A stretch of DNA of 64,000 bases from Deltaproteobacteria bacterium (GTDB taxonomy: Bacteria > Myxococcota_C > UBA6777): positions 248,001 to 312,000 of the forward strand of contig PCBK01000052.1 of the NCBI GenBank assembly GCA_002731275.1. The letters run 5' to 3'. Position 1 is the stretch's first letter; each line of letters begins with the position of its first letter. The position numbers were made by a program, and so were the translations under genes. Below are positions 1 through 64,000 of this stretch, piece by piece. The notes beneath the pieces were generated by a model that searched no databases, was not told the DNA's origin, and worked only from the letters and a program-made list of their open reading frames with translations.

Positions 1-477
1 TTCTTGCACACACCAGGCCGCGAGGTCCATCAGTGACTCTTTCTCATGTTCTTGAAACTCACGCACGCGAAAATCCATGACACCGAGGACTCCGACGCTA
101 TTTCCTTCTCGATCGTGTAGAGGAACACCGGCAAAGAAACGCACATAAGGGTCTTCTTTTACCCACGGATGTTGAGACAATCGTTCATGCCCGGTCGTAT
201 CGGAGACCACGCTCAGACGATTACGCTCGATCGCCATCAACCCCATCGCATGGTCTCTGCCGATCTCATCGGCCTCCAAACCAATCGATGACTTAAACCA
301 CATGCGATCTGTGTCCAACAAACCGATATATGCAATGGGGACGCCAAATAGACGCTGCGCCGTCCGGACAATCCGGTCAAAACGCTCCTCCCTTGGAGAG
401 TCCAAGATATTGATCCGCTGAAGAGAAGCCTGACGTGCTTGTTCGTGAATTGTAAGAAGAGCCATCCAAACCACCAT
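1..477 (-). CDS. GAF-domain sensor protein, N-terminal part only
   Basis: The gene is read on the minus strand and runs off the left edge after 159 open codons, so its C-terminus and any output domain are unseen. The translation begins MVVWMALLTIHEQARQ and continues as a typical GAF domain, with segments such as FDRIVRTAQRLFGVPIAYIG and the later FFAGVPLHDREGNSVGVLGV. This type usually senses a small ligand or redox state and often precedes a histidine kinase or GGDEF output; that is family knowledge, not seen here. Two in-frame ATG codons at 477 and 465 are both possible starts; neither has a strong ribosome binding site. Confidence 0.8.
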   Translation of the reverse strand, partial: MVVWMALLTIHEQARQASLQRINILDSPREERFDRIVRTAQRLFGVPIAYIGLLDTDRMWFKSSIGLEADEIGRDHAMGLMAIERNRLSVVSDTTGHERLSQHPWVKEDPYVRFFAGVPLHDREGNSVGVLGVMDFRVREFQEHEKESLMDLAAWCVQE

Positions 478-1438
478 GTCTCGTTTTATTGTGTCCTTAC
501 ACCCTCCAAGCACTCTACCTCATTTCCACACACGTTTCAAAGGAGATCTGGAGGGACGTGTTTCTTTTTTCACGACCCAAAGAAACCGTTGGATGTGTGC
601 ATACACGAACCCCCTCTTGTTGACAAGGCTCACATCCTTATCCAAAACATACACAGTGGACTCTGAGGTCGTGAGGGTCAGTATCAACCCACAAAACAAA
701 GCCCCAACGTATCTCTCCTCTCATAACGTTCATTCCCACTCACCGCCATTAAAAACAGTATTTGCAGCCACTTAGAAAACTGGACGTAAAAAAGAAGGGT
801 GAAACAAGGTGAGACGTCCCCAAAACATCTCTTTCGAGTCACTGTATAAAAATAGTGATGCTCGTCACACTGACAGACAGTCTTGACACTACACGATCAC
901 AGCCAAAATGGAGGACAACCCCCGCTCTTCCCCAAGATACAGAAATACATACACAAAGACACATCCTCAGTCATGGCAGTGGACACCGTACACATAAAAC
1001 CCTTCATTTCATTGTAAAAGTTCTATAACAAGGCGTGAGTGACACACACAAAAACACCCGACAAGAGTAAGACGACAAACATACCCTGAGGAGAGGTGTA
1101 GTGCATTGGGAAGAATAACTAAAAACAGTCCACTCCATTGAAATGACTGAGGTGCACTGAATTTTTTCTGTAGAGAAGGGCATTTTTCTATTGATTTTTG
1201 GGATTCTGCTCTGTAATGTAATACGAAGTCATTGTGTGGGGATGAAAAGAGACATCCAATATAGACCGACTTCAAAACGACATCCTCTTTCACACAACAT
1301 ATCCTTCATTCAACACACAAACACAAGTGTGGGATGCTATACGAGACGATTTGCATGGTTGCTAAGAGAGCTTCTTTCGTAAACACAACAACCCCCACAC
1401 CGAACAAAATGCTCTGGACCATTCCAAAGGAGAAAACA
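478..1438. other. Long non-coding stretch
   Basis: About 960 bases separate the GAF gene from the histone-like gene. The reading frames here are short, lack ribosome binding sites and have low-complexity, non-protein-like composition. The last 250 bases carry a candidate promoter for the downstream gene. Around 841-872 there are small inverted repeats (TCACT...AGTGA and GTGA...TCAC) of unclear meaning. I see no tRNA-like arms and no strong terminator. The stretch is unusually long for this gene-dense window. Confidence 0.6.
1191..1219 (+). promoter_or_regulatory. Candidate sigma-70 promoter for the histone-like gene
   Basis: TTGATT at 1191-1196 and TAATGT at 1214-1219 are separated by 17 bases. 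This would give a leader of about 210 bases before the ATG at 1439. The match is moderate and unsupported by other evidence. Confidence 0.35.
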
Positions 1439-2014
1439 ATGTCGAAAGCGAAAGTTGAACTGCCAGACGGCACCAAAGTAGAGATCGAAGCTGGAACGGA
1501 TGTAATCGTAGAGATCATCTCAGGCCTTTTGGGTCCACGATACAATCCAGGGACGCCTGCTGCACCCACCAAAAAAGCTGACACTGCAGCGCCCGCAGAA
1601 GAGCCTGCTGTTGAGGAAGAAACCTCCACAGAAGAAGCAGAACCCAAAAAGACACGTGGACGCACCAAGGCCATCGCACAGCCCCTCAAGAAAAAGCGTG
1701 GAGCCAAGAGCGCAAAGTCCGTCAAGACAGCAAAAAGCAAGGCAAAGCCAAAGGCGAAGCCCAAAAAGTCATCTAAAACAACATCCCAAACGTCCAACAT
1801 GACAAGCGGTGAAGCGATCGAAATGCTCGACGCTGAGAACTACTTTGTCTCCAAACGTACCATCCCCGAAATCCGCGAAGAGTTGGCCAAACGAGGTCAC
1901 GAATTCCAAGGGCGACAACTCTTCCCCGTCTTGATCAGCTACACCAACAAAAAATCCTTTACACGCGCAAAAGACAGCCAAGGCATCTGGTCCTACAAAT
2001 CCAAGCGCAAGTAA
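1439..2014 (+). CDS. Histone H1-like lysine-rich protein with C-terminal winged-helix-like domain
   Basis: The 191-residue product has three parts. Residues 1-30 are a small acidic segment (VELPDGTKVEIEAGTDVIVE). Residues 31-120 are a low-complexity tail, first Ala/Pro/Glu-rich and then a run of Lys/Ala/Ser/Pro (for example KSKAKPKAKPKKSSK) like bacterial histone-H1/AlgP-type tails. Residues 121-191 are a compact domain (EMLDAENYFVSKRTIPEIRE ... YTNKKSFTRAKDSQGIWSY) that reads like a winged helix. The likely role is DNA compaction or nucleoid-associated regulation; this is inference. The start at 1439 is chosen because AAAGGAG lies six bases upstream; an earlier in-frame ATG at 1334 has no such site. 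The gene stands alone, 51 bases before the exporter. Confidence 0.75.
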   Translation: MSKAKVELPDGTKVEIEAGTDVIVEIISGLLGPRYNPGTPAAPTKKADTAAPAEEPAVEEETSTEEAEPKKTRGRTKAIAQPLKKKRGAKSAKSVKTAKSKAKPKAKPKKSSKTTSQTSNMTSGEAIEMLDAENYFVSKRTIPEIREELAKRGHEFQGRQLFPVLISYTNKKSFTRAKDSQGIWSYKSKRK

Positions 2015-2065
2015 TTCCCAGTCCCTCCCCCCTCCTCTCTTTTTCCCCCTACAAAAGACATCAAT

Positions 2066-2818
2066 ATGACTGAATATCTTTCGTACCTGCTGGTCTTCGT
2101 CGTTGGCTTTGTCAGCGCAGGTTATGGCGTCTCAGCAGGTGGCGGGGCCCTACTCACGGTGCCTTTTTTGACCTTCATGGGGCTCAATCCAGTCCACGCA
2201 GTCGCGACGAGCAAACTCGGCAGTCTTGGACTGTCGATATCCGGTCTGTGGAGCTTTTCCAGGCAAGGACACGTGGACTGGCGGATAGGGTGGTGGATGA
2301 CCGCCTTAATGGGCGTAGGCAGCCTTATTGGCACGTATGCGCTCGTCTCCACACCTATCGCGTGGGTCAAGCAAGCCATCGCGGTCATGATCTTGTTTGT
2401 GCTGTTGCTCTTTTTCCTGTTCCCCAAGGCTGGATTACAGCAACAAAAAGCGCCTCCCAACGCCGGACGTTTCTGGGGTGGACTGTGCCTGACATTTCTG
2501 CTCGGTATCCTGACGGGTTTTTACCAAGGAGGCGCAGGGACCATGGCTGCCTACATCATGATCCTGTGCTTTGGGCAAGATTTTCTCCACAGCGCAGGCA
2601 CACGTAAGCTCCCCTTTTTGATCGCAAACGGGCTCTCATTGGTGGTCTTGATACAACATCAAAGTGTCCACTTTGTCATGGGACTCAGTCTGAGCGCCGG
2701 CTCATTTGTTGGAGGGTATGTAGGCTCTCGGTGGGCTGTACGGAAAGGAAACAGGTGGGTCAAAGTTCTGTTTGTCACAGTGGTCGTGCTTTCGAGCCTG
2801 CGTATGCTCTTTGTTTAA
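2066..2818 (+). CDS. TauE/SafE family membrane exporter
   Basis: This 250-residue protein is almost entirely hydrophobic, with about seven to eight membrane segments, and has the paired Gly-rich repeats of the TauE/SafE (DUF81) family: GYGVSAGGGALLTVPFL near residue 20 and GFYQGGAGTMAAYIMILCFG near residue 150. Family members move sulfite, sulfonates or other organic anions out of the cell; the substrate here cannot be told. Its length is normal for the family. It ends ten bases from the tail of the oppositely oriented receiver-histidine kinase gene, with no visible terminator between them. Confidence 0.88.
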   Translation: MTEYLSYLLVFVVGFVSAGYGVSAGGGALLTVPFLTFMGLNPVHAVATSKLGSLGLSISGLWSFSRQGHVDWRIGWWMTALMGVGSLIGTYALVSTPIAWVKQAIAVMILFVLLLFFLFPKAGLQQQKAPPNAGRFWGGLCLTFLLGILTGFYQGGAGTMAAYIMILCFGQDFLHSAGTRKLPFLIANGLSLVVLIQHQSVHFVMGLSLSAGSFVGGYVGSRWAVRKGNRWVKVLFVTVVVLSSLRMLFV

Positions 2819-2828
2819 AGCGACGGGA

Positions 2829-4097
2829 CTAAGACAACTCATCTCCTTCGGACACAGGGAGCTTACAAGGCAGCGCGACAAAGAAAGTGCTCCCCTCTCC
2901 AACATCACTCTCAACCCACAAACGACCGTGGTTGTTCTTGATAAGCTCGTGACATAAGATCAAACCCAGACCCGTTCCCTTCTCTTTGGAGGTCCCTCTC
3001 GTCGTCGTTTGCACATCGATACGAAACAGCTTATCAATTTGCTCCTTGGACATCCCCACACCGTTATCCGCAAAGGCGATCACCATCTCGTCGTCTTTCA
3101 CCTCACAAGAGATTCGAATCCAGCCCCCCTCGTAAGTAAATTTGATCGCGTTGGAGACGAGGTTTCGAAAGACAGTCTCGATCATCTTCTTGTCGACAAA
3201 CACCGAACAATTCTTGTCAACAGTAGTTTGAAGCTCAACTCCCTTTCGTTTTGCGGTGTCTTCGAGGAGATAGAACGTATCATCTACAAATTTTTGCAGG
3301 TTGTGATGTGCGGGGTGAAATTGCATGGTGTTCATTTGTAGACGAGACCATTCGAGCAGGTTTTCGAGAAGTCGAGAGAGCGTGTGTGCTGACTTATGCA
3401 TATTTCCAGAAAATCGGATCACCTCCTCAAGTGACAATTCATCGATGCTCTCCATCAGCGTTTCGGTCGTCAACAGGAAGGTGTGGAACGGATTGCGTAG
3501 GTCATGTGCGACGATAGAAAAGAATCGGTCCTTGCTCGCGTTGAGCTGCTTCAGCTCGGTGTTTGCCTCTTGAAGCTCTGCAGTTCGCTGCGTGACCTTG
3601 TCTTCGAGCTCTGCGTTCAGTTGTGTCAACTTCTGCACAAGTTTTTCATTCTCGACCTCCAGTTCATAAGCCTCAAGAGCCCGTCTGATCGTCATCATCA
3701 TATCATGAGCGCCGAAAGGCTTCAGGACAAATTTATAAATTTGTCCCTTGTTGATGGAGGCAATAATCGCATCGACGTCAGTGTACCCAGTCAATAAGAT
3801 GCGTTTTGTCCGTGGAATAATATCGAGAGAGGCTCGAAAAAGTTCGACACCCGTCATTTCAGGCATGCGTTGATCGCTGATGATCATTTGGATGCGTTCA
3901 GGATTCTCTTGTGCCTTGATCAAGGCGAGGGCTTCGAGTCCATCTTTCGCTTCAAGGATCTCATACTCATCTTGGAGCAGATCCGAGAGCGTCATGAGGT
4001 TGTGTTCTTCGTCGTCGACGATCAGGATGGTGTGTCGTTTGGTTTGCTTCTTTTTTTCCTGGGCTTTCGCCAAGGCTTCTCGTTTGAAGATGCCCAT
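2829..4097 (-). CDS. Hybrid receiver-histidine kinase, soluble
   Basis: The 422-residue protein has an N-terminal receiver domain (residues 22-142; phospho-acceptor Asp75 in ISDQRMPEMTG, acidic pair DD at 28-29, Lys126 in LKPFG). A coiled coil follows (about 145-190), then a HisKA domain with His198 in SIVAHDLRNPFH, then a HATPase domain with DNGVGM and GTGLGL boxes. No membrane segment is present, so it should act in the cytoplasm, taking its input through the receiver. It starts 22 bases after the stop of the kinase-receiver-cyclase gene, preceded by AAGAAGGA, so the two are very likely co-transcribed and functionally linked. Confidence 0.92.
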   Translation of the reverse strand: MGIFKREALAKAQEKKKQTKRHTILIVDDEEHNLMTLSDLLQDEYEILEAKDGLEALALIKAQENPERIQMIISDQRMPEMTGVELFRASLDIIPRTKRILLTGYTDVDAIIASINKGQIYKFVLKPFGAHDMMMTIRRALEAYELEVENEKLVQKLTQLNAELEDKVTQRTAELQEANTELKQLNASKDRFFSIVAHDLRNPFHTFLLTTETLMESIDELSLEEVIRFSGNMHKSAHTLSRLLENLLEWSRLQMNTMQFHPAHHNLQKFVDDTFYLLEDTAKRKGVELQTTVDKNCSVFVDKKMIETVFRNLVSNAIKFTYEGGWIRISCEVKDDEMVIAFADNGVGMSKEQIDKLFRIDVQTTTRGTSKEKGTGLGLILCHELIKNNHGRLWVESDVGEGSTFFVALPCKLPVSEGDELS

Positions 4098-4119
4098 AAT
4101 CCTGTTTCCTTCTTACGCG

Positions 4120-7100
4120 TTAGGAGGATGATTGCCATACGACACGGAACAGCGACACACCTTTCTCCTTCCCCTTGAGCTGTGCGAGCCCTGCGGGTTC
4201 AAAAGGAGGCATTTGTGGCTCTTGCTGGCACGCATCCACCATTCCCTGGGAGATCACGATCTCAAGGGCATCGGCTTCGTGTTGGATACGTGCTGCGGTG
4301 TTTACGACGTCACCGTAAACATCATGTTCTTCAACAATACCTTCCCCTCTATGAATCCCGATGCGGATCCGGATGGGGTGCAGGGTTGTACTCTCTTGGT
4401 TGTACTCCTCGAGCATTCGCTGCATCTCAGTCGCAGCAAGAATGGCCCGGTGGGGCACTTCAAAGGAGGCCATGATCGCGTCACCGATGGTCTTGATCAC
4501 GCGGCCTTGGTGCGCTTCGATGATAGGAAACAGGAGGTTATCGTGTGTTTGTACAAGCAATCGTCCGGCGACATCACCGTGCTCATCATAAAATCGCGTG
4601 GAGCCTTCGAGATCTGTAAACAGGACGGTGATTTCACGACGAAAGAGTCGGGCACGCTCTTCGGGTGTGAGCAACCCTTCAAAGAGATCTTTTGCGGCCT
4701 TTTGTGTGTACGCATCGGGGCGGTGAAGAAGGCCAGTGGAGGCATTTCTGTAAACCATCCGTCGATCCGGATCCAGCCTGACAGGAAACGCGATCGCGTT
4801 GGGTGTTGACTTGTCCTCCGAAGGGACCGCCAGCATAAAGGGCATCAATGGAAAGAGTTTGCGTCCCACGCGATCGAACAGATACAGCGTCTGTTTTTCC
4901 AACCCACGACGGCTGATGTAGGTGGAGTGTTCTGGGTTAAGACCTCGTAGAATGGTCAGATCGTGGTGGACCCCCTCTCGGGTAAGCTCGACTGAATCGA
5001 CACGCACAAGATCAAAGTCGATGAGCCGGTAAATACGACGAAAGATCGCGTACAAAAATGGGTCGAGCACCTCGACCACTTTTTCGACCTCTCGCTCTTC
5101 AAGGAGCGAGTCATCCCGCCACATATCGTCGTAATAATCCGCCAGGATCTGCATCGTCTCGATGGGCGTAATCTCCTCTGGCGCATCGAAGCCAACGAGC
5201 GGCGCAACGACCTCGGCAACACGTCTGAGTAGGAGTGCTTCTTCCTCCTGCTTCCAGGTATCGACGATCAGCAGATCGCGAAGCTCCCTTGAGAGGAAGC
5301 TCAATTTTTTCTCTCTGTAGACATCGCCAGCCGCAGCGAGCAGACGAATCCAGGCGTGAGGTCCCATGCGACCTGCGAGCTGTTGAAGTCGCCTGTTCAA
5401 ACCAGGATCAAAGGTTCGATCGTGGACGTAACAGGCCATTGTGATCGTCCCCAACCAGGAAAGCAACATCTCAAACTGCGCTGCGAGTAAGCCGTGTCGA
5501 ACTTTTACGGTCGTTTTTCTCTCAGGGGAGTTGCGAAAACGATACCGAACTTCAGCGAGAGGTGTTGGGTATTCATCTTGTACGACGCGCTCAAAATCAT
5601 CCCCTTTGGGGCGGTGATCCAGTGCTTCTTTTGCCGACTTCAACAGGATCTTGCGTTTGACGGGCTTGGGCAAGTATGTCACGGCCCCCAAACGACCAAG
5701 CTCAGCGGCCTCCTGAAAGGAGTGATTTGCGGTCTGGATGATGCAAGGCAGTGAGGGGCAAAGTTGACGGATTTGCTGCAAGGCACCGCGCCCATCAAGG
5801 CGGGGCATGTCCAGATCGAGAACACACAGATCATAGGAGGTCTCTTGGACTCGCTCGACAGCCTCAATACCATCTTGGGCAGTATGGACCTCATAGCCTG
5901 CGGAGCGAAAGATGACGCGCACTGCGTCTAGGATCTCTTCTTGATCATCGACGAGCAGCAGTTGCCTTTTGCCAGAGCTCTTGCGTGAACGTGCGATCAA
6001 GCTAGAAGAGATCGATGACTCAGGTTCCCACTGCATCAAGCGAACATTGAGCGGGGCTTGCTGACGCACACTGGGTGAGGCTTGCTGACGCACACTGAGC
6101 GGGGCTTGTTGGGCCATACTGACAGGGGTCTTCTCGCGCACAGACTCCAGCACCTTTGGGCTGGAGTCGATATCAGCAGTCGGCTCCAAGTGAAACCTCC
6201 GAGAATTCAGCTCCTCTGCAGGTGGGCTGATGCTTTGCCTTTGTGTATTCGATATGGGCGTCTTCTCACCAGGTTGCTTCTCCAACAAGAGGCTTTTCGA
6301 CTGGTACGAACCCTGTGTGTGTTCGTCAACGCTTCGAACTTTTTCGACCGCGCTCTCTCGCGTTTGTGCCCATTGTTGATTTCGTTCACCGAGCTGATCA
6401 GAGGCCGCCCCATCCATCAACCACCGGACATACCGAGCAAGACGGCGAGCGCCTGCCACCATCCCCTGATCCATCATAAAGCTCTCTAAGTCTTCGAGCA
6501 GCTCACCACAGTCGGCGTAGCGTTCATCTCGGTCATACGAGATAGCCTTCATCACGATAGCTTCGAGACCTTTGGGGTATCCCTTGCGATACAGGGAGGG
6601 TCGTTCGTACTGCGCAGTGATGATCTTTTTGAGCGTCGCGGCTTCGCTGTTACCGTAAAACAAGCGATATCCAGTAGAGAGCTCCCAGAGGACGACACCA
6701 AGCGCAAATACATCCGTCCGCTGATCAATGGGTTGATCGTCGATCTGTTCGGGAGACATGTAAGCATATTTGCCTTTGACAACGCCTGTTTTCGTGAGAT
6801 GAAGTTGCGTGACGGCTTTCGCGACCCCAAAGTCAACGATTTTCACATGTCCATCGAGGCTAATCATGATATTGGGAGGGGAGATATCTCTGTGAACGAT
6901 GTTGAGAGGTTGTTGTTCGGCGTTTTTGAGCCGATGTGCGTGATCCAGTCCAGTGCAAACATCCATCACGACGGCACAACAATATTCGTAGGGGATCAAC
7001 ACACCTGATTGGATCGCTTGTTTGATCAGGTGGTTAAGGACAAATCCATCGATGTACTCCATCGCCATGTAGTACACGTCGTCTGCATGACCGAGCTTGT

Positions 7101-7350
7101 AGATCTGACAAATATTGGGATGATTAAGGCGCGCAGCGAGCCGTCCCTCATCGAGAAACATACGAATAAAGTCTTCGTTTTCAGTAAGATGAGGTAAGAT
7201 CACCTTCACAGCTAGGCGCTTCTCGAAACCTTCAACACCGATCTGCCTAGCTTCCCACACTTCGGCCATTCCACCAGAGGCGATTTTGCGAACCAACTCG
7301 ATATCATCAAGTCGCTTTTTTTTCTGAAGCATACAACCCATCCCAACCAC
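4120..7350 (-). CDS. Ser/Thr protein kinase - receiver - class III nucleotide cyclase fusion
   Basis: The 1076-residue protein joins three signalling modules. Residues 17-295 are a bacterial Ser/Thr kinase (glycine loop IASGGMAEV 23-31, Lys49, HRD 153-155, DFG 173-175). Residues 300-455 are a linker with 8-residue repeats. Residues 461-580 are a receiver (acidic pair 468-469, Asp512, Thr540, Lys562). Residues 590-890 are a largely helical region I cannot assign. Residues 904-1060 are a class III cyclase with all key positions visible: metal Asp913 and Asp957, Lys953 and Asp1014 at the purine positions, Asn1017 and Arg1021 at the transition state, which favours ATP as substrate. It is presumably cytoplasmic. 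The start could be Met1, Met4 or Met7 (7350, 7341 or 7332). It leads a two-gene operon with the receiver-histidine kinase. Confidence 0.93.
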   Translation of the reverse strand: MVGMGCMLQKKKRLDDIELVRKIASGGMAEVWEARQIGVEGFEKRLAVKVILPHLTENEDFIRMFLDEGRLAARLNHPNICQIYKLGHADDVYYMAMEYIDGFVLNHLIKQAIQSGVLIPYEYCCAVVMDVCTGLDHAHRLKNAEQQPLNIVHRDISPPNIMISLDGHVKIVDFGVAKAVTQLHLTKTGVVKGKYAYMSPEQIDDQPIDQRTDVFALGVVLWELSTGYRLFYGNSEAATLKKIITAQYERPSLYRKGYPKGLEAIVMKAISYDRDERYADCGELLEDLESFMMDQGMVAGARRLARYVRWLMDGAASDQLGERNQQWAQTRESAVEKVRSVDEHTQGSYQSKSLLLEKQPGEKTPISNTQRQSISPPAEELNSRRFHLEPTADIDSSPKVLESVREKTPVSMAQQAPLSVRQQASPSVRQQAPLNVRLMQWEPESSISSSLIARSRKSSGKRQLLLVDDQEEILDAVRVIFRSAGYEVHTAQDGIEAVERVQETSYDLCVLDLDMPRLDGRGALQQIRQLCPSLPCIIQTANHSFQEAAELGRLGAVTYLPKPVKRKILLKSAKEALDHRPKGDDFERVVQDEYPTPLAEVRYRFRNSPERKTTVKVRHGLLAAQFEMLLSWLGTITMACYVHDRTFDPGLNRRLQQLAGRMGPHAWIRLLAAAGDVYREKKLSFLSRELRDLLIVDTWKQEEEALLLRRVAEVVAPLVGFDAPEEITPIETMQILADYYDDMWRDDSLLEEREVEKVVEVLDPFLYAIFRRIYRLIDFDLVRVDSVELTREGVHHDLTILRGLNPEHSTYISRRGLEKQTLYLFDRVGRKLFPLMPFMLAVPSEDKSTPNAIAFPVRLDPDRRMVYRNASTGLLHRPDAYTQKAAKDLFEGLLTPEERARLFRREITVLFTDLEGSTRFYDEHGDVAGRLLVQTHDNLLFPIIEAHQGRVIKTIGDAIMASFEVPHRAILAATEMQRMLEEYNQESTTLHPIRIRIGIHRGEGIVEEHDVYGDVVNTAARIQHEADALEIVISQGMVDACQQEPQMPPFEPAGLAQLKGKEKGVSLFRVVWQSSS
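6049..6120 (-). repeat. Three tandem 24-base repeats encoding an 8-residue linker repeat
   Basis: Three consecutive 24-base units (6049-6072, 6073-6096, 6097-6120) encode SVRQQAPL, SVRQQASP and SMAQQAPL in the linker between the kinase and receiver domains. Being in-frame and nearly identical at DNA level, they look like recent slippage or duplication that changes linker length without breaking the protein. Confidence 0.85.
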
Positions 7351-7829
7351 ATGAACGAATCAGGTAACTGCAAGAAAACACATTTCTTCTTGTGGCCACC
7401 TTATTTGCGCAGAAGACCTGTGAGAGTGGTGCCAACCTCAACTCTCTACATCCACAATAAAAACCAAGAAAAACGACGACATGGACGTCGCATCATCCTC
7501 TTTGAACAGTGCGCTAGCGTTGGAGTATAAACGTTAAGAACTCCCCTGCCAAGGTCCATTTTCGTTTTGCGCCACATTCTCTTCAAGCAACCGACAAAAG
7601 CGTTTCCATCTTTCTCGCTCGTAGACGCAACGTCTTCATGTTCTTTGTATCAATGATGACAATCATCCCACAAAAAATTATTCAATTTCGCGAGAACCAA
7701 GCAGGACAAGACCATCCAAAGAAAAGACATCCCTACAGATGGGATCACTTCTTGAAAAACGTGGATAAGAGCGTTACAAAGAAGCAACCAAAAACGAGGC
7801 TCCCTCTTGTAAGCCAAATGGAGAAGAGA
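7351..7829. other. Divergent regulatory region and leader of the PhoB-type gene
   Basis: This stretch separates the minus-strand kinase-cyclase gene from the plus-strand regulator. It contains one good plus-strand promoter candidate (7502-7531) and then about 290 bases of leader. An in-frame open stretch from 7638 would extend the regulator by 64 residues, but its composition is unlike a receiver-family N-terminus and it lacks a ribosome binding site. I saw no clear minus-strand promoter. Confidence 0.5.
7502..7531 (+). promoter_or_regulatory. Candidate sigma-70 promoter for the PhoB/PhoR-type operon
   Basis: TTGAAC at 7502-7507 and TATAAA at 7526-7531 with an 18-base spacer. It lies upstream of the response regulator with the correct orientation. 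Confidence 0.5.
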
Positions 7830-8540
7830 ATGTCAGCGACGATCTTACTTGTAGAAGACGAAGAAGATCTCATAAACACGCTCGAATACAACTTTCAAAA
7901 GGAAGGGTATCAAATCCAAAGCACAATGAAGGGGAGCGAAGCGATTCAGCTCGCCTCCGAGCCACCCTTCCCCGACTTGATGGTCCTCGACCTCATGCTC
8001 CCTGATATTTCAGGGATCGAAGTATGCCGTCAGATTCGTTCATCCGAAAGTACCAAGCACATCCCCATCTTGATGTTGACAGCCAAAGGCGAAGAGATCG
8101 ATCGCATTGTAGGATTCGAGGTCGGCGCAGATGACTACATGGTGAAGCCTTTTAGCATTCGTGAGTTGATCTTGCGTGTACGTGCGCTCTTGCGTCGCTC
8201 ACAACACACACAGTCCAACGAAACCACACCTGAATTGATGCGCTTTGGCCGTCTACGACTGGACCCTACAGGCCACCAAGCCTGGATTGATGACAAAGAG
8301 CTGAAGCTCACCGTTTTGGAGTTTCGTCTCCTCCACACATTCCTCTCACGTAAAGGCCGTGTCCAAACGCGCGAAGTGTTGCTCAGCGATGTCTGGGGAA
8401 TCGAAAGTCACGTCACAACACGCACCGTTGACACACATGTCAAAAGATTACGCGAGAAGCTCGGTGATATGGGCAACTCCATTGAGACACTCCGTGGCGT
8501 GGGGTACAAGCTCAAAGCACACGCTGACGAAAAAGCGTAA
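7830..8540 (+). CDS. PhoB/OmpR-family response regulator
   Basis: The 236-residue protein has a receiver domain (residues 1-120; acidic EDEE near 9-12, phospho-acceptor Asp54 in VLDLMLPDISG, Thr in MLTAKG, Lys in MVKPFS) and a C-terminal winged-helix DNA-binding domain (about 133-230) with the hallmark TVDTHVKRLREKLG and ETLRGVGYKL. It should bind DNA as a phosphorylated dimer. The start at 7830 is preferred because GGAG lies six bases upstream and the protein then begins MSATILLVEDEE, like its family. The gene is followed 62 bases later by its presumed cognate kinase; the pair resembles PhoB/PhoR, although no phosphate transport or phoU gene is visible to confirm a phosphate role. Confidence 0.9.
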   Translation: MSATILLVEDEEDLINTLEYNFQKEGYQIQSTMKGSEAIQLASEPPFPDLMVLDLMLPDISGIEVCRQIRSSESTKHIPILMLTAKGEEIDRIVGFEVGADDYMVKPFSIRELILRVRALLRRSQHTQSNETTPELMRFGRLRLDPTGHQAWIDDKELKLTVLEFRLLHTFLSRKGRVQTREVLLSDVWGIESHVTTRTVDTHVKRLREKLGDMGNSIETLRGVGYKLKAHADEKA

Positions 8541-8602
8541 TCTTCTCTATTCCTTCCATGACAACACACACAGCGCACACCACCCCAACAACAGGAATGC
8601 AC

Positions 8603-10459
8603 ATGCGTATCGGTATACGCGGTAAGCTGTTCGCGGTATCAGTCATTCTGATCCTCGCGGTCGGCCTCTCTACCGCGATCTATCTGGAGAGCCAACTGCG
8701 CAGCTGGATGTCTTCGCAAACACGCTCACACCTGCTCAAACAGGCTTACATATCGCGTAATATTCTCCAACAGTCCAACCCCAAAGAAGATATCACAAAA
8801 GTAGACAAGCTCGCAGATACCATCGGCAAAGAGCTCACCTCAAGGGTTACGATCATCAACAAACAGGGACGCGTACTCGGAGACTCTAAGCTCAACTATA
8901 CACAGCTCAAGACCCTCGACAACCACAGCCAGCGACCCGAGATCCTGCGAGCCCAAAAATCGGGAAAAGGTATCGTCTTTCGCTACAGCAACACCCTCAA
9001 GACACAAATGCTGTACGTCGCGGTCCCATATGCCTACAAAACCCACCAGGGTACGTTGCGGATCGCTGTGCCACTCAAACAGATAGAGAAGACGATCTGG
9101 CGGGTGCGTGCGTACATCATCCTCGCGAGCCTCTTCGGCCTCATCGTCGCGATCCTGATGAGCGGGCTCGCCTCCTATCTGATGGACCGGACCTTCAACA
9201 AGCTCCTCGAAAATGCACGCCGCATCGTCAAAGGAAGCCACGACAACCTCCCCGCCATCCAGACCCTGACAGTCGAACGCAACCGCCCACCCAAAAAGCT
9301 CCAAGAGACGACCGAAGAGTGGGAAGAGTTGATCACCACATTGACGGAGGAACGCAACCGCTTTGAGGCCGTCCTTCACAACATGAACGCCTCTGTCCTC
9401 GCGCTGAACAAAGATCTCGAGATCACAATGGCCAACCCCTCTGCACGTTCACACCTTGGACTCAGCCAACTCGCGATCGGCAAACCACTCAACGAGCTTG
9501 TCCCCTCTCCAGAGCTAGACAAGCTCGCCAAGAAAGCCCGCGCCGGGCAAGTCACCGCCTCTGAGTTCGCGCTCCCTGGCCCCATGCTGAGACGTGTCCT
9601 CGTGAGGGCCACACCACAACAAGGTAACGACGGCGCTGTCCTCGTCATGCACGATGTCACCAACCTTCGCCGTCTCGAAACCATCCGCCGGGATTTTGTC
9701 GCCAACGTCTCGCACGAGTTACGCACCCCGCTCAGTATTATCCACGCCAACACAGAGACCCTCCTCGACGGCGCCCTCAACGAACCAAAGTTCGCCCGCA
9801 AATTCCTCGAAGCCTCGCTGCGCAACACAAACAGACTCAGCGAGCTGATCGACGATATCCTCAACCTCTCCAAAATTGAAGCCGGGCAATACCAGATCTC
9901 TCACGAAGAGATCCACGTCGAAAAAGTCGCACAAAGCGCGATCAACTCCGTCAAAGCCGCCAAAAACAAACACATCGAGATCACGACAGATGTCGCCCAA
10001 GACACGACCCTCTGGGCGGATGCACGCGCCTTTGATCAAGTCTTGCTCAACCTCCTCGACAACGCCGTAAAATACACCCCCGAAGGCGGTCGGGTCACCA
10101 TCCGCGCTGTACAACACGGCGAGTACGTACGCGTCGAAGTCCAAGACAACGGTCCCGGACTCGAACCCCACCATAGAGAACGTATCTTCGAACGTTTTTA
10201 CCGTGTCGATGAAGGCCGCTCCCGACACATCGGAGGCACAGGACTTGGCCTCGCCATCGTCAAGCACCTCGTCCAGGCGATGAGAGGACAGGTCGGTGTC
10301 GAAGCAGCCAAACCCTCAGGCTCCATCTTTTGGTTTACGCTCCCCGCAAACGTCCCTCTTGAGGATGAAGATGAAGATGATCTGGGAAGCACACTTGACG
10401 CGCAAGACTTCGGGCAAACGGATAGCCAGGACCGTCTCATCCCCCCCACCGAAGAGTGA
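8603..10459 (+). CDS. PhoR-like membrane sensor histidine kinase
   Basis: The 618-residue protein has a membrane segment at residues 9-27, an extracytoplasmic sensing region of about 140 residues, a second membrane segment at 170-192, a HAMP-like linker, a PAS domain (about 253-350), HisKA with His371 in FVANVSHELRTPL, and HATPase with LLDNAVKYTPEGG, DNGPGL and GTGLGLAIV boxes. The C-terminus is acidic (EDEDEDD). This is the classic PhoR-type order and it directly follows a PhoB-type regulator, so the two form a phosphorelay pair. The start at 8603 has AGG seven bases upstream; ATG codons at 8558 and 8597 are alternatives. It ends 18 bases from the convergent TruC-like gene. Confidence 0.9.
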   Translation: MRIGIRGKLFAVSVILILAVGLSTAIYLESQLRSWMSSQTRSHLLKQAYISRNILQQSNPKEDITKVDKLADTIGKELTSRVTIINKQGRVLGDSKLNYTQLKTLDNHSQRPEILRAQKSGKGIVFRYSNTLKTQMLYVAVPYAYKTHQGTLRIAVPLKQIEKTIWRVRAYIILASLFGLIVAILMSGLASYLMDRTFNKLLENARRIVKGSHDNLPAIQTLTVERNRPPKKLQETTEEWEELITTLTEERNRFEAVLHNMNASVLALNKDLEITMANPSARSHLGLSQLAIGKPLNELVPSPELDKLAKKARAGQVTASEFALPGPMLRRVLVRATPQQGNDGAVLVMHDVTNLRRLETIRRDFVANVSHELRTPLSIIHANTETLLDGALNEPKFARKFLEASLRNTNRLSELIDDILNLSKIEAGQYQISHEEIHVEKVAQSAINSVKAAKNKHIEITTDVAQDTTLWADARAFDQVLLNLLDNAVKYTPEGGRVTIRAVQHGEYVRVEVQDNGPGLEPHHRERIFERFYRVDEGRSRHIGGTGLGLAIVKHLVQAMRGQVGVEAAKPSGSIFWFTLPANVPLEDEDEDDLGSTLDAQDFGQTDSQDRLIPPTEE

Positions 10460-10477
10460 CACAAGCTCCACGCTGCT

Positions 10478-11308
10478 CTAGTCCTCTTCTTTGGCTTCTC
10501 CCTCTTCGCTCAACAGCTCGGCCTCTTCTTTCGCCTCGGCCTCTTCTCTCGCCTCTTCCTCTTCGATCAGCGCCTCCAACCACGTAAAATCCGGTATCTC
10601 TTCAAACCACGACCACAACGAGGCGGGGATCAACATCCGCTCCAAAGATGTCTGTAAGTCTTGTGGGATTGGCGCGATCACATGCTGCATATGTCCGTCG
10701 ATCGGATGCACAAACGAGAGCGAGAGCGCGTGCAACCCCAGCCGCGCGAGACCGTGCTCAATGCGATGCTTCACGTACTGTCGTCTATAACCGTAGCGCT
10801 TATCACCGAGTAATGGAAAGCGTATGTGGCGAAGATGCCGACGGATCTGATGCTGTCGACCGGTCACGGGGACAGCCTCGATCAGGGAGATTTCCTCACT
10901 GTCGACGTAGCAGATACGGCGAAACCAGGTCTTTGCGTGCAGCAAAGGATCGTTACGACCACGTTTTCCCGCCCGCCTTGTCAGAGGTTTGTCGACCATC
11001 CCTTGCGCTGGCGCTTCTCCGTGCACGACACACAGGTAACGCTTCCTGATCGCCCTCGAAGAGAACAACCCATTGAGGTCCTTCGCCATACGCTGAGAGA
11101 GCGCAAACAACAAGACACCACTCGTCGCGCGATCGAGGCGATGAATCGGATACACTCTCCGCTCAGTCAGTGTCCGGACAAGGTCCGTCAGCGCAGGTTG
11201 TCCCTTCTCCCAACCTTGGTGCACCATCCAATCGATCGGCTTGTTGATCGCGATCCACTGATTCTCGCGATGAATCACTTCCAGTTCTTGAGGCTCTATA
11301 TCTTTCAC
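10478..11308 (-). CDS. truC: TruC-like RluA-family tRNA pseudouridine synthase
   Basis: The 276-residue protein has the RluA-family catalytic motif YPIHRLDRATSGVLLFA, with Asp59 as the catalytic residue, and the N-terminal INKPIDWMVHQGW typical of TruC, which makes pseudouridine 65 in some tRNAs. I prefer the GTG start at 11308: GAGAGG lies about ten bases upstream and the encoded MKDIEPQELEVIHREN leads straight into the fold. A start at 11467 would add 53 Cys-rich residues unlike the family and reach into the promoter region of the divergent gene. The last 28 residues are a highly acidic Glu/Ala tail, not needed for the fold. The TruC assignment over another RluA-type target is likely but not certain. 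Confidence 0.85.
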   Translation of the reverse strand: MKDIEPQELEVIHRENQWIAINKPIDWMVHQGWEKGQPALTDLVRTLTERRVYPIHRLDRATSGVLLFALSQRMAKDLNGLFSSRAIRKRYLCVVHGEAPAQGMVDKPLTRRAGKRGRNDPLLHAKTWFRRICYVDSEEISLIEAVPVTGRQHQIRRHLRHIRFPLLGDKRYGYRRQYVKHRIEHGLARLGLHALSLSFVHPIDGHMQHVIAPIPQDLQTSLERMLIPASLWSWFEEIPDFTWLEALIEEEEAREEAEAKEEAELLSEEGEAKEED

Positions 11309-11559
11309 AGAGGTTTTTCCTCTCTTGACACGAGAAAAACAATCGTACCTGTCCCATCCAGACAGGTACTCGCAACACATGTATTTTTTGTATACGATAG
11401 ACATGACACAAAACAGGTCCACCGCACATACACCTTTACAGAGACTTGCAAAACGATCAACATCCACGACTCCACATCAAAACACCCAAGTCCAAAGGCT
11501 GCCACACGTCTCGCTGCACAAACGCCAACAGCCTTACAACATACAAGGAGAGTCACCTG

Positions 11560-13248
11560 ATGGATACACGCTCCAATCGTCTCATCGAAACCATCCGTAA
11601 CGCGGTCATTGGTGATGATCAGGTCATCAAAGGTCCTTATGGCCCCCGCCGCGTCACGTACGCGGATTATACGGCCTCCGGTCGCTCACTCGATTTCATC
11701 GAAGACTTTATGCGCAATGAAGTCATGCCTCTGTATGCCAATACACACACCGAGACCTCCGGGACAGGACTACAAACCACCCGCTTTCGAGAAGAAGCCC
11801 GGCAGCTGATCAAAGACGCCGTCGGTGCCAACGAGCAAGATGTCGTCATCTTTTGTGGCTCTGGCGCGACAGGCGCAATCAACAAGCTGATCGAGGTGAT
11901 GAATCTGCGCATCCCCGCCGAGATCAACCAACGCTACGACTTCTCTGGACAAATCCCCGAAGAACAACGCCCTGTCGTATTTATCGGCCCCTATGAACAC
12001 CACTCCAACGAACTTCCCTGGCGAGAGTCGATCTGTGACGTCGTCGTCATCGACGAAGACGAAGATGGACGCCTCGACCTCAACCTGCTCGAAGAGCAAC
12101 TCAAGCACTACGCCGACCGTCCTATCAAAATAGGCAGCTTCTCTGCAGCTTCCAATGTCACAGGGATCGGGACAGACACACGCAATACCGCCGCGCTGCT
12201 GCACAAACACGGCGCGCTCTCCTTCTGGGATTTTGCTGCCGCCGGCCCCTACGTCAAGATCGAGATGAATATGCAAGACGACAAGGAGGACGGCGCGCTC
12301 GTCTACAAAGATGCCATCTTCATCTCACCGCACAAGTTTATCGGTGGTCCAGGGACACCAGGTATTCTCATCGCCAAAAAGCACCTCTTCACCAACCAAG
12401 TCCCAGCCACCCCAGGCGGCGGGACAGTCGCCTACGTCAACGCAGAAGAGCACCGCTACATCGACAACATCGAGCACAGAGAAGAAGGTGGAACACCCGA
12501 AATTCTCGGCTCGATCCGCGCGGGTCTTGTCTTCCAACTCAAAGAAGCTGTCGGTGATCAGGCGATCAGACAAAGAGAACATGCGTATATCCAACGCGCG
12601 ATCGAGCGCTGGAGCCAACACCCCAACATTCGCATCCTTGGAAACCCAAAGGCGTGGCGTCTTTCGATCGTCTCTTTCATGATCCGCCACCAAGAAGAAG
12701 AGCGCTTTTTGCACCACAACTTCGTCGTCGCCTTGCTCAACGACCTGTTTGGGATCCAATCGAGAGGCGGCTGTTCATGTGCCGGTCCCTACGGGCACCG
12801 ACTGCTAGGAATTGATATTGTACGCTCAAAGGCTTTCGAGCGAGAGATCCTCAAAGGCTGCGAGGGGATCAAACCAGGTTGGGTGCGGATCAACTTCAAT
12901 TACTTTATCTCCGAAGACATCTTCACCTTCATCCTCGATGCAGTCGACCTCGTCGCAAACGAAGGCTGGAAGCTGTTGCCAGACTACACCTTTGAGCCCC
13001 ACACAGGACAGTGGCGACACAAGCGCGGTAAACCTGAACCTGCGATGAGTCTAAGCGATCTGACTTACCGAGCTGGAAAATTGGAGTTTCGTTCGAGTCA
13101 CGCAACAGAACCAGAGTGGGCGCTGCAGCAGTACATTGAAGATGCGAAACAGATCTTCGCCGATCCCCCCTCTCATCAAGATGAACCAAACGTCGAGCTC
13201 TCAAAAGACTTTGAGACGTTGCGTTGGTTCCCCCTCCCCCAAGAATAA
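11560..13248 (+). CDS. Class V aminotransferase, cysteine desulfurase-like, with long C-terminal extension
   Basis: The 562-residue protein is a PLP-dependent fold-type I enzyme. It shows an Asp224 in SFWDFAAAGPY for the pyridine nitrogen, Lys259 in FISPHKFIGGPGTPG for the Schiff base, and Cys405/Cys407 in SRGGCSCAGPYGH at the place of the catalytic loop cysteine of SufS/CsdA. The usual SufS length is about 400, so roughly 150 extra residues are spread over insertions and the C-terminus. It may mobilise sulfur or act as another beta-lyase; no suf/isc scaffold genes are nearby. AAGGAG lies nine bases before the ATG at 11560. The gene ends two bases from the convergent typA. Confidence 0.85.
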   Translation: MDTRSNRLIETIRNAVIGDDQVIKGPYGPRRVTYADYTASGRSLDFIEDFMRNEVMPLYANTHTETSGTGLQTTRFREEARQLIKDAVGANEQDVVIFCGSGATGAINKLIEVMNLRIPAEINQRYDFSGQIPEEQRPVVFIGPYEHHSNELPWRESICDVVVIDEDEDGRLDLNLLEEQLKHYADRPIKIGSFSAASNVTGIGTDTRNTAALLHKHGALSFWDFAAAGPYVKIEMNMQDDKEDGALVYKDAIFISPHKFIGGPGTPGILIAKKHLFTNQVPATPGGGTVAYVNAEEHRYIDNIEHREEGGTPEILGSIRAGLVFQLKEAVGDQAIRQREHAYIQRAIERWSQHPNIRILGNPKAWRLSIVSFMIRHQEEERFLHHNFVVALLNDLFGIQSRGGCSCAGPYGHRLLGIDIVRSKAFEREILKGCEGIKPGWVRINFNYFISEDIFTFILDAVDLVANEGWKLLPDYTFEPHTGQWRHKRGKPEPAMSLSDLTYRAGKLEFRSSHATEPEWALQQYIEDAKQIFADPPSHQDEPNVELSKDFETLRWFPLPQE

Positions 13249-13250
13249 AA

Positions 13251-15077
13251 TCACTTGTCCTTGAGCTTCTTCGAGAGCGCGTGTCGTTCCTGACATGACA
13301 GGACGATCTTGCGCAGACGAATCGCTTCGGGTGTGACCTCGATCATCTCATCATCGCGAATCCATTCGAGCGATTGCTCAAGGGACATCTCCTTGGGAGG
13401 CGCGAGTTGGATTGCGTCATCTTTCCCTGAAGCCCGAAAGTTTGTGAGCTTTTTCTCACGGACAACGTTGACATCGAGATCGTTATCTCTGTTGTGAATC
13501 CCGACGATCATTCCTTCGTAGACGTGGACACCAGGGCCAGCAAACAAGATCCCACGAGGCTGCATCTTATTGAGCGCATAACCTGTCGTAGAACCCGGTC
13601 TATCTGCGACCATCGCGCCGGAGATACGCTGCGGGATGGGACCTGTCCAGGGGATCCAGTCTTCAAAGACGTGGTGCATGATCGCGGTCCCACGTGTCGC
13701 GGTCAACATTTGACCACGCAGACCAAACAATCCACGAGTGGGGATCAGGTATTCGAGGCGGACACGAGAGCCCTCTTGCTTTTGATCGAGCATCTGCGCC
13801 TTGCGGTTACCGAGCAGCTGCGTCACCGCTCCAACGTGAGCGACATCGACATCGATGTTCAAGCGCTCACGGGGTTCCTCTTGTCCATTCTCACCTTCAC
13901 GGGTCACGACCTCGGGGTTGCGCACACAGAGCTCAAACTTCTCACGTCGGAGAGTCTCCATCAGAACGGAGAGTTGGAGTTCACCACGACCGAGAACCCT
14001 GAATTGTTCGGGGGAGTCACCATCTTCGATGCGGATACTGACGTTGGCGTAGGCTTCGCGGTTGAGTCGTTCGCGGATGTGACGACTTGTGAGAAATTGC
14101 CCACCACTCTTACCAGCGAGGGGTCCGTTGTTGACCTGAAAGATGATCGCAACGGTCGGCTCGTCGACGTGGATGGGAGGAAGTTGTTTGGGCTCTTGTG
14201 GATCGCTCAGCGTGTCACCGATCGCGACATTCTCGATCCCAGAGAGCGCGACAATGTCCGCACACTTCGCCTCTTCGAGAGGCAGTCGCTTCACGCCTTG
14301 GAAGGCGAAGACACCTGTGATACGACAATCCTGGTGTCCATCCTCTCTCATCACGCGGACCATCTGGTTGGGTTTCACGCTCCCAGAGTGAATGCGGCCG
14401 ATCACGAGGCGACCGACATACTCATCGTATCCAAGCTGGTTCACTTGCATGACAAAAGGCTCTTCGGAGCGATCAGCAGGTGCTGGGACCGTTTCGATCA
14501 GCGCATCGACAAGGGGCTTCATGTCTGTCCCGGGCACGTCGAGATCGAGCGTCGCAGTTCCCGCACGTCCGTTGGTGTAGAGGACGGGGAATTCGAGCTG
14601 CTCTTCATCAGCACCGATATCGATAAACAGGTCATAGATCTCGTCGAGGACTTCGCTTGGGCGGGCGTCACCACGGTCGATTTTGTTGATCGCGACGGCA
14701 ACAGGCAAGGACAACGCGAAGGCTTTGCGCAACACAAATCGCGTCTGAGGCAATGGACCTTCGGCTGCATCGACGAGCAAGAGGACACCATCGACCATAC
14801 GCAGGGTACGCTCGACTTCACCACCAAAGTCGGCGTGACCAGGGGTGTCTACGATCTGGAGCTTGTAATCTCCAAACTGAACGGAGGTCGCCTTCGCGAG
14901 GATCGTGATACCACGCTCACGCTCCTGATCGTTGGAGTCCATCATACGTTCTGCGACTTGCTCATTTTCGCGAAACAGACCACCTTGATGAAATAATGCA
15001 TCCACCAGGGTTGTCTTCCCGTGGTCGACGTGGGCGATGATCGCCACATTGCGTAAAAACTCTCTGTCCTTCGCCAT
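13251..15077 (-). CDS. typA: Ribosome-associated GTPase TypA/BipA
   Basis: The 608-residue protein is full length for TypA. The G1 motif AHVDHGKTT, effector region ERERGITI, G3 DTPGHADFGGEVER and G4 NKIDR are all present, followed by the beta-barrel, EF-G-like domains and the TypA-specific C-terminal region (PRGILFAGPGVHVYEGMIVG). It binds the ribosome at the EF-G site and helps assembly and growth under stress such as cold. It starts at ATG 15077 with AAAGG about 12 bases upstream. The convergent neighbour ends two bases away, so transcripts from both strands must overlap or stop precisely. Confidence 0.97.
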   Translation of the reverse strand: MAKDREFLRNVAIIAHVDHGKTTLVDALFHQGGLFRENEQVAERMMDSNDQERERGITILAKATSVQFGDYKLQIVDTPGHADFGGEVERTLRMVDGVLLLVDAAEGPLPQTRFVLRKAFALSLPVAVAINKIDRGDARPSEVLDEIYDLFIDIGADEEQLEFPVLYTNGRAGTATLDLDVPGTDMKPLVDALIETVPAPADRSEEPFVMQVNQLGYDEYVGRLVIGRIHSGSVKPNQMVRVMREDGHQDCRITGVFAFQGVKRLPLEEAKCADIVALSGIENVAIGDTLSDPQEPKQLPPIHVDEPTVAIIFQVNNGPLAGKSGGQFLTSRHIRERLNREAYANVSIRIEDGDSPEQFRVLGRGELQLSVLMETLRREKFELCVRNPEVVTREGENGQEEPRERLNIDVDVAHVGAVTQLLGNRKAQMLDQKQEGSRVRLEYLIPTRGLFGLRGQMLTATRGTAIMHHVFEDWIPWTGPIPQRISGAMVADRPGSTTGYALNKMQPRGILFAGPGVHVYEGMIVGIHNRDNDLDVNVVREKKLTNFRASGKDDAIQLAPPKEMSLEQSLEWIRDDEMIEVTPEAIRLRKIVLSCQERHALSKKLKDK

Positions 15078-15402
15078 AAGATCTTATGCCTTTCATTTTG
15101 TGGATGTGTCAGATGAACACTCCACATCAAATTCGTGTTGTTTGCTGTGACCACGACAAAGCACCTTCCCCAGAGTCGACTGAAAATGTGCTCTTTTACC
15201 GTTATACTGGGAACTTTTGAAAAAAGGGACGTTCGCCATTCGCGGCCAATCACGGACTTGTTAACAGAAAACACGAACACACGCAAGGCACCCATACGAA
15301 AAGAAATCCTCCCCCTGCTGTCCCCCAAAATCTTGACAGAGACCAGCCCACCACACAACATCCCCTCGACATCAGGCTGCCCCTACACAACACGGAGTCA
15401 CC
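15078..15402. other. Divergent region between typA and the MazG-like gene
   Basis: The 325 bases hold a symmetric TATA element at 15201-15208: TATACT on the plus strand with CTGAAA 17 bases upstream (15180-15185), and TATAAC on the minus strand. It could serve both directions; the minus-strand -35 is weak. A TTGACA at 15334-15339 lacks a clear -10. No gene is visible here. Confidence 0.4.
15180..15208 (+). promoter_or_regulatory. Candidate promoter for the MazG-like gene
   Basis: CTGAAA at 15180-15185 and TATACT at 15203-15208, 17-base spacer. It would give a leader of about 190 bases. Confidence 0.4.
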
Positions 15403-15750
15403 ATGCAACCACAAGATAGTTTACCTGCGCTGCTCGAAAAACTTCGCTCTTTCCGAGAAAAAAGAGATTGGAGACAGTTCCATACCCCCAAAAACCTCGC
15501 CATGTCGATCTCCATCGAAGCGGCAGAGCTGATGGAGCACTTTCAGTGGCTCACACCCGACGAATCAGAGACGTATATCCATCAAGACACAGGACGTCAG
15601 GAGGTCGCCGAAGAATTGGCGGATATCTTAATGTACTGTTTTCATCTCGCAGATATCATGGGCCTTGACGTTGAAAAAACCGTCCTCGACAAGATGGAGA
15701 AAAATGAGAAGAGATTCCCTGTAGACCGCGTATACGGAAAGTTCAAGTGA
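15403..15750 (+). CDS. MazG-like nucleotide pyrophosphohydrolase
   Basis: The 115-residue all-helical protein has the metal-binding signature of the MazG/dCTPase (RS21-C6-like) group: SIEAAELMEHFQW in the first helix pair and EVAEELADILMYCFHLAD in the second. Family members hydrolyse non-canonical or excess dNTPs to the monophosphate and pyrophosphate. Length is normal for the single-domain form. GGAG lies five bases before the ATG. The nucleotide specificity cannot be read from sequence. Confidence 0.88.
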   Translation: MQPQDSLPALLEKLRSFREKRDWRQFHTPKNLAMSISIEAAELMEHFQWLTPDESETYIHQDTGRQEVAEELADILMYCFHLADIMGLDVEKTVLDKMEKNEKRFPVDRVYGKFK

Positions 15751-15766
15751 GCCAATCACCCCAACC

Positions 15767-15796
15767 TTGACATAGACAGGGAACGGCCACTACCAT
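15767..15796 (+). promoter_or_regulatory. Candidate promoter for the cyclic-nucleotide-binding kinase operon
   Basis: TTGACA at 15767-15772 with TACCAT at 15791-15796, spacer 18. The -35 is perfect and the -10 is poor, so assignment is tentative. Confidence 0.4.
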
Positions 15797-15875
15797 CATC
15801 TTCACATCACAACATGTTATGAGTACGGACACTCAACCACATACAAAGCCACCAGCCTAAGGAATGTTTTGTCTG

Positions 15876-17456
15876 ATGACGGATACAGAACCCAAGACCC
15901 GACGCATACTGCAATCACTCTTCAGCGGCCTCGACCTCGAAAATAGCGAAGCCGAAGGGTCATCTGCCGAGACGGAGATCGCCCCCAACCCTCTGCTCAA
16001 CAACCAGACGATCGATCTCACAAGCGAAGACCTGATCGAAGAGGTCATCGACTTCGAAGATGAGGACGCTTACCCAACATGGGATTTCTCCAACATCCCT
16101 ACACCTCTCGAAGGGATAGACATCCTCAGACAACACGCTCTGTTCTCCGATGTCTCAGATGAATCGCTGAAGGCGCTCTCTCAACAGACGCAAGAGCAAC
16201 ACTTCGCAGCCAACACCCAACTGATCCATAAAGGCGAAGTGGGCGAATGTATGTACATTCTGCTCGACGGACAGGTCCGCCTCTCGATGCTCGACAAAGC
16301 GACCCGCGAGACGCACACGTTGCTATTGGGTCCAGGTCAACTCTTTGGGGAGATCGCGCTGCTCGCAGGTGTCCCACGTAGCGCTGATGTCTTCGCACAT
16401 ACAGATATTCGCTGCTTGCGGATCAACAAAACAGATGTCGAGCAGTTGATCAAAGCCCACATCGATCTGGCGAGTATGCTCACGACCTTGCTCGGTGAAC
16501 GCCTCGTCGCGTCGGGAGAATTACAACGAGTCGGTGCGTACCAACTGCTCTCAGAGCTCGGTCGTGGCGGGATGGCCACAGTCTATGCAGGTGTACACGC
16601 GACGAAGCCACTATTTGTCGCGATCAAAATGCTCTCTCATGAGCTGGTCTACCAAGGCAGCTTCGCCGATGACTTTCGACGAGAGGCCAAGGTCCTCTCC
16701 ACCCTGCGACATCCACACATCGTCGACTTTATCGACAGCGAAGAGGCTTACGCGACCTTCTTTATCGTCATGGAAAAACTCTCAGGTGTCGATCTCAACA
16801 GGCGTATCCAACACGAAGGTCCATTTGATTACGACCTGACACGTTCCATCCTGCGACAGCTCGCCTCAGCCCTCGCATACGCCCACGATCACGGGATCAT
16901 TCACCGTGACATCAAACCCTCCAACATCATGTTTGCAGGTGATGGAAAGGTGAAGCTCACGGACTTTGGTCTCGCAACCCACCTACACGTCCTACAAGCG
17001 ATTACACCAAAAAATCGACCACTCGCGGGGACACCTGTGTACATGGCCCCTGAGTTGATCTTGCGCAAACCAATCGATCACCGCATCGACATTTACGCCC
17101 TGGGGATCGTCGCCTACAAAATGCTCGCAGGCAAACCACCCTTTGTCGGGAAACTCAGAGAGGTCCTGTTCCACCACGTCGAAACACCACTGCCTTCGAT
17201 CCTCGACATCGACCCCGACATCCCCCAAGACATCGTCGACTTCATCGAACGGGCGACCCAAAAAGATCCCAACGCGCGCTTTCAAAGTGCACATGAGATC
17301 CTCGACCTCTTTGACAAGGCGACACCACAAGAGGCGATCCCCGAGATGACACGTATCACACTGACATACCCCTCCAGACGAAAAAACCTCGTCCAACAAG
17401 CCGTCGCGGCGCTCAAAGAACAGCTCGGCGACAAAGTTGATCTGATCATCGAGTGA
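15876..17456 (+). CDS. Cyclic-nucleotide-binding Ser/Thr protein kinase
   Basis: The 526-residue protein has an acidic N-terminal 80 residues, a cyclic-nucleotide-binding domain at about 85-205 and a Ser/Thr kinase at about 221-480. The binding cassette FGEIALLAGVPRSA (157-170) keeps Gly158, Glu159 and Arg168, the residues that hold the ribose and cyclic phosphate in CRP/PKA-type sites. The kinase has the glycine loop LGRGGMATV, Lys251, HRD 343-345 and DFG 363-365, so it should be active. The order is like eukaryotic PKG. The ATG at 15876 is preferred since AAGGA directly abuts the earlier ATG at 15864. It is followed 12 bases later by the DksA-like gene, so both form an operon. Confidence 0.92.
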   Translation: MTDTEPKTRRILQSLFSGLDLENSEAEGSSAETEIAPNPLLNNQTIDLTSEDLIEEVIDFEDEDAYPTWDFSNIPTPLEGIDILRQHALFSDVSDESLKALSQQTQEQHFAANTQLIHKGEVGECMYILLDGQVRLSMLDKATRETHTLLLGPGQLFGEIALLAGVPRSADVFAHTDIRCLRINKTDVEQLIKAHIDLASMLTTLLGERLVASGELQRVGAYQLLSELGRGGMATVYAGVHATKPLFVAIKMLSHELVYQGSFADDFRREAKVLSTLRHPHIVDFIDSEEAYATFFIVMEKLSGVDLNRRIQHEGPFDYDLTRSILRQLASALAYAHDHGIIHRDIKPSNIMFAGDGKVKLTDFGLATHLHVLQAITPKNRPLAGTPVYMAPELILRKPIDHRIDIYALGIVAYKMLAGKPPFVGKLREVLFHHVETPLPSILDIDPDIPQDIVDFIERATQKDPNARFQSAHEILDLFDKATPQEAIPEMTRITLTYPSRRKNLVQQAVAALKEQLGDKVDLIIE

Positions 17457-17468
17457 GGAAGCACCAAT

Positions 17469-17825
17469 ATGGATGAATTGACAGATGTACAGCTCGAAGA
17501 GCTTCGCCAATCCCTGCTCTCTTTACGTGAAGAGCTTCAACTTGCGCTCTCCAAAAGCAGTGAAGATAGCAAACCCATCGATCTCGATCTTCCAATTGGG
17601 AGAGTCTCTCGGATCGACGCGATCCAGCAACAAAAGATGGCCCAGGCCAACAAACGCAGCCAGGAGGTCCGGCTGCGCCAAATCCAAAGCGCGCTCAAAC
17701 GCATTGAGGCCGAAGATTACGGTGAGTGCAAACAATGTGAAGACCCCATCGGCTTCGCGAGACTCAAAGCCCGCCCCGAATCCCTCCTGTGTCTCGAATG
17801 CCAAACCAAACTAGAACAACGCTAA
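17469..17825 (+). CDS. DksA/TraR-family zinc-finger protein
   Basis: The 118-residue protein has an N-terminal coiled coil (residues 3-80) and a C4 zinc finger, Cys87-X2-Cys90 and Cys108-X2-Cys111, in YGECKQCEDPIGFARLKARP, the DksA/TraR signature. Family members bind the RNA polymerase secondary channel and alter transcription with ppGpp. It lacks the canonical DxxDxA at the coiled-coil tip of DksA; the tip region here includes DLDLPIGRVSRIDAIQQQ, as in the shorter C4-type relatives, so its effect on polymerase may differ. GAGGA overlaps the stop of the kinase gene and serves as ribosome binding site. Its stop overlaps the convergent carboxypeptidase gene by four bases. Confidence 0.88.
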   Translation: MDELTDVQLEELRQSLLSLREELQLALSKSSEDSKPIDLDLPIGRVSRIDAIQQQKMAQANKRSQEVRLRQIQSALKRIEAEDYGECKQCEDPIGFARLKARPESLLCLECQTKLEQR

Positions 17826-19465
17826 CGTCTTCTCCTTGTGATCGCTCCCAACAAGAGCAACATCCAGCACAATGACCACACCAAAGACACCGGGTTATTC
17901 GACGGGTCCGATACAACATTACAAGCACACCCAGCCCCCGCCACACGGAAGGAGGCAGCTCGACAAATCCCCTCCACACATTTCTGTGTTCCCGGACAGT
18001 CGGATTTTGTCTGACAAGACGTTTTTCCGCCCGATTCCAGCTTCAGGATCTCTCCTCCCTGCTTTTCAGGAACAGAGGGCTCCCAGGTCGAGGACGCGTC
18101 CTTCCCGCCCGAAGAATCGGGCTCTGGTGTAGGCTCACTCACGCCAGCGTCGGGGGTTGTGGATGCTTCTTTCACAGGTTCTTTCGCGGACTCCGCTGCA
18201 CAAGGTGCTTTGGAGAGGCAGACAAAGGCTCCATCTTTGCACCCCATCTCTCCGTCGTTACACGCTCCATATTGTCCAGTCGAGCAGGGATCTCCAGCGC
18301 CCGGAGGCGTGTTTGTGACTTCAACGCTCGCGCTCTCAACGGGACCAAACCACACGACCGACTCACTGACGATCTGCCACTCAGACTTAGATGTTCCTGT
18401 TTTTGTCGGTGCTTTCGCGTTTAATGTGAAGGTCGTCGAGCCACCTGGTTTGACCTCCTTCACGCTGGCTGTGTTGATACTGATCCGTGTTGGCAAGCCC
18501 CACTGATCACCACCTTTGAAGCCCAAACGAACAGCTTTTCCATGTGTCGTTTGGTTCACATCGCTCCAATTCACATTCCCTGTGTTCTTAAACTTCATCA
18601 TCACCTGGAAGGATTGACCTGGACAGACAGCGTACAAAGCGCCGCTTCCCTTGCCTAAGGTGCCTTTAAAAGAGGTCCCTTCGTGGACAGCTTCGAGCTT
18701 GGGTGCTGGTGTCACATTGCAACCGGCGTTGGCAAATCCTCCGGCCGGACTCTTGGCAAGACGTGCCTCTGTGTTCGGCCCATACTTTCCGTCTTCTGCG
18801 ATTTTATCGTTGGGGTTATTCTTGTTCCACAAACGCTGGAAGGCTTTGATCGAGAGCCCCTTTAATGTGACTGTCCCGGAGCCTTTGTAATCGTAATGAA
18901 CGGGATCACTTGAACCCAACCAACGCCACCCCTCCGCTTGAAAGGCGCTCTTCCAGGAGGAGTAGTTGCTGAGATCAAGCGCGAGCGCCGACTCGTGATT
19001 GCTGTTTCCAGGAGACGCGGCGAGACCGATCCCACAGCGGCCCAGTTTATACCATCGATACAGGAGGTATTGTTGTGCGAGAGAGCGCAACGCCGACGTG
19101 ATCGTCATCGAGCTACCAGAACGTCTCGCCAAGACTTTTTTCAGCGAGTTGGCTGCGGCAGTTTGAAGGAAAGCGTTGACGTTGCTCGAACTCTTCTTTA
19201 CACCTGAGAACGAACTAAAATCGGTCAAAGTCCCAGAGCGCAGACAGTTGAGTTCTTTGAAGAGTTGCTGTGTCAGTCCATTCACCGATGATGTCGAACA
19301 ATACTGCTTCGCGGCTTCGCTCGCGGTCAGGTTATACACCTTTACGGACAAGACAGGGACGTCATACCCCCCTTCCTCACCGAGCTCTTGAGGACCACAA
19401 GATGGGCTCAACATCAACAACAATGTCAACAGCCCAGGGATATACAAAATCTTTCGAAAAGGCAT
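17822..19465 (-). CDS. VanY-like D,D-carboxypeptidase lipoprotein with FW domain and MYXO-CTERM-like tail
   Basis: The 547-residue product starts with a lipoprotein signal (MPFRKILYIPGLLTLLLMLS, then Cys23). A peptidase M15/VanY-like domain follows, with zinc ligands in SNHESALALDLS and DPVHYDY, then a peptidoglycan-binding-like stretch (KAFQRLWNK...DGKYGPNTEARL). Next is an Ig-like FW domain with its four tryptophans (NVNWSD, DQWGLP, SEWQIV, VVWFGP). A Cys-rich and Pro/Ser/Glu-rich spacer leads to a C-terminus of GCACN, a hydrophobic helix and RRRR, like MYXO-CTERM. It probably trims cell-wall peptides at the surface. The start at 19465 is chosen for the signal peptide; the ribosome binding site is weak, and an upstream start at 19552 would hide the signal. 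Confidence 0.82.
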   Translation of the reverse strand: MPFRKILYIPGLLTLLLMLSPSCGPQELGEEGGYDVPVLSVKVYNLTASEAAKQYCSTSSVNGLTQQLFKELNCLRSGTLTDFSSFSGVKKSSSNVNAFLQTAAANSLKKVLARRSGSSMTITSALRSLAQQYLLYRWYKLGRCGIGLAASPGNSNHESALALDLSNYSSWKSAFQAEGWRWLGSSDPVHYDYKGSGTVTLKGLSIKAFQRLWNKNNPNDKIAEDGKYGPNTEARLAKSPAGGFANAGCNVTPAPKLEAVHEGTSFKGTLGKGSGALYAVCPGQSFQVMMKFKNTGNVNWSDVNQTTHGKAVRLGFKGGDQWGLPTRISINTASVKEVKPGGSTTFTLNAKAPTKTGTSKSEWQIVSESVVWFGPVESASVEVTNTPPGAGDPCSTGQYGACNDGEMGCKDGAFVCLSKAPCAAESAKEPVKEASTTPDAGVSEPTPEPDSSGGKDASSTWEPSVPEKQGGEILKLESGGKTSCQTKSDCPGTQKCVEGICRAASFRVAGAGCACNVVSDPSNNPVSLVWSLCWMLLLLGAITRRRR

Positions 19466-19551
19466 CTTTAGACTCGACTTGAGAGAGGGCGTTGACCAAC
19501 ACACACAGAGATGGAATGGTGTGACCAGATGCACCCACGAACTTTTTATCA

Positions 19552-19580
19552 TTACAAAAAAAACACATAAACACTAACAT
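19552..19580 (+). promoter_or_regulatory. Candidate promoter for the GH13 gene
   Basis: TTACAA at 19552-19557 and TAACAT at 19575-19580, 17-base spacer, in an A-rich stretch 40 bases before the ATG. Confidence 0.35.
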
Positions 19581-19618
19581 CTTTAACAAAAGCTGAAAAC
19601 CCCCTATGGAGAAACAAG

Positions 19619-21253
19619 ATGTCGCAGCAAGCTGAGTGGTGGAAGCAAACGACAGTCTACCAGATCTACCCACGTTCATTTTACGACAGCAATGGTGATG
19701 GGATCGGTGATATCGAAGGGATCATTCAGAAACTCGACGTCTTACATGCGCTGGGTGTAGAGACATTGTGGTGTTCTCCTTTTTACAAGAGTCCACAGGC
19801 AGATTTTGGCTATGACATCGCAGACTACTTGAGCATCGCCCCAGAGTACGGAAGCATGGAGGATGCCGAACGTCTCATCAAAGAAGTCCATGACAGAGAC
19901 ATGAAGATCGTCTTTGACATGGTGCTCAACCACACCTCCGACCAACATGGCTGGTTTGTCGAGTCTAAGAGCAGCCGCGACAACCCAAAAAGAGACTGGT
20001 ATATCTGGCGTGATGGAAAAGGCAAAGGGCTCCCTCCCAACAACTGGAAGTCGATGACAGGGGGTTCAGGGTGGACATATGATGAGCAGACAGATCAGTG
20101 GTACTGGGCGACCTTCTTGCCTTTTCAGCCCGATCTCAATTACCGCAACCCCGAAGTAAAACAGCAAATGTTCGACATCGTACGTCACTGGCTCTCCAAG
20201 GGCGTGGATGGCTTCAGGCTGGACATCTTCAACGCGATCTTCAAAGACACCTCCTTCGAGGACAACCCTTTCAGTTGGCGACCACTCCCCTCAGAAGATA
20301 ACCCAGATGGCTTCTTTCAGAGCAACGTCCACACGATCAACCACCCTGACACCTTCCAATTTGCACAAGAGCTGCGTGCAGTGATCGATGAATTTGACAC
20401 CCCCAAGCGTTTTCTCGTGGGTGAGGTGTTCGGTCCCACTGAAAAAATCTGCGATTACTGTGGTGATGGAAGCGACGGACTACACCTTGTCTTCTTGTTT
20501 AAGTCACTCCATGTGCCGATGACCGCGAAAGGTTTTGGTGAACTTCTAGACGAATACGAGACGCACTTTCAGGCCCCTCTCATGCCGACCTATGTCTTCG
20601 GCAACCACGACCGACCGAGACGCGACAAGACCGAGGAACAGGCGAGACTTCAGCGCCTCTTTCAATATACAGCGCGTGGTGTCCCCTTTTTGTATTACGG
20701 CGAAGAGATCGGGATGAAGCACCACAGTCTTCCACTCAAAACAGCGCTCGATCCGATGGCTGAAAAGTATAAATGGATTCCGCAGTGGATGGCGACCTTT
20801 ATGGTCAAGCAAGGGATCTTGCTCAACAGAGATGAATGTCGCACGCCTATGCAGTGGGACGCATCCCCAAACGCAGGTTTTACGACGGCAGACGCAGCTC
20901 CGTGGCTCCCACTTCATCCTGATCACACGAAGAGGCATGTCGCAGCACAACGCACAAGTGACAGTCTATGGACCTGTATACAGCGATTACTCCAACTCAG
21001 AAAACAACATCCATCCCTTCACGCAGGGACACTCGAACGACTCCCCTCCTCCCACAAAGATCTGTTGAGCTACCAACGAAATCACCAAGATGCACCAACA
21101 ATTCGGGTATATCTCAACTTTGGAAAACAGACGATCACGCTCCCCACACAAGCAGGCACGTGTCTCTTCTCGACACACACCCCACGCGCACAGGAGCTGC
21201 CGCTTCCGACGCAACTACGCCCTTACGAGGGTGTGATCATCCAGTGTCCCTGA
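19619..21253 (+). CDS. GH13 alpha-glucosidase
   Basis: The 544-residue protein is a family 13 glycoside hydrolase of the oligo-1,6-glucosidase/alpha-glucosidase type. It opens with WWKQTTVYQIYPRSFYDSNG, has the conserved VLNHTSDQH, the nucleophile Asp202 in GVDGFRLDIFNA, the acid/base Glu in FLVGEVFG and the third Asp in VFGNHDRPR. It lacks a signal peptide, so it should cleave alpha-glucosides in the cytoplasm. Maltose, isomaltose, sucrose or trehalose derivatives are all possible substrates. GGAG lies upstream of the start. No sugar transporter or regulator is adjacent. Confidence 0.92.
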   Translation: MSQQAEWWKQTTVYQIYPRSFYDSNGDGIGDIEGIIQKLDVLHALGVETLWCSPFYKSPQADFGYDIADYLSIAPEYGSMEDAERLIKEVHDRDMKIVFDMVLNHTSDQHGWFVESKSSRDNPKRDWYIWRDGKGKGLPPNNWKSMTGGSGWTYDEQTDQWYWATFLPFQPDLNYRNPEVKQQMFDIVRHWLSKGVDGFRLDIFNAIFKDTSFEDNPFSWRPLPSEDNPDGFFQSNVHTINHPDTFQFAQELRAVIDEFDTPKRFLVGEVFGPTEKICDYCGDGSDGLHLVFLFKSLHVPMTAKGFGELLDEYETHFQAPLMPTYVFGNHDRPRRDKTEEQARLQRLFQYTARGVPFLYYGEEIGMKHHSLPLKTALDPMAEKYKWIPQWMATFMVKQGILLNRDECRTPMQWDASPNAGFTTADAAPWLPLHPDHTKRHVAAQRTSDSLWTCIQRLLQLRKQHPSLHAGTLERLPSSHKDLLSYQRNHQDAPTIRVYLNFGKQTITLPTQAGTCLFSTHTPRAQELPLPTQLRPYEGVIIQCP

Positions 21254-21273
21254 GTCGTTGGTGGGGGAGTTGA

Positions 21274-21543
21274 TTATTTTTCGCGGTTTTGTGCGATAAA
21301 GGCGGCGAGTGAGTTGATGTCCTGAAAGAGTTCTTTGATCACATCCCCATCTTCTTCAAACTCCACGCCATAATTTCGGCGCAACAACATGATCAATTCG
21401 AGGATATCGATCGAGTCGAGTCCAGCGCCGATAAACAGGAGAGGTTCATCATCACCGATCTCTTGTGGAGTGACATCATCGAGTGCGAGGGCTTCGACGA
21501 TCAATTCTTTCAACTCTTGTTTCAACGCTGCGTCAGCTGTCAT
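21274..21543 (-). CDS. Acyl carrier protein
   Basis: The 89-residue acidic, helical protein carries the phosphopantetheine attachment motif GLDSIDILEL with Ser44. It is not the fatty-acid AcpP of a fab cluster: no fab gene is nearby and the local sequence (GAGLDSIDILELIMLLRRNYG) is like the dedicated carriers of aryl-polyene or secondary lipid pathways. AAGGAG lies nine bases before the ATG. It is the second gene after the isoaspartyl peptidase on the same strand, 93 bases downstream, which gives no obvious functional link. Confidence 0.85.
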   Translation of the reverse strand: MTADAALKQELKELIVEALALDDVTPQEIGDDEPLLFIGAGLDSIDILELIMLLRRNYGVEFEEDGDVIKELFQDINSLAAFIAQNREK

Positions 21544-21636
21544 CTAGCATTTCTCCTTATCAATCGTTGTCCATCAGGAGATGTCGTGCAGTCGCCACAA
21601 AAAGTCAAGCATCGCGCACGACAAAATGAAACCTGC

Positions 21637-22566
21637 TCACTCTTCCTCTGATGTTACGGAGGGTCCATGTCGTCTGCCTTTTGCGTCGATTCCAGCCCAC
21701 GCCATACGAGGTGTGCTGTGTGCAGCGCCGATGCCCCCATCGCGATGAAGGCAGATCACACCGGCCTTTCCTTGCAAGCGCTCAACCATCACGTCGACAG
21801 CAGACTGCGCCGCCGACATCGCAGGCACATCCACCGCCATCAACCCCATGACACGTGACGCGAGGGTCGAGCGAATAATATATTCTCCCCACCCAGTGCA
21901 GCACACACCCCCAAGCGTATTATCAGCTAAGAACCCGGCCCCAGGAAGAGGCGAATCACCAACACGACCGACATATTTATACGTTGTTCCACCTGTAGAG
22001 TTTCCAGCGACGATATGACCTTCAGCGTCAAGCGCGATCGCGCCGACAGTATCCCCCACCATATCCTCCCGCAAGTATTCAGCCAGAGCGTCTTGATCAA
22101 GCTGCTCACAATGTGAAAAGCGTTCACGTTCTCGCGAGATGATCAGCGCTTCAGGATCGCGCTGCGCAGCTCCCCGACTTCGTGCAAATTGATCGGCCCC
22201 TTCACCGACGAGGAACACAGCGCGATCATCTTGTAAGACGAGATGTGCGGCCTCGATCGCAGAGTGGCAGGTCTCAACGGCTGCAACAGCACCGACTTGT
22301 AGAGTTGTCCCACACATCAACCCGGCGTCCATCTGCACACGTCCAGCTTCATTCAAAACCGACCCCACACCTGCATCAAAGACAGGATCTTCTTCGAGAT
22401 AGGTAATCGCACGTATCACAGCATCGAGCGCATGACCACCAGCATGAAGGCTCTCCATACCAAGCATCAAAGCCTTGTTAACACCGTCCAGATGAGGCTT
22501 CCACTCTGCGTCAGGGATATTCCACGCGCCACCATGTACGATCATCGCGACACCATGTTTTTGCAT
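21637..22566 (-). CDS. iaaA: Isoaspartyl peptidase / plant-type L-asparaginase
   Basis: The 309-residue protein is an Ntn hydrolase of the IaaA/EcAIII family. HGGAWNIP near the N-terminus and GDTVGAIALD are diagnostic; Thr173 becomes the new N-terminal nucleophile after autocleavage into two subunits. GRVGDSPLPGAGFLADN and CCTGWGE complete the substrate site. It hydrolyses beta-aspartyl dipeptides and asparagine in the cytoplasm. GGGAG precedes the ATG. The gene is transcribed away from the Tex-like gene, with a shared regulatory region of about 180 bases. Confidence 0.93.
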   Translation of the reverse strand: MQKHGVAMIVHGGAWNIPDAEWKPHLDGVNKALMLGMESLHAGGHALDAVIRAITYLEEDPVFDAGVGSVLNEAGRVQMDAGLMCGTTLQVGAVAAVETCHSAIEAAHLVLQDDRAVFLVGEGADQFARSRGAAQRDPEALIISRERERFSHCEQLDQDALAEYLREDMVGDTVGAIALDAEGHIVAGNSTGGTTYKYVGRVGDSPLPGAGFLADNTLGGVCCTGWGEYIIRSTLASRVMGLMAVDVPAMSAAQSAVDVMVERLQGKAGVICLHRDGGIGAAHSTPRMAWAGIDAKGRRHGPSVTSEEE

Positions 22567-22598
22567 CCTCTTACTCCCTTTTTACATCCAACAAAATG

Positions 22599-22628
22599 AT
22601 TGGTTTTTGCACCAATGCACAGTATACC
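22599..22628 (+). promoter_or_regulatory. Candidate promoter with overlapping inverted repeat upstream of the Tex-like gene
   Basis: TTGGTT at 22600-22605 and TATACC at 22623-22628 are 17 bases apart. The inverted repeat ATTGGT-N6-ACCAAT (22599-22616) covers the -35 and spacer and could be an operator. Confidence 0.4.
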
Positions 22629-22745
22629 TACAGACTTCTATCTCGAAAAGGAGTGCCAGAGCCGGGCAGTTTGTGGTATACAACGACCACAACAAGACCC
22701 CTGAAGGGGGGGATCAAACCCGATATTCGCGAAAGGCATCGATAA

Positions 22746-24374
22746 ATGGACTGGTTGGAATACGTAAAACGCCATGAGCCCGAGTGTGCAGTCTTGCCAC
22801 AAAACATTTTGCAGCGTGCAGAGCACATAGAGCCCGTCACCCTCGACGAACTTCTCAAAGAGGTCGACGCCAAAGAGCTCTCTCCAACACATCTGCGTAT
22901 GCTCATGTCACTGCGGAGAAAATGGGCCCGTTGGCTTACCAAATGCGACGAAGCCCAACAAAAAGAGCAAGATATCGCACCAGAGCTGTGGGCCCTTTGC
23001 AGCCATCCATCAGATCTGGCCTTCTTTCCCCGCTTCAAAAAACTCCTCTCTATGGCAGAACGCCCTCTTGGTGCAGACGCTTGGCGTGCAGGTCTCAAGC
23101 TCTGGCAAGGGTGCTTCCAGCTCGCCTGGAAAGAGAGCACCCTGCGGTGCAAAGGCAAAGACGCCAAGCACCCACGTTTTTCTCACTACAGCGACGTCAT
23201 CGGCCGACAGGATGAGCTCGAAACGCTCCCTGCACATAGATGGCTTGCGGCAAGACGTGGTGAACAAGAAGGTGTCCTCTCCATTCAATTCGATCACCCC
23301 GTCAACAAAATGGAACAACAGGTCACGTTGTATCGAACGGAGTTTCAGAGCGTCGTCCAAGATCGCGATGATCACTCTATCCTCCAAGAGCTCGTACTCG
23401 ACGACATCGACCGTTGGCTCAAGTACAAACTCGACGAGCTCGCACGAGAAGGTGCCATCGAGGCTGCGGCCAAAAGCTACCGTGGGCTCCTCGAACAGCC
23501 TGATTTCACGGAGAAACCGATCGCGGCGATCTTCATAGGAAATGAAAAGGCCCGTATCGGTGCTGTCTGGCTCAACGCTGAGGGCCAATGTACGTACCAG
23601 GAAAACTTGCTCTCCTCTGAGAACACACACAAGACACTGCTCAGACTTTTGAAAGACCGCCCCGTTGACGACATCGTCATGCCACTGCGCGCATCTGGGA
23701 TGCAACGTCTTCGACAGATCGAGCAGGCGCTGCACCACCAATACGATATCCACCGCGTACGAGAAGCCGGGATCGCCCTCGCGAGAGAAAACTGGATGAG
23801 CGGTGCCTATCGATACCCGAGAGAGATCGCCTCGGCCATCGCACTTGGCCGACGATTCCAGCAACCGCTCAAAGAGTGGAGCCGCATCGATCCCATCAAG
23901 CTCGGACTCGGAGAATATCAGGAGCTGCTCGACGAAGAAGACCTTCGACTCGCGCTTAAAGATGAGATCGCGATCTGCTCTTCGATCACTTGTCATCAAG
24001 CCCCCAAGGTCACAAATATCGCAAACACCACCTCTAAAAAACGCAACCCACTCGTCAAACAATTCGAAGATCTTCGACCAGGTATGACCCTCCAAGGGAT
24101 CGTCGCCAACCTCACGGACTTCGGCGCATTCGTCCATATCGGTCTCCCAGAGGAAGGGCTCGTCCACCTCTCCGAACTCGCAGACCGCTTCGTCCGTCAT
24201 CCCTCCGAGGTCGTACAGGTCGGAAAAGAGGTCAATGTGCGTGTCCTCTCAGCAGACCGGAAAACGCGCAGGATCTCCCTCACCATGCGTGAACAAGACA
24301 AACCCAGACGTAAGTCACGACAACAGCAAAAGTCACAGGCTTTACAAAACTTGGAAAACCTGTTCAAAAAGTGA
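22746..24374 (+). CDS. Shortened Tex-family RNA-binding protein lacking the HhH region
   Basis: The 542-residue protein ends in an S1 domain (GMTLQGIVANLTDFGAFVHI ... GLVHLSELADRFVRHPSEVV) nearly identical in pattern to Tex. The middle keeps Tex landmarks after its YqgF-like domain (EIASAIALGRRFQQPLKEW, then IDPIKLGLGEYQ). In Tex that point is followed by about 190 residues of helix-hairpin-helix domains; here a 60-residue polar linker leads straight to S1. The YqgF-like nucleotide site GLDPG is replaced by FIGNE. It may bind RNA or the transcription machinery but with altered function. Usual Tex length is about 720-780. It begins an operon with tsaD (23 bases downstream) and rsmA. Confidence 0.8.
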   Translation: MDWLEYVKRHEPECAVLPQNILQRAEHIEPVTLDELLKEVDAKELSPTHLRMLMSLRRKWARWLTKCDEAQQKEQDIAPELWALCSHPSDLAFFPRFKKLLSMAERPLGADAWRAGLKLWQGCFQLAWKESTLRCKGKDAKHPRFSHYSDVIGRQDELETLPAHRWLAARRGEQEGVLSIQFDHPVNKMEQQVTLYRTEFQSVVQDRDDHSILQELVLDDIDRWLKYKLDELAREGAIEAAAKSYRGLLEQPDFTEKPIAAIFIGNEKARIGAVWLNAEGQCTYQENLLSSENTHKTLLRLLKDRPVDDIVMPLRASGMQRLRQIEQALHHQYDIHRVREAGIALARENWMSGAYRYPREIASAIALGRRFQQPLKEWSRIDPIKLGLGEYQELLDEEDLRLALKDEIAICSSITCHQAPKVTNIANTTSKKRNPLVKQFEDLRPGMTLQGIVANLTDFGAFVHIGLPEEGLVHLSELADRFVRHPSEVVQVGKEVNVRVLSADRKTRRISLTMREQDKPRRKSRQQQKSQALQNLENLFKK

Positions 24375-24396
24375 CCGCGCCAAGGAGAATCCCAAC

Positions 24397-25431
24397 ATGT
24401 CAACGCTGATCCTCGGAGTCGAGAGCTCTTGTGATGAGACCGCAGCAGCAGTGATCCATGTCGAAGAGAACGGCCAGATCGAGCTGCGCTCTAACGTAGT
24501 CTCCAGTCAGGTCAAGCTCCACGCACGGTATGGCGGTGTCGTCCCTGAGCTCGCGAGTCGCGCTCACCTCAACAACGGCATCCCCGTCTTACAACAAGCG
24601 CTCGAAGATGCTGGTGTGGAAGGAAAAGATCTCGACTTGATCGCCGTGACCAAAGGTCCTGGCTTAATCGGTGCGTTGCTCGTAGGGCTTCAGATGGCGA
24701 AGTCTCTCGCTTACACATGGGATTGTCCCCTTGTCGGCGTTAACCACCACGACGGACACCTCAAATCGGTCTACCTGGAAGAAGGTCCTGCACCCCAGTT
24801 TCCCTTTGTCGCGCTGCTCGTATCAGGCGGCCACACCTCGCTTTATCGCGTCGATAGCCACTCACAGATCAGTCTGCTCGGTGCGACGAGAGACGACGCC
24901 GCCGGTGAAGCCTTCGACAAAGGCGCCAAGATGCTCGGGCTCCCCTACCCCGGTGGCATCCAGATCGATACACTCTCCCAAACAGGTGACCCCAAAGCGT
25001 TCCACTTTCCACGTGCGATGATGAACAAGGGACTCGATCTGAGCTTCAGTGGACTCAAGACCGCCTGTCGCAACATGATCGAAAAACTCGGCGGTGTCCC
25101 TTCCGGCCAACAGCTCGCGGACTTCTGCGCTTCTTACCAGGAGGCCATCGTCGATGCATTGTGGAAAAAGACCGCAAAAGCCCTCAAACAAGAAGGCCTC
25201 AGCGAATTGATCGTCTCTGGAGGTGTCGCCGCAAACAGTCGGTTGAGAGAACGATTTACACAGGAGAGCGAGGCACTTGGCTACAAAGTCCACCTGCCCT
25301 CACGCGCCTTTTGTACAGATAACGCCGCGATGATCGCAACGGCAGGCTACTTTCAATACCAACAAGGTGAACGCAGCGATATGTATCTCAACGCCAACAA
25401 TCGTCTGCGCATCGAATCACCCACCACATAA
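24397..25431 (+). CDS. tsaD: tRNA t6A37 threonylcarbamoyltransferase TsaD
   Basis: The 344-residue protein is a full-length TsaD (Kae1/YgjD family, ASKHA fold). It begins MSTLILGVESSCDETAAAV, has the KGPGLIGALLVG and VNHHDGHL metal-binding region, ALLVSGGHTSL, and GGVAANSRLRER. With TsaB and TsaE it transfers the threonylcarbamoyl group to A37 of ANN-decoding tRNAs. AAGGAG lies nine bases before the ATG at 24397; upstream in-frame codons overlap the Tex-like gene and do not encode the family N-terminus. rsmA follows 30 bases later, so this is a translation-related operon. Confidence 0.96.
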   Translation: MSTLILGVESSCDETAAAVIHVEENGQIELRSNVVSSQVKLHARYGGVVPELASRAHLNNGIPVLQQALEDAGVEGKDLDLIAVTKGPGLIGALLVGLQMAKSLAYTWDCPLVGVNHHDGHLKSVYLEEGPAPQFPFVALLVSGGHTSLYRVDSHSQISLLGATRDDAAGEAFDKGAKMLGLPYPGGIQIDTLSQTGDPKAFHFPRAMMNKGLDLSFSGLKTACRNMIEKLGGVPSGQQLADFCASYQEAIVDALWKKTAKALKQEGLSELIVSGGVAANSRLRERFTQESEALGYKVHLPSRAFCTDNAAMIATAGYFQYQQGERSDMYLNANNRLRIESPTT

Positions 25432-25461
25432 GTCTCTCTTCTCGTAAAAAGGGATCCACTC

Positions 25462-26304
25462 ATGAGCAACAATCCACGTCACCTCCTCCAACAACACGGC
25501 CTGAAACCCAAAAAGGAGTGGGGACAAAACTTCCTCGTCGAGCCCAACATCACCAAACGCATCGTCGAGCTGCTCGAAGCCCAAAAAGACGATCGTGTCG
25601 TCGAATTTGGAGCAGGGACCGGTGCCCTTACGAAGTTGCTCAGTGAGCGCTCCGACCACGTCTTCGCGGTCGAACGAGATCGCGACATGATCGGCGTCCT
25701 CGAAGAAGTCTATGCAAAAGTCCCAAGTGTCGAAGTGATCGCCGCAGATGCCGCCAAATTTGACCTCAACGACGTCCCCGGAGAAGGCCCTCTGCTCGTC
25801 ATCGGAAACCTCCCCTACCAGATCTCAAGTCCCATCTTGTTCCAGATACTCGAACAAAGAAAACTCGTCAAACGCGCGGTCTTGATGATCCAAAAAGAGG
25901 TCGCCGACCGTCTGAGCGCGACCCCCAAAGACGGCAAGGATTACTCCATCCTGTCGATCCGTTTTGGTGCCTACTTCGACGTCAAACAAGCGATCTCCGT
26001 CTCGCGTGGATGCTTCTTCCCTCGCCCCAAAGTGGAATCCGCGGTGATCACCCTCCAACCGCTCGAAACACCACGTGTCCCTGATGAGTTGGAGCCCTGG
26101 TTTGCAAAGGCCGTGAAGATCGCCTTCGCGAGCCGCAGAAAAACCCTCGCCAACAACTTGAAGTCCGGCTTTCGCGACATTCCCAAGGCACGAATCCCAG
26201 AGCTGCTCGAAGAGCTTGGACTCGACCCTAAGTGCCGTGGCGAAAATCTCACCATCGAAGAGTTCGCGACACTCGCCAAAGCCCTCCAAAAAGAAACGAA
26301 TTAA
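25462..26304 (+). CDS. rsmA: 16S rRNA dimethyladenosine transferase RsmA/KsgA
   Basis: The 280-residue protein has the N-terminal GQNFLVEPNI, the SAM-binding VVEFGAGTGALT and the catalytic NLPYQISSPI, all characteristic of RsmA, which dimethylates A1518 and A1519 of 16S rRNA during 30S maturation. FFPRPKVESAVI further down is also family-specific. Length is normal. It is the third gene of the Tex-like/tsaD/rsmA operon and ends 32 bases from the convergent methyltransferase gene. Confidence 0.97.
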   Translation: MSNNPRHLLQQHGLKPKKEWGQNFLVEPNITKRIVELLEAQKDDRVVEFGAGTGALTKLLSERSDHVFAVERDRDMIGVLEEVYAKVPSVEVIAADAAKFDLNDVPGEGPLLVIGNLPYQISSPILFQILEQRKLVKRAVLMIQKEVADRLSATPKDGKDYSILSIRFGAYFDVKQAISVSRGCFFPRPKVESAVITLQPLETPRVPDELEPWFAKAVKIAFASRRKTLANNLKSGFRDIPKARIPELLEELGLDPKCRGENLTIEEFATLAKALQKETN

Positions 26305-26336
26305 ATCCGACTCCCCCGCTCCTTCATACACCCCCA

Positions 26337-27791
26337 CTACTTTTTGCGAACAAACCGTCCAACAGCCTCGATATGCCCTGTCTGTGGAAAGAGATCGACC
26401 GTCCACAGCTCCGTCATCTCCCAGCCACCTTCTTCGAGCAGGACGAGGTCACGTCCCAGTGAGCCAGGATGGCAGGCGACGTAGACTAACGTATCGCCAG
26501 GTGCCTGCGCGAGGGCCTTCGCGACCTTTGGATGAAGACCTGCGCGAGGCGGATCGACGACGAGCGCCAACGCTTCTCCCTCAGAAGGCAGCATATCCAG
26601 CGCGTCTTCGACCTTCGCGGCTGTGTACGTCACAGAGGTGATCCCATTAGCCGCAGCGTTCTTCCCAGCGTCCTCGATCGCTTCGGGGATCTCCTCAATC
26701 CCCACGATCGCATCAAATTGGTCGGACAAGTACAACCCAATCGAGCCGATCCCACAGTACAGATCGTACAGCGTTCCGCCTGCATCACCGAGCGCTTCTC
26801 CGATCGTGTCGTAAAGGATCTCGGCGGCTTTTGTCGAGGTTTGGAAAAAGGAACGATAAGAGAGACGGTACTTCGTCTTGCCGAGATGTTCTTCGAACCA
26901 ATCTCGTCCCCATACCTGCCTGAGCTGTCCTCTTGCGACGTCGGCGATATCATCATTCTCCATCCAGAGCACTCCCACGACGGAGGTTCCTTCTGGTGTC
27001 GACGCCGCCATCAACGCCTCTGCGAGTGACTGAACAGCGCTCACCTCGTCTGCTTGCTTGGCAGAGGCTGTGTAGAGGACGACGAGCAGCTCACCTGTCG
27101 CGGTCCCCTGTCGTAGCATCATATGTCGCCAAAAGCCTTTGTGTTGATGAGGATCCCAGGGCACAGGCTGGCCTTCTTGTAGAACGTGCTCACGCGCGAC
27201 GTCGATCAACGCGTTCATCCCGTCACTCGCAAGCCAACATTTCTCCAGATCCGCGATGCGATCGAATCGACCCGCCGCGTGAAAACCGAGAAAGCGACCG
27301 TCTATCAACTCCCCTGCATCAAACGCCTCTTGTGAGAGATAGCGTTTGGGGCCAAAGGACAGCTCGATCTTATTGCGATAACCGTAAGCATCTTCGGCGC
27401 CACGAACCTCATGGACACGCACATGTTGTTGAAGTTCATCGAGAGACCAGCCTTTGTGTTCGGCGATTTCGCGAAGTGCATAGAGGTGCTTTTCGTGACG
27501 TTGTGCAGCGAGTTGGAGCTCCTGCAACACACACCCTCCACAAACACCAAACAAAGCACAGGGAGGTTCGGCCCATTGTGCAGGTTTTTCGACCATCGCG
27601 AGACGACGCGCCTGCCACTTCCCTTTGCGTTTGCCAGTCGGGGCCACGTGCATACGCGCCCCAGGAGGAGCAGGCTTCACCCAGACAGGTGAACCATCAG
27701 GTGCTTCACCAACACCAACACCCTTTTTCGCCAGATGGGTGATGTCAACATCAAAGGGTGGCATATATCGCTTTCGTCGTTTTGGGCTCAT
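26337..27791 (-). CDS. RlmD/TrmA-family 23S rRNA (uracil-5-)-methyltransferase, copy 1
   Basis: The 484-residue protein has an N-terminal TRAM domain (PPFDVDITHLAKKGVGVGEA), the Fe-S cysteine set in CALFGVCGGCVLQEL plus a later Cys, and a SAM methyltransferase domain with YDLYCGIGSIGLYL, VVDPPRAGLH and the nucleophile Cys in VACHPGSLGRDL. This fits RlmD/RlmCD, which makes 5-methyluridine in 23S rRNA. A His replaces the usual Asn after the catalytic Cys. GGAG lies about ten bases before the ATG. A second family member lies at 46767-48089, so each may have its own target. Confidence 0.9.
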   Translation of the reverse strand: MSPKRRKRYMPPFDVDITHLAKKGVGVGEAPDGSPVWVKPAPPGARMHVAPTGKRKGKWQARRLAMVEKPAQWAEPPCALFGVCGGCVLQELQLAAQRHEKHLYALREIAEHKGWSLDELQQHVRVHEVRGAEDAYGYRNKIELSFGPKRYLSQEAFDAGELIDGRFLGFHAAGRFDRIADLEKCWLASDGMNALIDVAREHVLQEGQPVPWDPHQHKGFWRHMMLRQGTATGELLVVLYTASAKQADEVSAVQSLAEALMAASTPEGTSVVGVLWMENDDIADVARGQLRQVWGRDWFEEHLGKTKYRLSYRSFFQTSTKAAEILYDTIGEALGDAGGTLYDLYCGIGSIGLYLSDQFDAIVGIEEIPEAIEDAGKNAAANGITSVTYTAAKVEDALDMLPSEGEALALVVDPPRAGLHPKVAKALAQAPGDTLVYVACHPGSLGRDLVLLEEGGWEMTELWTVDLFPQTGHIEAVGRFVRKK

Positions 27792-27890
27792 TCTTTTTTT
27801 GCTCCACGTCTATACAAATCACGAGGCGAACTTGAGACCTCTTCGCCCCGTCACACATCCAAAGATGAACGAGTACCATCAAATCCATGT

Positions 27891-27906
27891 AGAACACAAT
27901 TGTTCT
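27891..27906. promoter_or_regulatory. Inverted repeat in the divergent rlmD-like/mnmA region
   Basis: AGAACA-CAAT-TGTTCT is a perfect 6-base palindrome with a 4-base centre. It lies between the two divergent genes and could be a protein-binding site; TATATG follows seven bases after it. Confidence 0.35.
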
Positions 27907-27975
27907 GTGTGGTATATGTCTCGCTTCAACGTTCTTTGTAAGGATAGCGTATCAATAAGAGGAGATGATTGAGAG

Positions 27976-29052
27976 ATGAAAATCGCAATGCTTGCTTCAG
28001 GTGGCGTCGACAGTTCAGTAGCCTTGCGACTGCTCAAGGAGCAAGGGCATGATGTGACGGCATTTTACCTGAAGATCTGGCTGGAAGACGAGCTGGCCTT
28101 TTTGGGGGAGTGTCCCTGGGAAGAAGATCTTGGCTATGTACGCGAGATCTGTGCACAGTGTGATGTCCCGCTGGAGATCATCTCCCTACAAAAAGAATAC
28201 TGGGATCGCGTCGTCCAATACACCATCGACACGGTACAAGCCGGACGCACGCCCAATCCAGACATTCACTGCAACGACCGTATCAAGTTCGGTGCGTTCT
28301 TCGATCGGATCGACGACAGCTTTGAGAAGGTCGCGACGGGCCACTACGCACAGGTCGAGCACACGCCGACACGTAGTATCTTGAAGATGTCCAAGGACAG
28401 CTGGAAAGATCAGACTTATTTTCTCGCACACCTCAGCCAACAACAGCTCTCACGTGCGCTGTTCCCGATCGGCGGCTATACAAAAGCAGAGGTCCGTGCG
28501 CTCGCTGAATCCTTCGATCTGCCCAACAAAAAGCGCAAAGACAGCCAAGGCATCTGCTTTTTGGGGACGATCAAGTACAGTGACTTCATCAAACACCACC
28601 TCGGCGAGAAAAAAGGCGCGTTGATCGAGCTGGAGAGTGGAGAGAAAAAAGGCGATCACAGAGGTTTCTGGTTTTACACGATCGGACAAAGGCAAGGACT
28701 CGGTCTCAGTGGCGGCCCCTGGTACGTCGTCAAAAAAGATCCCGGCAACAACATCGTCTATATCTCCCGCAATTACCACGCAAACGACAAAAAACGCGAC
28801 ACGTTTTACGTCGAAGACTTTAGTTGGGTGTCAGGTTTTACGTTCGAAGTCGGTGAGACCCGACACCTTCGTGTCAAAGTCCGCCACGGAGAGCTGATCT
28901 ACGACGCGCTCGTGACCTTTGAGACAGAAGATCGCGCCAAGATCAAACTGAATGAGACTGATCAAGGCCTCGCTCCCGGACAATTTGCGGTCTTTTACCA
29001 CAACGACGAATGCCTCGGCTGCGCAACGATCTCCGAAAACGACCCCACCTGA
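27976..29052 (+). CDS. mnmA: tRNA 2-thiouridylase MnmA
   Basis: The 358-residue protein has the PP-loop ASGGVDSSVA, the first catalytic Cys in NPDIHCNDRIKFG and the second in DSQGICFLGTIKY, followed by the tRNA-binding beta-barrel (FWFYTIGQRQGLGLSGG). MnmA adds sulfur to U34 of the glutamate, lysine and glutamine tRNAs, taking it from a cysteine desulfurase relay. Length is normal. AGGAG precedes the start, with a four-codon frame between. It ends seven bases from the convergent membrane-protein gene. Confidence 0.95.
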   Translation: MKIAMLASGGVDSSVALRLLKEQGHDVTAFYLKIWLEDELAFLGECPWEEDLGYVREICAQCDVPLEIISLQKEYWDRVVQYTIDTVQAGRTPNPDIHCNDRIKFGAFFDRIDDSFEKVATGHYAQVEHTPTRSILKMSKDSWKDQTYFLAHLSQQQLSRALFPIGGYTKAEVRALAESFDLPNKKRKDSQGICFLGTIKYSDFIKHHLGEKKGALIELESGEKKGDHRGFWFYTIGQRQGLGLSGGPWYVVKKDPGNNIVYISRNYHANDKKRDTFYVEDFSWVSGFTFEVGETRHLRVKVRHGELIYDALVTFETEDRAKIKLNETDQGLAPGQFAVFYHNDECLGCATISENDPT

Positions 29053-29059
29053 TCCCCCC

Positions 29060-31138
29060 TTACACCATATCCCCAAAGAATCCGACCTGTTCATCGGGCA
29101 TATCGAGTTTTTTCCCCTTTGGCTTCTCCTCCTCTTCGTCGTCACTCTCGATCGTCAACTCACAGTAGAGTATGACCGCGACGTGAAAAGGCACCATGCA
29201 CTGGAAGAAAAAGAGCACAAAGCGCAAAAACCACTCGTATAACGTCGCCCACCAGACACCATCGAGCGCGATGGCACGGCCATAATGATCGAACATCAAT
29301 CCAGCCTTCAGCGCTTTGGCGTAATGGAAAGATCCAAGCGCTGGGTGATACACCAAGAATGTATTTCTTTGGCGTTTGCGTTGTGTGAGGTGCGCAAAGA
29401 AGGCCTTCTCATAGGCGTCAAAACGCCGAAGCACCAACTCCACGTGATAAGAGACCCTCTTTGCATGTTTTGCATACGACCACCAGCGCCGCTTGAGCAC
29501 ATACAGCTTCTTCTCTGCAGTCCTCTCCATCTGCTTGGGTAGCGTCAAAAGTTTGTTGGGAGCGATCCGCTCCTTTTTCTGAAGGACTCGCTCCATCGAG
29601 CGTACAGTATTCGAGATATCAGGAGGGAGACGTGTCAAAAAGCTACCGACAAAACCATCCCCTGCAAATCGCCAACTGTTCGGATGTTGACGGCTCTTTT
29701 TTAGCCGTTCAAATGCGTCACTGTCCGAGGCGATGTACAGCTCGGTCTCTTTGGCCAGTCGGTTGAGAAAGAGCTGCAATCTCGCTTTGAGTTGTGTAAG
29801 ACGAGCTCGGTGCTGGCGCTGAAATTGTGAAAAAGAGGCCGAAGTGAACGGCAGCTTCAACAAGACAGTGGGTGGGAGGATGATCTTGGGCTGTGATGAG
29901 GAACGAATACGTTGTGACATGGGTGGAGGGGGTGTGGACTGTTGAAAAAAGCCCGTCAACACGTCGACGATCGTTCGCATCAAGCGCTTCTCAGCTGAAA
30001 AGCGAAAGAGCGTGGTGTTCCACCACTTCGCGAGTCGCGCTTGTTGATCTTTTGGGAGCTCCGAACGTTTTTTGTAAACGGTCAGCTTGTCATCCTTCCA
30101 GCGAAAGAACGCCCACAGCGACTCGCGAAAAGGCATTGTCACATATCCCCAGATCTCACGGGCGTTCTGATTGGTCGTCAGGTAGATGTGTTTGTCTTCC
30201 CCAAAAGGAGAGATCGCCTTGATGTGTCGCCTGTAGGCTTTGTTGAGTGTACGGATGTACTTCGTCTGTGCCTTTGTCCCTCGCTCCATCCAATGACGGC
30301 TGTAAAACGCCTTCATCTCGGGACCATACTGCTTAAAAAACATCGTCGTCACATGTTGCCAACGCGAAAAGAAGGAGTTGCGCGCGAAGGCTTGCTGCTT
30401 GGATGTTTTGTTGAACGTCGAGACCGCTTTGAGCTTCTTGGCCCGTTGATCCATGATCGCGCTGATCGGCAGGAGATTGTCGAATTGACGCCCACGCTTG
30501 AAGACAAACAGCGACGCAGTCAACACGACCAATCCGGTCAGGGTCGTCAACATCAAGCGCTTCTTCTTCTCTTGGAGGCTCAGACGTAACGTCGTCGTTG
30601 CGACGGGGACGGCGAAAAAGTTACACAGAAAGTAGACGCTCAACAGCTCGACCATCAACCACGAGAGCGCGAATCCCCAGGAGAAATGTTGGGAGAAACG
30701 AAAGTAGGACGCAAACCCCTCGATCACGACGAGCAAGATGATCCACTGTAGCAAACCAAAGTGCGCTTTGAGTTCTCTACGCCCCTCCTCTCCACCAAAG
30801 AAGAACAACCAGATCCCCGTGATCGGAAAGAAAAGATAGAAGAAGATCGAGCGTGGATGGTGTTGGTAGTAGTGCTTCTCAAGGCGACCAAAGATCTTCA
30901 TGCCCTCGCCGACGAGCGCGACCTTTTGCAGCTTAGGGTGCCACTCCTCAGGGAGCCATGCCTTGACGCCCACCGCCGCCAACATCACGTACGCAAGCGC
31001 TATCAGCTCGGTCTTGCCGAGGAGCACGCTGAAGGCGACAAAGAGCACACCGATGGTCGCCAAAAAGAACGTCGACGCCAACCAATCCACCACGATCCGC
31101 CAAAGACTCTCACGCATCTCATCGTTTGCCTGGGACAT
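29060..31138 (-). CDS. Unassigned multi-pass membrane protein
   Basis: I do not recognise this 692-residue protein. Residues 1-215 contain about six membrane segments (for example FFLATIGVLFVAFSVLLG, IIALAYV-type and LTTLTGLVVLTASLFVF stretches). Residues 220-620 are a large basic, Lys/Arg/Gln-rich and aromatic soluble region with no clear motif. A last membrane segment (WFLRFVLFFFQCMVPFHVAV, near 640) is followed by an acidic-then-basic tail. A charged domain between two membrane blocks suggests an envelope scaffold or transporter-like role, but nothing in the sequence decides it. GAAGGAG precedes the start. It lies 126 bases after miaE on the same strand. Confidence 0.75.
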   Translation of the reverse strand: MSQANDEMRESLWRIVVDWLASTFFLATIGVLFVAFSVLLGKTELIALAYVMLAAVGVKAWLPEEWHPKLQKVALVGEGMKIFGRLEKHYYQHHPRSIFFYLFFPITGIWLFFFGGEEGRRELKAHFGLLQWIILLVVIEGFASYFRFSQHFSWGFALSWLMVELLSVYFLCNFFAVPVATTTLRLSLQEKKKRLMLTTLTGLVVLTASLFVFKRGRQFDNLLPISAIMDQRAKKLKAVSTFNKTSKQQAFARNSFFSRWQHVTTMFFKQYGPEMKAFYSRHWMERGTKAQTKYIRTLNKAYRRHIKAISPFGEDKHIYLTTNQNAREIWGYVTMPFRESLWAFFRWKDDKLTVYKKRSELPKDQQARLAKWWNTTLFRFSAEKRLMRTIVDVLTGFFQQSTPPPPMSQRIRSSSQPKIILPPTVLLKLPFTSASFSQFQRQHRARLTQLKARLQLFLNRLAKETELYIASDSDAFERLKKSRQHPNSWRFAGDGFVGSFLTRLPPDISNTVRSMERVLQKKERIAPNKLLTLPKQMERTAEKKLYVLKRRWWSYAKHAKRVSYHVELVLRRFDAYEKAFFAHLTQRKRQRNTFLVYHPALGSFHYAKALKAGLMFDHYGRAIALDGVWWATLYEWFLRFVLFFFQCMVPFHVAVILYCELTIESDDEEEEKPKGKKLDMPDEQVGFFGDMV

Positions 31139-31264
31139 CCGCCTTCTCCTTCAACCCATTCTATCTTCTTTGTTCGAAAAGTGTCTCACCTGATCTTGTC
31201 TTCGTGTCACGTACACACGCAGACAAATTACAAACGATCTCTTTGGGCACATGAGGTCTTTTGA

Positions 31265-31849
31265 TCAGTGAAGTGCGGGACGCAGCGCGAGGCCGTCGAG
31301 GACCTCCGCCTCTCTCTCCACAAAGTACGCCAATCGCTCGTATACAAGGTCTTTTTCGAAGTATTCGAGCGCCATCTTCACGAAGATGTGACCGTGCTTG
31401 GCTTCGGAGGTCCAAAGTTGTTTGTAAAAAGCTTTCAGCTCCTCATCTTCGAGGGCTTCGGCGACGAGGCGAAAGCGCTCCGCGCCACGAGTCTCCACAA
31501 CAGAGGCCAACAACAACCGGTCCAAAAACCGCTCATCGCGGCCTGTACGACAACACTTGATCAACGCAGAGACGTACGGATCAGAGCCGATCTTATGAGG
31601 AAGCTGTACACCGCGCTTCTCCATCAACGCATACACCTGTTGAAAGTGTTCGAGTTCTTCGACCGCGGTGTCGATCAAGAGAGGGATGATCTCCACGCGG
31701 TTGGGATATTTGGCCACAAAGCTCATCGCCATAGAGGAAGCTTTTCGCTCGCAATCGGCGTGATCTTGGAGAAAAGCATCGAAATCGTTTATAACAGTGT
31801 CCAGCCATTCGGATTTGCTCGCACAAGCGAGGTCCAGGGTAAGTTTCAT
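31265..31849 (-). CDS. miaE: tRNA 2-methylthio-N6-isopentenyladenosine hydroxylase MiaE
   Basis: The 194-residue helical protein has the di-iron ligand pattern of MiaE: Glu in the DHADCERKAS helix, EELEHFQQVY, then VVETRGAERF and SEAKHGHIF. MiaE hydroxylates the isopentenyl group of ms2i6A at position 37 of UNN-decoding tRNAs, using oxygen. Length is typical. There is no evident ribosome binding site before the ATG at 31849, and the divergent glycosyltransferase starts only 23 bases away. The miaA and miaB genes that make its substrate are not in this window. Confidence 0.92.
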   Translation of the reverse strand: MKLTLDLACASKSEWLDTVINDFDAFLQDHADCERKASSMAMSFVAKYPNRVEIIPLLIDTAVEELEHFQQVYALMEKRGVQLPHKIGSDPYVSALIKCCRTGRDERFLDRLLLASVVETRGAERFRLVAEALEDEELKAFYKQLWTSEAKHGHIFVKMALEYFEKDLVYERLAYFVEREAEVLDGLALRPALH

Positions 31850-31872
31850 TTTTTATCACACGGAGTTAAAGG

Positions 31873-33177
31873 TTGAATCGTTATCTACAACGACACACAT
31901 TTTGCCCAGCCCAGATCACAGAAGCACCATCACCACAGACCGGGATCATCGTCGTCATCCCATGTTATAACGAACCCAACCTGCTTGCAACGCTCGCCTC
32001 CTTGTGGGCATGTACGCGCCCCAACGTCGATGTCGAAGTGCTCGTCGTCCTCAACGCCTCCTCCCGTGCGCCAGAGAACGCACACCTGCAAAACAAACAG
32101 ACCGCACAGAGCTTTGAAACGTGGACCGCAGCCCACCAAGATCCCCACCTGCGTTTCTACCTGCTCGACTTTCCAGACCTGCCCAAAAAACACGCAGGTG
32201 TCGGTCTCACGCGCAAAATAGGCATGGATGAAGCTGTCGCAAGGTTCGCCTCCATCGATCGCCCAGACGGTGTCATCGCCAACATCGACGCGGACTGCGA
32301 TTGCCACACCAACTATCTAACCGAGCTGGCACAGCACTTCGACACGCACCCCGAAGACAAAGGCTGCGTTATCCATTACGAACACCCAATCGAAGCAGAT
32401 GACACACTCTCAGAGGTCGAAGCGCGCGCGATTCAGCTCTACGAATTGCACCTTCGAGTCTACGTCCACGCGCTCCGTTACGCAGGTTTTCCACACGCAT
32501 ACCAAACGGTCGGTTCGAGCTTCGCAGTCCGAAGTCAGTGCTACCAGGAAGTCGGAGGGATGAACAAACGACAGGCCGGAGAAGACTTCTATTTTTTGCA
32601 AAAGGTCTTTCAAACAGATGCTTGCCACGAGCTTCATACAACCTGCGTGATCCCTTCAGCCCGTATCTCAGACAGAGTCCCCTTTGGGACGGGGAGAGCC
32701 ATCGGCGATATGCTCTCTGCCGACGCCGTACAATTCGACACCTATGCCCTCGAAACGTTCGAGGACATCGCACCTCTACTCAAAGATATTCGGACATTGT
32801 ACACAGAGCCCTCGACGCTCAAAACACGCATTGCTTCGTGTTCATCGACACTCCAGGACTTTTTGCGACAACAAGATTTCGTGGGTAAGTGGGAGAAGAG
32901 CCTGCAAGAGACGAGCTCATATGAGGTCTTTTGCAGGAGGTTTTTGGGATGGTGGAATGCATTTACGATGATGAAGTGGGCACACTATGCGCGTGATCAC
33001 GCCTACCCAAATCAACCAGTGGAGGAGATCGCCAGCAAGCTCATACAAAAGCTGCTGCCGACGCTGCCACCTTCACACCCGCTGTCTCACTCGGAGTTAC
33101 CTGCAGATGCAAAGACACAGCTCAAGTGGATGCGGACACTGGATCGAGAACGACTCCACCCCGCGCCGCGCCTGTGA
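31873..33177 (+). CDS. Family 2 glycosyltransferase
   Basis: The 434-residue protein opens its GT-A fold with TGIIVVIPCYNEPNLLATLA and has a DxD-like metal site in VIANIDADCDCHTNYL, then GSSFAVRSQCYQEVGGMNKR with EDFYFLQKVF, the acceptor-side acidic motif. The C-terminal 150 residues are helical and soluble, so it is not a membrane-embedded processive synthase. The sugar donor and product cannot be told. The start is a TTG at 31873, with GGAG seven bases upstream; no ATG fits before the fold. It ends three bases from the convergent redoxin gene. Confidence 0.85.
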   Translation: MNRYLQRHTFCPAQITEAPSPQTGIIVVIPCYNEPNLLATLASLWACTRPNVDVEVLVVLNASSRAPENAHLQNKQTAQSFETWTAAHQDPHLRFYLLDFPDLPKKHAGVGLTRKIGMDEAVARFASIDRPDGVIANIDADCDCHTNYLTELAQHFDTHPEDKGCVIHYEHPIEADDTLSEVEARAIQLYELHLRVYVHALRYAGFPHAYQTVGSSFAVRSQCYQEVGGMNKRQAGEDFYFLQKVFQTDACHELHTTCVIPSARISDRVPFGTGRAIGDMLSADAVQFDTYALETFEDIAPLLKDIRTLYTEPSTLKTRIASCSSTLQDFLRQQDFVGKWEKSLQETSSYEVFCRRFLGWWNAFTMMKWAHYARDHAYPNQPVEEIASKLIQKLLPTLPPSHPLSHSELPADAKTQLKWMRTLDRERLHPAPRL

Positions 33178-33179
33178 GA

Positions 33180-33821
33180 TCATTTGTATTTGACTGAGCA
33201 GCCATAAGGACGAGTAAGAGGCTTGGAGACGGCCTTTCCAGCCATTGCCTCAGTGAGCGCTTGGGAGACGAAGTTGGTCGCGCCTTTGATCGTCGAGGGA
33301 TCCCAAGAACGATTGTTGTCGATCGCGCCGGCGTAAAGCAACACACCTTTGGGGCTGATCACGAACATGTGAGGTGTCGTCCGCGCACCGTAGAGACGAC
33401 CGACTGTCCCAGAGGCGTCTTGTAACAACGCAGTGGGTGCAGCCTTCTTCTTTTTGCTCAGCGCGTTGGCTTGCTTGGCTGTAAAGTATCCTTGTTTTCC
33501 AGGGGCAGAAGACGCGATGGACAACCAGATCACGCCCTTCTTGGTCCACTTCTTCTGAAGTTTTTGCATATTGCCGGAGTTGTAGTGTTTTTTCACGAAG
33601 GGACACCCGTGATTGAGCCACTCAAGGACGACATATTTCTTTTTAAAATCGGACAGCTTGTGCTTTTTGCCATGTGTGTCCGTGAGCGTGAAATCAGGCG
33701 CGGCCTCTCCAACCTTCGCCTTTTTGGGGGCGGTCTTACCGGCATATGCGTAGAGACCAAAACCAGCTCCTACGAGACTTACGCTCGCCAATACAACAGC
33801 GACTCTCTTCCAAATCTTCAT
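33180..33821 (-). CDS. AhpC/TSA-type redoxin, exported or membrane-anchored
   Basis: The 213-residue protein has an N-terminal hydrophobic segment (residues 5-27, VAVVLASVSLVGAGFGLYAY), then a thioredoxin-fold redoxin domain with Cys73 in WLNHGCPFVKKHY. There is no CxxC pair; a second Cys lies at the extreme C-terminus in RPYGCSVKY, a pattern seen in a common family of redoxins. It probably reduces peroxides or thiols outside the inner membrane. The ATG at 33821 has GGGAG nine bases upstream; longer readings have no signal-like start. It is downstream of the DsbD-like gene on the same strand, which could supply its electrons. Confidence 0.85.
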   Translation of the reverse strand: MKIWKRVAVVLASVSLVGAGFGLYAYAGKTAPKKAKVGEAAPDFTLTDTHGKKHKLSDFKKKYVVLEWLNHGCPFVKKHYNSGNMQKLQKKWTKKGVIWLSIASSAPGKQGYFTAKQANALSKKKKAAPTALLQDASGTVGRLYGARTTPHMFVISPKGVLLYAGAIDNNRSWDPSTIKGATNFVSQALTEAMAGKAVSKPLTRPYGCSVKYK

Positions 33822-33970
33822 CAAATTCGCTCCCTTTAGGCCAAAAGAGACATCTCTCGACCTTCTACGTTCACCCACACCATGTGGGTGAGATACAATA
33901 TGAGTACACCGCCACAAAGAGGCGGGATGTGTAAACAGCTTCCTCTTCACCAACGAGGAAACGATCACAG

Positions 33971-36316
33971 CTATTTTTTCAACGTCACCCCGACGTCCTT
34001 GAGACCGTTTCTGAGGATCTGTGGCGTCAGGATCTGCGGCAGCACCTTGTACGTCTTCGTTCCATTGAACATCACGTATAAAGGCACCCCGTTGCGTTTA
34101 AATTGTTCGAGTGTCTTGGTGATCTCTTTGTCACCATTGGTCCAGTCGCCGCGGACGTAGTGAACGTCATGTTTCGCAAACAGACGCGCCGCTTTTTTTG
34201 TCGAGAGGGTTGTCTTCTCGTTGGCTTTACAGGTGATACACCAGTCCGCCGTGAAGTTGAGAAAGACGATCTTCCCCTTCTTGAGCAGGCCGTTGAGGGT
34301 CTTGCGTCGAAAAGGAATACGCGCTCTCTTCTTTTGCCCTTTGGCTTGGGCCGCGTTGGAGACATGAATGGACACGCGGTTCTCAGTCTGCAAGGGCCTC
34401 GTCTGCGCACGCAGCGACATCCCGCCCCACACCATCGGTCCAACTAAAGAGAGCACAAGAACAGCATTTCCACTCCAGGCCAACACCCTCGAACGCAGGG
34501 CGGTTAAGCTGAAGAACCATCCTCCCATCGCGACGACCAACAGAGAGATCATCGCCTGAAGCATCCCCGGAATCCCTGTCTGCATCCCCAACACCCACAC
34601 GAGCCAAATGACCGTTGCGTACAGCGGGAAGGCCATCACTTGCTTGAAGACCTCCATCCAGGCACCAGGGCGAGGGATCCAGGCCAGCCCCTTGGGAAAG
34701 AAAGACAACAGCACGTAAGGTGTCGCCATTCCGAGCGCCAGGCCGTTAAAGACCAACAACCCAACAACCGATCCTTGTGAGAGCGCGAAGCCGATCGCCG
34801 CCCCCATAAAAGGCGCTGTGCAAGGTGTCGCAACGATGGTCGCAAGGACACCTGTAAAGAACGAACCACCGTACCCTTCTTTGCCAGCCAGACCGCTCCC
34901 TGTGTTCATCAGGGAGTTACCGATCTCAAACAATCCAGAGAGGCTCAACGCCATCGCAAACAATACGACCGTCACGGCGAGTACAAACGCCGGGTTTTGG
35001 AGTTGAAATCCCCAACCGAGGAGTTGTCCACCGGCACGAAGCGCGATAAGCGCCCCTGCGAGCACAGAGAACGAGACCTGCACCCCTGCCCAAAACGCCA
35101 GCCCGTGAAGACGAATTTGACGAGGTTCTTCGTTGGCTTGCTCGACAAATTGGAGGATCTTGATCGACAACACTGGGAACACACATGGCATCAAGTTGAG
35201 AATCAGCCCACCAAGGAACGCCCAAAACAGCGCCATCCAAAGTGTCAGATCGGCCTTCTTCTCACCGACAGCTTGCCCCATCACCACTCCACTGTCTTTT
35301 GCCGCAGGGAGCAGCTTTTTAGCTGCAACAGGTGCCGCCGCGAGCTTCTTCTGAAGCACCTTCACGGGCATCGAGACAGCATACGTTAAGACCTTCGCGT
35401 TCTCCGGGATCCGCCCGTGGAATGCATTGCACACACCTGTCGGTTGTGACGCTGGCTTGGACTCTGCGTGTTCCTTGGGCTTGGCGGGTTTGGCCTTGAT
35501 AATGTGGGAGGTCTGGGGTTGATCGGACAAGAGCAACATCCCATCGAGGCGTTTGACGGACTTCGCGAAGTACTCGTTTTTGTCAAAGATGAAGGTGAGC
35601 TGATCACCTTCTCGCTTAAGTGTGGGGAGCTTTGCGTTCGTAAGTAAGGCCCCTTTGTTGGGAAAGAAGAGGATCGTCTTGGCGAACGAGAAGGCCCCCT
35701 TTTGTCCTTGGATGCGAATCACAAAAGAATCTTTGCGTTCCTTTGCGTCGGCTTTTCCTTGGAATGGCTTGGGGAGATGTTTCAGCGTCGTCTCAAACAG
35801 CGGCTTTGTCTCAGTGTTTACATCTGGTTTGTTCGACACAACGGGTAATGTTAACGACAAAGAGGCCTTGCCAGGGATACACTCTTCCTGACAGACGAGC
35901 CAGGACGCCTCACCCTTAATCGAGATCGTGTTCTCTTTATATGTTTTGGGGATATTGAGCTTGTACAGTAAAAGGATGGTCCCTTCGTACCCAAAATTGA
36001 CGAGCGGACCGACTTTGATGCGGAGTGGATAAGGCCAATGGGCTTTCCCCACCTTGACCCCTTGAGGGACCTGCCACTTAACCTTCGGCGGCATCCCTGA
36101 ATCACCGGCGTTCCGCCAATATGTATGCCAGTGAGGTTCGATATCCTGGCGAATCGCGATCCAGGCTGATGTGCCTCGCTGAAAAGCCTTTACAGGCGCG
36201 ATCAACGACACATCGACGTGCGGCGCCTTGACCACCTTCGCTTCACTTGGAGTTGGTATGAAGATAAGTAGAGATAAAAACACTGCATATACATAACTGA
36301 GCTTCATTCGACGCAT
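33971..36316 (-). CDS. DsbD/ScsB-like thiol:disulfide reductase
   Basis: The 781-residue protein begins with a signal peptide (YVYAVFLSLLIFIPTPSEA), then an N-terminal domain with WLVCQEECIPGKASL of the DsbD-alpha/ScsB type. About eight membrane segments follow (residues 360-630) with the CcdA-type cysteine motifs LNLMPCVFPVLSIK and ATIVATPCTAPFMGAA. The C-terminus is a thioredoxin domain with WCITCK. It carries electrons from cytoplasmic thioredoxin across the inner membrane to periplasmic partners. The start could be 36316 or 36307; GGGGAG lies just upstream. The redoxin gene 150 bases downstream is a likely partner. Confidence 0.93.
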   Translation of the reverse strand: MRRMKLSYVYAVFLSLLIFIPTPSEAKVVKAPHVDVSLIAPVKAFQRGTSAWIAIRQDIEPHWHTYWRNAGDSGMPPKVKWQVPQGVKVGKAHWPYPLRIKVGPLVNFGYEGTILLLYKLNIPKTYKENTISIKGEASWLVCQEECIPGKASLSLTLPVVSNKPDVNTETKPLFETTLKHLPKPFQGKADAKERKDSFVIRIQGQKGAFSFAKTILFFPNKGALLTNAKLPTLKREGDQLTFIFDKNEYFAKSVKRLDGMLLLSDQPQTSHIIKAKPAKPKEHAESKPASQPTGVCNAFHGRIPENAKVLTYAVSMPVKVLQKKLAAAPVAAKKLLPAAKDSGVVMGQAVGEKKADLTLWMALFWAFLGGLILNLMPCVFPVLSIKILQFVEQANEEPRQIRLHGLAFWAGVQVSFSVLAGALIALRAGGQLLGWGFQLQNPAFVLAVTVVLFAMALSLSGLFEIGNSLMNTGSGLAGKEGYGGSFFTGVLATIVATPCTAPFMGAAIGFALSQGSVVGLLVFNGLALGMATPYVLLSFFPKGLAWIPRPGAWMEVFKQVMAFPLYATVIWLVWVLGMQTGIPGMLQAMISLLVVAMGGWFFSLTALRSRVLAWSGNAVLVLSLVGPMVWGGMSLRAQTRPLQTENRVSIHVSNAAQAKGQKKRARIPFRRKTLNGLLKKGKIVFLNFTADWCITCKANEKTTLSTKKAARLFAKHDVHYVRGDWTNGDKEITKTLEQFKRNGVPLYVMFNGTKTYKVLPQILTPQILRNGLKDVGVTLKK

Positions 36317-36715
36317 AAGACTCCCCTATTCCTTCGAGTTGTCTATGTACAACTCTAAGGTAATGGACATTATTCCCTAGCAATTTAGTATATTTTAAAG
36401 AGACGATGAGAAGGCTTTGTAAGGAGACGCGGACCAAACATCACTTGGAAGGTGTGCATGTTCACGTGTCTCGTCAACTGCTAATCAAATAGAGACGACT
36501 GACTGATGATTGGTTGCAGTGTACAGATGAAGCTGTTGGGTCACATCGCGCTCTCTAGATCAGGAAAACGTAAGATCCCAGTGAAAGAAATGCTCCTTGA
36601 AGTGCAAAACAAGCGTCGAACACACTTCACGAAGGTCAAATGAGCGTTTGGCAAAAAAAGAATGGATGTTGAGTCGTTTCTTGGAGTCGTTTATCAGGAG
36701 GGAGGTGGGTTGTGG
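36317..36715. other. Leader and spacer between uppS-like and dsbD-like genes
   Basis: The 399 bases are AT-richer than the flanking genes and contain no credible reading frame. On the minus strand there is a -10-like TATACT (36387-36392) upstream of dsbD. A hairpin lies at 36336-36355. I see no T-tract terminator after the uppS-like gene. Confidence 0.45.
36336..36355 (-). promoter_or_regulatory. Hairpin in the dsbD-like leader
   Basis: GAGTTGT-N6-ACAACTC forms a 7-base-pair stem 20 bases before the start codon, next to the ribosome binding site, so it could affect translation or bind a protein. Confidence 0.4.
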
Positions 36716-37525
36716 TTAGCGACCGTAACGTCTTTGTCGCGCGGCGTACACGCGAAGTGCACGTAAGAAGTCCATCCTGCGGAATTCGGGCCAGAGCAGA
36801 TCACAGAAGTAAAACTCGGAGTGTGCGCTCTGCCAGAGGAGAAACCCAGAGAGTCGGATCTCACCACTTGTACGGATAATCAGATCGGGTTCGGGGAGTC
36901 CTGAGGTGTAGAGGTATTTGCTAAGCTCGTCGGGATCGAGTTTATCACGGCAGGTTTGGAGATCCTGCCCTTTGTCTGCGCAGTCATCCATGTAGCGTTG
37001 GAATGCGTCCGTGATCTCCTCTCGTCCACCGTAAGCGAGCGCGATGTTGAGGACAAAACGATCGTGGTGTTTGGTCTTCTCCTCCGCCTCGCGGATGGTG
37101 TCCTGAAGGTCTTGAGGGAGCAGCTCAATACGTCCAATATATCGAAGCTTTACTTTTCGATCATAGATTTTTTGATCGTTGATCAGCAGCTCCGTGTGTC
37201 GTTTGATCAGCTTAAACAGTCCTTCGACTTCTTCTTCGCTGCGGTGGAAGTTATCGATCGAGAAAGCCCAGATCGTGATGATTGGGATATCCAGCTCAAA
37301 ACACCACTCCATGAATTCTTCGAGTTTATCCGCACCTTTCTTGTGACCATCGATCAATTTGGAGAACTTATTCACACGCGCATAACGACGATTCCCGTCC
37401 AGGATCACCCCAACGTGCTTGGGACGTTCGAGGGACATGACTTTCTCTTCGAGGCGACGCTCATAGAGTGAGTAAAAGGGTTGTTTGACGTAGTTTTTGA
37501 CGCGTGCTTTTGCAAAGTCCCACAT
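36716..37525 (-). CDS. uppS: cis-Prenyltransferase (UppS-type, with DHDDS-like motifs)
   Basis: The 269-residue protein makes long isoprenyl diphosphates, most likely the undecaprenyl carrier for cell-wall synthesis. The catalytic P-loop reads GVILDGNRRYAR with Asp43, where most bacteria have DGNGRWA; DGNRR(Y/F)A is typical of eukaryotic DHDDS and archaeal enzymes. The C-terminal motif IIRTSGEIRLSGFLLWQSAH also resembles that group. ATG 37525 is the start because GGAGG lies five bases upstream; a TTG at 37537 falls inside that site. No cdsA, dxr or frr gene flanks it as in many bacteria. Confidence 0.92.
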   Translation of the reverse strand: MWDFAKARVKNYVKQPFYSLYERRLEEKVMSLERPKHVGVILDGNRRYARVNKFSKLIDGHKKGADKLEEFMEWCFELDIPIITIWAFSIDNFHRSEEEVEGLFKLIKRHTELLINDQKIYDRKVKLRYIGRIELLPQDLQDTIREAEEKTKHHDRFVLNIALAYGGREEITDAFQRYMDDCADKGQDLQTCRDKLDPDELSKYLYTSGLPEPDLIIRTSGEIRLSGFLLWQSAHSEFYFCDLLWPEFRRMDFLRALRVYAARQRRYGR

Positions 37526-37605
37526 CGAAGCCTCCAAAGCTGTGTGTGCAAATCGTATGGTTGGGTTGACCCCTCAAGACTAGCGCATTCATTTGCGTTC
37601 ACGAT

Positions 37606-37624
37606 GAATGTTTTATGAACATTC
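37606..37624. promoter_or_regulatory. Inverted repeat between uppS-like gene and histidine kinase
   Basis: GAATGTT-N5-AACATTC is a perfect 7-base inverted repeat in the 286-base divergent region. It could be an operator or an RNA hairpin in the uppS leader. The rest of the region holds short runs of T and A and no gene. Confidence 0.35.
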
Positions 37625-37811
37625 GGGGAAAGCTCAACCTTCTTAACACTTCTCGTTGTGTCTGTCGCCTGTTTTTTTGCGTTCGTTCTTTTCGCATCAT
37701 TTTCTTGCCATCTTTCATCCAAATAATCGGTAATGTATCTCTTTGACAAACGAAGAGTGAGAGTTCCGAGACTCTTTCCCCCAACCCCAAAAGTAGACAG
37801 CGAGAACACGC

Positions 37812-39548
37812 ATGGACAGCTCTCTTAAGAAAGGAATCTACAGCTACTTTCCAGTCGTTACAATTGCGTTTGTTGGGATCTTTATCCTCTGGAGCGTCTA
37901 CCTGATTGTGCACGCCTCACACCTTCAAGCCAATGTGCAACAAAGGGTCTCATGCATCTCCCTGCTGAGGCGTTATGAAATGGCGACCAAAGTACAGCAA
38001 ACCTCACTCGTCAAAGAGACCAACAAAAAGCGCTTGTGGAAAAGATGGTATGTCCAACACAAAAAGAAACAAGCCACACTCAAAACACTCCTCACGTTGG
38101 CACCTTCCATCAAAGGACTGACACCTTATCTCGATAAACTCGCCTCCTACCAAAAACAATTTGCGCTTGGTGTCCTCAAACAGTACGAGTCCAAACCACA
38201 ACAACTACAAGCGAAGATGCTCGTCTCTTTGCAACAAAGCCACAAAGCGATCAGTCTCGTACGTGGACAACTCTCCACCATCTCCAATGAACTCGCAGAC
38301 GTATGGCTACAACTGAGCATCATCGCGATTATTTCGTGTTTTTGGGCGCTCCTCGTCGCCATACTCATCGTCTACTTTTGGGGACGCAACAAGACCTGGG
38401 AGCGCGACTACACAGCGCTGCAAGAGAGCGAAGCACATAACAAGGCCATTCTTCGCTCCCTCGCGGACATGACCATCGTCATCAACCGTCAGCTCGAAGC
38501 CCTCGAAGTCAACATAGGTGAAGACAACCCACTCGGGCTCACACATGAGCTGGTGTGCCCACTTCCCCTTGAGACGTTCTTTCCCGAAAGACTTCTCACA
38601 GTCTTTACCGCTGCCCTACAAAACCTGACGCCATTCCAACCACACCAACGTATCGAATACACCGCGAACGACAATGACTCGTTTCTCACGCTGGAAGCGC
38701 GCCTGACACGTGTTGATGATGAGCGCCACCTCGCCATCATTCGAGATATCACCGAGCAAAAGCAGAATGAGCGTCTAAAGGACGAGTTCATCGCAAACGT
38801 CAGCCATGAACTGAGGACACCATTGACGTCGATCCGTGGTGCGTTGTCGTTGTTGCGCTTTCAGTTTGGTGAGGAGTTCAAGGACAGCGCACAAAAACTG
38901 CTCTTTATCGCGGAGAAGAACAGCTTACAGCTCAATCGCTTGATCGACGACCTGCTCGATGTACAAAAGATGACGTACGGGCAGCTCGACTTTGACCTCG
39001 AAGATGTGGAGCTTAACCAGCTACTTGAGGGTGTGATCGAGAACAACAAGCCATACGCCGAAAAGCACGATGTTCAATTTCGCTTTTTCCCCCTACCGAG
39101 CGCGTTGTGGTGTCAAACAGCTCCCAAACGACTCGAACAAATTCTCAACAACCTGCTGTCCAACGCAGCCAAATTCTCCAACCCCAAGTCCTATGTCGAT
39201 GTGCGCTTGCAACCGAAAGAGCGGACATTTTTAATCGAAGTGCAGGACTATGGCATCGGTATCTCAAAGCAGTTCCAGCGAAAACTCTTTCGTAAGTTTT
39301 CTCAGGCGGGCAACACCAGCAACAAAAACGCAGGGACAGGTCTTGGACTCAATATCAGCTTGCGCTGGGTCGAAAAACTCGGTGGGCGATTGAAGGTCAA
39401 GAGTGAGCCAGGGAAAGGCAGCCTGTTCTACTTTGAGCTCCCCTACAAGGCGGAAGACGCGAGCTTTGTGTTGAAAGAAACACCAGAACATGGCACCTCC
39501 ACAAGCGTAAGCCTCGAAGCGATAGAAGAACCCCCCTCAACGACATAA
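37812..39548 (+). CDS. Orphan membrane sensor histidine kinase
   Basis: The 578-residue protein has two membrane segments (residues 12-34 and 167-190) around a helical extracytoplasmic region of about 130 residues. A degenerate PAS-like region (about 200-312) follows, then HisKA with His332 in FIANVSHELRTPLTSI and a HATPase domain with LLSNAAKFS, DYGIGI and GTGLGLN. The four-helix-like outer domain (many Lys/Gln) resembles chemoreceptor-type sensing domains. No response regulator is adjacent, so its partner is elsewhere. It ends 17 bases from the convergent thrA gene. Confidence 0.9.
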   Translation: MDSSLKKGIYSYFPVVTIAFVGIFILWSVYLIVHASHLQANVQQRVSCISLLRRYEMATKVQQTSLVKETNKKRLWKRWYVQHKKKQATLKTLLTLAPSIKGLTPYLDKLASYQKQFALGVLKQYESKPQQLQAKMLVSLQQSHKAISLVRGQLSTISNELADVWLQLSIIAIISCFWALLVAILIVYFWGRNKTWERDYTALQESEAHNKAILRSLADMTIVINRQLEALEVNIGEDNPLGLTHELVCPLPLETFFPERLLTVFTAALQNLTPFQPHQRIEYTANDNDSFLTLEARLTRVDDERHLAIIRDITEQKQNERLKDEFIANVSHELRTPLTSIRGALSLLRFQFGEEFKDSAQKLLFIAEKNSLQLNRLIDDLLDVQKMTYGQLDFDLEDVELNQLLEGVIENNKPYAEKHDVQFRFFPLPSALWCQTAPKRLEQILNNLLSNAAKFSNPKSYVDVRLQPKERTFLIEVQDYGIGISKQFQRKLFRKFSQAGNTSNKNAGTGLGLNISLRWVEKLGGRLKVKSEPGKGSLFYFELPYKAEDASFVLKETPEHGTSTSVSLEAIEEPPSTT

Positions 39549-39565
39549 ATCCCCTCAACACAAAC

Positions 39566-42046
39566 TCAGGCAGGTGCACCGAGATAGGATGCCAGCCGCA
39601 AGAGATCGGCAAAGACACCACCGGCGGTCACCTCAGGTCCAGCGCCGGGACCTTGTACGATGAGTGGCTGTGCGTCGTAGCGTGTAGTGCGAAACGCGAT
39701 GATATTGTCCGAGCCTTGAATGCGTGCGAAAGGATGCGTCGTTGGGTAGCGTCGTAAAGACACAACAGGCGCCTCACCTGGCTTGATCACACCGACATAA
39801 CGAAGCACCTCGTTGTTTGCGCTCGCCTCTTCGTAGAGGCTCGTCATCTCGTCGTCATACATAGGCAGCTGCTGCAAAAAGTCATCGACAGACATCTCCC
39901 CTTGCAACGGTGTCGGCACGAGATTCTGAATAGAGAGTTCATCCAGCTCAATCTGAAGCCCCATCTGACGAGCAAGAATGACGACCTTCCTCGCGACGTC
40001 CATACCGGACAGGTCGTCACGGGGATCGGGCTCAGTATAGCCCTGCTCTTTGGCGACTGATACAATCTCGGAGAACGTCTTCCCCGCACCAAAAGAGTTA
40101 AAAATATAGGCCAATGTCCCTGAAAAGACGCCTTCGATCTGCAAGATCTTGTCACCAGTCTGGATCAGATCTCGAAGTGTCTGAATCACAGGAAGACCCG
40201 CTCCAACTGTCGCTTCATAGAGATAGTGCGTGGTCTGTGTTCGGCTCAGCTCACGTAACGTCTGGTAGTACGCTCCACGGCTTGCGTTGGCTTTCTTGTT
40301 GGGTGTGATGACATGGATCCCCCGCCCAAGCCAATCGGCATATTGGTCCGCCACAAACTGACTGGCAGTACAATCGAGAATCACCGCGTGGGGCAGGTGC
40401 TCAGCTTGGACATGTGATGCGAACGCCGAGAGATCTGCATCGACAGCCTCCTCATCAAACGCTTTCTCCCATGAATCGAGGTCGAGATCCATCCCCAAGA
40501 GCATCTTTTTGGAGTTGGCGATCCCGCGGATACGTAGATCGATCCGAAATTGTTCGCGCAGAAGCTGGGCTTGTTGTCGCAGCTGTTTGATCAAGGTTTT
40601 CCCGATCAATCCGGGTCCGACGAGACCGACAGAGAGGGTTTGATCGGAGAGGTAGAAGCCAGCGTGGACAGCCCGTAACGCCTTGGTCGAGTCGCTTTGT
40701 TCGATGACCGCCGAGATATTGCGCTCAGAAGACCCTTGCGCGATGGCGATGACGTTGACCCCAGCCTTGGACAATGCGCGGAAAAACTGCGCGGCGACAC
40801 CTGGGCGTTCAACCATCCCACTGCCCACAGCCGCGAGGATACTACAGGGCGCGACAACGTCGATGGTTTGGATCTTGTTATGGTGCATCTCGTGAAAGAA
40901 CGCCTCTTCCACAGTTTCCTTCGCTTTTTGGGCTTGGGCTTCGGGGACCGCAAAGCAGATCGAGTGCTCGGAGCTGGCCTGTGAGATCATGACCACAGAG
41001 ACACCGACCTCTCGCAACGCACCAAACAAACGATGTGCGACACCAGGGACACCAATCATCCCGGCCCCTTCTACGTTAAGGAGCGCCATCCCATCGACCG
41101 TCGAAAAACCCTTTACAGGCGAACGTGACGAAGATGTGTCGATATCTTTGTGGATCAAGGTCCCGTCAAGCGCAGGCCGGAAGGTGTTGCGAATGCGAAT
41201 CGGGATCTGGTGCTGTATCGCCGGAGCCATCGTGTGAGGGTGGAGGATTTTCGCACCAAAATACGTCAACTCCATCGCGTCATGGTAAGACAACTCATCG
41301 AGCAGCTCGGCTTCTTCGACACGTCTTGGATCGGCGCTCAAGACGCCATCGACGTCGCTCCAGATCGTGATCTGGGAGGCGCGCAAAAGCGCCCCCAGGA
41401 TCGACGCGGAGTAATCGCTCCCATTGCGACCGAGCGTCGTCGCTCCGCCGTCGATGTCCGATGCGATAAAGCCTGTGATCACGACGTGCGTCTCATCGCA
41501 TGTCTCTAACCACGCGTCCAGCGCAGCTTGGCTCTTCTCCCAATCCACGGTGATCCCATTCTCACCAGAGCGCAGAAATAGCACCTCACGCGCGTTGAGC
41601 CACGTGACGCTGGCACCTTTTGTCGACAGGTACCCGGCAAGTGCACGCGCTGACCAAATTTCACCGTATCCTGCGATCCAATCAAATGTCCCCTGTGACG
41701 CCCCTCCGACGAGAGAGACCGCGCGCAGGATTTGATCGATGTCTTCGCGCTCCTGGGTCAATTGAGCGAGCAAATCGCTGCGCAAAGTGCCCTCTGGTAA
41801 TCTGGACAGGAGCTCGTGTTGGCGTTGATAGATCGCCTCAAGCTGAGGCTGCACATCGAGCGCAGTCTGGCTCGCTTGCTCCACAAGCTCCAACAGATCG
41901 TTGGTCATCCCTGCCATCGAAGAGACGACGATCGCGCAGCGACAGTCATCCTGCTTCTCAAACATCCCTGTGACATGTTCGTAACAATCAGGATCAGCGA
42001 GGCTGGTCCCACCAAATTTATGCACCATCCATTTGACATCGCTCAT
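39566..42046 (-). CDS. thrA: Bifunctional aspartate kinase / homoserine dehydrogenase
   Basis: The 826-residue protein begins with the aspartokinase core (VHKFGGTSLADP, then GRNGSDYSASILGALL), followed by two ACT-type regulatory segments (VEGAGMIGVPGVAHRLF and GSGMVERPGVAAQFF). The homoserine dehydrogenase part begins at VGLVGPGLIGKTL and has the catalytic region EATVGAGLPVIQTL and GTLAYIFN. It catalyses the first and third steps of threonine/methionine synthesis, with probable threonine feedback through the ACT domains. ATG 42046 is preferred; 42067 is also in frame. A strong promoter lies at 42143-42170. Confidence 0.95.
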   Translation of the reverse strand: MSDVKWMVHKFGGTSLADPDCYEHVTGMFEKQDDCRCAIVVSSMAGMTNDLLELVEQASQTALDVQPQLEAIYQRQHELLSRLPEGTLRSDLLAQLTQEREDIDQILRAVSLVGGASQGTFDWIAGYGEIWSARALAGYLSTKGASVTWLNAREVLFLRSGENGITVDWEKSQAALDAWLETCDETHVVITGFIASDIDGGATTLGRNGSDYSASILGALLRASQITIWSDVDGVLSADPRRVEEAELLDELSYHDAMELTYFGAKILHPHTMAPAIQHQIPIRIRNTFRPALDGTLIHKDIDTSSSRSPVKGFSTVDGMALLNVEGAGMIGVPGVAHRLFGALREVGVSVVMISQASSEHSICFAVPEAQAQKAKETVEEAFFHEMHHNKIQTIDVVAPCSILAAVGSGMVERPGVAAQFFRALSKAGVNVIAIAQGSSERNISAVIEQSDSTKALRAVHAGFYLSDQTLSVGLVGPGLIGKTLIKQLRQQAQLLREQFRIDLRIRGIANSKKMLLGMDLDLDSWEKAFDEEAVDADLSAFASHVQAEHLPHAVILDCTASQFVADQYADWLGRGIHVITPNKKANASRGAYYQTLRELSRTQTTHYLYEATVGAGLPVIQTLRDLIQTGDKILQIEGVFSGTLAYIFNSFGAGKTFSEIVSVAKEQGYTEPDPRDDLSGMDVARKVVILARQMGLQIELDELSIQNLVPTPLQGEMSVDDFLQQLPMYDDEMTSLYEEASANNEVLRYVGVIKPGEAPVVSLRRYPTTHPFARIQGSDNIIAFRTTRYDAQPLIVQGPGAGPEVTAGGVFADLLRLASYLGAPA

Positions 42047-42142
42047 ATGTGCTCTCAACCCCACCATTTTTCACCAGCATCTTCATCACCGAGAAGCCAG
42101 ATAATCCGCCAATACAACATTCAAAACCTTATAAAAAAGCGC

Positions 42143-42170
42143 ATTGTATCACACGCACAAAGGCAGTCAA
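42143..42170 (-). promoter_or_regulatory. Sigma-70 promoter for thrA
   Basis: On the minus strand TTGACT (42170-42165) and TACAAT (42148-42143) are separated by 16 bases. This is one of the best matches in the window and would give a leader of about 90 bases. Confidence 0.65.
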
Positions 42171-42179
42171 CTTGTAGCT

Positions 42180-42209
42180 TTGACATTGGGGCAAAAGACG
42201 TGCAATATG
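42180..42209 (+). promoter_or_regulatory. Candidate promoter for the acyltransferase operon
   Basis: TTGACA at 42180-42185 and AATATG at 42204-42209, 18-base spacer. It lies back to back with the thrA promoter, only nine bases between the two -35 boxes. Confidence 0.4.
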
Positions 42210-42387
42210 GGATGTGGAACGAAATAGAGAGACCACCGATAGACAAAGCCACCCATCCCACGAGAAGGAGATGGTAAGGCTTTTCCACGCCACTTGTTGA
42301 CTTGGAATCGTCTCAAACCTTGATCACAACGAGTCTTTCTGGGGCGAACCGACACACACTACCCTGACAAAGTGAGAGCCAGTACCT

Positions 42388-43980
42388 ATGCGAAACGAAG
42401 ATCGTGAATGCGCTATCGTTGAAATCACAAGCCGTATTGTCTCCCGATACATGGAAGAATCGACGCGCTCAAAAGGTATGCCCGTCCTACAGGTCGTCAA
42501 CGACACCATGTACCAGGAGTTTTTGCGCCTCAAACAAGACCGCAATGGTCATATGTACCAAGAAGACTATGCGTTCTGGAAAGAGATCCAACGCAAGCTC
42601 CCACAATCAACAGAGCGAGAGATCAAAAAGCTGCTGACCAACATCGTCACGCGCTTTTCGAGAGAGGTCGCGGGTAACTTTAGCCCGCAAGTCTACGATC
42701 TCTCCGTCAAAGTCTTACCTGTCGGGCTCTCACTTTTGCTCAACTCCGTCTCCCCGACAAAGCTGCTTCGACAATTCCCAAACATGCCGACCCTCGAACA
42801 CAACGTCCAGTTGAGCGGCAACGTCAAACAACTTCAAGAGCTGGAAAAACGTGGCACTGTCGTCCTGCTCCCCACACACTTGAGCAACCTCGACTCACCG
42901 ATCGTCGGATGGAGCATCTATCACATGGGCTTGCCGCCCTTTACATACGGCGCGGGGCTCAACCTGTTCTCCAACCCAATGCTCAGCTTTTTTATGCGCA
43001 ACCTCGGCGCATACCGCGTCGACAGACGCAAAAAAGCCCCCATCTACAAAGACGTCCTCAAAGAGTACGCGACCTGCTCGCTGGAGTATGGTTACAACAA
43101 CATCTTCTTTCCAGGCGGCACACGTAGCCGTTCAGGGATCGTCGAGCGGCGCATCAAAAAAGGTCTGTTGGGCACGGCGATCAACAGCTACGTCCACAAC
43201 CTCCAAAACAAAAAGAAGAACCCCAAGATCTTCATCGTGCCGTGTACGCTCAACTACCACCTCGTGCTCGAAGCCAAGAGTCTGATCGAGGACTACCTCA
43301 AATCAGAAGGTCGCTCACGTTACATCGTCGCAAATGACGAATTTTCCGACATCAAACGCATCGTGAAGTTTGTGACCAACTTGATCAAGCTGGACTCACA
43401 GATCCAGGTCGTGATCGGCGAAGCGTTTGACCCATTCGGCAACCGCGTGGACATCGAAGGACAGAGCTATGACTCGCGAGAACGTCCCGTCGACATCAGC
43501 AAGTACGTCTTGTGTGGTGGCAAACCGGCCATCGATCCACAGCGCGATCATGAGTACACCAACGAGCTCTCCAAAGTCGTCAGCGAGCAATTCAGCAATT
43601 ACAACATGTTGATGGTCACCCACCTCGTCGCCGCGGCGTGTTTTCTGTTGTTGAGAGAGAAAAACCCAGACATGGACCTCTACCGCCTGCTCCACACAGG
43701 TGGCAACATCGACCACCTCGCGCTCAGTGAAGTCTGTGAGATGACGGATAGGTTGTACAATCACTTCAAGACACTTGAGCAAAACGGCAAGATACGTTTG
43801 GAGCCATGGTTGCATACGCAAAACAGCGAAGGCATGGTGGAGCGCGCGTTGCGTTTCTTCAAGAGTTACCACGCCCCTTCAGTCATTCGCCGTCGTGGTG
43901 ACAGGATCATCCCTGGCGACATGAATTTGCTGTACTACTACCAAAACCGCCTCAAAGGTTATCCCCTGCCAGAGGGATAA
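42388..43980 (+). CDS. Glycerolipid acyltransferase (PlsB-like)
   Basis: The 530-residue protein has the glycerolipid acyltransferase core: HX4D in LPTHLSNLDSP (His164, Asp169), an FFPGGTRSRSG block for glycerol-3-phosphate binding and an IVPCTLNYH block. The length and extra helical N-terminus are closer to PlsB than to PlsC, though shorter than PlsB of E. coli. It would acylate glycerol-3-phosphate or lysophosphatidate at the inner membrane. There is no true membrane-spanning segment. The downstream gpsA makes its likely substrate, and the third gene is a phosphatidate-phosphatase-like protein. Confidence 0.85.
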   Translation: MRNEDRECAIVEITSRIVSRYMEESTRSKGMPVLQVVNDTMYQEFLRLKQDRNGHMYQEDYAFWKEIQRKLPQSTEREIKKLLTNIVTRFSREVAGNFSPQVYDLSVKVLPVGLSLLLNSVSPTKLLRQFPNMPTLEHNVQLSGNVKQLQELEKRGTVVLLPTHLSNLDSPIVGWSIYHMGLPPFTYGAGLNLFSNPMLSFFMRNLGAYRVDRRKKAPIYKDVLKEYATCSLEYGYNNIFFPGGTRSRSGIVERRIKKGLLGTAINSYVHNLQNKKKNPKIFIVPCTLNYHLVLEAKSLIEDYLKSEGRSRYIVANDEFSDIKRIVKFVTNLIKLDSQIQVVIGEAFDPFGNRVDIEGQSYDSRERPVDISKYVLCGGKPAIDPQRDHEYTNELSKVVSEQFSNYNMLMVTHLVAAACFLLLREKNPDMDLYRLLHTGGNIDHLALSEVCEMTDRLYNHFKTLEQNGKIRLEPWLHTQNSEGMVERALRFFKSYHAPSVIRRRGDRIIPGDMNLLYYYQNRLKGYPLPEG

Positions 43981-44062
43981 ACCGTTTACCAGGCTCACCA
44001 AGACATTCTATGACAATTGATATCCCTCTGGAGCACCAGGGCAGAGAGCGGAGAGACAAAAG

Positions 44063-45124
44063 ATGGAAACGAGTTACCCCCCTATAGATGGACCTGTTGC
44101 GGTCGTTGGTGCCGGAAGTTGGGGCAGCAGCCTCGCGCACTGTGTCGCCAAAAAAGGATACCCCGTGCGCTTGTGGGTAAGACGCCCAGAGCTAGCCGAA
44201 GAGATCCGCACAACACGCAAAAACCCACGCTACCTGAAAGATTACGAATTACACGAAAATATCGAGCCCACAACAGATCTCGAAGAGGCCGCACAATGTC
44301 GCGTGATCATTCTCGCGATCCCTTCGAAAGCCTTTCGCACGATTCTCCGACAACTTGGAGACTATCTGCAGCCCGATCAGTTGCTGCTCAGCGCGACCAA
44401 AGGGATCGAACCCAAGACATACCTGCGCATGAGCGAGATCATCAAAGAAGAGACCGCGTGCCTGAAGATCGGGGCCATATCTGGTCCAAACCTCGCCCTT
44501 GAGGTGATGGACGGACACCCAACCGCGACGATCGTGGCGAGCCGTTTCGATGAGGTTGTCGCGGCAGGGATGCAGATCCTCAGCACCAAGTCCTTTCGTG
44601 CATATGGCAGTCATGACATCGTCGGCGCAGAGCTCGCAGGTGCCCTCAAAAACGTCATGGCCATCGCCTCCGGGATCATCAGCGGGATCGGCTACGGTGC
44701 CAACACCAGAGCGTTCCTGATCAGCCGTGGTCTCTCGGAGTTGATGCGTCTTGGGCAACACTTTAAGGTCGACCCCATGACCCTCAGCGGTCTCGCAGGC
44801 GTCGGTGACCTGATGGTCACGTGTACGAGTGAGCAGTCGCGTAACTTCCGTGTCGGTAAACGTATCGGAGAGGGCGAATCGATCGACGACATCCTCAAGG
44901 GGATGCACCAAGTCGCAGAGGGTGTCCGGACCTCACAAGCCGCCTACGATCTCGCGCAACGCTTTCGCGAACCTCTCCCCATCATCGAGACGATCTACGC
45001 CATTCTTTACCAGGGACTCTCACTCGATAAGGCAGCACAGAGCTTGCTTGGACGCCCTATGCACTTCGAACACGATTCACATCGCATCGTCGAAGATTAC
45101 GAGCCGCCCATCCTTGCAGAGTAG
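44063..45124 (+). CDS. gpsA: NAD(P)-dependent glycerol-3-phosphate dehydrogenase GpsA
   Basis: The 353-residue protein has the N-terminal dinucleotide fold VAVVGAGSWGSSLAHCVAKK, LLSATKGIEPKT, the catalytic-Lys region ELAGALKNVMAIASGI and GLAGVGDLMVTCTS, all standard for GpsA. It reduces dihydroxyacetone phosphate to glycerol-3-phosphate, the backbone for phospholipids. GGAGAG lies upstream of the ATG. It lies 82 bases after the acyltransferase and 23 bases before the phosphatase-like gene, so one operon supplies and uses glycerol-3-phosphate. Confidence 0.96.
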   Translation: METSYPPIDGPVAVVGAGSWGSSLAHCVAKKGYPVRLWVRRPELAEEIRTTRKNPRYLKDYELHENIEPTTDLEEAAQCRVIILAIPSKAFRTILRQLGDYLQPDQLLLSATKGIEPKTYLRMSEIIKEETACLKIGAISGPNLALEVMDGHPTATIVASRFDEVVAAGMQILSTKSFRAYGSHDIVGAELAGALKNVMAIASGIISGIGYGANTRAFLISRGLSELMRLGQHFKVDPMTLSGLAGVGDLMVTCTSEQSRNFRVGKRIGEGESIDDILKGMHQVAEGVRTSQAAYDLAQRFREPLPIIETIYAILYQGLSLDKAAQSLLGRPMHFEHDSHRIVEDYEPPILAE

Positions 45125-45147
45125 CCCCCACACCCACGGGATTGATC

Positions 45148-46287
45148 ATGATCCGAAGAGTATACCGCTGGCTGATGCCCGCTGTCACAGCAGGTTTCCC
45201 ACTTCATCGTTTTAACAACCAACATCCACCTCCCGAATACTCGGGACTCGTCGTCACCTCGGACATCGACGCAACGTACCTTCAAACAGCGGTCCACTCG
45301 CTACGTGGGCTCGTCCGTGCCGCGCTCGAAAAAGCCGAAGAGAAGCGAACGATCCCCGGAATGCTCCCTATTCTTCGTGCATTTCGAGATGGAATCCCGA
45401 GCTATGAGGAACAGATCCCGCTCTACTTTGTCTCCGCAAGTCCACCCCAAATGCTCAAGGTGCTCGTCCAAAAGATGGAGCTCGATCAACTCGTCGCTGA
45501 CGGTATTACCCTCAAAGATCCGTTGCGCTTACTGCGTCGTGGTCGTATCACACAGATCAAACAACATGTCCTCTACAAGCTCACCGCCCTCCTCCTCAAT
45601 CGATGTGAACGCGCCTCGGGTTCCGCGATCGAAGAGATCCTCCTCGGCGATGACTCCGAGTCAGACGCAGAGATCTATCTCCTCTACGCACGCATCCTTG
45701 AAGAGCATCTCTCCGAAAAAGAGTTACGTGAGACGTTCGATGAATTGGGTGCGACATCGCGTGAACAAGAGAACCTGCTCGTCCTCGCCCGACGCCAGGA
45801 CAAGAGTCGCGTCAAACGCATCTATATTCACCGCACCTTTGCACGCAAAGTCGAAGACCTGCCCTCTCACTCCCCCGATCTGCTGCTCGCCGCCAAAGAC
45901 GCCTTTCAAATCGCGATTGATGCTTACGTCCACGGCTGGTTTACTCTCCAGGATGTACGCAATGTCGCCCTCGAACTCGACGTCTTGACGCTCGCCTCCT
46001 CCATCAAAGAAGCACAAGAGCGCGAGCTCTTCCACGAAGACATCATCGAGACCGTCCATCAAGATCTCGAATCCATCGGCATCAACATCGAAGAAGCCCC
46101 AGACATCGAACCCAAACCCCTCATCCCCGAATCGGAAGAGCCCTTTCGTAGTAACGTCCATCTCGACCTCGAGTCCGCCCTCCCCTCCATCAGACGCACC
46201 CTCGAAAAGAGCGCCCACCAAGCCCAACATCTCGCCAAACGCGCCATTCACAAAGCCCAGCAAGTCAACACCCCCAAGCAAGACTGA
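45148..46287 (+). CDS. APP1-like phosphatidate phosphatase (DUF2183, HAD-type)
   Basis: The 379-residue protein has three motifs of the APP1 catalytic domain: VVTSDIDATYL (Asp39 and Asp41, the DxDxT nucleophile), LYFVSASPPQM (Ser), and ILLGDDSESDAEIYLLYA (metal Asp). APP1-type enzymes dephosphorylate phosphatidate to diacylglycerol. Residues 200-379 are acidic and helical without a known motif. An ATG at 45148 with GGGA eight bases upstream is preferred over a TTG at 45142. Its place right after gpsA and the acyltransferase supports a lipid role. Confidence 0.75.
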   Translation: MIRRVYRWLMPAVTAGFPLHRFNNQHPPPEYSGLVVTSDIDATYLQTAVHSLRGLVRAALEKAEEKRTIPGMLPILRAFRDGIPSYEEQIPLYFVSASPPQMLKVLVQKMELDQLVADGITLKDPLRLLRRGRITQIKQHVLYKLTALLLNRCERASGSAIEEILLGDDSESDAEIYLLYARILEEHLSEKELRETFDELGATSREQENLLVLARRQDKSRVKRIYIHRTFARKVEDLPSHSPDLLLAAKDAFQIAIDAYVHGWFTLQDVRNVALELDVLTLASSIKEAQERELFHEDIIETVHQDLESIGINIEEAPDIEPKPLIPESEEPFRSNVHLDLESALPSIRRTLEKSAHQAQHLAKRAIHKAQQVNTPKQD

Positions 46288-46478
46288 ACGCCTCCTTTAC
46301 TATCCCCTTAGCACCGACATCATAGCGATCATCACCGCCATCATCATATACGGGTGAAAGATCTCACAGTCGATGTATGCAATGTATCGCATGGGAGCTG
46401 TGAAGCACTTCACAGCCGATCAGCCCCCTATCTGTTACTTTATCTATGTCTTCACAAGACAACGTTCATGTTCCCGAA

Positions 46479-46501
46479 AGATTCGCTCATTTCCCAGTCA
46501 A
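46479..46501 (+). repeat. Direct repeat, copy 1
   Basis: The 23-base sequence beginning AGATTCGCTCATTTCCCAGT is identical to copy 2 at 46611-46633. Each copy is followed directly by a GGAG-type ribosome binding site and a short frame. Confidence 0.9.
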
Positions 46502-46514
46502 TGGAGTCAGTCTC

Positions 46515-46550
46515 ATGCAAACACTTCTTCTCTCACACCTCGGCCCCTGA
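46515..46550 (+). CDS. Mini-frame A, 11 residues (possible leader peptide)
   Basis: ATG at 46515 follows GGAG (46503-46506) by eight bases and encodes MQTLLLSHLGP, four Leu of eleven. It lies just after direct repeat copy 1 and before a weak hairpin ending in TTTTGCTTT (46576-46609). Translation is a guess from the ribosome binding site and the parallel unit B; no protein-coding gene follows on this strand. Confidence 0.3.
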   Translation: MQTLLLSHLGP

Positions 46551-46610
46551 CCCCAATGGGTCCCATCACCCCTCTCCGGTCGCGATGGATGTAGCGTCGG
46601 TTTTGCTTTG

Positions 46611-46633
46611 AGATTCGCTCATTTCCCAGTCAA
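46611..46633 (+). repeat. Direct repeat, copy 2
   Basis: Identical to copy 1 over 23 bases, 132 bases start to start. It is followed by AAGGAG at 46634-46639. Confidence 0.9.
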
Positions 46634-46644
46634 AAGGAGTGAAT

Positions 46645-46683
46645 ATGACACACAACACAACACATGACTCAAGAGCCCCTTGA
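46645..46683 (+). CDS. Mini-frame B, 12 residues (possible leader peptide)
   Basis: ATG at 46645 lies five bases after a strong AAGGAG and encodes MTHNTTHDSRAP. Its last codons and stop sit inside the stem-loop at 46666-46686, a layout like attenuation leaders. However, no gene follows on the plus strand before 50 kb, so it would have to act as a peptide or RNA of its own, or in the 3-prime end of the lipid operon. Confidence 0.35.
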   Translation: MTHNTTHDSRAP

Positions 46684-46686
46684 GTC
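46666..46686 (+). other. Stem-loop over the end of mini-frame B
   Basis: GACTCAAG-AGCCC-CTTGAGTC forms a perfect 8-base-pair hairpin with a 5-base loop. It is followed by GCAAAAGA, not a T-run, so it is not by itself a terminator. Confidence 0.6.
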
Positions 46687-46728
46687 GCAAAAGACGTGCC
46701 CTCTTTGTACAAAGAACAAATTCTTCCA

Positions 46729-46763
46729 GTGTGCTCTTTCCATAGGAGAGGCGCACGTTTTTT
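46729..46763 (+). terminator. Intrinsic terminator, plus strand
   Basis: GTGTGCTCTTTCC-ATA-GGAGAGGCGCAC can fold into a stem of about 12 pairs with one bulge and some G-U pairs, followed by G and six T. It ends transcription coming from the lipid operon or from the mini-units. It stops four bases before the end of the convergent methyltransferase gene. Confidence 0.6.
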
Positions 46764-46766
46764 GTT

Positions 46767-48089
46767 CTAGGAAGCAGGCTTCTTACGCAACAACGCCATG
46801 CTCTCAAGGTGGGTCGTGTGGGGCATAAGATCGACGGCTTTGATCGTCTCGATCTCGTAGCCAAGCTCCACAAAAAATCGCAGGTCACGCGCAAACGTCG
46901 CCGGAACACAAGAGACCATACACACCACCGGTGGCTGCAACTTCTTGAGTGATTTGCGAAGACGTTGATGGATGCCTCTTCGGGGTGGGTCGACAAATAA
47001 GACCTCCGGTGGTGTCCGAAAAGACGGCCAACAAGCCTTTAGATCGAACTTATCATCCCGAAACACACGAAACGTTGGTCGCACATTCTTCGGAAACGCC
47101 TCGGCTTTTTCCTGCGCATCTTCCACCGCGAGTGGATGACTCTCCAACGCCAGAACATGCGCGCCTGCAGCAGCCATCGATAAAGAAAAGTTCCCGCTCC
47201 CTGCGTAAATCTCCAACACCTGTCTCCCACGCCAATCATCGACAAGACCGAGCGCCTGTTCGACCAACACGCGGTTGAGTGTATGACTGGCTTGTGAGAA
47301 CCCTTCAGGTCGAATACGCACTGCAGGATCGCCCTCATCAAACCAGGGGGAGCCCAAACTACCGAGACGCTTAAGTCCAGACACGATCGACACACCTGCG
47401 ACTTGATGACCACGCTCTCTCCAAAGCTTCAGAAGATCAGTGACACCACGACGCCAACCAAAAGAAGACGCGTACTTGCCCTCTTTCAGGTGAAGTGCAA
47501 CGGCAAGCTCCCCTTCACTCGACGCGAGCAAGGAGATCTCCTGAAGATCTTCTATCTGGGAGAGTGGATGCTCATGTAGCGCAGTGACGAACGCATCGAG
47601 AACAGGCACAAGGACCGGACATGAGGAGATCGTAAGCCGCTCATTCGACCCTCGGGCAAAAAATGCAGGTCGCCCCGCCCGATCCACCTGAAGACGTGTC
47701 CTTGTTCGCGTCTGCCAAGGCGTCTGAGCGGAGAATAACTCGATCTCATCTTCGTATGTGATCTGACCGACTTTTCGGAGCGCTTCACGTAGATGTTCTC
47801 GTTTGCTCGCGAGCTGCTGAGAGAAAGCAACATGCTGCCACGCACATCCACCACATCGGCCAAAAAAGGAACACTTTGGTTCGACGCGAAATGCAGAGGC
47901 TTCGAGAATGTCTTCGATCTCTCCTCTCCAAAAGGTCTTTTGCTGCTCGACGTCTCGGACACGCAAGCGATCACCGGGCGCAGCATAAGGGATAAAGACA
48001 GCGCGTCCCTCTTCGTCCTTACCGACGCCTTCGCCGCGGTGGGAGAGAGAGGTCACAGAGATCGTGTGTAAATCATCAGATGTGGACAT
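46767..48089 (-). CDS. RlmD/TrmA-family (uracil-5-)-methyltransferase, copy 2
   Basis: The 440-residue protein shares the layout of copy 1: TRAM-like N-terminus (ISVTSLSHRGEGVGKDEEGR), Fe-S cysteines in CSFFGRCGGCAWQHV, SAM site VLEIYAGSGNFSLSMA, LFVDPPRRGIHQ and nucleophile Cys in MVSCVPATFARDL. Val replaces the usual Asn after the nucleophile Cys. It probably methylates a uridine in rRNA or tRNA. AGGA precedes the ATG. It is the last gene of an operon with the SAM hydrolase (54 bases upstream) and the nucleotidyltransferase. Confidence 0.88.
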   Translation of the reverse strand: MSTSDDLHTISVTSLSHRGEGVGKDEEGRAVFIPYAAPGDRLRVRDVEQQKTFWRGEIEDILEASAFRVEPKCSFFGRCGGCAWQHVAFSQQLASKREHLREALRKVGQITYEDEIELFSAQTPWQTRTRTRLQVDRAGRPAFFARGSNERLTISSCPVLVPVLDAFVTALHEHPLSQIEDLQEISLLASSEGELAVALHLKEGKYASSFGWRRGVTDLLKLWRERGHQVAGVSIVSGLKRLGSLGSPWFDEGDPAVRIRPEGFSQASHTLNRVLVEQALGLVDDWRGRQVLEIYAGSGNFSLSMAAAGAHVLALESHPLAVEDAQEKAEAFPKNVRPTFRVFRDDKFDLKACWPSFRTPPEVLFVDPPRRGIHQRLRKSLKKLQPPVVCMVSCVPATFARDLRFFVELGYEIETIKAVDLMPHTTHLESMALLRKKPAS

Positions 48090-48143
48090 GGATTTCCTGT
48101 GTATGGGGATTGGGAGTTGTGGGGGATGTGTATTGGGCTGGCC

Positions 48144-48935
48144 TCAGGGAAGTCTCAACTCGACGGGAAGATCAGGCGTCAGCGGGAAAGTCTCTTGGGC
48201 AGATCCGTTGCGCACACCGATCTCAACGAGTCCAAAGCTGTTGACGTATACGACAGGCTCGCCAGCCTCGACGTCAGAGAAGGTGCGTTTGATGCCTCGA
48301 AAGATCTGGTGCCCCACGAGCAGTTCACACTTCTCCAAAGAAGACACCTCGCGTAAAAAGCGCTGAGAGATGTTGGTCACGATGTTTCCAAAATGATCGG
48401 AGAGCAAAAGTCTCCCGTGGATCACTTTGTCTTTTTGTTCGGCGTTAAATAGCACCATCTTGCGCGGATCTTCGATGGGTGTACCGAGCTCCTCGAAGGG
48501 AACCCCACGAGAGAGATGACCTGCGACAGACGCAAAAATATCCCGTCCATGAAAGGTCGCGCTCGGCTCCATCGAATGGAAAAAGTCAGGGTTGTCCAGC
48601 TCCACAGCCCGAAAGTGAGAGAAGCGCTGCACGGCCTCCCACAACAGTCCGTTATCAGGACCGACAAAACGCTGTCCACCCGCCTGTACGGCGATCGAAC
48701 GACGCTCTGAGCCAACACCGGGATCGACAACTGCGACATGAATGGTTCCCGGTGGAAAAGCATCCACAGCAGACCAGAGCGCGTACGCTCCTTGGCGGAC
48801 ATCTTGTGCGCCGATCTCATGGCAAAGATCCACAATCTGGACGTCTGCATCCAGGCTCAAGACCACACCCTTCATGATCCCAACGTAGGCATCGCGTAGA
48901 CCAAAGTCCGTTGTCAACGTCACAATGCTCGACAT
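48144..48935 (-). CDS. SAM hydroxide adenosyltransferase (DUF62 family)
   Basis: The 263-residue protein matches the DUF62/SAM hydrolase family, relatives of fluorinase and chlorinase: MSSIVTLTTDFGLRDAYVG, HVAVVDPGVGSERRSI, FVGPDNGLLW and the hydroxide-activating Asp-Arg-His type region FHGRDIFASVAGHL. The SNHFGNI-type motif reads LLSDHFGNIVTNI. These enzymes split S-adenosylmethionine with water into adenosine and methionine. GGAG lies nine bases upstream of ATG 48935. Its place beside a SAM-dependent methyltransferase is notable. Confidence 0.92.
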   Translation of the reverse strand: MSSIVTLTTDFGLRDAYVGIMKGVVLSLDADVQIVDLCHEIGAQDVRQGAYALWSAVDAFPPGTIHVAVVDPGVGSERRSIAVQAGGQRFVGPDNGLLWEAVQRFSHFRAVELDNPDFFHSMEPSATFHGRDIFASVAGHLSRGVPFEELGTPIEDPRKMVLFNAEQKDKVIHGRLLLSDHFGNIVTNISQRFLREVSSLEKCELLVGHQIFRGIKRTFSDVEAGEPVVYVNSFGLVEIGVRNGSAQETFPLTPDLPVELRLP

Positions 48936-48952
48936 ATCACTCTCCTCTTCAG

Positions 48953-49657
48953 CTATCGTTCTTTTTCGACAGTCTCAACGAGATGTTCACGGGCAAATGC
49001 CAGGCGCTCTGGTGTACCAATATCGATCCACGCACCAGAGTAAGGATATGCGTGCAATTTGTCGGCCTTTTGGAAGACATCGTACTCGATCGAGAAGACA
49101 TCCGTCTCTGGGAACAACGACTGGATCGACTCGTTAAACAGGTAAATTCCGCCGTTGATAAAACCCTTGCCTTCGTAATTTGGATCTTTTTCGATGAACT
49201 GTTTGATGTGGTGGTTCTCTCCATCGAGATCGAGGAGTCCGTAACTGCGTGCATCTGGAACTTCGACCCCGAGGATGATCCCCTGCATATCAGGTGTGAG
49301 TTGTTCGGTCATCCCGCGCAGGGATGTATCGAGCAAAATATCGCCGTTAAGCACAAAGGATGGAAAATCGCTCATTTGTGCGAAGGCATTTTTGATCGCC
49401 CCACCTGTACCAAGACGTTTGTGCTCACGGACATAACGGATGGGGATACCAGCGAGAGAGTCACCCACTTCAGCTTCGAGTACGTCGTGCAGGTGGCCAC
49501 TCGCTAAGAAGATCTCTTTCGCGCCAGCTTCTGCGAGCAGCTCGACTTGATGTTGGAGGACTGTCTTTTGACCGATCTTCAACAATACTTTGGGAATCTC
49601 TTTCGTAATCTCGCCAAGACGGGTGGAAAGACCACCGCAAAGGATCAATGCTTGCAT
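48953..49657 (-). CDS. Sugar-phosphate nucleotidyltransferase
   Basis: The 234-residue protein has the nucleotidyltransferase signature ALILCGGLSTRLGEITKEIP with the Lys in PKVLLKIG, the metal Asp in FVLNGDILLD, and GFINGGIYLF further on. It is the short type without a C-terminal hexapeptide domain, like HddC or MurNAc-1-P/mannose-1-P uridylyl- or guanylyltransferases. It would activate a sugar-1-phosphate for surface glycan or wall recycling; the sugar is unknown. AAAGGA precedes the ATG. It is the first gene of the operon and has a very good promoter at 49757-49785. Confidence 0.87.
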   Translation of the reverse strand: MQALILCGGLSTRLGEITKEIPKVLLKIGQKTVLQHQVELLAEAGAKEIFLASGHLHDVLEAEVGDSLAGIPIRYVREHKRLGTGGAIKNAFAQMSDFPSFVLNGDILLDTSLRGMTEQLTPDMQGIILGVEVPDARSYGLLDLDGENHHIKQFIEKDPNYEGKGFINGGIYLFNESIQSLFPETDVFSIEYDVFQKADKLHAYPYSGAWIDIGTPERLAFAREHLVETVEKER

Positions 49658-49756
49658 CCCTCATCCTTTCAATTCAGTGTAAAACAAATATACGAAACAC
49701 CCGAAAAACACTGCATAAAATGGACAGCATCCTCGAACATCCTTCTGTCAGGCGGG

Positions 49757-49785
49757 ATTGTATCGACCGCCTCCTACACTGTCAA
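49757..49785 (-). promoter_or_regulatory. Sigma-70 promoter for the nucleotidyltransferase operon
   Basis: On the minus strand TTGACA (49785-49780) and TACAAT (49762-49757) are exactly 17 bases apart. This is the best consensus match I found; the leader would be about 95 bases. Confidence 0.75.
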
Positions 49786-49823
49786 CAACAGCAAGCTTCC
49801 CCGGCGAACACAAACGCAACATG

Positions 49824-50492
49824 TCACCCCGAAATCGACACAGAGCGACCGATATACTCATCGACCAGCGCGGCACGTGCGAGTACTTGCGCGACCTGCT
49901 TGCGTGCGACCTCCATCTTGCGGACCTCTCCATTCGTAGAGGTGAAAGGCAGCTCTTCGATATCCTTATCCGACAAATGGACAGGTTGCGCCAACACCCA
50001 CTCCAAACCACTCTCACGTACAGCCCTCTCTTGCCGCTCAGTGTCCGCGATCTGTGGTGCCAACACGAGCGCAAAGAACAACCGCTCAAACCAGCCTAGC
50101 TCATCACGAGTCTCCCCCACACCGTAAGAAGACAACACCACGAGTTTATCGACACCGTGCTCTTTCATCGCGTGGATCAACATCTTGGTCCCTTCAGAGC
50201 GCACCTGTAGAGGGGTCTTTGTGCTCCCCCAAAATCTCACCTTGAGTGGATTCTCGGCGATCCCCAAGGCGACAATCACCGCATCCTGTCCAGCGACCGC
50301 TCGCGAGACATCGATCGCGCTCATCACGTCACCATCGAGCTTTAAGAGAGAGTCGTGTGTCAACTCCATCTGACTTGCGCTTCTGGAAAACGCCGTCACA
50401 CGATGGCCTCTCTCCAACAACGCCTGTACAACAGCAAAACCTGTCCCACCTGTCGCGCCCACAACCAAGATATTTTTCAATGAATTTGTCAT
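49824..50492 (-). CDS. NmrA/atypical-SDR NAD(P)-binding protein
   Basis: The 222-residue protein begins with a Rossmann motif LVVGATGGTGFAVVQALLER, followed by AVIVALG and LVVLSSYGVG, as in atypical short-chain dehydrogenases of the NmrA/flavin-reductase-like group. No classical YxxxK active site is evident, so it may be a redox-sensing or substrate-channelling protein. ATG 50492 is chosen because GGAGG lies five bases upstream; a TTG at 50504 overlaps that site. It diverges from the AraC-family regulator, which probably controls it. Confidence 0.85.
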   Translation of the reverse strand: MTNSLKNILVVGATGGTGFAVVQALLERGHRVTAFSRSASQMELTHDSLLKLDGDVMSAIDVSRAVAGQDAVIVALGIAENPLKVRFWGSTKTPLQVRSEGTKMLIHAMKEHGVDKLVVLSSYGVGETRDELGWFERLFFALVLAPQIADTERQERAVRESGLEWVLAQPVHLSDKDIEELPFTSTNGEVRKMEVARKQVAQVLARAALVDEYIGRSVSISG

Positions 50493-50507
50493 CTTATCCT
50501 CCAAAGT

Positions 50508-50536
50508 GTGTGTTGTTCGTATTCGCTACAACACAC
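50508..50536. promoter_or_regulatory. Inverted repeat in the nmrA-like/araC-like divergent promoter
   Basis: GTGTGTTGT-N11-ACAACACAC is a perfect 9-base inverted repeat with a spacing of one helical turn, centred 30 bases from the nmrA-like start. It is a good operator candidate; AraC-family proteins more often use direct repeats, so another regulator is possible. Confidence 0.55.
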
Positions 50537-50619
50537 ATTGTAGAGAGACAGAATAGATTTTCTATGCTATATTATCCACAAAACATGCTCATTTATCCAA
50601 AAGACGAGGTATGTCACAG

Positions 50620-51603
50620 ATGAATCATAGCCAACCAACCCTTCCCATCGACTGGTCGCTCGTCGATCCGCTTGGTGAAGCGCTGCAACATTTGCGAATG
50701 AACGGATTGTTTTACTGCCACTCGGAGCTGGCAGGGACGTGGGGAGCCACGCTCCCACCGATGGAAGGCTATTTAATGTTCCACGTGGTGCTCACAGGAC
50801 ATTGCTGGCTGGACATCCCAGGCTGTGATCCGCTACTGCTCAAGCCCGGCGAGTTCGCGATGGTCCCTCACGGAGAAGGACACAATATCCAGGATGATCC
50901 CCAAACAGCATGTGTCGATCTTTTCTCTTTGGAGCGCGAAGAGTTGTCCGATCGGTATGAACGTCTAAAGTATGGTACACAAGGAGAGCGCACGACGATG
51001 ATCTGTGGCGCTGTGCACTTTGAGCATCCAGCGGCGTCGAGACTGTTGACGTTGCTGCCACATGTCATCCACGTCACCAAATGGGGGGATATCGAAGGTG
51101 AGTGGGTACAAAGCACACTGCGTATGCTGGAGCTGGAGACCAGGACCATGCGTCCGGGTGGTGATGCGGTGATCACGCGTCTCGCTGATATTCTCGTGCT
51201 TCAGACGCTGCGATGGTGGATACAGCATGAGAAGGATAAACAAGAAGGCTGGTTGGGTGCATTGCAAGACGAACGCATCGGTCGGGCGATGGCGCTCATC
51301 CATCGTCACCCAGAACGAGACTGGACTGTCCCCCTGCTTGCATCAGAAGTCGCGATGTCGCGTTCGGGTTTCTCGGCACGTTTTACACAACTCGTAGGTG
51401 AGCCACCCATGAAGTACCTGACGTACTGGCGCATGCAGCTCGCGTGGGAACAATTGCGAGAGGACGCTCAACTCTCCCTCTACACACTCGCAGATAAACT
51501 AGGATACCGCTCAGAGGCCGCGTTTAGCAGGGCATTTAAACGCCATACAGGGATCTCGCCAGGTGCCGCCCGCAAACAACTCCCCTCAGTACATCCCCAG
51601 TAA
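50620..51603 (+). CDS. AraC-family transcription regulator
   Basis: The 327-residue protein has an N-terminal cupin-type sensing domain (LMFHVVLTGHCWLDIPGCDP ... LLKPGEFAMVPHGEGH) and two C-terminal helix-turn-helix motifs (WTVPLLASEVAMSRSGFSAR and YTLADKLGYRSEAAFSRAFK) of the AraC class. The domain order is like the cupin_6 regulators that control adjacent oxidoreductase genes. ATG 50620 has GAGG ten bases upstream; ATG 50611 is also possible but abuts it. It is divergent from the NmrA-like gene. Confidence 0.92.
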   Translation: MNHSQPTLPIDWSLVDPLGEALQHLRMNGLFYCHSELAGTWGATLPPMEGYLMFHVVLTGHCWLDIPGCDPLLLKPGEFAMVPHGEGHNIQDDPQTACVDLFSLEREELSDRYERLKYGTQGERTTMICGAVHFEHPAASRLLTLLPHVIHVTKWGDIEGEWVQSTLRMLELETRTMRPGGDAVITRLADILVLQTLRWWIQHEKDKQEGWLGALQDERIGRAMALIHRHPERDWTVPLLASEVAMSRSGFSARFTQLVGEPPMKYLTYWRMQLAWEQLREDAQLSLYTLADKLGYRSEAAFSRAFKRHTGISPGAARKQLPSVHPQ

Positions 51604-51762
51604 CTCAGATGAGAAAGTGAACAGCCGACTTATCGGAACAAATCATCGCTCCAAAGAGCAGCGTATCAGTTCGAGAGCATATCCTGGCGCTTGACACCAG
51701 ACGTATGCGTTCTGATACGTTGGAAGGACATACCAACCCAATACAATAAGGAAAGAACGATC

Positions 51763-52749
51763 TTGCGACATCTCCTCCAACTCTCTCTGCTTGTGTATAT
51801 CGTGCTCTCGATCCCAGCCTGTGGAGAGAAGCAGTCTTCATATGAGAGCACAACAGAATGGAGCAGAGAGAGCGCGCTTGACGCCTCCACTGCCGACCAG
51901 CGCGACAAGACAGAGAAGAGGAGTCGAGAGCAAAATCAAAGTATTCCAGAGCCCCAACATGAAGCCCAGCGCGAGGTAGGCACAAAAGAGGCTGTTGAGA
52001 GAGAGCAAAATGGGCAAGAGACACTCCCAGACACAGGGCTTGGTTTCGAGCAGCAACGCACAGCGCTCCAAAAGCGCTATGGAATCACGCTCTCACTGCA
52101 CGAAACCTTTCCAATCAAGACAACACACGGCCCCATCGGCGGAAAAGACGCTGTTCAGACTGACATTGAGTCATACGGAGCGCTGTTCTTCCCAGAGTGG
52201 CAACTCTACCCCACCACACTGATCAAACGAGCTCGTCTCACAAAGATCGTCTTTTGTACGGACTTATCGTTTAATGGACAACCGCGGACGGCGATCCCCG
52301 ATCTCGAACACAACGTACTCTACTTCGATGTCGCGAAAGGCAGGCACAGCAAAGAATATGTGCGCCGAACGATCCACCATGAGTTCTTCCATATCATCGA
52401 TTGGTACGATGACTTTAAGCTCTACAGCGATCAAGCATGGTCCGCGCTGAACGAACCGGGATTCACCTATGGCTCAGGAGGCAAAGACGCACAAGGCGAT
52501 TCTTCGGGTTCCTTGTTGACAGACACGCAGCCTGGCTTCTTCACAAAATACTCCCTCAGTGGCGTGGAAGAGGACAAGGCAGAGGTGTACTCGATCATGA
52601 TCGTCCTCTCCAGCGCCGCACACCAACGCAGCCAAACAGACAGCATCATCGCTGCCAAGATGAAGCAGATGAAGCAGCTGCTCAAAACGTTTGTCCCCGA
52701 TATGGATGATGCCTTCTGGCAGGCTGCAGCCGCGCTCCCAAGGCCTTAG
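51763..52749 (+). CDS. Lipoprotein with HExxH metallopeptidase-like domain
   Basis: The 328-residue product begins at a TTG (51763) with AAGGA ten bases upstream, which gives the lipoprotein signal MRHLLQLSLLVYIVLSIPAC and lipid-anchor Cys20. An upstream ATG at 51691 would bury it. Residues 21-110 are a low-complexity Glu/Gln/Arg-rich spacer. The domain that follows has HHEFFHIIDWYDD, an HExxH zinc motif, with a later EEDKAEVYSIMI as possible third ligand. It may be a peptidase at the outer side of a membrane; the family is not recognised. Its stop overlaps the rhomboid stop by four bases. Confidence 0.78.
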   Translation: MRHLLQLSLLVYIVLSIPACGEKQSSYESTTEWSRESALDASTADQRDKTEKRSREQNQSIPEPQHEAQREVGTKEAVEREQNGQETLPDTGLGFEQQRTALQKRYGITLSLHETFPIKTTHGPIGGKDAVQTDIESYGALFFPEWQLYPTTLIKRARLTKIVFCTDLSFNGQPRTAIPDLEHNVLYFDVAKGRHSKEYVRRTIHHEFFHIIDWYDDFKLYSDQAWSALNEPGFTYGSGGKDAQGDSSGSLLTDTQPGFFTKYSLSGVEEDKAEVYSIMIVLSSAAHQRSQTDSIIAAKMKQMKQLLKTFVPDMDDAFWQAAAALPRP

Positions 52750-54197
52750 GAGATCCCTTCCTCAAAAGAAGTTGCCTCTACAGAATACCGCTTGGCCAAC
52801 TCTTTGAGTTTGTCCTGTAACCTCTTCTCAAGCTCTCTCGCAAAAGCAAATAACTCGTTGGCCATATGGCGATTATGATGCAGAACATGATTGGCCCCTT
52901 CGGTCGCCATGTGAAGTAGCGCGTCGAGCTCCTGCTGAGACAAGTAAGGCGTATCATCCTCTCGTTCACTCATGAGCAGCTCGATAAGATCGGGATAACG
53001 AGCCCAAAGATGTTGAAGCGTCTCCACACTGTCATGGACATCACGAAGACTCTCTTGTACATCCTCTCCGTTAAGCATCCCAACATCGGCAAACGCGACC
53101 TGATCGTCGCTCTTCAAACTCGCCTGTTCGAGCAGGTGCGAGAGAGTATGGATCTCTTTGTACAAAAAGACCCAATCTTTGCAGTCAGGCTGCTCTTGCA
53201 AGGCATCAGTATAACCACATGCAGGACACGGTTGTTCGGTGTCTTCAAGCACAGCGTCACACACAATACAGTGTTCCTCTGCGAGTAGGCGCCTCATTTG
53301 AACCCGCCGACGCAGCCACCAAAAGAGCCCCAACAAGAGCGGGCTCAACCCAAGTATGACATACAAAACAAAGAACACCCACTTTCCCCACACAGGTTGT
53401 GTTTTCAACCATTCAATGAATGAGATGCCCTGTTTGGAGAGCACACGATACGCAATGTACAGATAGAAAAAGAAGATCAAACCGATCAACTTCCACTGGG
53501 ACCGAAGTGTGAGGGGTTTCTCAAGGGTGTCCTGCCCCTCACTTCGAAACCCTGCCATGAACCCCATCAAGAGGACACCTGCGAGGATACCTCCAACATG
53601 CGAGGCGAACGCGACGCCGGTCGTGTGTCCTCCTTCGATGGTGTACTTCCACAAAAAGAGCAGCTGTGAGCCGATCCAGGCTGTGAGAAAGATATATGCC
53701 GCAAAGAACGCGCGTGTTCCGTCCTCAATATGGACAAGAATGCCGATCTTCTCGCGAGGAAACTTGAGAAAAAATGCTCCAACAACGCCACTGATCGCAC
53801 CGGATGCACCGAGCACATAGGATGTACTTTCCGGACTGAGCCACAAGAACAAGGCGTTCCCTCCGACATCGGAGAGCATATACAGCGCCATAAAGCGCCA
53901 AGAGCCCAAACGCTCTTCAACCAAAGGACCAAACACCCACAAAAAAAGCATGTTGCCGAGGAGATGATCCAACTCCGCGTGATTGAAGACCGAAGAGAGT
54001 AACGTAAAATACTCCCAAAGACCTGATGATGTCGAAGGATCTGCAAAGAAAAGCTCTTTGGGAACGAGCGCAAAATCGTTGGAATCGAGAAGTCCTGTTG
54101 CGAAGAAAATGTACAACAAAACATTGATAAAGGTGATCGCGATCACCACGTAAGGAACACGCTTGATAGGCGTGCTTGTTTGGATGGGAAGAAACAT
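52746..54197 (-). CDS. Rhomboid intramembrane protease with zinc ribbon and helical C-terminus
   Basis: The 483-residue protein has a rhomboid core of six to seven membrane segments: GNMLFLWVFGPLVEERLG, catalytic Ser132 in VLGASGAISGVVGAFF and catalytic His200 in FASHVGGILAG. Two further membrane segments (235-295) follow, then a C4 zinc ribbon (Cys310, 313, 324, 327: CIVCDAVLEDTEQPCPACG) and a 150-residue acidic helical tail. It should cut membrane proteins inside the bilayer; the tail may bind partners. ATG 54197 has GAGAGG eight bases upstream; longer readings from 54347 lack membrane logic. Confidence 0.88.
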   Translation of the reverse strand: MFLPIQTSTPIKRVPYVVIAITFINVLLYIFFATGLLDSNDFALVPKELFFADPSTSSGLWEYFTLLSSVFNHAELDHLLGNMLFLWVFGPLVEERLGSWRFMALYMLSDVGGNALFLWLSPESTSYVLGASGAISGVVGAFFLKFPREKIGILVHIEDGTRAFFAAYIFLTAWIGSQLLFLWKYTIEGGHTTGVAFASHVGGILAGVLLMGFMAGFRSEGQDTLEKPLTLRSQWKLIGLIFFFYLYIAYRVLSKQGISFIEWLKTQPVWGKWVFFVLYVILGLSPLLLGLFWWLRRRVQMRRLLAEEHCIVCDAVLEDTEQPCPACGYTDALQEQPDCKDWVFLYKEIHTLSHLLEQASLKSDDQVAFADVGMLNGEDVQESLRDVHDSVETLQHLWARYPDLIELLMSEREDDTPYLSQQELDALLHMATEGANHVLHHNRHMANELFAFARELEKRLQDKLKELAKRYSVEATSFEEGIS

Positions 54198-54385
54198 ATT
54201 GTGACCTCTCACTCTTCTTTTGAACATTGTGGATGATAGAAGAACACAAGATATCCCAGATCTCTTTCCTTGGAGAAAAATAGTTCGTATTGATGTCCAA
54301 ATGGCTCTTGATAGGAGAGCTCCCAACGAGCAAACTTCCCAGAGCACGCTTCGCAGCCGGTGGAAAAATCTTCACGTCAAAACGG

Positions 54386-54414
54386 CTGACGCTCGTCTTT
54401 GAGGATGGTATATT
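54386..54414 (+). promoter_or_regulatory. Candidate promoter for the HEAT-like gene
   Basis: CTGACG at 54386-54391 and TATATT at 54409-54414, 17-base spacer, 60 bases before the GTG start. Confidence 0.45.
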
Positions 54415-54480
54415 CTTCGCGATGGATTGAAGTCTTTCATGTCAACACATCGCAACCCCCCTGACACTGGAGGAAATCTC

Positions 54481-56721
54481 GTGCCACAACAGATGCGGAT
54501 CCGTACAATCTTGTTTTTCTTTTTGTTGTCGCTGGCGTCTGCACAAACAGCGACCGCCAAAGCACCGTCAAGTCGTCCAGTCAAACGCGTCACAAAGACA
54601 GCCCCCACCAAGAAGCCCCCTGTCCATCGAAAAAAAACGAAGCAAGGGGTTCCTTCAGATCTTCGCTTTTTGATGCCCGCAGGCGCTCCCAAAGGGTTGA
54701 GCAAACCTAAAAAGCGGGTACGCAAAAAACCGAAGAAAAAGAAACGCCTCAATTATGCCCAACGTATGAAGAAGTTCGAAGAATGGCTGGCCAAAGCCAG
54801 CACAGGAGAGCGCATCGACGCACTTCAGACGAACATGTGGGACAAACAACTGCGTCTTGTCGAATCGCTTGTTGCAGAAGGCACATCGATCATCCCTCAG
54901 CTCCATGAAGCGCTCAAACACAAGCACCTTCGCATCCAGTTGCTGAGCGCGATCGCCCTCGCAAGACTTGGTGACACAAAGGCGATCCCAGTCTTGATCA
55001 AGCGGGCAAAGGAGTTTTACGATCAACCAGCCTCGCTCATCCTCGGCGCGATCATCGAGTACAAAGACAAGATCGTCCCTCACTTACTTACAGCAGCAAG
55101 GCAAACAAAACACCCCCAGATCTTTTTGCGGGCGCTTGGCTACTTGCGCTCCAAACGGGCCCTCCCCCTGCTGCAAAAGTGGCTCAGCGCCCCCAACAAA
55201 AAACACCGATACGTCGCCCGTGAGATCCTGAAAAACTACTCCCAAAAGATCATGATTCAGGTCGTCCAAAAAGCCTTCCAGAGCAAACCCTCGGCAGACG
55301 TGCGCGCGGAGCTTATCAGGATCATCTCTTTTATCGAGCACCCACAGTCCTTTGAGACCTTACTCAAAGGTCGCAAGGACCCAAGCGACGCGATTCAATT
55401 CTTAAGTCGCCTGACACTCGAAGGCCGCGCCCAAGAGGTCTTCAAACAATCGCCCGTAGGGAAACTCCAAAGACCCCCCAAATCCAAAGCCCCTGTTGCC
55501 GTGTGGGAAGCGTGGTGGAAGCGAAACAAAGCCACCATCAAGGCGATCTTTGAAGCCAAGACAAAACAAACGTTGAGTGGTATCCCAACAGAAGAACCAC
55601 ACCGCCTGATGATCATCTACAGAACGCTCCACCCGATGTTTAGCTACGGTAGGATGCCCATCGTACTCTACGACAAACGTTTCAAACCTGCAGCACCACC
55701 GCTCAAAGGAAAGTATTGGCAAAAAGGACTCGCCCCCGAAGTCTTCGCGAAACTTCTGCGCTCTCTTCAACGCCAAAAGTTCTTCTCCATCCCTCCGAAG
55801 ACAGGTTACACGAGGGATATCAGCGTGAGACTTGGCAACAGCGCATATACGATCACCGCTGGACAAATCAGACACCTCGCCTTTGAAGCGATCGAGCGAC
55901 ATATCCTCGTGTACGCACGACAGCTCAAAGTTGGGCTGCGCTTTGAGGACTTTTACAGAAGACACGACGAAGCAGACACCTCGGCAGAAGGTCAGATCGG
56001 ACAATGGGCTTACAGAAAGGCCGACCAATTGCCACCTGCGAAGTGGAGTCGTGTCTCCACCTGGAAGCCCTCCTCCGACGTCGAGAGCCTCTTCTCAGCG
56101 CTGAAGGACATCTTCTCATTCATCCCTAGCCGCACACGTATCGTCTCCATCGATGTACGCGGGCCTTTTTTGCGGATGACCACTCTGCTCTTTGGCTCAA
56201 GAGCACAGAGCAAATACACACAGGTGGGACTTGAGCGTTCGAGACGATTGAAGAAACTCAACACGTCAGGGCTCGGCGTGATCTACCTGACACGGGATAA
56301 GATCGAGCAAATGGTGATCGATTGTCATCGACTTCAGATTCCTTACTTCCCGGCGAAAAAGAAGCGCACACGGATCGATGTATTGAAGATGTTGTCATCG
56401 GCCTTCCAAGCCCCCTACGCCAAACTGCTCGCGTTATCAGTCGAGCGAAAAGGACTCACACGCATCGCGATTCGATGGGCCGCCAAAGATGCAGCGGCGA
56501 TCATCAAAGTCCTTGGGGAGATCGCGATGCGTTCAGGCGGTGACCGTGTGTTGGCCTTCAGGATCAATCACTCGGGACGCAAAGACCGCGCAGATTACAG
56601 ATTGATCGTGCAAATGCAGTGGGAGCTCAAAGATCTCTATAAACGCCCCAAACGCACACCCCACTACATCCCGTTCAAATTACGCAAAGGACACCTGCCC
56701 TTTGTCCCTGTTTACCGCTAA
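54481..56721 (+). CDS. Secreted HEAT-repeat-like protein of unknown function
   Basis: The 746-residue product starts at GTG 54481, with GGAGG seven bases upstream, and has a signal peptide (MRIRTILFFFLLSLASAQTA). Residues 25-90 are a Lys/Pro/Arg-rich, disordered segment. Residues 110-300 contain helical pairs like HEAT repeats (for example SIIPQLHEALKHKHLRIQLL and LSAIALARLGDTKAIPVLIK). The rest is a mixed region with no recognised domain. HEAT arrays bind other proteins, so a periplasmic scaffold is plausible, but this is inference. It is convergent with pepP. Confidence 0.75.
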   Translation: MPQQMRIRTILFFFLLSLASAQTATAKAPSSRPVKRVTKTAPTKKPPVHRKKTKQGVPSDLRFLMPAGAPKGLSKPKKRVRKKPKKKKRLNYAQRMKKFEEWLAKASTGERIDALQTNMWDKQLRLVESLVAEGTSIIPQLHEALKHKHLRIQLLSAIALARLGDTKAIPVLIKRAKEFYDQPASLILGAIIEYKDKIVPHLLTAARQTKHPQIFLRALGYLRSKRALPLLQKWLSAPNKKHRYVAREILKNYSQKIMIQVVQKAFQSKPSADVRAELIRIISFIEHPQSFETLLKGRKDPSDAIQFLSRLTLEGRAQEVFKQSPVGKLQRPPKSKAPVAVWEAWWKRNKATIKAIFEAKTKQTLSGIPTEEPHRLMIIYRTLHPMFSYGRMPIVLYDKRFKPAAPPLKGKYWQKGLAPEVFAKLLRSLQRQKFFSIPPKTGYTRDISVRLGNSAYTITAGQIRHLAFEAIERHILVYARQLKVGLRFEDFYRRHDEADTSAEGQIGQWAYRKADQLPPAKWSRVSTWKPSSDVESLFSALKDIFSFIPSRTRIVSIDVRGPFLRMTTLLFGSRAQSKYTQVGLERSRRLKKLNTSGLGVIYLTRDKIEQMVIDCHRLQIPYFPAKKKRTRIDVLKMLSSAFQAPYAKLLALSVERKGLTRIAIRWAAKDAAAIIKVLGEIAMRSGGDRVLAFRINHSGRKDRADYRLIVQMQWELKDLYKRPKRTPHYIPFKLRKGHLPFVPVYR

Positions 56722-56790
56722 TCCCCTCTCATTCACTCCACTCTCTTTGCACACGCCTCCCAAGGACGCTCTTCACAAGCACGACGTTGA

Positions 56791-58107
56791 TCAAAAAAGA
56801 GTTTTCGTATTGGCGACAGCTTCGACATCTGCAACACTTTTAGGAGCTGCTGCGGTGAGATTCTCGTGTCCATCCTCCGTGATCAGGATGTCATCCTCAA
56901 TGCGAATTCCAATGTCCGCAAAAGGTCTCGCCTCTGGTACGTCGTGAAAATCAGGGTTGAAGTACAATCCAGGCTCTACCGTCAGGACCATCCCAGGTTG
57001 CAAGATACGGCTCGAACCATCCTCTTCGAAGTAGCCGCCGACATCGTGGACATCAAGCCCCAACCAGTGCCCAGTCTTGTGCATGTAGTACGGCTTGTAC
57101 GCCTCTTCTTCGATCAACGTCTGGACATCACCTTCGAGCACACCGAGGTCGACGAGTCCTTGTGTCAGGACAGCGACCGCCGCCTGGTGTACATCATCAA
57201 AGCGGTTACCAGGCTGACAGGCATCGATCCCGGCCTGCAACGCGGCGAGGACGATCTCATACACACGGCGTTGTGTGTCTGTGAACTTACCACTCACAGG
57301 ATACGTCCGCGTGATATCTGCAGCGTAGAATTGATACTCAGCCCCCACGTCGATCAGCACAAGATCGCCATCTTTGAGCGCATCTTGATTCTCTGTGTAA
57401 TGAAGGATCGTCGCGTTGGCGCCGCCACCGACGATCGGTGTGTAGGCAAAGTCAAGACAACCGTTTTTGCGGAAGTGATAGTGCATCATCGCCTCGATCT
57501 GGTACTCGTAGGTGCCAGGACGGGTCATCGCCATCGCCATCTCGTGGGCTTCTGCGGTGAGTTTTGCGGCGTGACGCATGTGCTCCATCTCGGCGCTGTC
57601 CTTAAAGAGTCGCATCTCATCTGTGAGGGCGCGTGAATCGAGGATATGATCAGGTGTGACTTTCCCGACACGTCGTTGTCTTTTGACCCCCTCCTTCCAC
57701 TCGATCACCCGACGATCATTGGCTTCGCTGTCACCGAGTTGATGGTAGATCTTTTCGCACCCGAGGAGATAGGAGGTGATCTTCGTATCGAGCTCGTCGA
57801 TCGCATAGGCAGCGTCCACACCGTAGTGTTCCTTTGCACGCTCAGGCCCAAGACGACGCCCCATCCAGATCTCACGCTCTTTATCTCGGGGGCGGACAAA
57901 CAAAATGGAGCGCTCTTCATCGGCGTCGGGACGCAAGATGAGGACAGCTTCAGGTTCGGGACAGTTTGCGAGGTACAAAAGATCAGAAGAGGCTCGGTAG
58001 ACGTGGTCGGTGTCACGACTTCGCAGCCTGACAGGAGAAGCAAACCACACTCCAAGACTCCTCGCACCCATCTTTTGCATCAACGCATCTCTTCTCTTGG
58101 CGAACAT
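56791..58107 (-). CDS. pepP: Xaa-Pro aminopeptidase (M24B, PepP-like)
   Basis: The 438-residue protein has a creatinase-like N-terminal domain and a pita-bread catalytic domain with the two-metal ligands visible: Asp in VLIDVGAEY, Asp in AADITRTYPVSG, His in HKTGHWLGLDVHD, Glu in TVEPGLYF and Glu in GIRIEDDILIT. It removes an N-terminal residue from peptides with proline second. ATG 58107 is chosen since GGGAGG lies seven bases upstream; 58143 is an alternative. It diverges from the YdjM-like gene across a clear inverted repeat. Confidence 0.94.
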   Translation of the reverse strand: MFAKRRDALMQKMGARSLGVWFASPVRLRSRDTDHVYRASSDLLYLANCPEPEAVLILRPDADEERSILFVRPRDKEREIWMGRRLGPERAKEHYGVDAAYAIDELDTKITSYLLGCEKIYHQLGDSEANDRRVIEWKEGVKRQRRVGKVTPDHILDSRALTDEMRLFKDSAEMEHMRHAAKLTAEAHEMAMAMTRPGTYEYQIEAMMHYHFRKNGCLDFAYTPIVGGGANATILHYTENQDALKDGDLVLIDVGAEYQFYAADITRTYPVSGKFTDTQRRVYEIVLAALQAGIDACQPGNRFDDVHQAAVAVLTQGLVDLGVLEGDVQTLIEEEAYKPYYMHKTGHWLGLDVHDVGGYFEEDGSSRILQPGMVLTVEPGLYFNPDFHDVPEARPFADIGIRIEDDILITEDGHENLTAAAPKSVADVEAVANTKTLF

Positions 58108-58181
58108 GATCAACCTCCCTGAAAATGAAAAAAACAACCGCACTTTCCCTCAGATATCGCGATGAGAGGGGATTTTGCAAT

Positions 58182-58211
58182 CACTTTGGTGTATGGTATA
58201 TGTCCAAAGTG
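58182..58211. promoter_or_regulatory. Inverted repeat in the pepP/YdjM-like divergent promoter
   Basis: CACTTTGG-N14-CCAAAGTG is a perfect 8-base inverted repeat. The 14-base centre holds TATA-like boxes for both directions (TATGGT and, on the minus strand, TATACC), so a bound protein could control both genes. Confidence 0.5.
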
Positions 58212-58323
58212 CGCGAACATTTGCGCGGACCACCTTAACAAAAAATCCAAAAAGACACAGCCCACCTCGTGAAAGGTTGGGGATGAGCAAGCCTATCGCT
58301 CGCTCACAGAAGGAGGAGACAAC

Positions 58324-59139
58324 ATGGCAAATTATCGAACTCATGTGAGTTTTGGCGCAGGAGCAGGTGCCGCAGTCATTCTGGCCGGGATGGTCTTTGT
58401 GCCTCGTATGGGGTGGGATGCGGTCATTCTCGGCGTCTTTTTCGGCTTCATCGGTGGGATGGTGCCTGATCTCGATCACGATAGAGGACACGCCTTGCGC
58501 AAGATCACGTCGCTCCTGACGACCTTTCTGCCGATCCTTGCGCTCTCCGTCACGAGTAAACGCGGTGGAGATATGGCAGCTTGGAGTTTGCTTTTGATCC
58601 TCCCCTGTTACTATTTACTTGAGTGGGCACTAAAGCAGACGGCCTTTTGGAAGAGAAGCACACCCTTTCGCGACATGTCGAGGGCTGTCGTGATCGCGAT
58701 CGCATGTGGCGCGCTCGCCCTCGCGCTCTCTCGCTCTCTTCCTTTTGGGTTTGTAGGCACGATCGTCATGATGCTGGTGATGATGGCGGCAGTTCAACTC
58801 TCCGTCCCGCTCTTCAAAGCCACAACCATCCATAGAGGGATCTTGCACTCTATCCCGGTGATCTTCATTTATGCGTTTACGGTGTATTTGATGTTTACGA
58901 AGGACAACAACTTTACCTCACAAGGCCGCCTTTGGATCGCAATCGCAGCCTTTGGCGGTGCCATCTCACACCTGATCCTCGACGAGATCTATTCGGTCGA
59001 CTTTGATGGCAAAGCAGTCCGGATCAAACGTTCCTTTGGGACCGCGTTCAGCTTCTGGAAGAAAAAGACCCCTGTCATCTCAGCGGCAGCATACGCGATC
59101 GCTGCGGTGATGTTGATCTTTTGCTACCTGACGACTTAA
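58324..59139 (+). CDS. YdjM/LexA-binding-type membrane metal-dependent hydrolase
   Basis: The 271-residue membrane protein shows the three conserved motifs of the YdjM family: MVPDLDHDRG, TTIHRGILHSIPV and AISHLILDEIYS, with the His and Asp residues that would bind metal. It has about seven membrane segments. Function is unknown; YdjM itself is an SOS-linked inner membrane protein. GGAGG precedes the ATG. Its stop overlaps the convergent permease stop by four bases. Confidence 0.85.
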   Translation: MANYRTHVSFGAGAGAAVILAGMVFVPRMGWDAVILGVFFGFIGGMVPDLDHDRGHALRKITSLLTTFLPILALSVTSKRGGDMAAWSLLLILPCYYLLEWALKQTAFWKRSTPFRDMSRAVVIAIACGALALALSRSLPFGFVGTIVMMLVMMAAVQLSVPLFKATTIHRGILHSIPVIFIYAFTVYLMFTKDNNFTSQGRLWIAIAAFGGAISHLILDEIYSVDFDGKAVRIKRSFGTAFSFWKKKTPVISAAAYAIAAVMLIFCYLTT

Positions 59140-60416
59140 GACGATACGGGATATATCCAAGGCAAGATCGAGGTCAAAAACCACGTCAACCACAACCCAC
59201 CGAGCAGATTCACAAAAAACCCAAGCACCAACATCCTCTTGAGTGAGACCCCCTCCATTCCCCCAAAGGCCAGCCCTGTCGCGGGTGTCGCGATCGGACT
59301 CATGAAAGCACAGGTCGATGCGAGCGCGACCGCGATCATCACAGGCAATGGGTTCATCCCCATGCTGATCGAGAGCTGGTAGGCGACTGGAAACATCGCA
59401 ACAGAGACCGCTGTGTTGCTCATCAGCTCCGTCGCAAAGATCGTCACCATCGCGAAGGTCAGATAAAACGCGAAAGGTGTCAGCTGTGTGGGTAAGAACG
59501 CCTGCATGTGTGAGGCGAGCCACTTGGGCGCGCCCAACCAAAACAAGAACGCCCCCATACCACCTGCAACTCCCGCGAGAAAGACTCCCTTCCAGGGCAG
59601 CCCCGTGTAGCAATCTTCCAGGCGCAACAGTGGCCGCTTCTCTCCGTTGGACTCTTCGATCTGGACGAAGAAGACGTAGTAAATAAAGCCCAGACAAAAC
59701 AACATTGAGAAGCCCTCCCACATGACCTTTAGGCTGGGGAGCAGCGATGATAGCAACGAAGTGGAGATCCAAAAAACACCAGTCAACAGCGCAAGTTTCG
59801 CGCCGACGATGCGTAGACGGGAGGGCTCATGATCACCTGATTCGTCGTCGAGGTTGAGCTCCAGCTTGTAGAATCGACGTGGGATAAAGAACAGCACGAG
59901 CAACCCCCACGCCAACAGCCCAAAGACGATCACGAGCGGGATCCCCCACGCCAACCACGACAAAAAGTTGATGTGTTCGAGACCAGGGACGCTGTAAAAA
60001 GAGAGCCAAAAGAGCAACAGAGCGTTGGCCGGGCTACCAACCATCGAGCCCATTCCTCCGATGTTGGCACCATAGATCAGCGACAAACCAATGGGTGTAA
60101 CGAGCTCCTTGCTTTCAGCCTCAGGGTGGGCTTCGACGGCCTCACGTAGCTTCTCGATCACAGCGAGCAAAGTCAAGACAGTCAGGACGTTGGGGATAAA
60201 TAGAGAGAGGAAGATCGAAGAAGACATGATCACGAGCAACACGATCGGGAGCTGGCTGCCACTTTTTTTGAGCAACATGCGCAGGAGATAGCCTGCGAGC
60301 CCATCCCGCCCTCCCCTCGCAAAAATCCGCGAGAGCAAGAACCCCGTGGCAAAGAGCGGTGCCCACTTCCATACTTGAAGCGCCACCTTTGTCGATTTTA
60401 CAATCAATGACTCCAT
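59136..60416 (-). CDS. SLC13/DASS-family sodium:anion symporter
   Basis: The 426-residue protein has about 11 membrane segments and the two Ser-Asn-Thr-type signatures of the divalent anion:sodium symporter family: GANIGGMGSMVGSPANALL and ATELMSNTAVSVAMFPVAYQ, with a later MSPIATPATGLAFGG. It would import dicarboxylates, sulfate or phosphate with sodium. In place of the classical SNT of the first signature is GSPAN, so the substrate is uncertain. ATG 60416 has GAGG six bases upstream. It is transcribed after a gap of 165 bases from the hypothetical gene. Confidence 0.85.
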   Translation of the reverse strand: MESLIVKSTKVALQVWKWAPLFATGFLLSRIFARGGRDGLAGYLLRMLLKKSGSQLPIVLLVIMSSSIFLSLFIPNVLTVLTLLAVIEKLREAVEAHPEAESKELVTPIGLSLIYGANIGGMGSMVGSPANALLLFWLSFYSVPGLEHINFLSWLAWGIPLVIVFGLLAWGLLVLFFIPRRFYKLELNLDDESGDHEPSRLRIVGAKLALLTGVFWISTSLLSSLLPSLKVMWEGFSMLFCLGFIYYVFFVQIEESNGEKRPLLRLEDCYTGLPWKGVFLAGVAGGMGAFLFWLGAPKWLASHMQAFLPTQLTPFAFYLTFAMVTIFATELMSNTAVSVAMFPVAYQLSISMGMNPLPVMIAVALASTCAFMSPIATPATGLAFGGMEGVSLKRMLVLGFFVNLLGGLWLTWFLTSILPWIYPVSS

Positions 60417-60581
60417 ACAAACCTCTGGTGTTGCCGACGTCATGTTCTACACGATGTGATGATACATACGTGCGTACCGTTTTGGAATGTCGATCAACGT
60501 AACAAAGTTTTGAGGATTGATCTACAACACAGGCGCAATGGGGGCAAAAGTCAGGAGGCTATCATCGAAAGGACGGAAGGA

Positions 60582-61610
60582 TTAGCGTTTGGCTGGCGGA
60601 GCTTGATGTGCACGCAAGGAGGCTCGGAAACAATAACCAACACGATTGGCACGCAAACCGGGGACGTGGAAACGAAACTCGACGCTCCCTTTGGTGTGTG
60701 TGTGTTTGGACTTGAGCTTTGAGAGATCGAGTCCGTACTCACGCCAGATCTGTTTTTCAGAGACACGATAACGTTTGACCATGCGGTTATCCACCCACAC
60801 GGACATCATCATATCGGGCCCCCCTACTCTCACAGAGGGACCAACAGAGCCAGGTGCTGGGGTGGTAAAACCATGCTCTAGCTTGAGCTTTCCGCGCAAG
60901 GGGACGTTGCGGTAGCGGACACGGATGACCTTACAACGCAATGCGTGGACCCACAGACAATCGCGGGGAGTGTTGTCGATCTCCTGAATGATCCGCCCAA
61001 AGAAGTAGCGACGTTTACCGAGGAACCAGCCAGGGTGCTCTCGCCAACGGGAGAGCCAATCGATCTGTCCTGTGACAGAAGCTGGACATCCCCGAACACG
61101 TCGCTCTCTTGTGGGCGTTTCAATCCCAACTTCAGCCTGTCGCAGGTGTTTCTTTGAGGAGAAATCGTACAACAGCTTTTGCGATGTGGGGAGTTGAAAG
61201 AGATAGAGCTCGATCGGCCCAAAGGTGATTTTTTTGCGCAGCCAATAGAGACGTTTAAGTGTTTTGAGCTCTTTTTGAAAGGAGCGGACAAACCACCACT
61301 TTCCAAGACGAGGGGCGAGCATCACCCACAGCCGTTTATAGCGACTGAGGTCTTCGCGTTGGAGATGTTCGGCGTACAACACGGGCAGATTGGGGAGCTG
61401 CTCGGCTCCCTTGAGCGCCCAGGAAGGTACGAGTCCAATCACGTCGCCTTTTTGGAAGTGTTTTTTGATGTGTTTTGCAGGTTGGGCCCACTCTTTTCGA
61501 GAGATCTGTGTGCTGGCGATCCCAATGTGCATGAAGATCGCAAACAAAGAGGCACAGATCGCAAAGACCAGAAAAAACCGGTCCGACCAACGTGTGTTTG
61601 GCAATTGCAA
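60582..61610 (-). CDS. Unassigned protein with one membrane segment
   Basis: The 342-residue protein starts at TTG 61610, with GGGAG eight bases upstream, and has a single hydrophobic segment near residue 14-34 (LVFAICASLFAIFMHIGIAS). The soluble part starts with PAKHIKKHFQKGDVIGLVP, and the RLWVMLAP stretch resembles the periplasmic end of GT39/GT83 glycosyltransferases, but no catalytic membrane portion is present. The C-terminal region (200-340) is rich in Arg, Trp and Tyr and looks beta-sheet-like. It lies downstream of rho on the same strand. I do not assign a function. Confidence 0.7.
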   Translation of the reverse strand: MQLPNTRWSDRFFLVFAICASLFAIFMHIGIASTQISRKEWAQPAKHIKKHFQKGDVIGLVPSWALKGAEQLPNLPVLYAEHLQREDLSRYKRLWVMLAPRLGKWWFVRSFQKELKTLKRLYWLRKKITFGPIELYLFQLPTSQKLLYDFSSKKHLRQAEVGIETPTRERRVRGCPASVTGQIDWLSRWREHPGWFLGKRRYFFGRIIQEIDNTPRDCLWVHALRCKVIRVRYRNVPLRGKLKLEHGFTTPAPGSVGPSVRVGGPDMMMSVWVDNRMVKRYRVSEKQIWREYGLDLSKLKSKHTHTKGSVEFRFHVPGLRANRVGYCFRASLRAHQAPPAKR

Positions 61611-61635
61611 TCGATCGTCTCCCGAGATATGAAAG

Positions 61636-61663
61636 GACGCCTCCCCCTGTAGGAGGAGACGTC
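61636..61663 (-). terminator. Weak intrinsic terminator after rho
   Basis: On the minus strand the stem spans 61663-61636, 12 pairs with two G-U and a 4-base loop, then CTTTCAT. The T-run is short, so termination may be partial, letting transcription reach the unassigned gene downstream. Confidence 0.45.
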
Positions 61664-61693
61664 ATATTCAAGAGTGCGAAGTCACCGAGGAAA

Positions 61694-62947
61694 TTATTGG
61701 CTCATGGAGTCCAGGAATTCCTGGTTGGAGGAGGTGCGGCTGATCTTGTCGAGCAAGAACTCCATGGAGTCGATGACATTGAGGGGGTGGAGGAGTTGAC
61801 GAAGAACCCACACACGGTTGAGCTCGATCGCGCTGAGGAGGTTTTCCTCTTTACGTGTACCGGAGCGGTTGATGTCGAGACAGGGGAAGATACGTTTTTC
61901 CATCAACTTGCGGTCGAGGTGGAGTTCGCAGTTACCTGTTCCTTTAAATTCTTCGAAGATGACCTCGTCCATACGTGAACCAGTGTCGATCAACGCGGTC
62001 GCGATGATGGTGAGTGAACCACCTTCTTCGAGGTTACGCGCGGAGCCGAAGAAGCGCTTGGGCTTGTGCAGTGCGTTGGAGTCAACACCACCAGAGAGGA
62101 TTTTACCGGAGGGAGGAACAACCGAGTTGTATGCACGTGCGAGACGTGTGATGGAGTCGAGGAGGATAACGACGTCGTTTTTGTGCTCGACGAGGCGTTT
62201 TGCCTTCTCGATGACCATCTCAGCGACCTGTACGTGGCGTGCTGCTGGCTCATCAAATGTTGAAGAGACAACTTCACCGCTGACGGAGCGGGACATATCG
62301 GTGACCTCTTCAGGACGTTCGTCGATGAGCAGAACGATCAAGATGATGTCGGGGTGATTTGCAGTGATCGCGTTTGCGATGTTTTGCATGAGGACAGTTT
62401 TACCAGCACGTGGGGGGGAGACGATCAACGCACGTTGTCCACGTCCGATGGGCGTCAACAGGTTGATGATACGTGTGGAGTACTGACCTGCGTCAAACTC
62501 GAGGTCGAGTCTTTCGTTGGGGTAAAGAGGCGTCAAGTTGTCGAAGAGGATTTTGTCCCTTGCGACTTCGGGCTCTTCAAAGTTCACTTTCTCAACCTTG
62601 AGCAGTGCAAAGTAGCGCTCGGACTCTTTGGGGGGACGAATCTGTCCGGAGACAGTATCACCAGTGCGCAAGTTGAAGCGACGGATCTGGGAAGGTGATA
62701 CGTAGATATCGTCTGGACCTGGAAGATAGTTGTAGTCTGGTGAGCGCAAGAAACCGAAGCCGTCGGGAAGGACTTCGAGGACACCTTCACCGTAAATCTG
62801 GCCATCACGATCTGTTTGTGCTTGCAAAATAGCAAAGATCAACTCTTGGGTACGAAGGCCTGCGGCGTTCTCGATACCCATCTCTTTTGCCATTGCGTGG
62901 AGTTCGGTTACTTTTTTGTCTTTCAGGTCATTGAGATTCAGGATCAT
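61694..62947 (-). CDS. rho: Transcription termination factor Rho
   Basis: The 417-residue protein is full length for Rho: N-terminal helix bundle, cold-shock RNA-binding fold ([18 protein letters not shown]), Walker A in [10 protein letters not shown], Walker B region [16 protein letters not shown], and the R-loop area [12 protein letters not shown]. It acts as a hexameric RNA-dependent ATPase. ATG 62947 is the start, with GAGGAG ten bases upstream and the usual [18 protein letters not shown] longer reading from 62989 is not needed. A consensus promoter lies 340 bases upstream. Confidence 0.97.
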
Positions 62948-63287
62948 AAGAAGATGACTCCTCAGTGGTTGACATGGAACCCTATTCACCCGGTATGGGC
63001 TCTGCCTCTCTTTACATGCGAGGGCATGATAGGTTCAGAATCATTGAAGGGAAAGTAAGCGTTTATTGGAAGTAGAATTCACCGCTTGTAGAGATGATTG
63101 ACTGAAGAATGGGCTGGATATTGTGTGATTCGATAGAGTTGTCTATTGCTTACAATACAACAGCTCACATATATGCTTGATAACAACTACATTGGGAATT
63201 TCATGATTGATTGTTTGTCCAGATTTTTAGGACAATGGTGGTATTATTGGTAAGTTTGGGGAAGATCCCAAAATAGGCAATAATTTT
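62948..63287 (-). other. Long 5-prime leader of rho
   Basis: From the predicted start of transcription near 63287 to the rho start codon there are about 340 bases without a gene. It contains two small hairpins, TTTGGG-N6-CCCAAA (63255-63272) and TTGTCC-N9-GGACAA (63217-63237). Rho leaders in other bacteria are long and serve autoregulation; whether this one does is inference. Confidence 0.5.
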
Positions 63288-63293
63288 TTAGAG

Positions 63294-63321
63294 AATATAC
63301 ACCTTCACCAAAGTTTGTCAA
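63294..63321 (-). promoter_or_regulatory. Sigma-70 promoter for rho
   Basis: On the minus strand TTGACA (63321-63316) and TATATT (63299-63294) are 16 bases apart. An alternative TATTCT box gives an 18-base spacer. The match is strong, and the surrounding DNA is the most AT-rich in the window. Confidence 0.7.
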
Positions 63322-63410
63322 GCCTTTTTTTGCTTCAGAAGATGACTACCTGAGAAAAGACCGGCGGTTACCCCGATGAAGAGGGATGTTTGAGGCGAGG
63401 TAAAGAACAC

Positions 63411-63446
63411 AAAAAAGAAGAGCCTTTCGCCTCTTTACGAGGCGAA
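63411..63446 (-). terminator. metG: Intrinsic terminator of metG
   Basis: On the minus strand TTCGCCTC-N5-GAGGCGAA (63446-63426) forms a perfect 8-pair stem, followed after a short G/C stretch by CTTCTTTTTT. It lies eight bases after the metG stop codon. Confidence 0.7.
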
Positions 63447-63453
63447 GAGACCG

Positions 63454-64000
63454 TTAACTTACACGATCACCGGGTTTGGCTGGCGCAGGTGCAGAGACGA
63501 GCACAAGCTGATCATCAGATGGGCCTGTCGCGAGCACCATCCCCTCGCTCACACCAAACTTCATTTTGCGTGGTTTGAGATTCGCGACCATCACAATTTG
63601 CTGTCCAACCAACACCGAAGGATCCGGGAAACTCTTGCGGATCCCCGCAAACACATTCCTGGTATCTCCATCACCTACGTCGAGTGTGAGTTGGATGAGC
63701 TTCTTGGCCTTCTCGACGAGATTGGCCTCGACGATCTTCGCGACCCGCAGATCCGTTTTGATGAACGTATCAAACTCGATCTCATCGGCGATCGGCTCGC
63801 GAGGCTTCTCCTCAACTTTTGCGTCATCTTTGCTCTTGAGATCTTCTTTGCTCGCTTCGACGACCTTGTTGACGACCTTCATCTTGATACGCTCAGCGAG
63901 ACGTGTAAAGGGCTTAAGCTCCTGCTCTTCGAGGTCAAATGCGTTGGCATCTTCCCACGTCATCGGCTCAATGTTGAGGATCTCTTCGATCTGCCCTGCG
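63454..64000 (-). CDS. metG: Methionyl-tRNA synthetase, C-terminal part only
   Basis: The gene runs off the right edge; 182 codons are visible. The segment AGQIEEILNIEPMTWEDANA is typical of the end of the MetRS anticodon-binding domain. A Lys/Glu-rich linker (about 50 residues) leads to a C-terminal EMAP-II/Trbp111-type tRNA-binding domain (IEFDTFIKTDLRVAKIVEAN ... VFAGIRKSF ... NLKPRKMKFGVSEGMVLA). The catalytic domain lies beyond the window. MetRS with this appended domain is usually a homodimer. The frame stays open to the window end. Confidence 0.9.
   Translation of the reverse strand, partial: AGQIEEILNIEPMTWEDANAFDLEEQELKPFTRLAERIKMKVVNKVVEASKEDLKSKDDAKVEEKPREPIADEIEFDTFIKTDLRVAKIVEANLVEKAKKLIQLTLDVGDGDTRNVFAGIRKSFPDPSVLVGQQIVMVANLKPRKMKFGVSEGMVLATGPSDDQLVLVSAPAPAKPGDRVS

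What the first reader, a model, noticed from the sequence alone, without database searches (positions are those of the whole stretch)
4120..7350. Three-output signalling fusion: Ser/Thr kinase, receiver and nucleotide cyclase in one chain
All catalytic residues of the kinase and the cyclase and the phospho-acceptor of the receiver are present, so one protein should phosphorylate proteins, accept a phosphoryl group and make a cyclic nucleotide. A 300-residue helical region between receiver and cyclase is unassigned. I know of STK-cyclase and REC-cyclase proteins, but not of this order as a standard family. The next gene is a receiver-histidine kinase that could phosphorylate it.
Basis: partly seen in the sequence, partly recalled or inferred. 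Interest (0 to 1): 0.8.

Follow-up and report, generated by a model that had tools for sequence, protein, structure and literature searches.

The report
Kinase–receiver protein with added adenylyl cyclase
One bacterial protein really does join a Ser/Thr protein kinase, a two-component receiver and a cAMP-making cyclase; a relative in the same small phylum has the same protein without the cyclase, so the conserved unit looks like a receiver-controlled kinase and the cyclase like an extra output attached in this lineage.

Summary
Window 4120-7350(-) is one open frame of 1076 aa with Pkinase 18-272, Response_reg 465-572 and Guanylate_cyc 906-1063, all far above cut-off. Receiver and cyclase motifs are complete, and the cyclase carries the ATP-type K953/D1010 pair. 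"All kinase catalytic residues" is not quite right: the catalytic-loop Lys (HRDxK) is Ser (HRDISPPN), a variant that recurs in this genome and in the relative. The "helical region" is part helix, part predicted beta, and matches no Pfam, PDB or PADLOC family. The key new result is comparative. A homologue in another genus of this five-genome phylum has kinase–receiver–linker followed by the same receiver–histidine kinase gene, but no cyclase. So the conserved unit is a receiver-coupled Ser/Thr kinase with its probable cognate histidine kinase; the cyclase is a lineage-specific C-terminal addition (or was lost in the relative). Among 72 long cyclase proteins sampled from diverse genomes, 3 carried a kinase, 1 a receiver and none both. 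I read it as a new variant of known kinase–cyclase and receiver–cyclase fusions: rare and testable, but assembled mostly from known parts. Activity and gating are untested.

The parts
4120..7350 (-). Ser/Thr kinase–receiver–linker–adenylyl cyclase fusion gene, 1076 aa (start may be ATG 7332)
6535..7299 (-). Hanks-type Ser/Thr kinase domain, residues 18-272; K49, E68, HRD153-155, S157 in place of the catalytic-loop Lys, N160, DFG173-175
   Evidence: Pfam PF00069 2e-38; PknB-like in PDB; residue table
5971..6480 (-). low-complexity spacer, residues 291-460, containing a 24-bp tandem repeat (2.7 copies, 6044-6108)
   Evidence: no Pfam match; only 59 residues of it align in the homologue
5635..5958 (-). 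receiver domain, residues 465-572, phospho-acceptor D512
   Evidence: Pfam PF00072 5e-25; all five signature residues kept in the homologue
5023..5595 (-). linker, helical part, residues about 586-776; no known family
   Evidence: low-confidence models; 32% identical to homologue
4711..5022 (-). linker, predicted beta part, residues about 777-880; no known family
   Evidence: low confidence; 38% identical to homologue
4162..4635 (-). class III adenylyl cyclase domain, residues 906-1063, with D913, D957, K953, D1010, N1017, R1021; absent from the homologue
   Evidence: Pfam PF00211 3e-21; PDB Ma1120 1e-22
2829..4097 (-). probable cognate soluble REC–HisKA–HATPase_c histidine kinase, 422 aa, 22 nt downstream of the fusion gene
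   Evidence: conserved next to the homologue at 51% identity

Best explanation
The conserved unit is a two-gene cassette: a soluble receiver–histidine kinase and a Ser/Thr kinase–receiver–linker protein. The histidine kinase, itself controlled through its own N-terminal receiver, autophosphorylates on the H-box His and passes the phosphoryl group to D512 of the fusion protein. Receiver phosphorylation, transmitted by the alpha/beta linker, changes the protein's oligomeric state or contacts and so gates its outputs. In the relative the only enzymatic output is the Ser/Thr kinase. In this genome a class III adenylyl cyclase has been appended to the linker; since class III cyclases work as dimers, the receiver and linker probably control cAMP synthesis by controlling dimer geometry. 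SHOWN: single frame, domains, residues, gene pair, homologue without cyclase. INFERRED: operon, phosphotransfer pairing, gating, dimerisation, cAMP as product, and the direction of the change (gain of the cyclase here rather than loss in the relative).
For: Domains and motifs. A second genus, G003 (record SBHC01000054.1), has STK-REC-linker of 781 aa ending right after the linker, followed by the orthologous REC-HK, and no cyclase match on that contig. STK and REC are 52-53% identical with all receiver signature residues kept; the linker is 32-38% identical. The cyclase's closest relatives in the genomes searched (47% identity and below) are mostly N-terminal cyclase domains of quite different proteins, consistent with module capture. 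The phylum shuffles receivers and cyclases elsewhere: a receiver 58-60% identical to that of the partner kinase is fused to a cyclase in G003 and G001.
Against: Only one homologue of the linker was found, so gain and loss cannot be told apart. In G001 the histidine kinase is present without the STK gene upstream, so pairing is not obligatory; that assembly is fragmented (930 contigs). The S157 substitution leaves kinase activity uncertain. Nothing tests gating.
Confidence: 0.5

Rival explanations
1. cAMP is the main output: the protein is in effect a receiver-controlled adenylyl cyclase, and the Ser/Thr kinase is an input or feedback domain (phosphorylating the spacer, the receiver or the histidine kinase) rather than a true second output.
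For: Complete ATP-type cyclase residues. The receiver is joined to the cyclase by a conserved 300-aa linker but to the kinase by a low-complexity spacer. Receiver–cyclase proteins exist in this phylum. The kinase has the catalytic-loop Lys replaced.
Against: The homologue keeps kinase, receiver and linker and has no cyclase, so the linker is not there primarily for a cyclase. The kinase is as conserved as the receiver.
Confidence: 0.25
2. The domains act largely independently: an accretive fusion without cross-regulation, in a genome with at least 151 Ser/Thr kinase domains and much domain shuffling.
For: At least 151 kinase and 123 receiver domains in this genome; the 170-aa low-complexity spacer can uncouple the kinase from the rest.
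Against: STK, REC and linker have stayed together with the same partner gene in two genera.
Confidence: 0.15
3. The fusion is an assembly or gene-calling artefact.
For: The source genome is a draft (200 contigs, 5.5% contamination).
Against: Uninterrupted frame inside a 595-kb contig; G+C at third positions is 0.56-0.59 across all segments; the STK-REC-linker order is independently present in G003.
Confidence: 0.03

Closest known systems
Homologue in G003 (SBHC01000054.1, 'Deltaproteobacteria bacterium isolate M3003')
   Same: STK–REC–linker order, all receiver residues, HRDxSPPN loop, adjacent REC-HK gene
   Different: ends after the linker; no cyclase; spacer about 110 residues shorter
TOMM system kinase/cyclase fusion proteins (NCBIfam TIGR03903)
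   Same: Ser/Thr kinase and class III cyclase in one chain
   Different: 97 bits against a cut-off of 706, best stretch in the kinase; here a receiver and an unknown linker stand between; TOMM genes were not looked for beyond the adjacent genes
Receiver–class III cyclase proteins, including the REC-cyclases of G003 and G001 found here
   Same: receiver N-terminal to a class III cyclase
   Different: no Ser/Thr kinase, and a short connection in place of the 300-aa linker
Ma1120 and Rv1900c/LipJ, mycobacterial class III cyclases with solved structures
   Same: closest solved cyclase domains include them; same K/D ATP-specifying pair as Ma1120 (K101/D157, PMC4215837)
   Different: no kinase or receiver; Ma1120 has Ala where this protein has N1017
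REC–STK fusions (receiver first) in the same genome (C49, C177 and C185)
   Same: receiver and Ser/Thr kinase in one frame, judged by coordinates and frame length
   Different: opposite order, no cyclase among the matches

Membership tests
Hanks-type Ser/Thr kinase | kinase domain with ATP-binding Lys, alpha-C Glu, HRD Asp, Asn, DFG Asp | tested here: met
   K49, E68, D155, N160, D173; Pfam 2e-38
Hanks-type Ser/Thr kinase | catalytic-loop Lys two residues after the HRD Asp | tested here: not met
   S157; same in the homologue and in 4 of 19 other loops read in this genome
Response-regulator receiver | acidic pair, phospho-acceptor Asp, Thr/Ser, Lys | tested here: met
   D468, D469, D512, T540, K562
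Class III adenylyl cyclase | two metal Asp, transition-state Asn and Arg | tested here: met
   D913, D957, N1017, R1021
Class III adenylyl cyclase | residues that specify ATP rather than GTP | tested here: met
   sequence criterion only: K953 and D1010 align with K101 and D157 of Ma1120 (PMC4215837)
Class III adenylyl cyclase | cAMP-forming activity | not testable with these tools
   needs an assay
TOMM kinase/cyclase (TIGR03903) | score over the family cut-off of 705.75 | tested here: not met
   97.2 bits
Two-component pair with the adjacent histidine kinase | adjacent cognate gene kept across species | tested here: inconclusive
   kept in G003; in G001 the histidine kinase is present without the STK gene just upstream
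Two-component pair with the adjacent histidine kinase | specific phosphotransfer | not testable with these tools
   needs an assay

The most novel reading that the evidence does not exclude
One aspartate phosphorylation event on the receiver, relayed by a new alpha/beta linker domain so far seen only in this small phylum, gates two chemically different outputs of the same molecule at once: protein phosphorylation and cAMP synthesis.
Probability: 0.2. Interest if true: 0.65.

Novelty: new variant of a known kind. Interest (0 to 1): 0.42.

Why it matters
It links histidine-aspartate signalling, Hanks-type kinase signalling and cAMP in one chain. The with- and without-cyclase pair gives a natural experiment on how a signalling protein gains or loses an output. 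The linker is an unassigned conserved region between receiver and effector that can be expressed and studied.

Tried and rejected
Linker homologues: profile search of the whole phylum (5 genomes), 386 genomes sampled across bacteria and 195 genomes of the phylum of G032 gave only the window and G003; the pattern scan of the GTDB contigs gave only the G003 record. Pfam, PDB sequence and PADLOC searches of the linker gave nothing credible. Structure: two AlphaFold models from very shallow alignments (4 and 2 rows; mean pLDDT 57 and 55); Foldseek of the linker model gave no credible match (best E 0.02, TM 0.15), so no fold is claimed. A resemblance of the linker to HEPN-type domains came to mind but no test supported it and it is dropped. 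Defence-system kinase models (PD-T4-6) match only the kinase domain and were not taken as evidence of a defence role. Paper searches found no description of this architecture, but the library lacks most subscription journals. Artefact of assembly: considered and disfavoured.

Full report
Observation. The frame 4120-7350 on the minus strand encodes 1076 residues without interruption. Pfam places Pkinase at 18-272 (2e-38), Response_reg at 465-572 (5e-25) and Guanylate_cyc at 906-1063 (3e-21), each well above its curated cut-off. The window lies at positions 248001-312000 of a 595-kb contig of a 10.75-Mb draft genome. Third-position G+C is even across all segments, 0.56-0.59, and there is no sign of an assembly join.

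Residues. Kinase: K49, E68, H153-R154-D155, N160, D173-F-G175 and E201 are present, but the catalytic-loop Lys is S157. The homologue has the same Ser. In a sample of kinase domains from this genome, 4 of 19 other loops read carry the HRD-[IV]-S motif, so this is a recurring subfamily here and not an isolated decay. Whether it is active was not tested. Receiver: D468, D469, D512, T540 and K562, all conserved in the homologue. Cyclase: metal Asp 913 and 957, transition-state N1017 and R1021, and K953/D1010, which align with K101/D157 of Ma1120, the pair described as ATP-specifying there (PMC4215837). The expected product is therefore cAMP.

Linker. Residues about 586-880 match nothing in Pfam at E 10, nothing in the PDB by profile and nothing convincing in PADLOC. 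Two AlphaFold models from alignments of 4 and 2 sequences have low confidence (mean pLDDT 57 and 55), but both give helices up to about residue 776 followed by strands. So 'helical region' describes only its first two thirds. Foldseek found no credible relative, as expected for such a model. Neither protein has a hydrophobic stretch long and strong enough to suggest a membrane helix (best 19-residue Kyte-Doolittle means 1.46 and 0.77).

Comparison. The held genomes of this phylum number five, all in one family. A linker profile finds one other member, in genus g2 (G003, record SBHC01000054.1). Its protein, 781 aa, is STK–REC–linker and stops about 16 residues after the linker; the next gene is the orthologue of the window's REC–histidine kinase. 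No cyclase match lies on that contig. Segment identities are 52% (STK), 53% (REC) and 32% and 38% (the two linker parts). In G001, also g2, the histidine kinase sits beside the same acyl-CoA dehydrogenase gene as in G003, but the 300 bases upstream of it to the contig end hold no end of an STK gene, so the two genes can separate.

Origin of the cyclase. Searching 386 genomes with this cyclase domain, its nearest relatives (47% identity and below) are mostly cyclase domains at the N-terminus of unrelated architectures, several followed by what look by eye like CHAT-type or FHA domains (the CHAT and FHA labels are my reading, not a domain search). No close relative was found elsewhere in its own phylum at the threshold used. 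This suits capture of a cyclase module by an existing STK–REC–linker protein, but with one homologue a loss in G003 cannot be excluded.

Rarity. I collected 72 cyclase frames of at least 600 aa from genomes across bacteria and scanned them with kinase, receiver and linker seeds. One is STK–CYC, two are CYC–STK, one is REC–CYC, and none has both STK and REC. The sample favours high-scoring or similar cyclases and phmmer seeds can miss domains, so this shows rarity, not uniqueness. Paper searches found no description of this order.

Mechanism. The best reading is a histidine kinase (controlled through its own receiver) that phosphorylates D512 of the fusion; the linker transmits this to the enzymatic domains. 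The Ser/Thr kinase is the ancestral or at least the shared output; the cyclase adds cAMP in this genome. Class III cyclases need a dimer interface for catalysis (established knowledge), so receiver-driven dimer changes are the simplest way to gate it. Operon structure is inferred from the 22-nt gap. No step of the signal flow has been shown experimentally.

Verdict. A real, rare fusion whose parts are all known kinds except the linker. It is best classed as a new variant of known kinase–cyclase and receiver–cyclase fusions. The most valuable new fact is the cyclase-less relative, which makes the gating question directly testable.

Noticed in passing
L016:7717-9333 (G003) and L017:2016-3419 (G001): REC–cyclase proteins whose receiver is 58-60% identical to that of the window's histidine kinase 2829-4097: the same receiver module is used both for a histidine kinase and for a cyclase in this phylum.
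   Followed up: partly
whole genome G000: At least 151 Ser/Thr kinase domains (224 candidates, 150 scored) and 123 receiver domains, a very large kinome in a phylum with five held genomes.
   Followed up: partly
window 6044-6108: 24-bp tandem repeat, 2.7 copies, giving an 8-residue repeat (SVRQQA-type) in the spacer between kinase and receiver.
   Followed up: no
window 16539-17303 (+): A second Ser/Thr kinase in the window, with a canonical HRDIKPSN loop; the best-scoring kinase domain listed for the genome.
   Followed up: no
G000 contigs C49/C177, C71/C200, C178/C193: Pairs of matches with identical scores and frame lengths on different contigs, suggesting duplicated contigs or strain variants in the assembly (reported contamination 5.5%).
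   Followed up: no
L014:5741-6048 (G001:C261): The histidine kinase orthologue stands without the STK–REC gene, with an inverted-repeat-like stretch upstream; the contig ends after 300 bases.
   Followed up: partly
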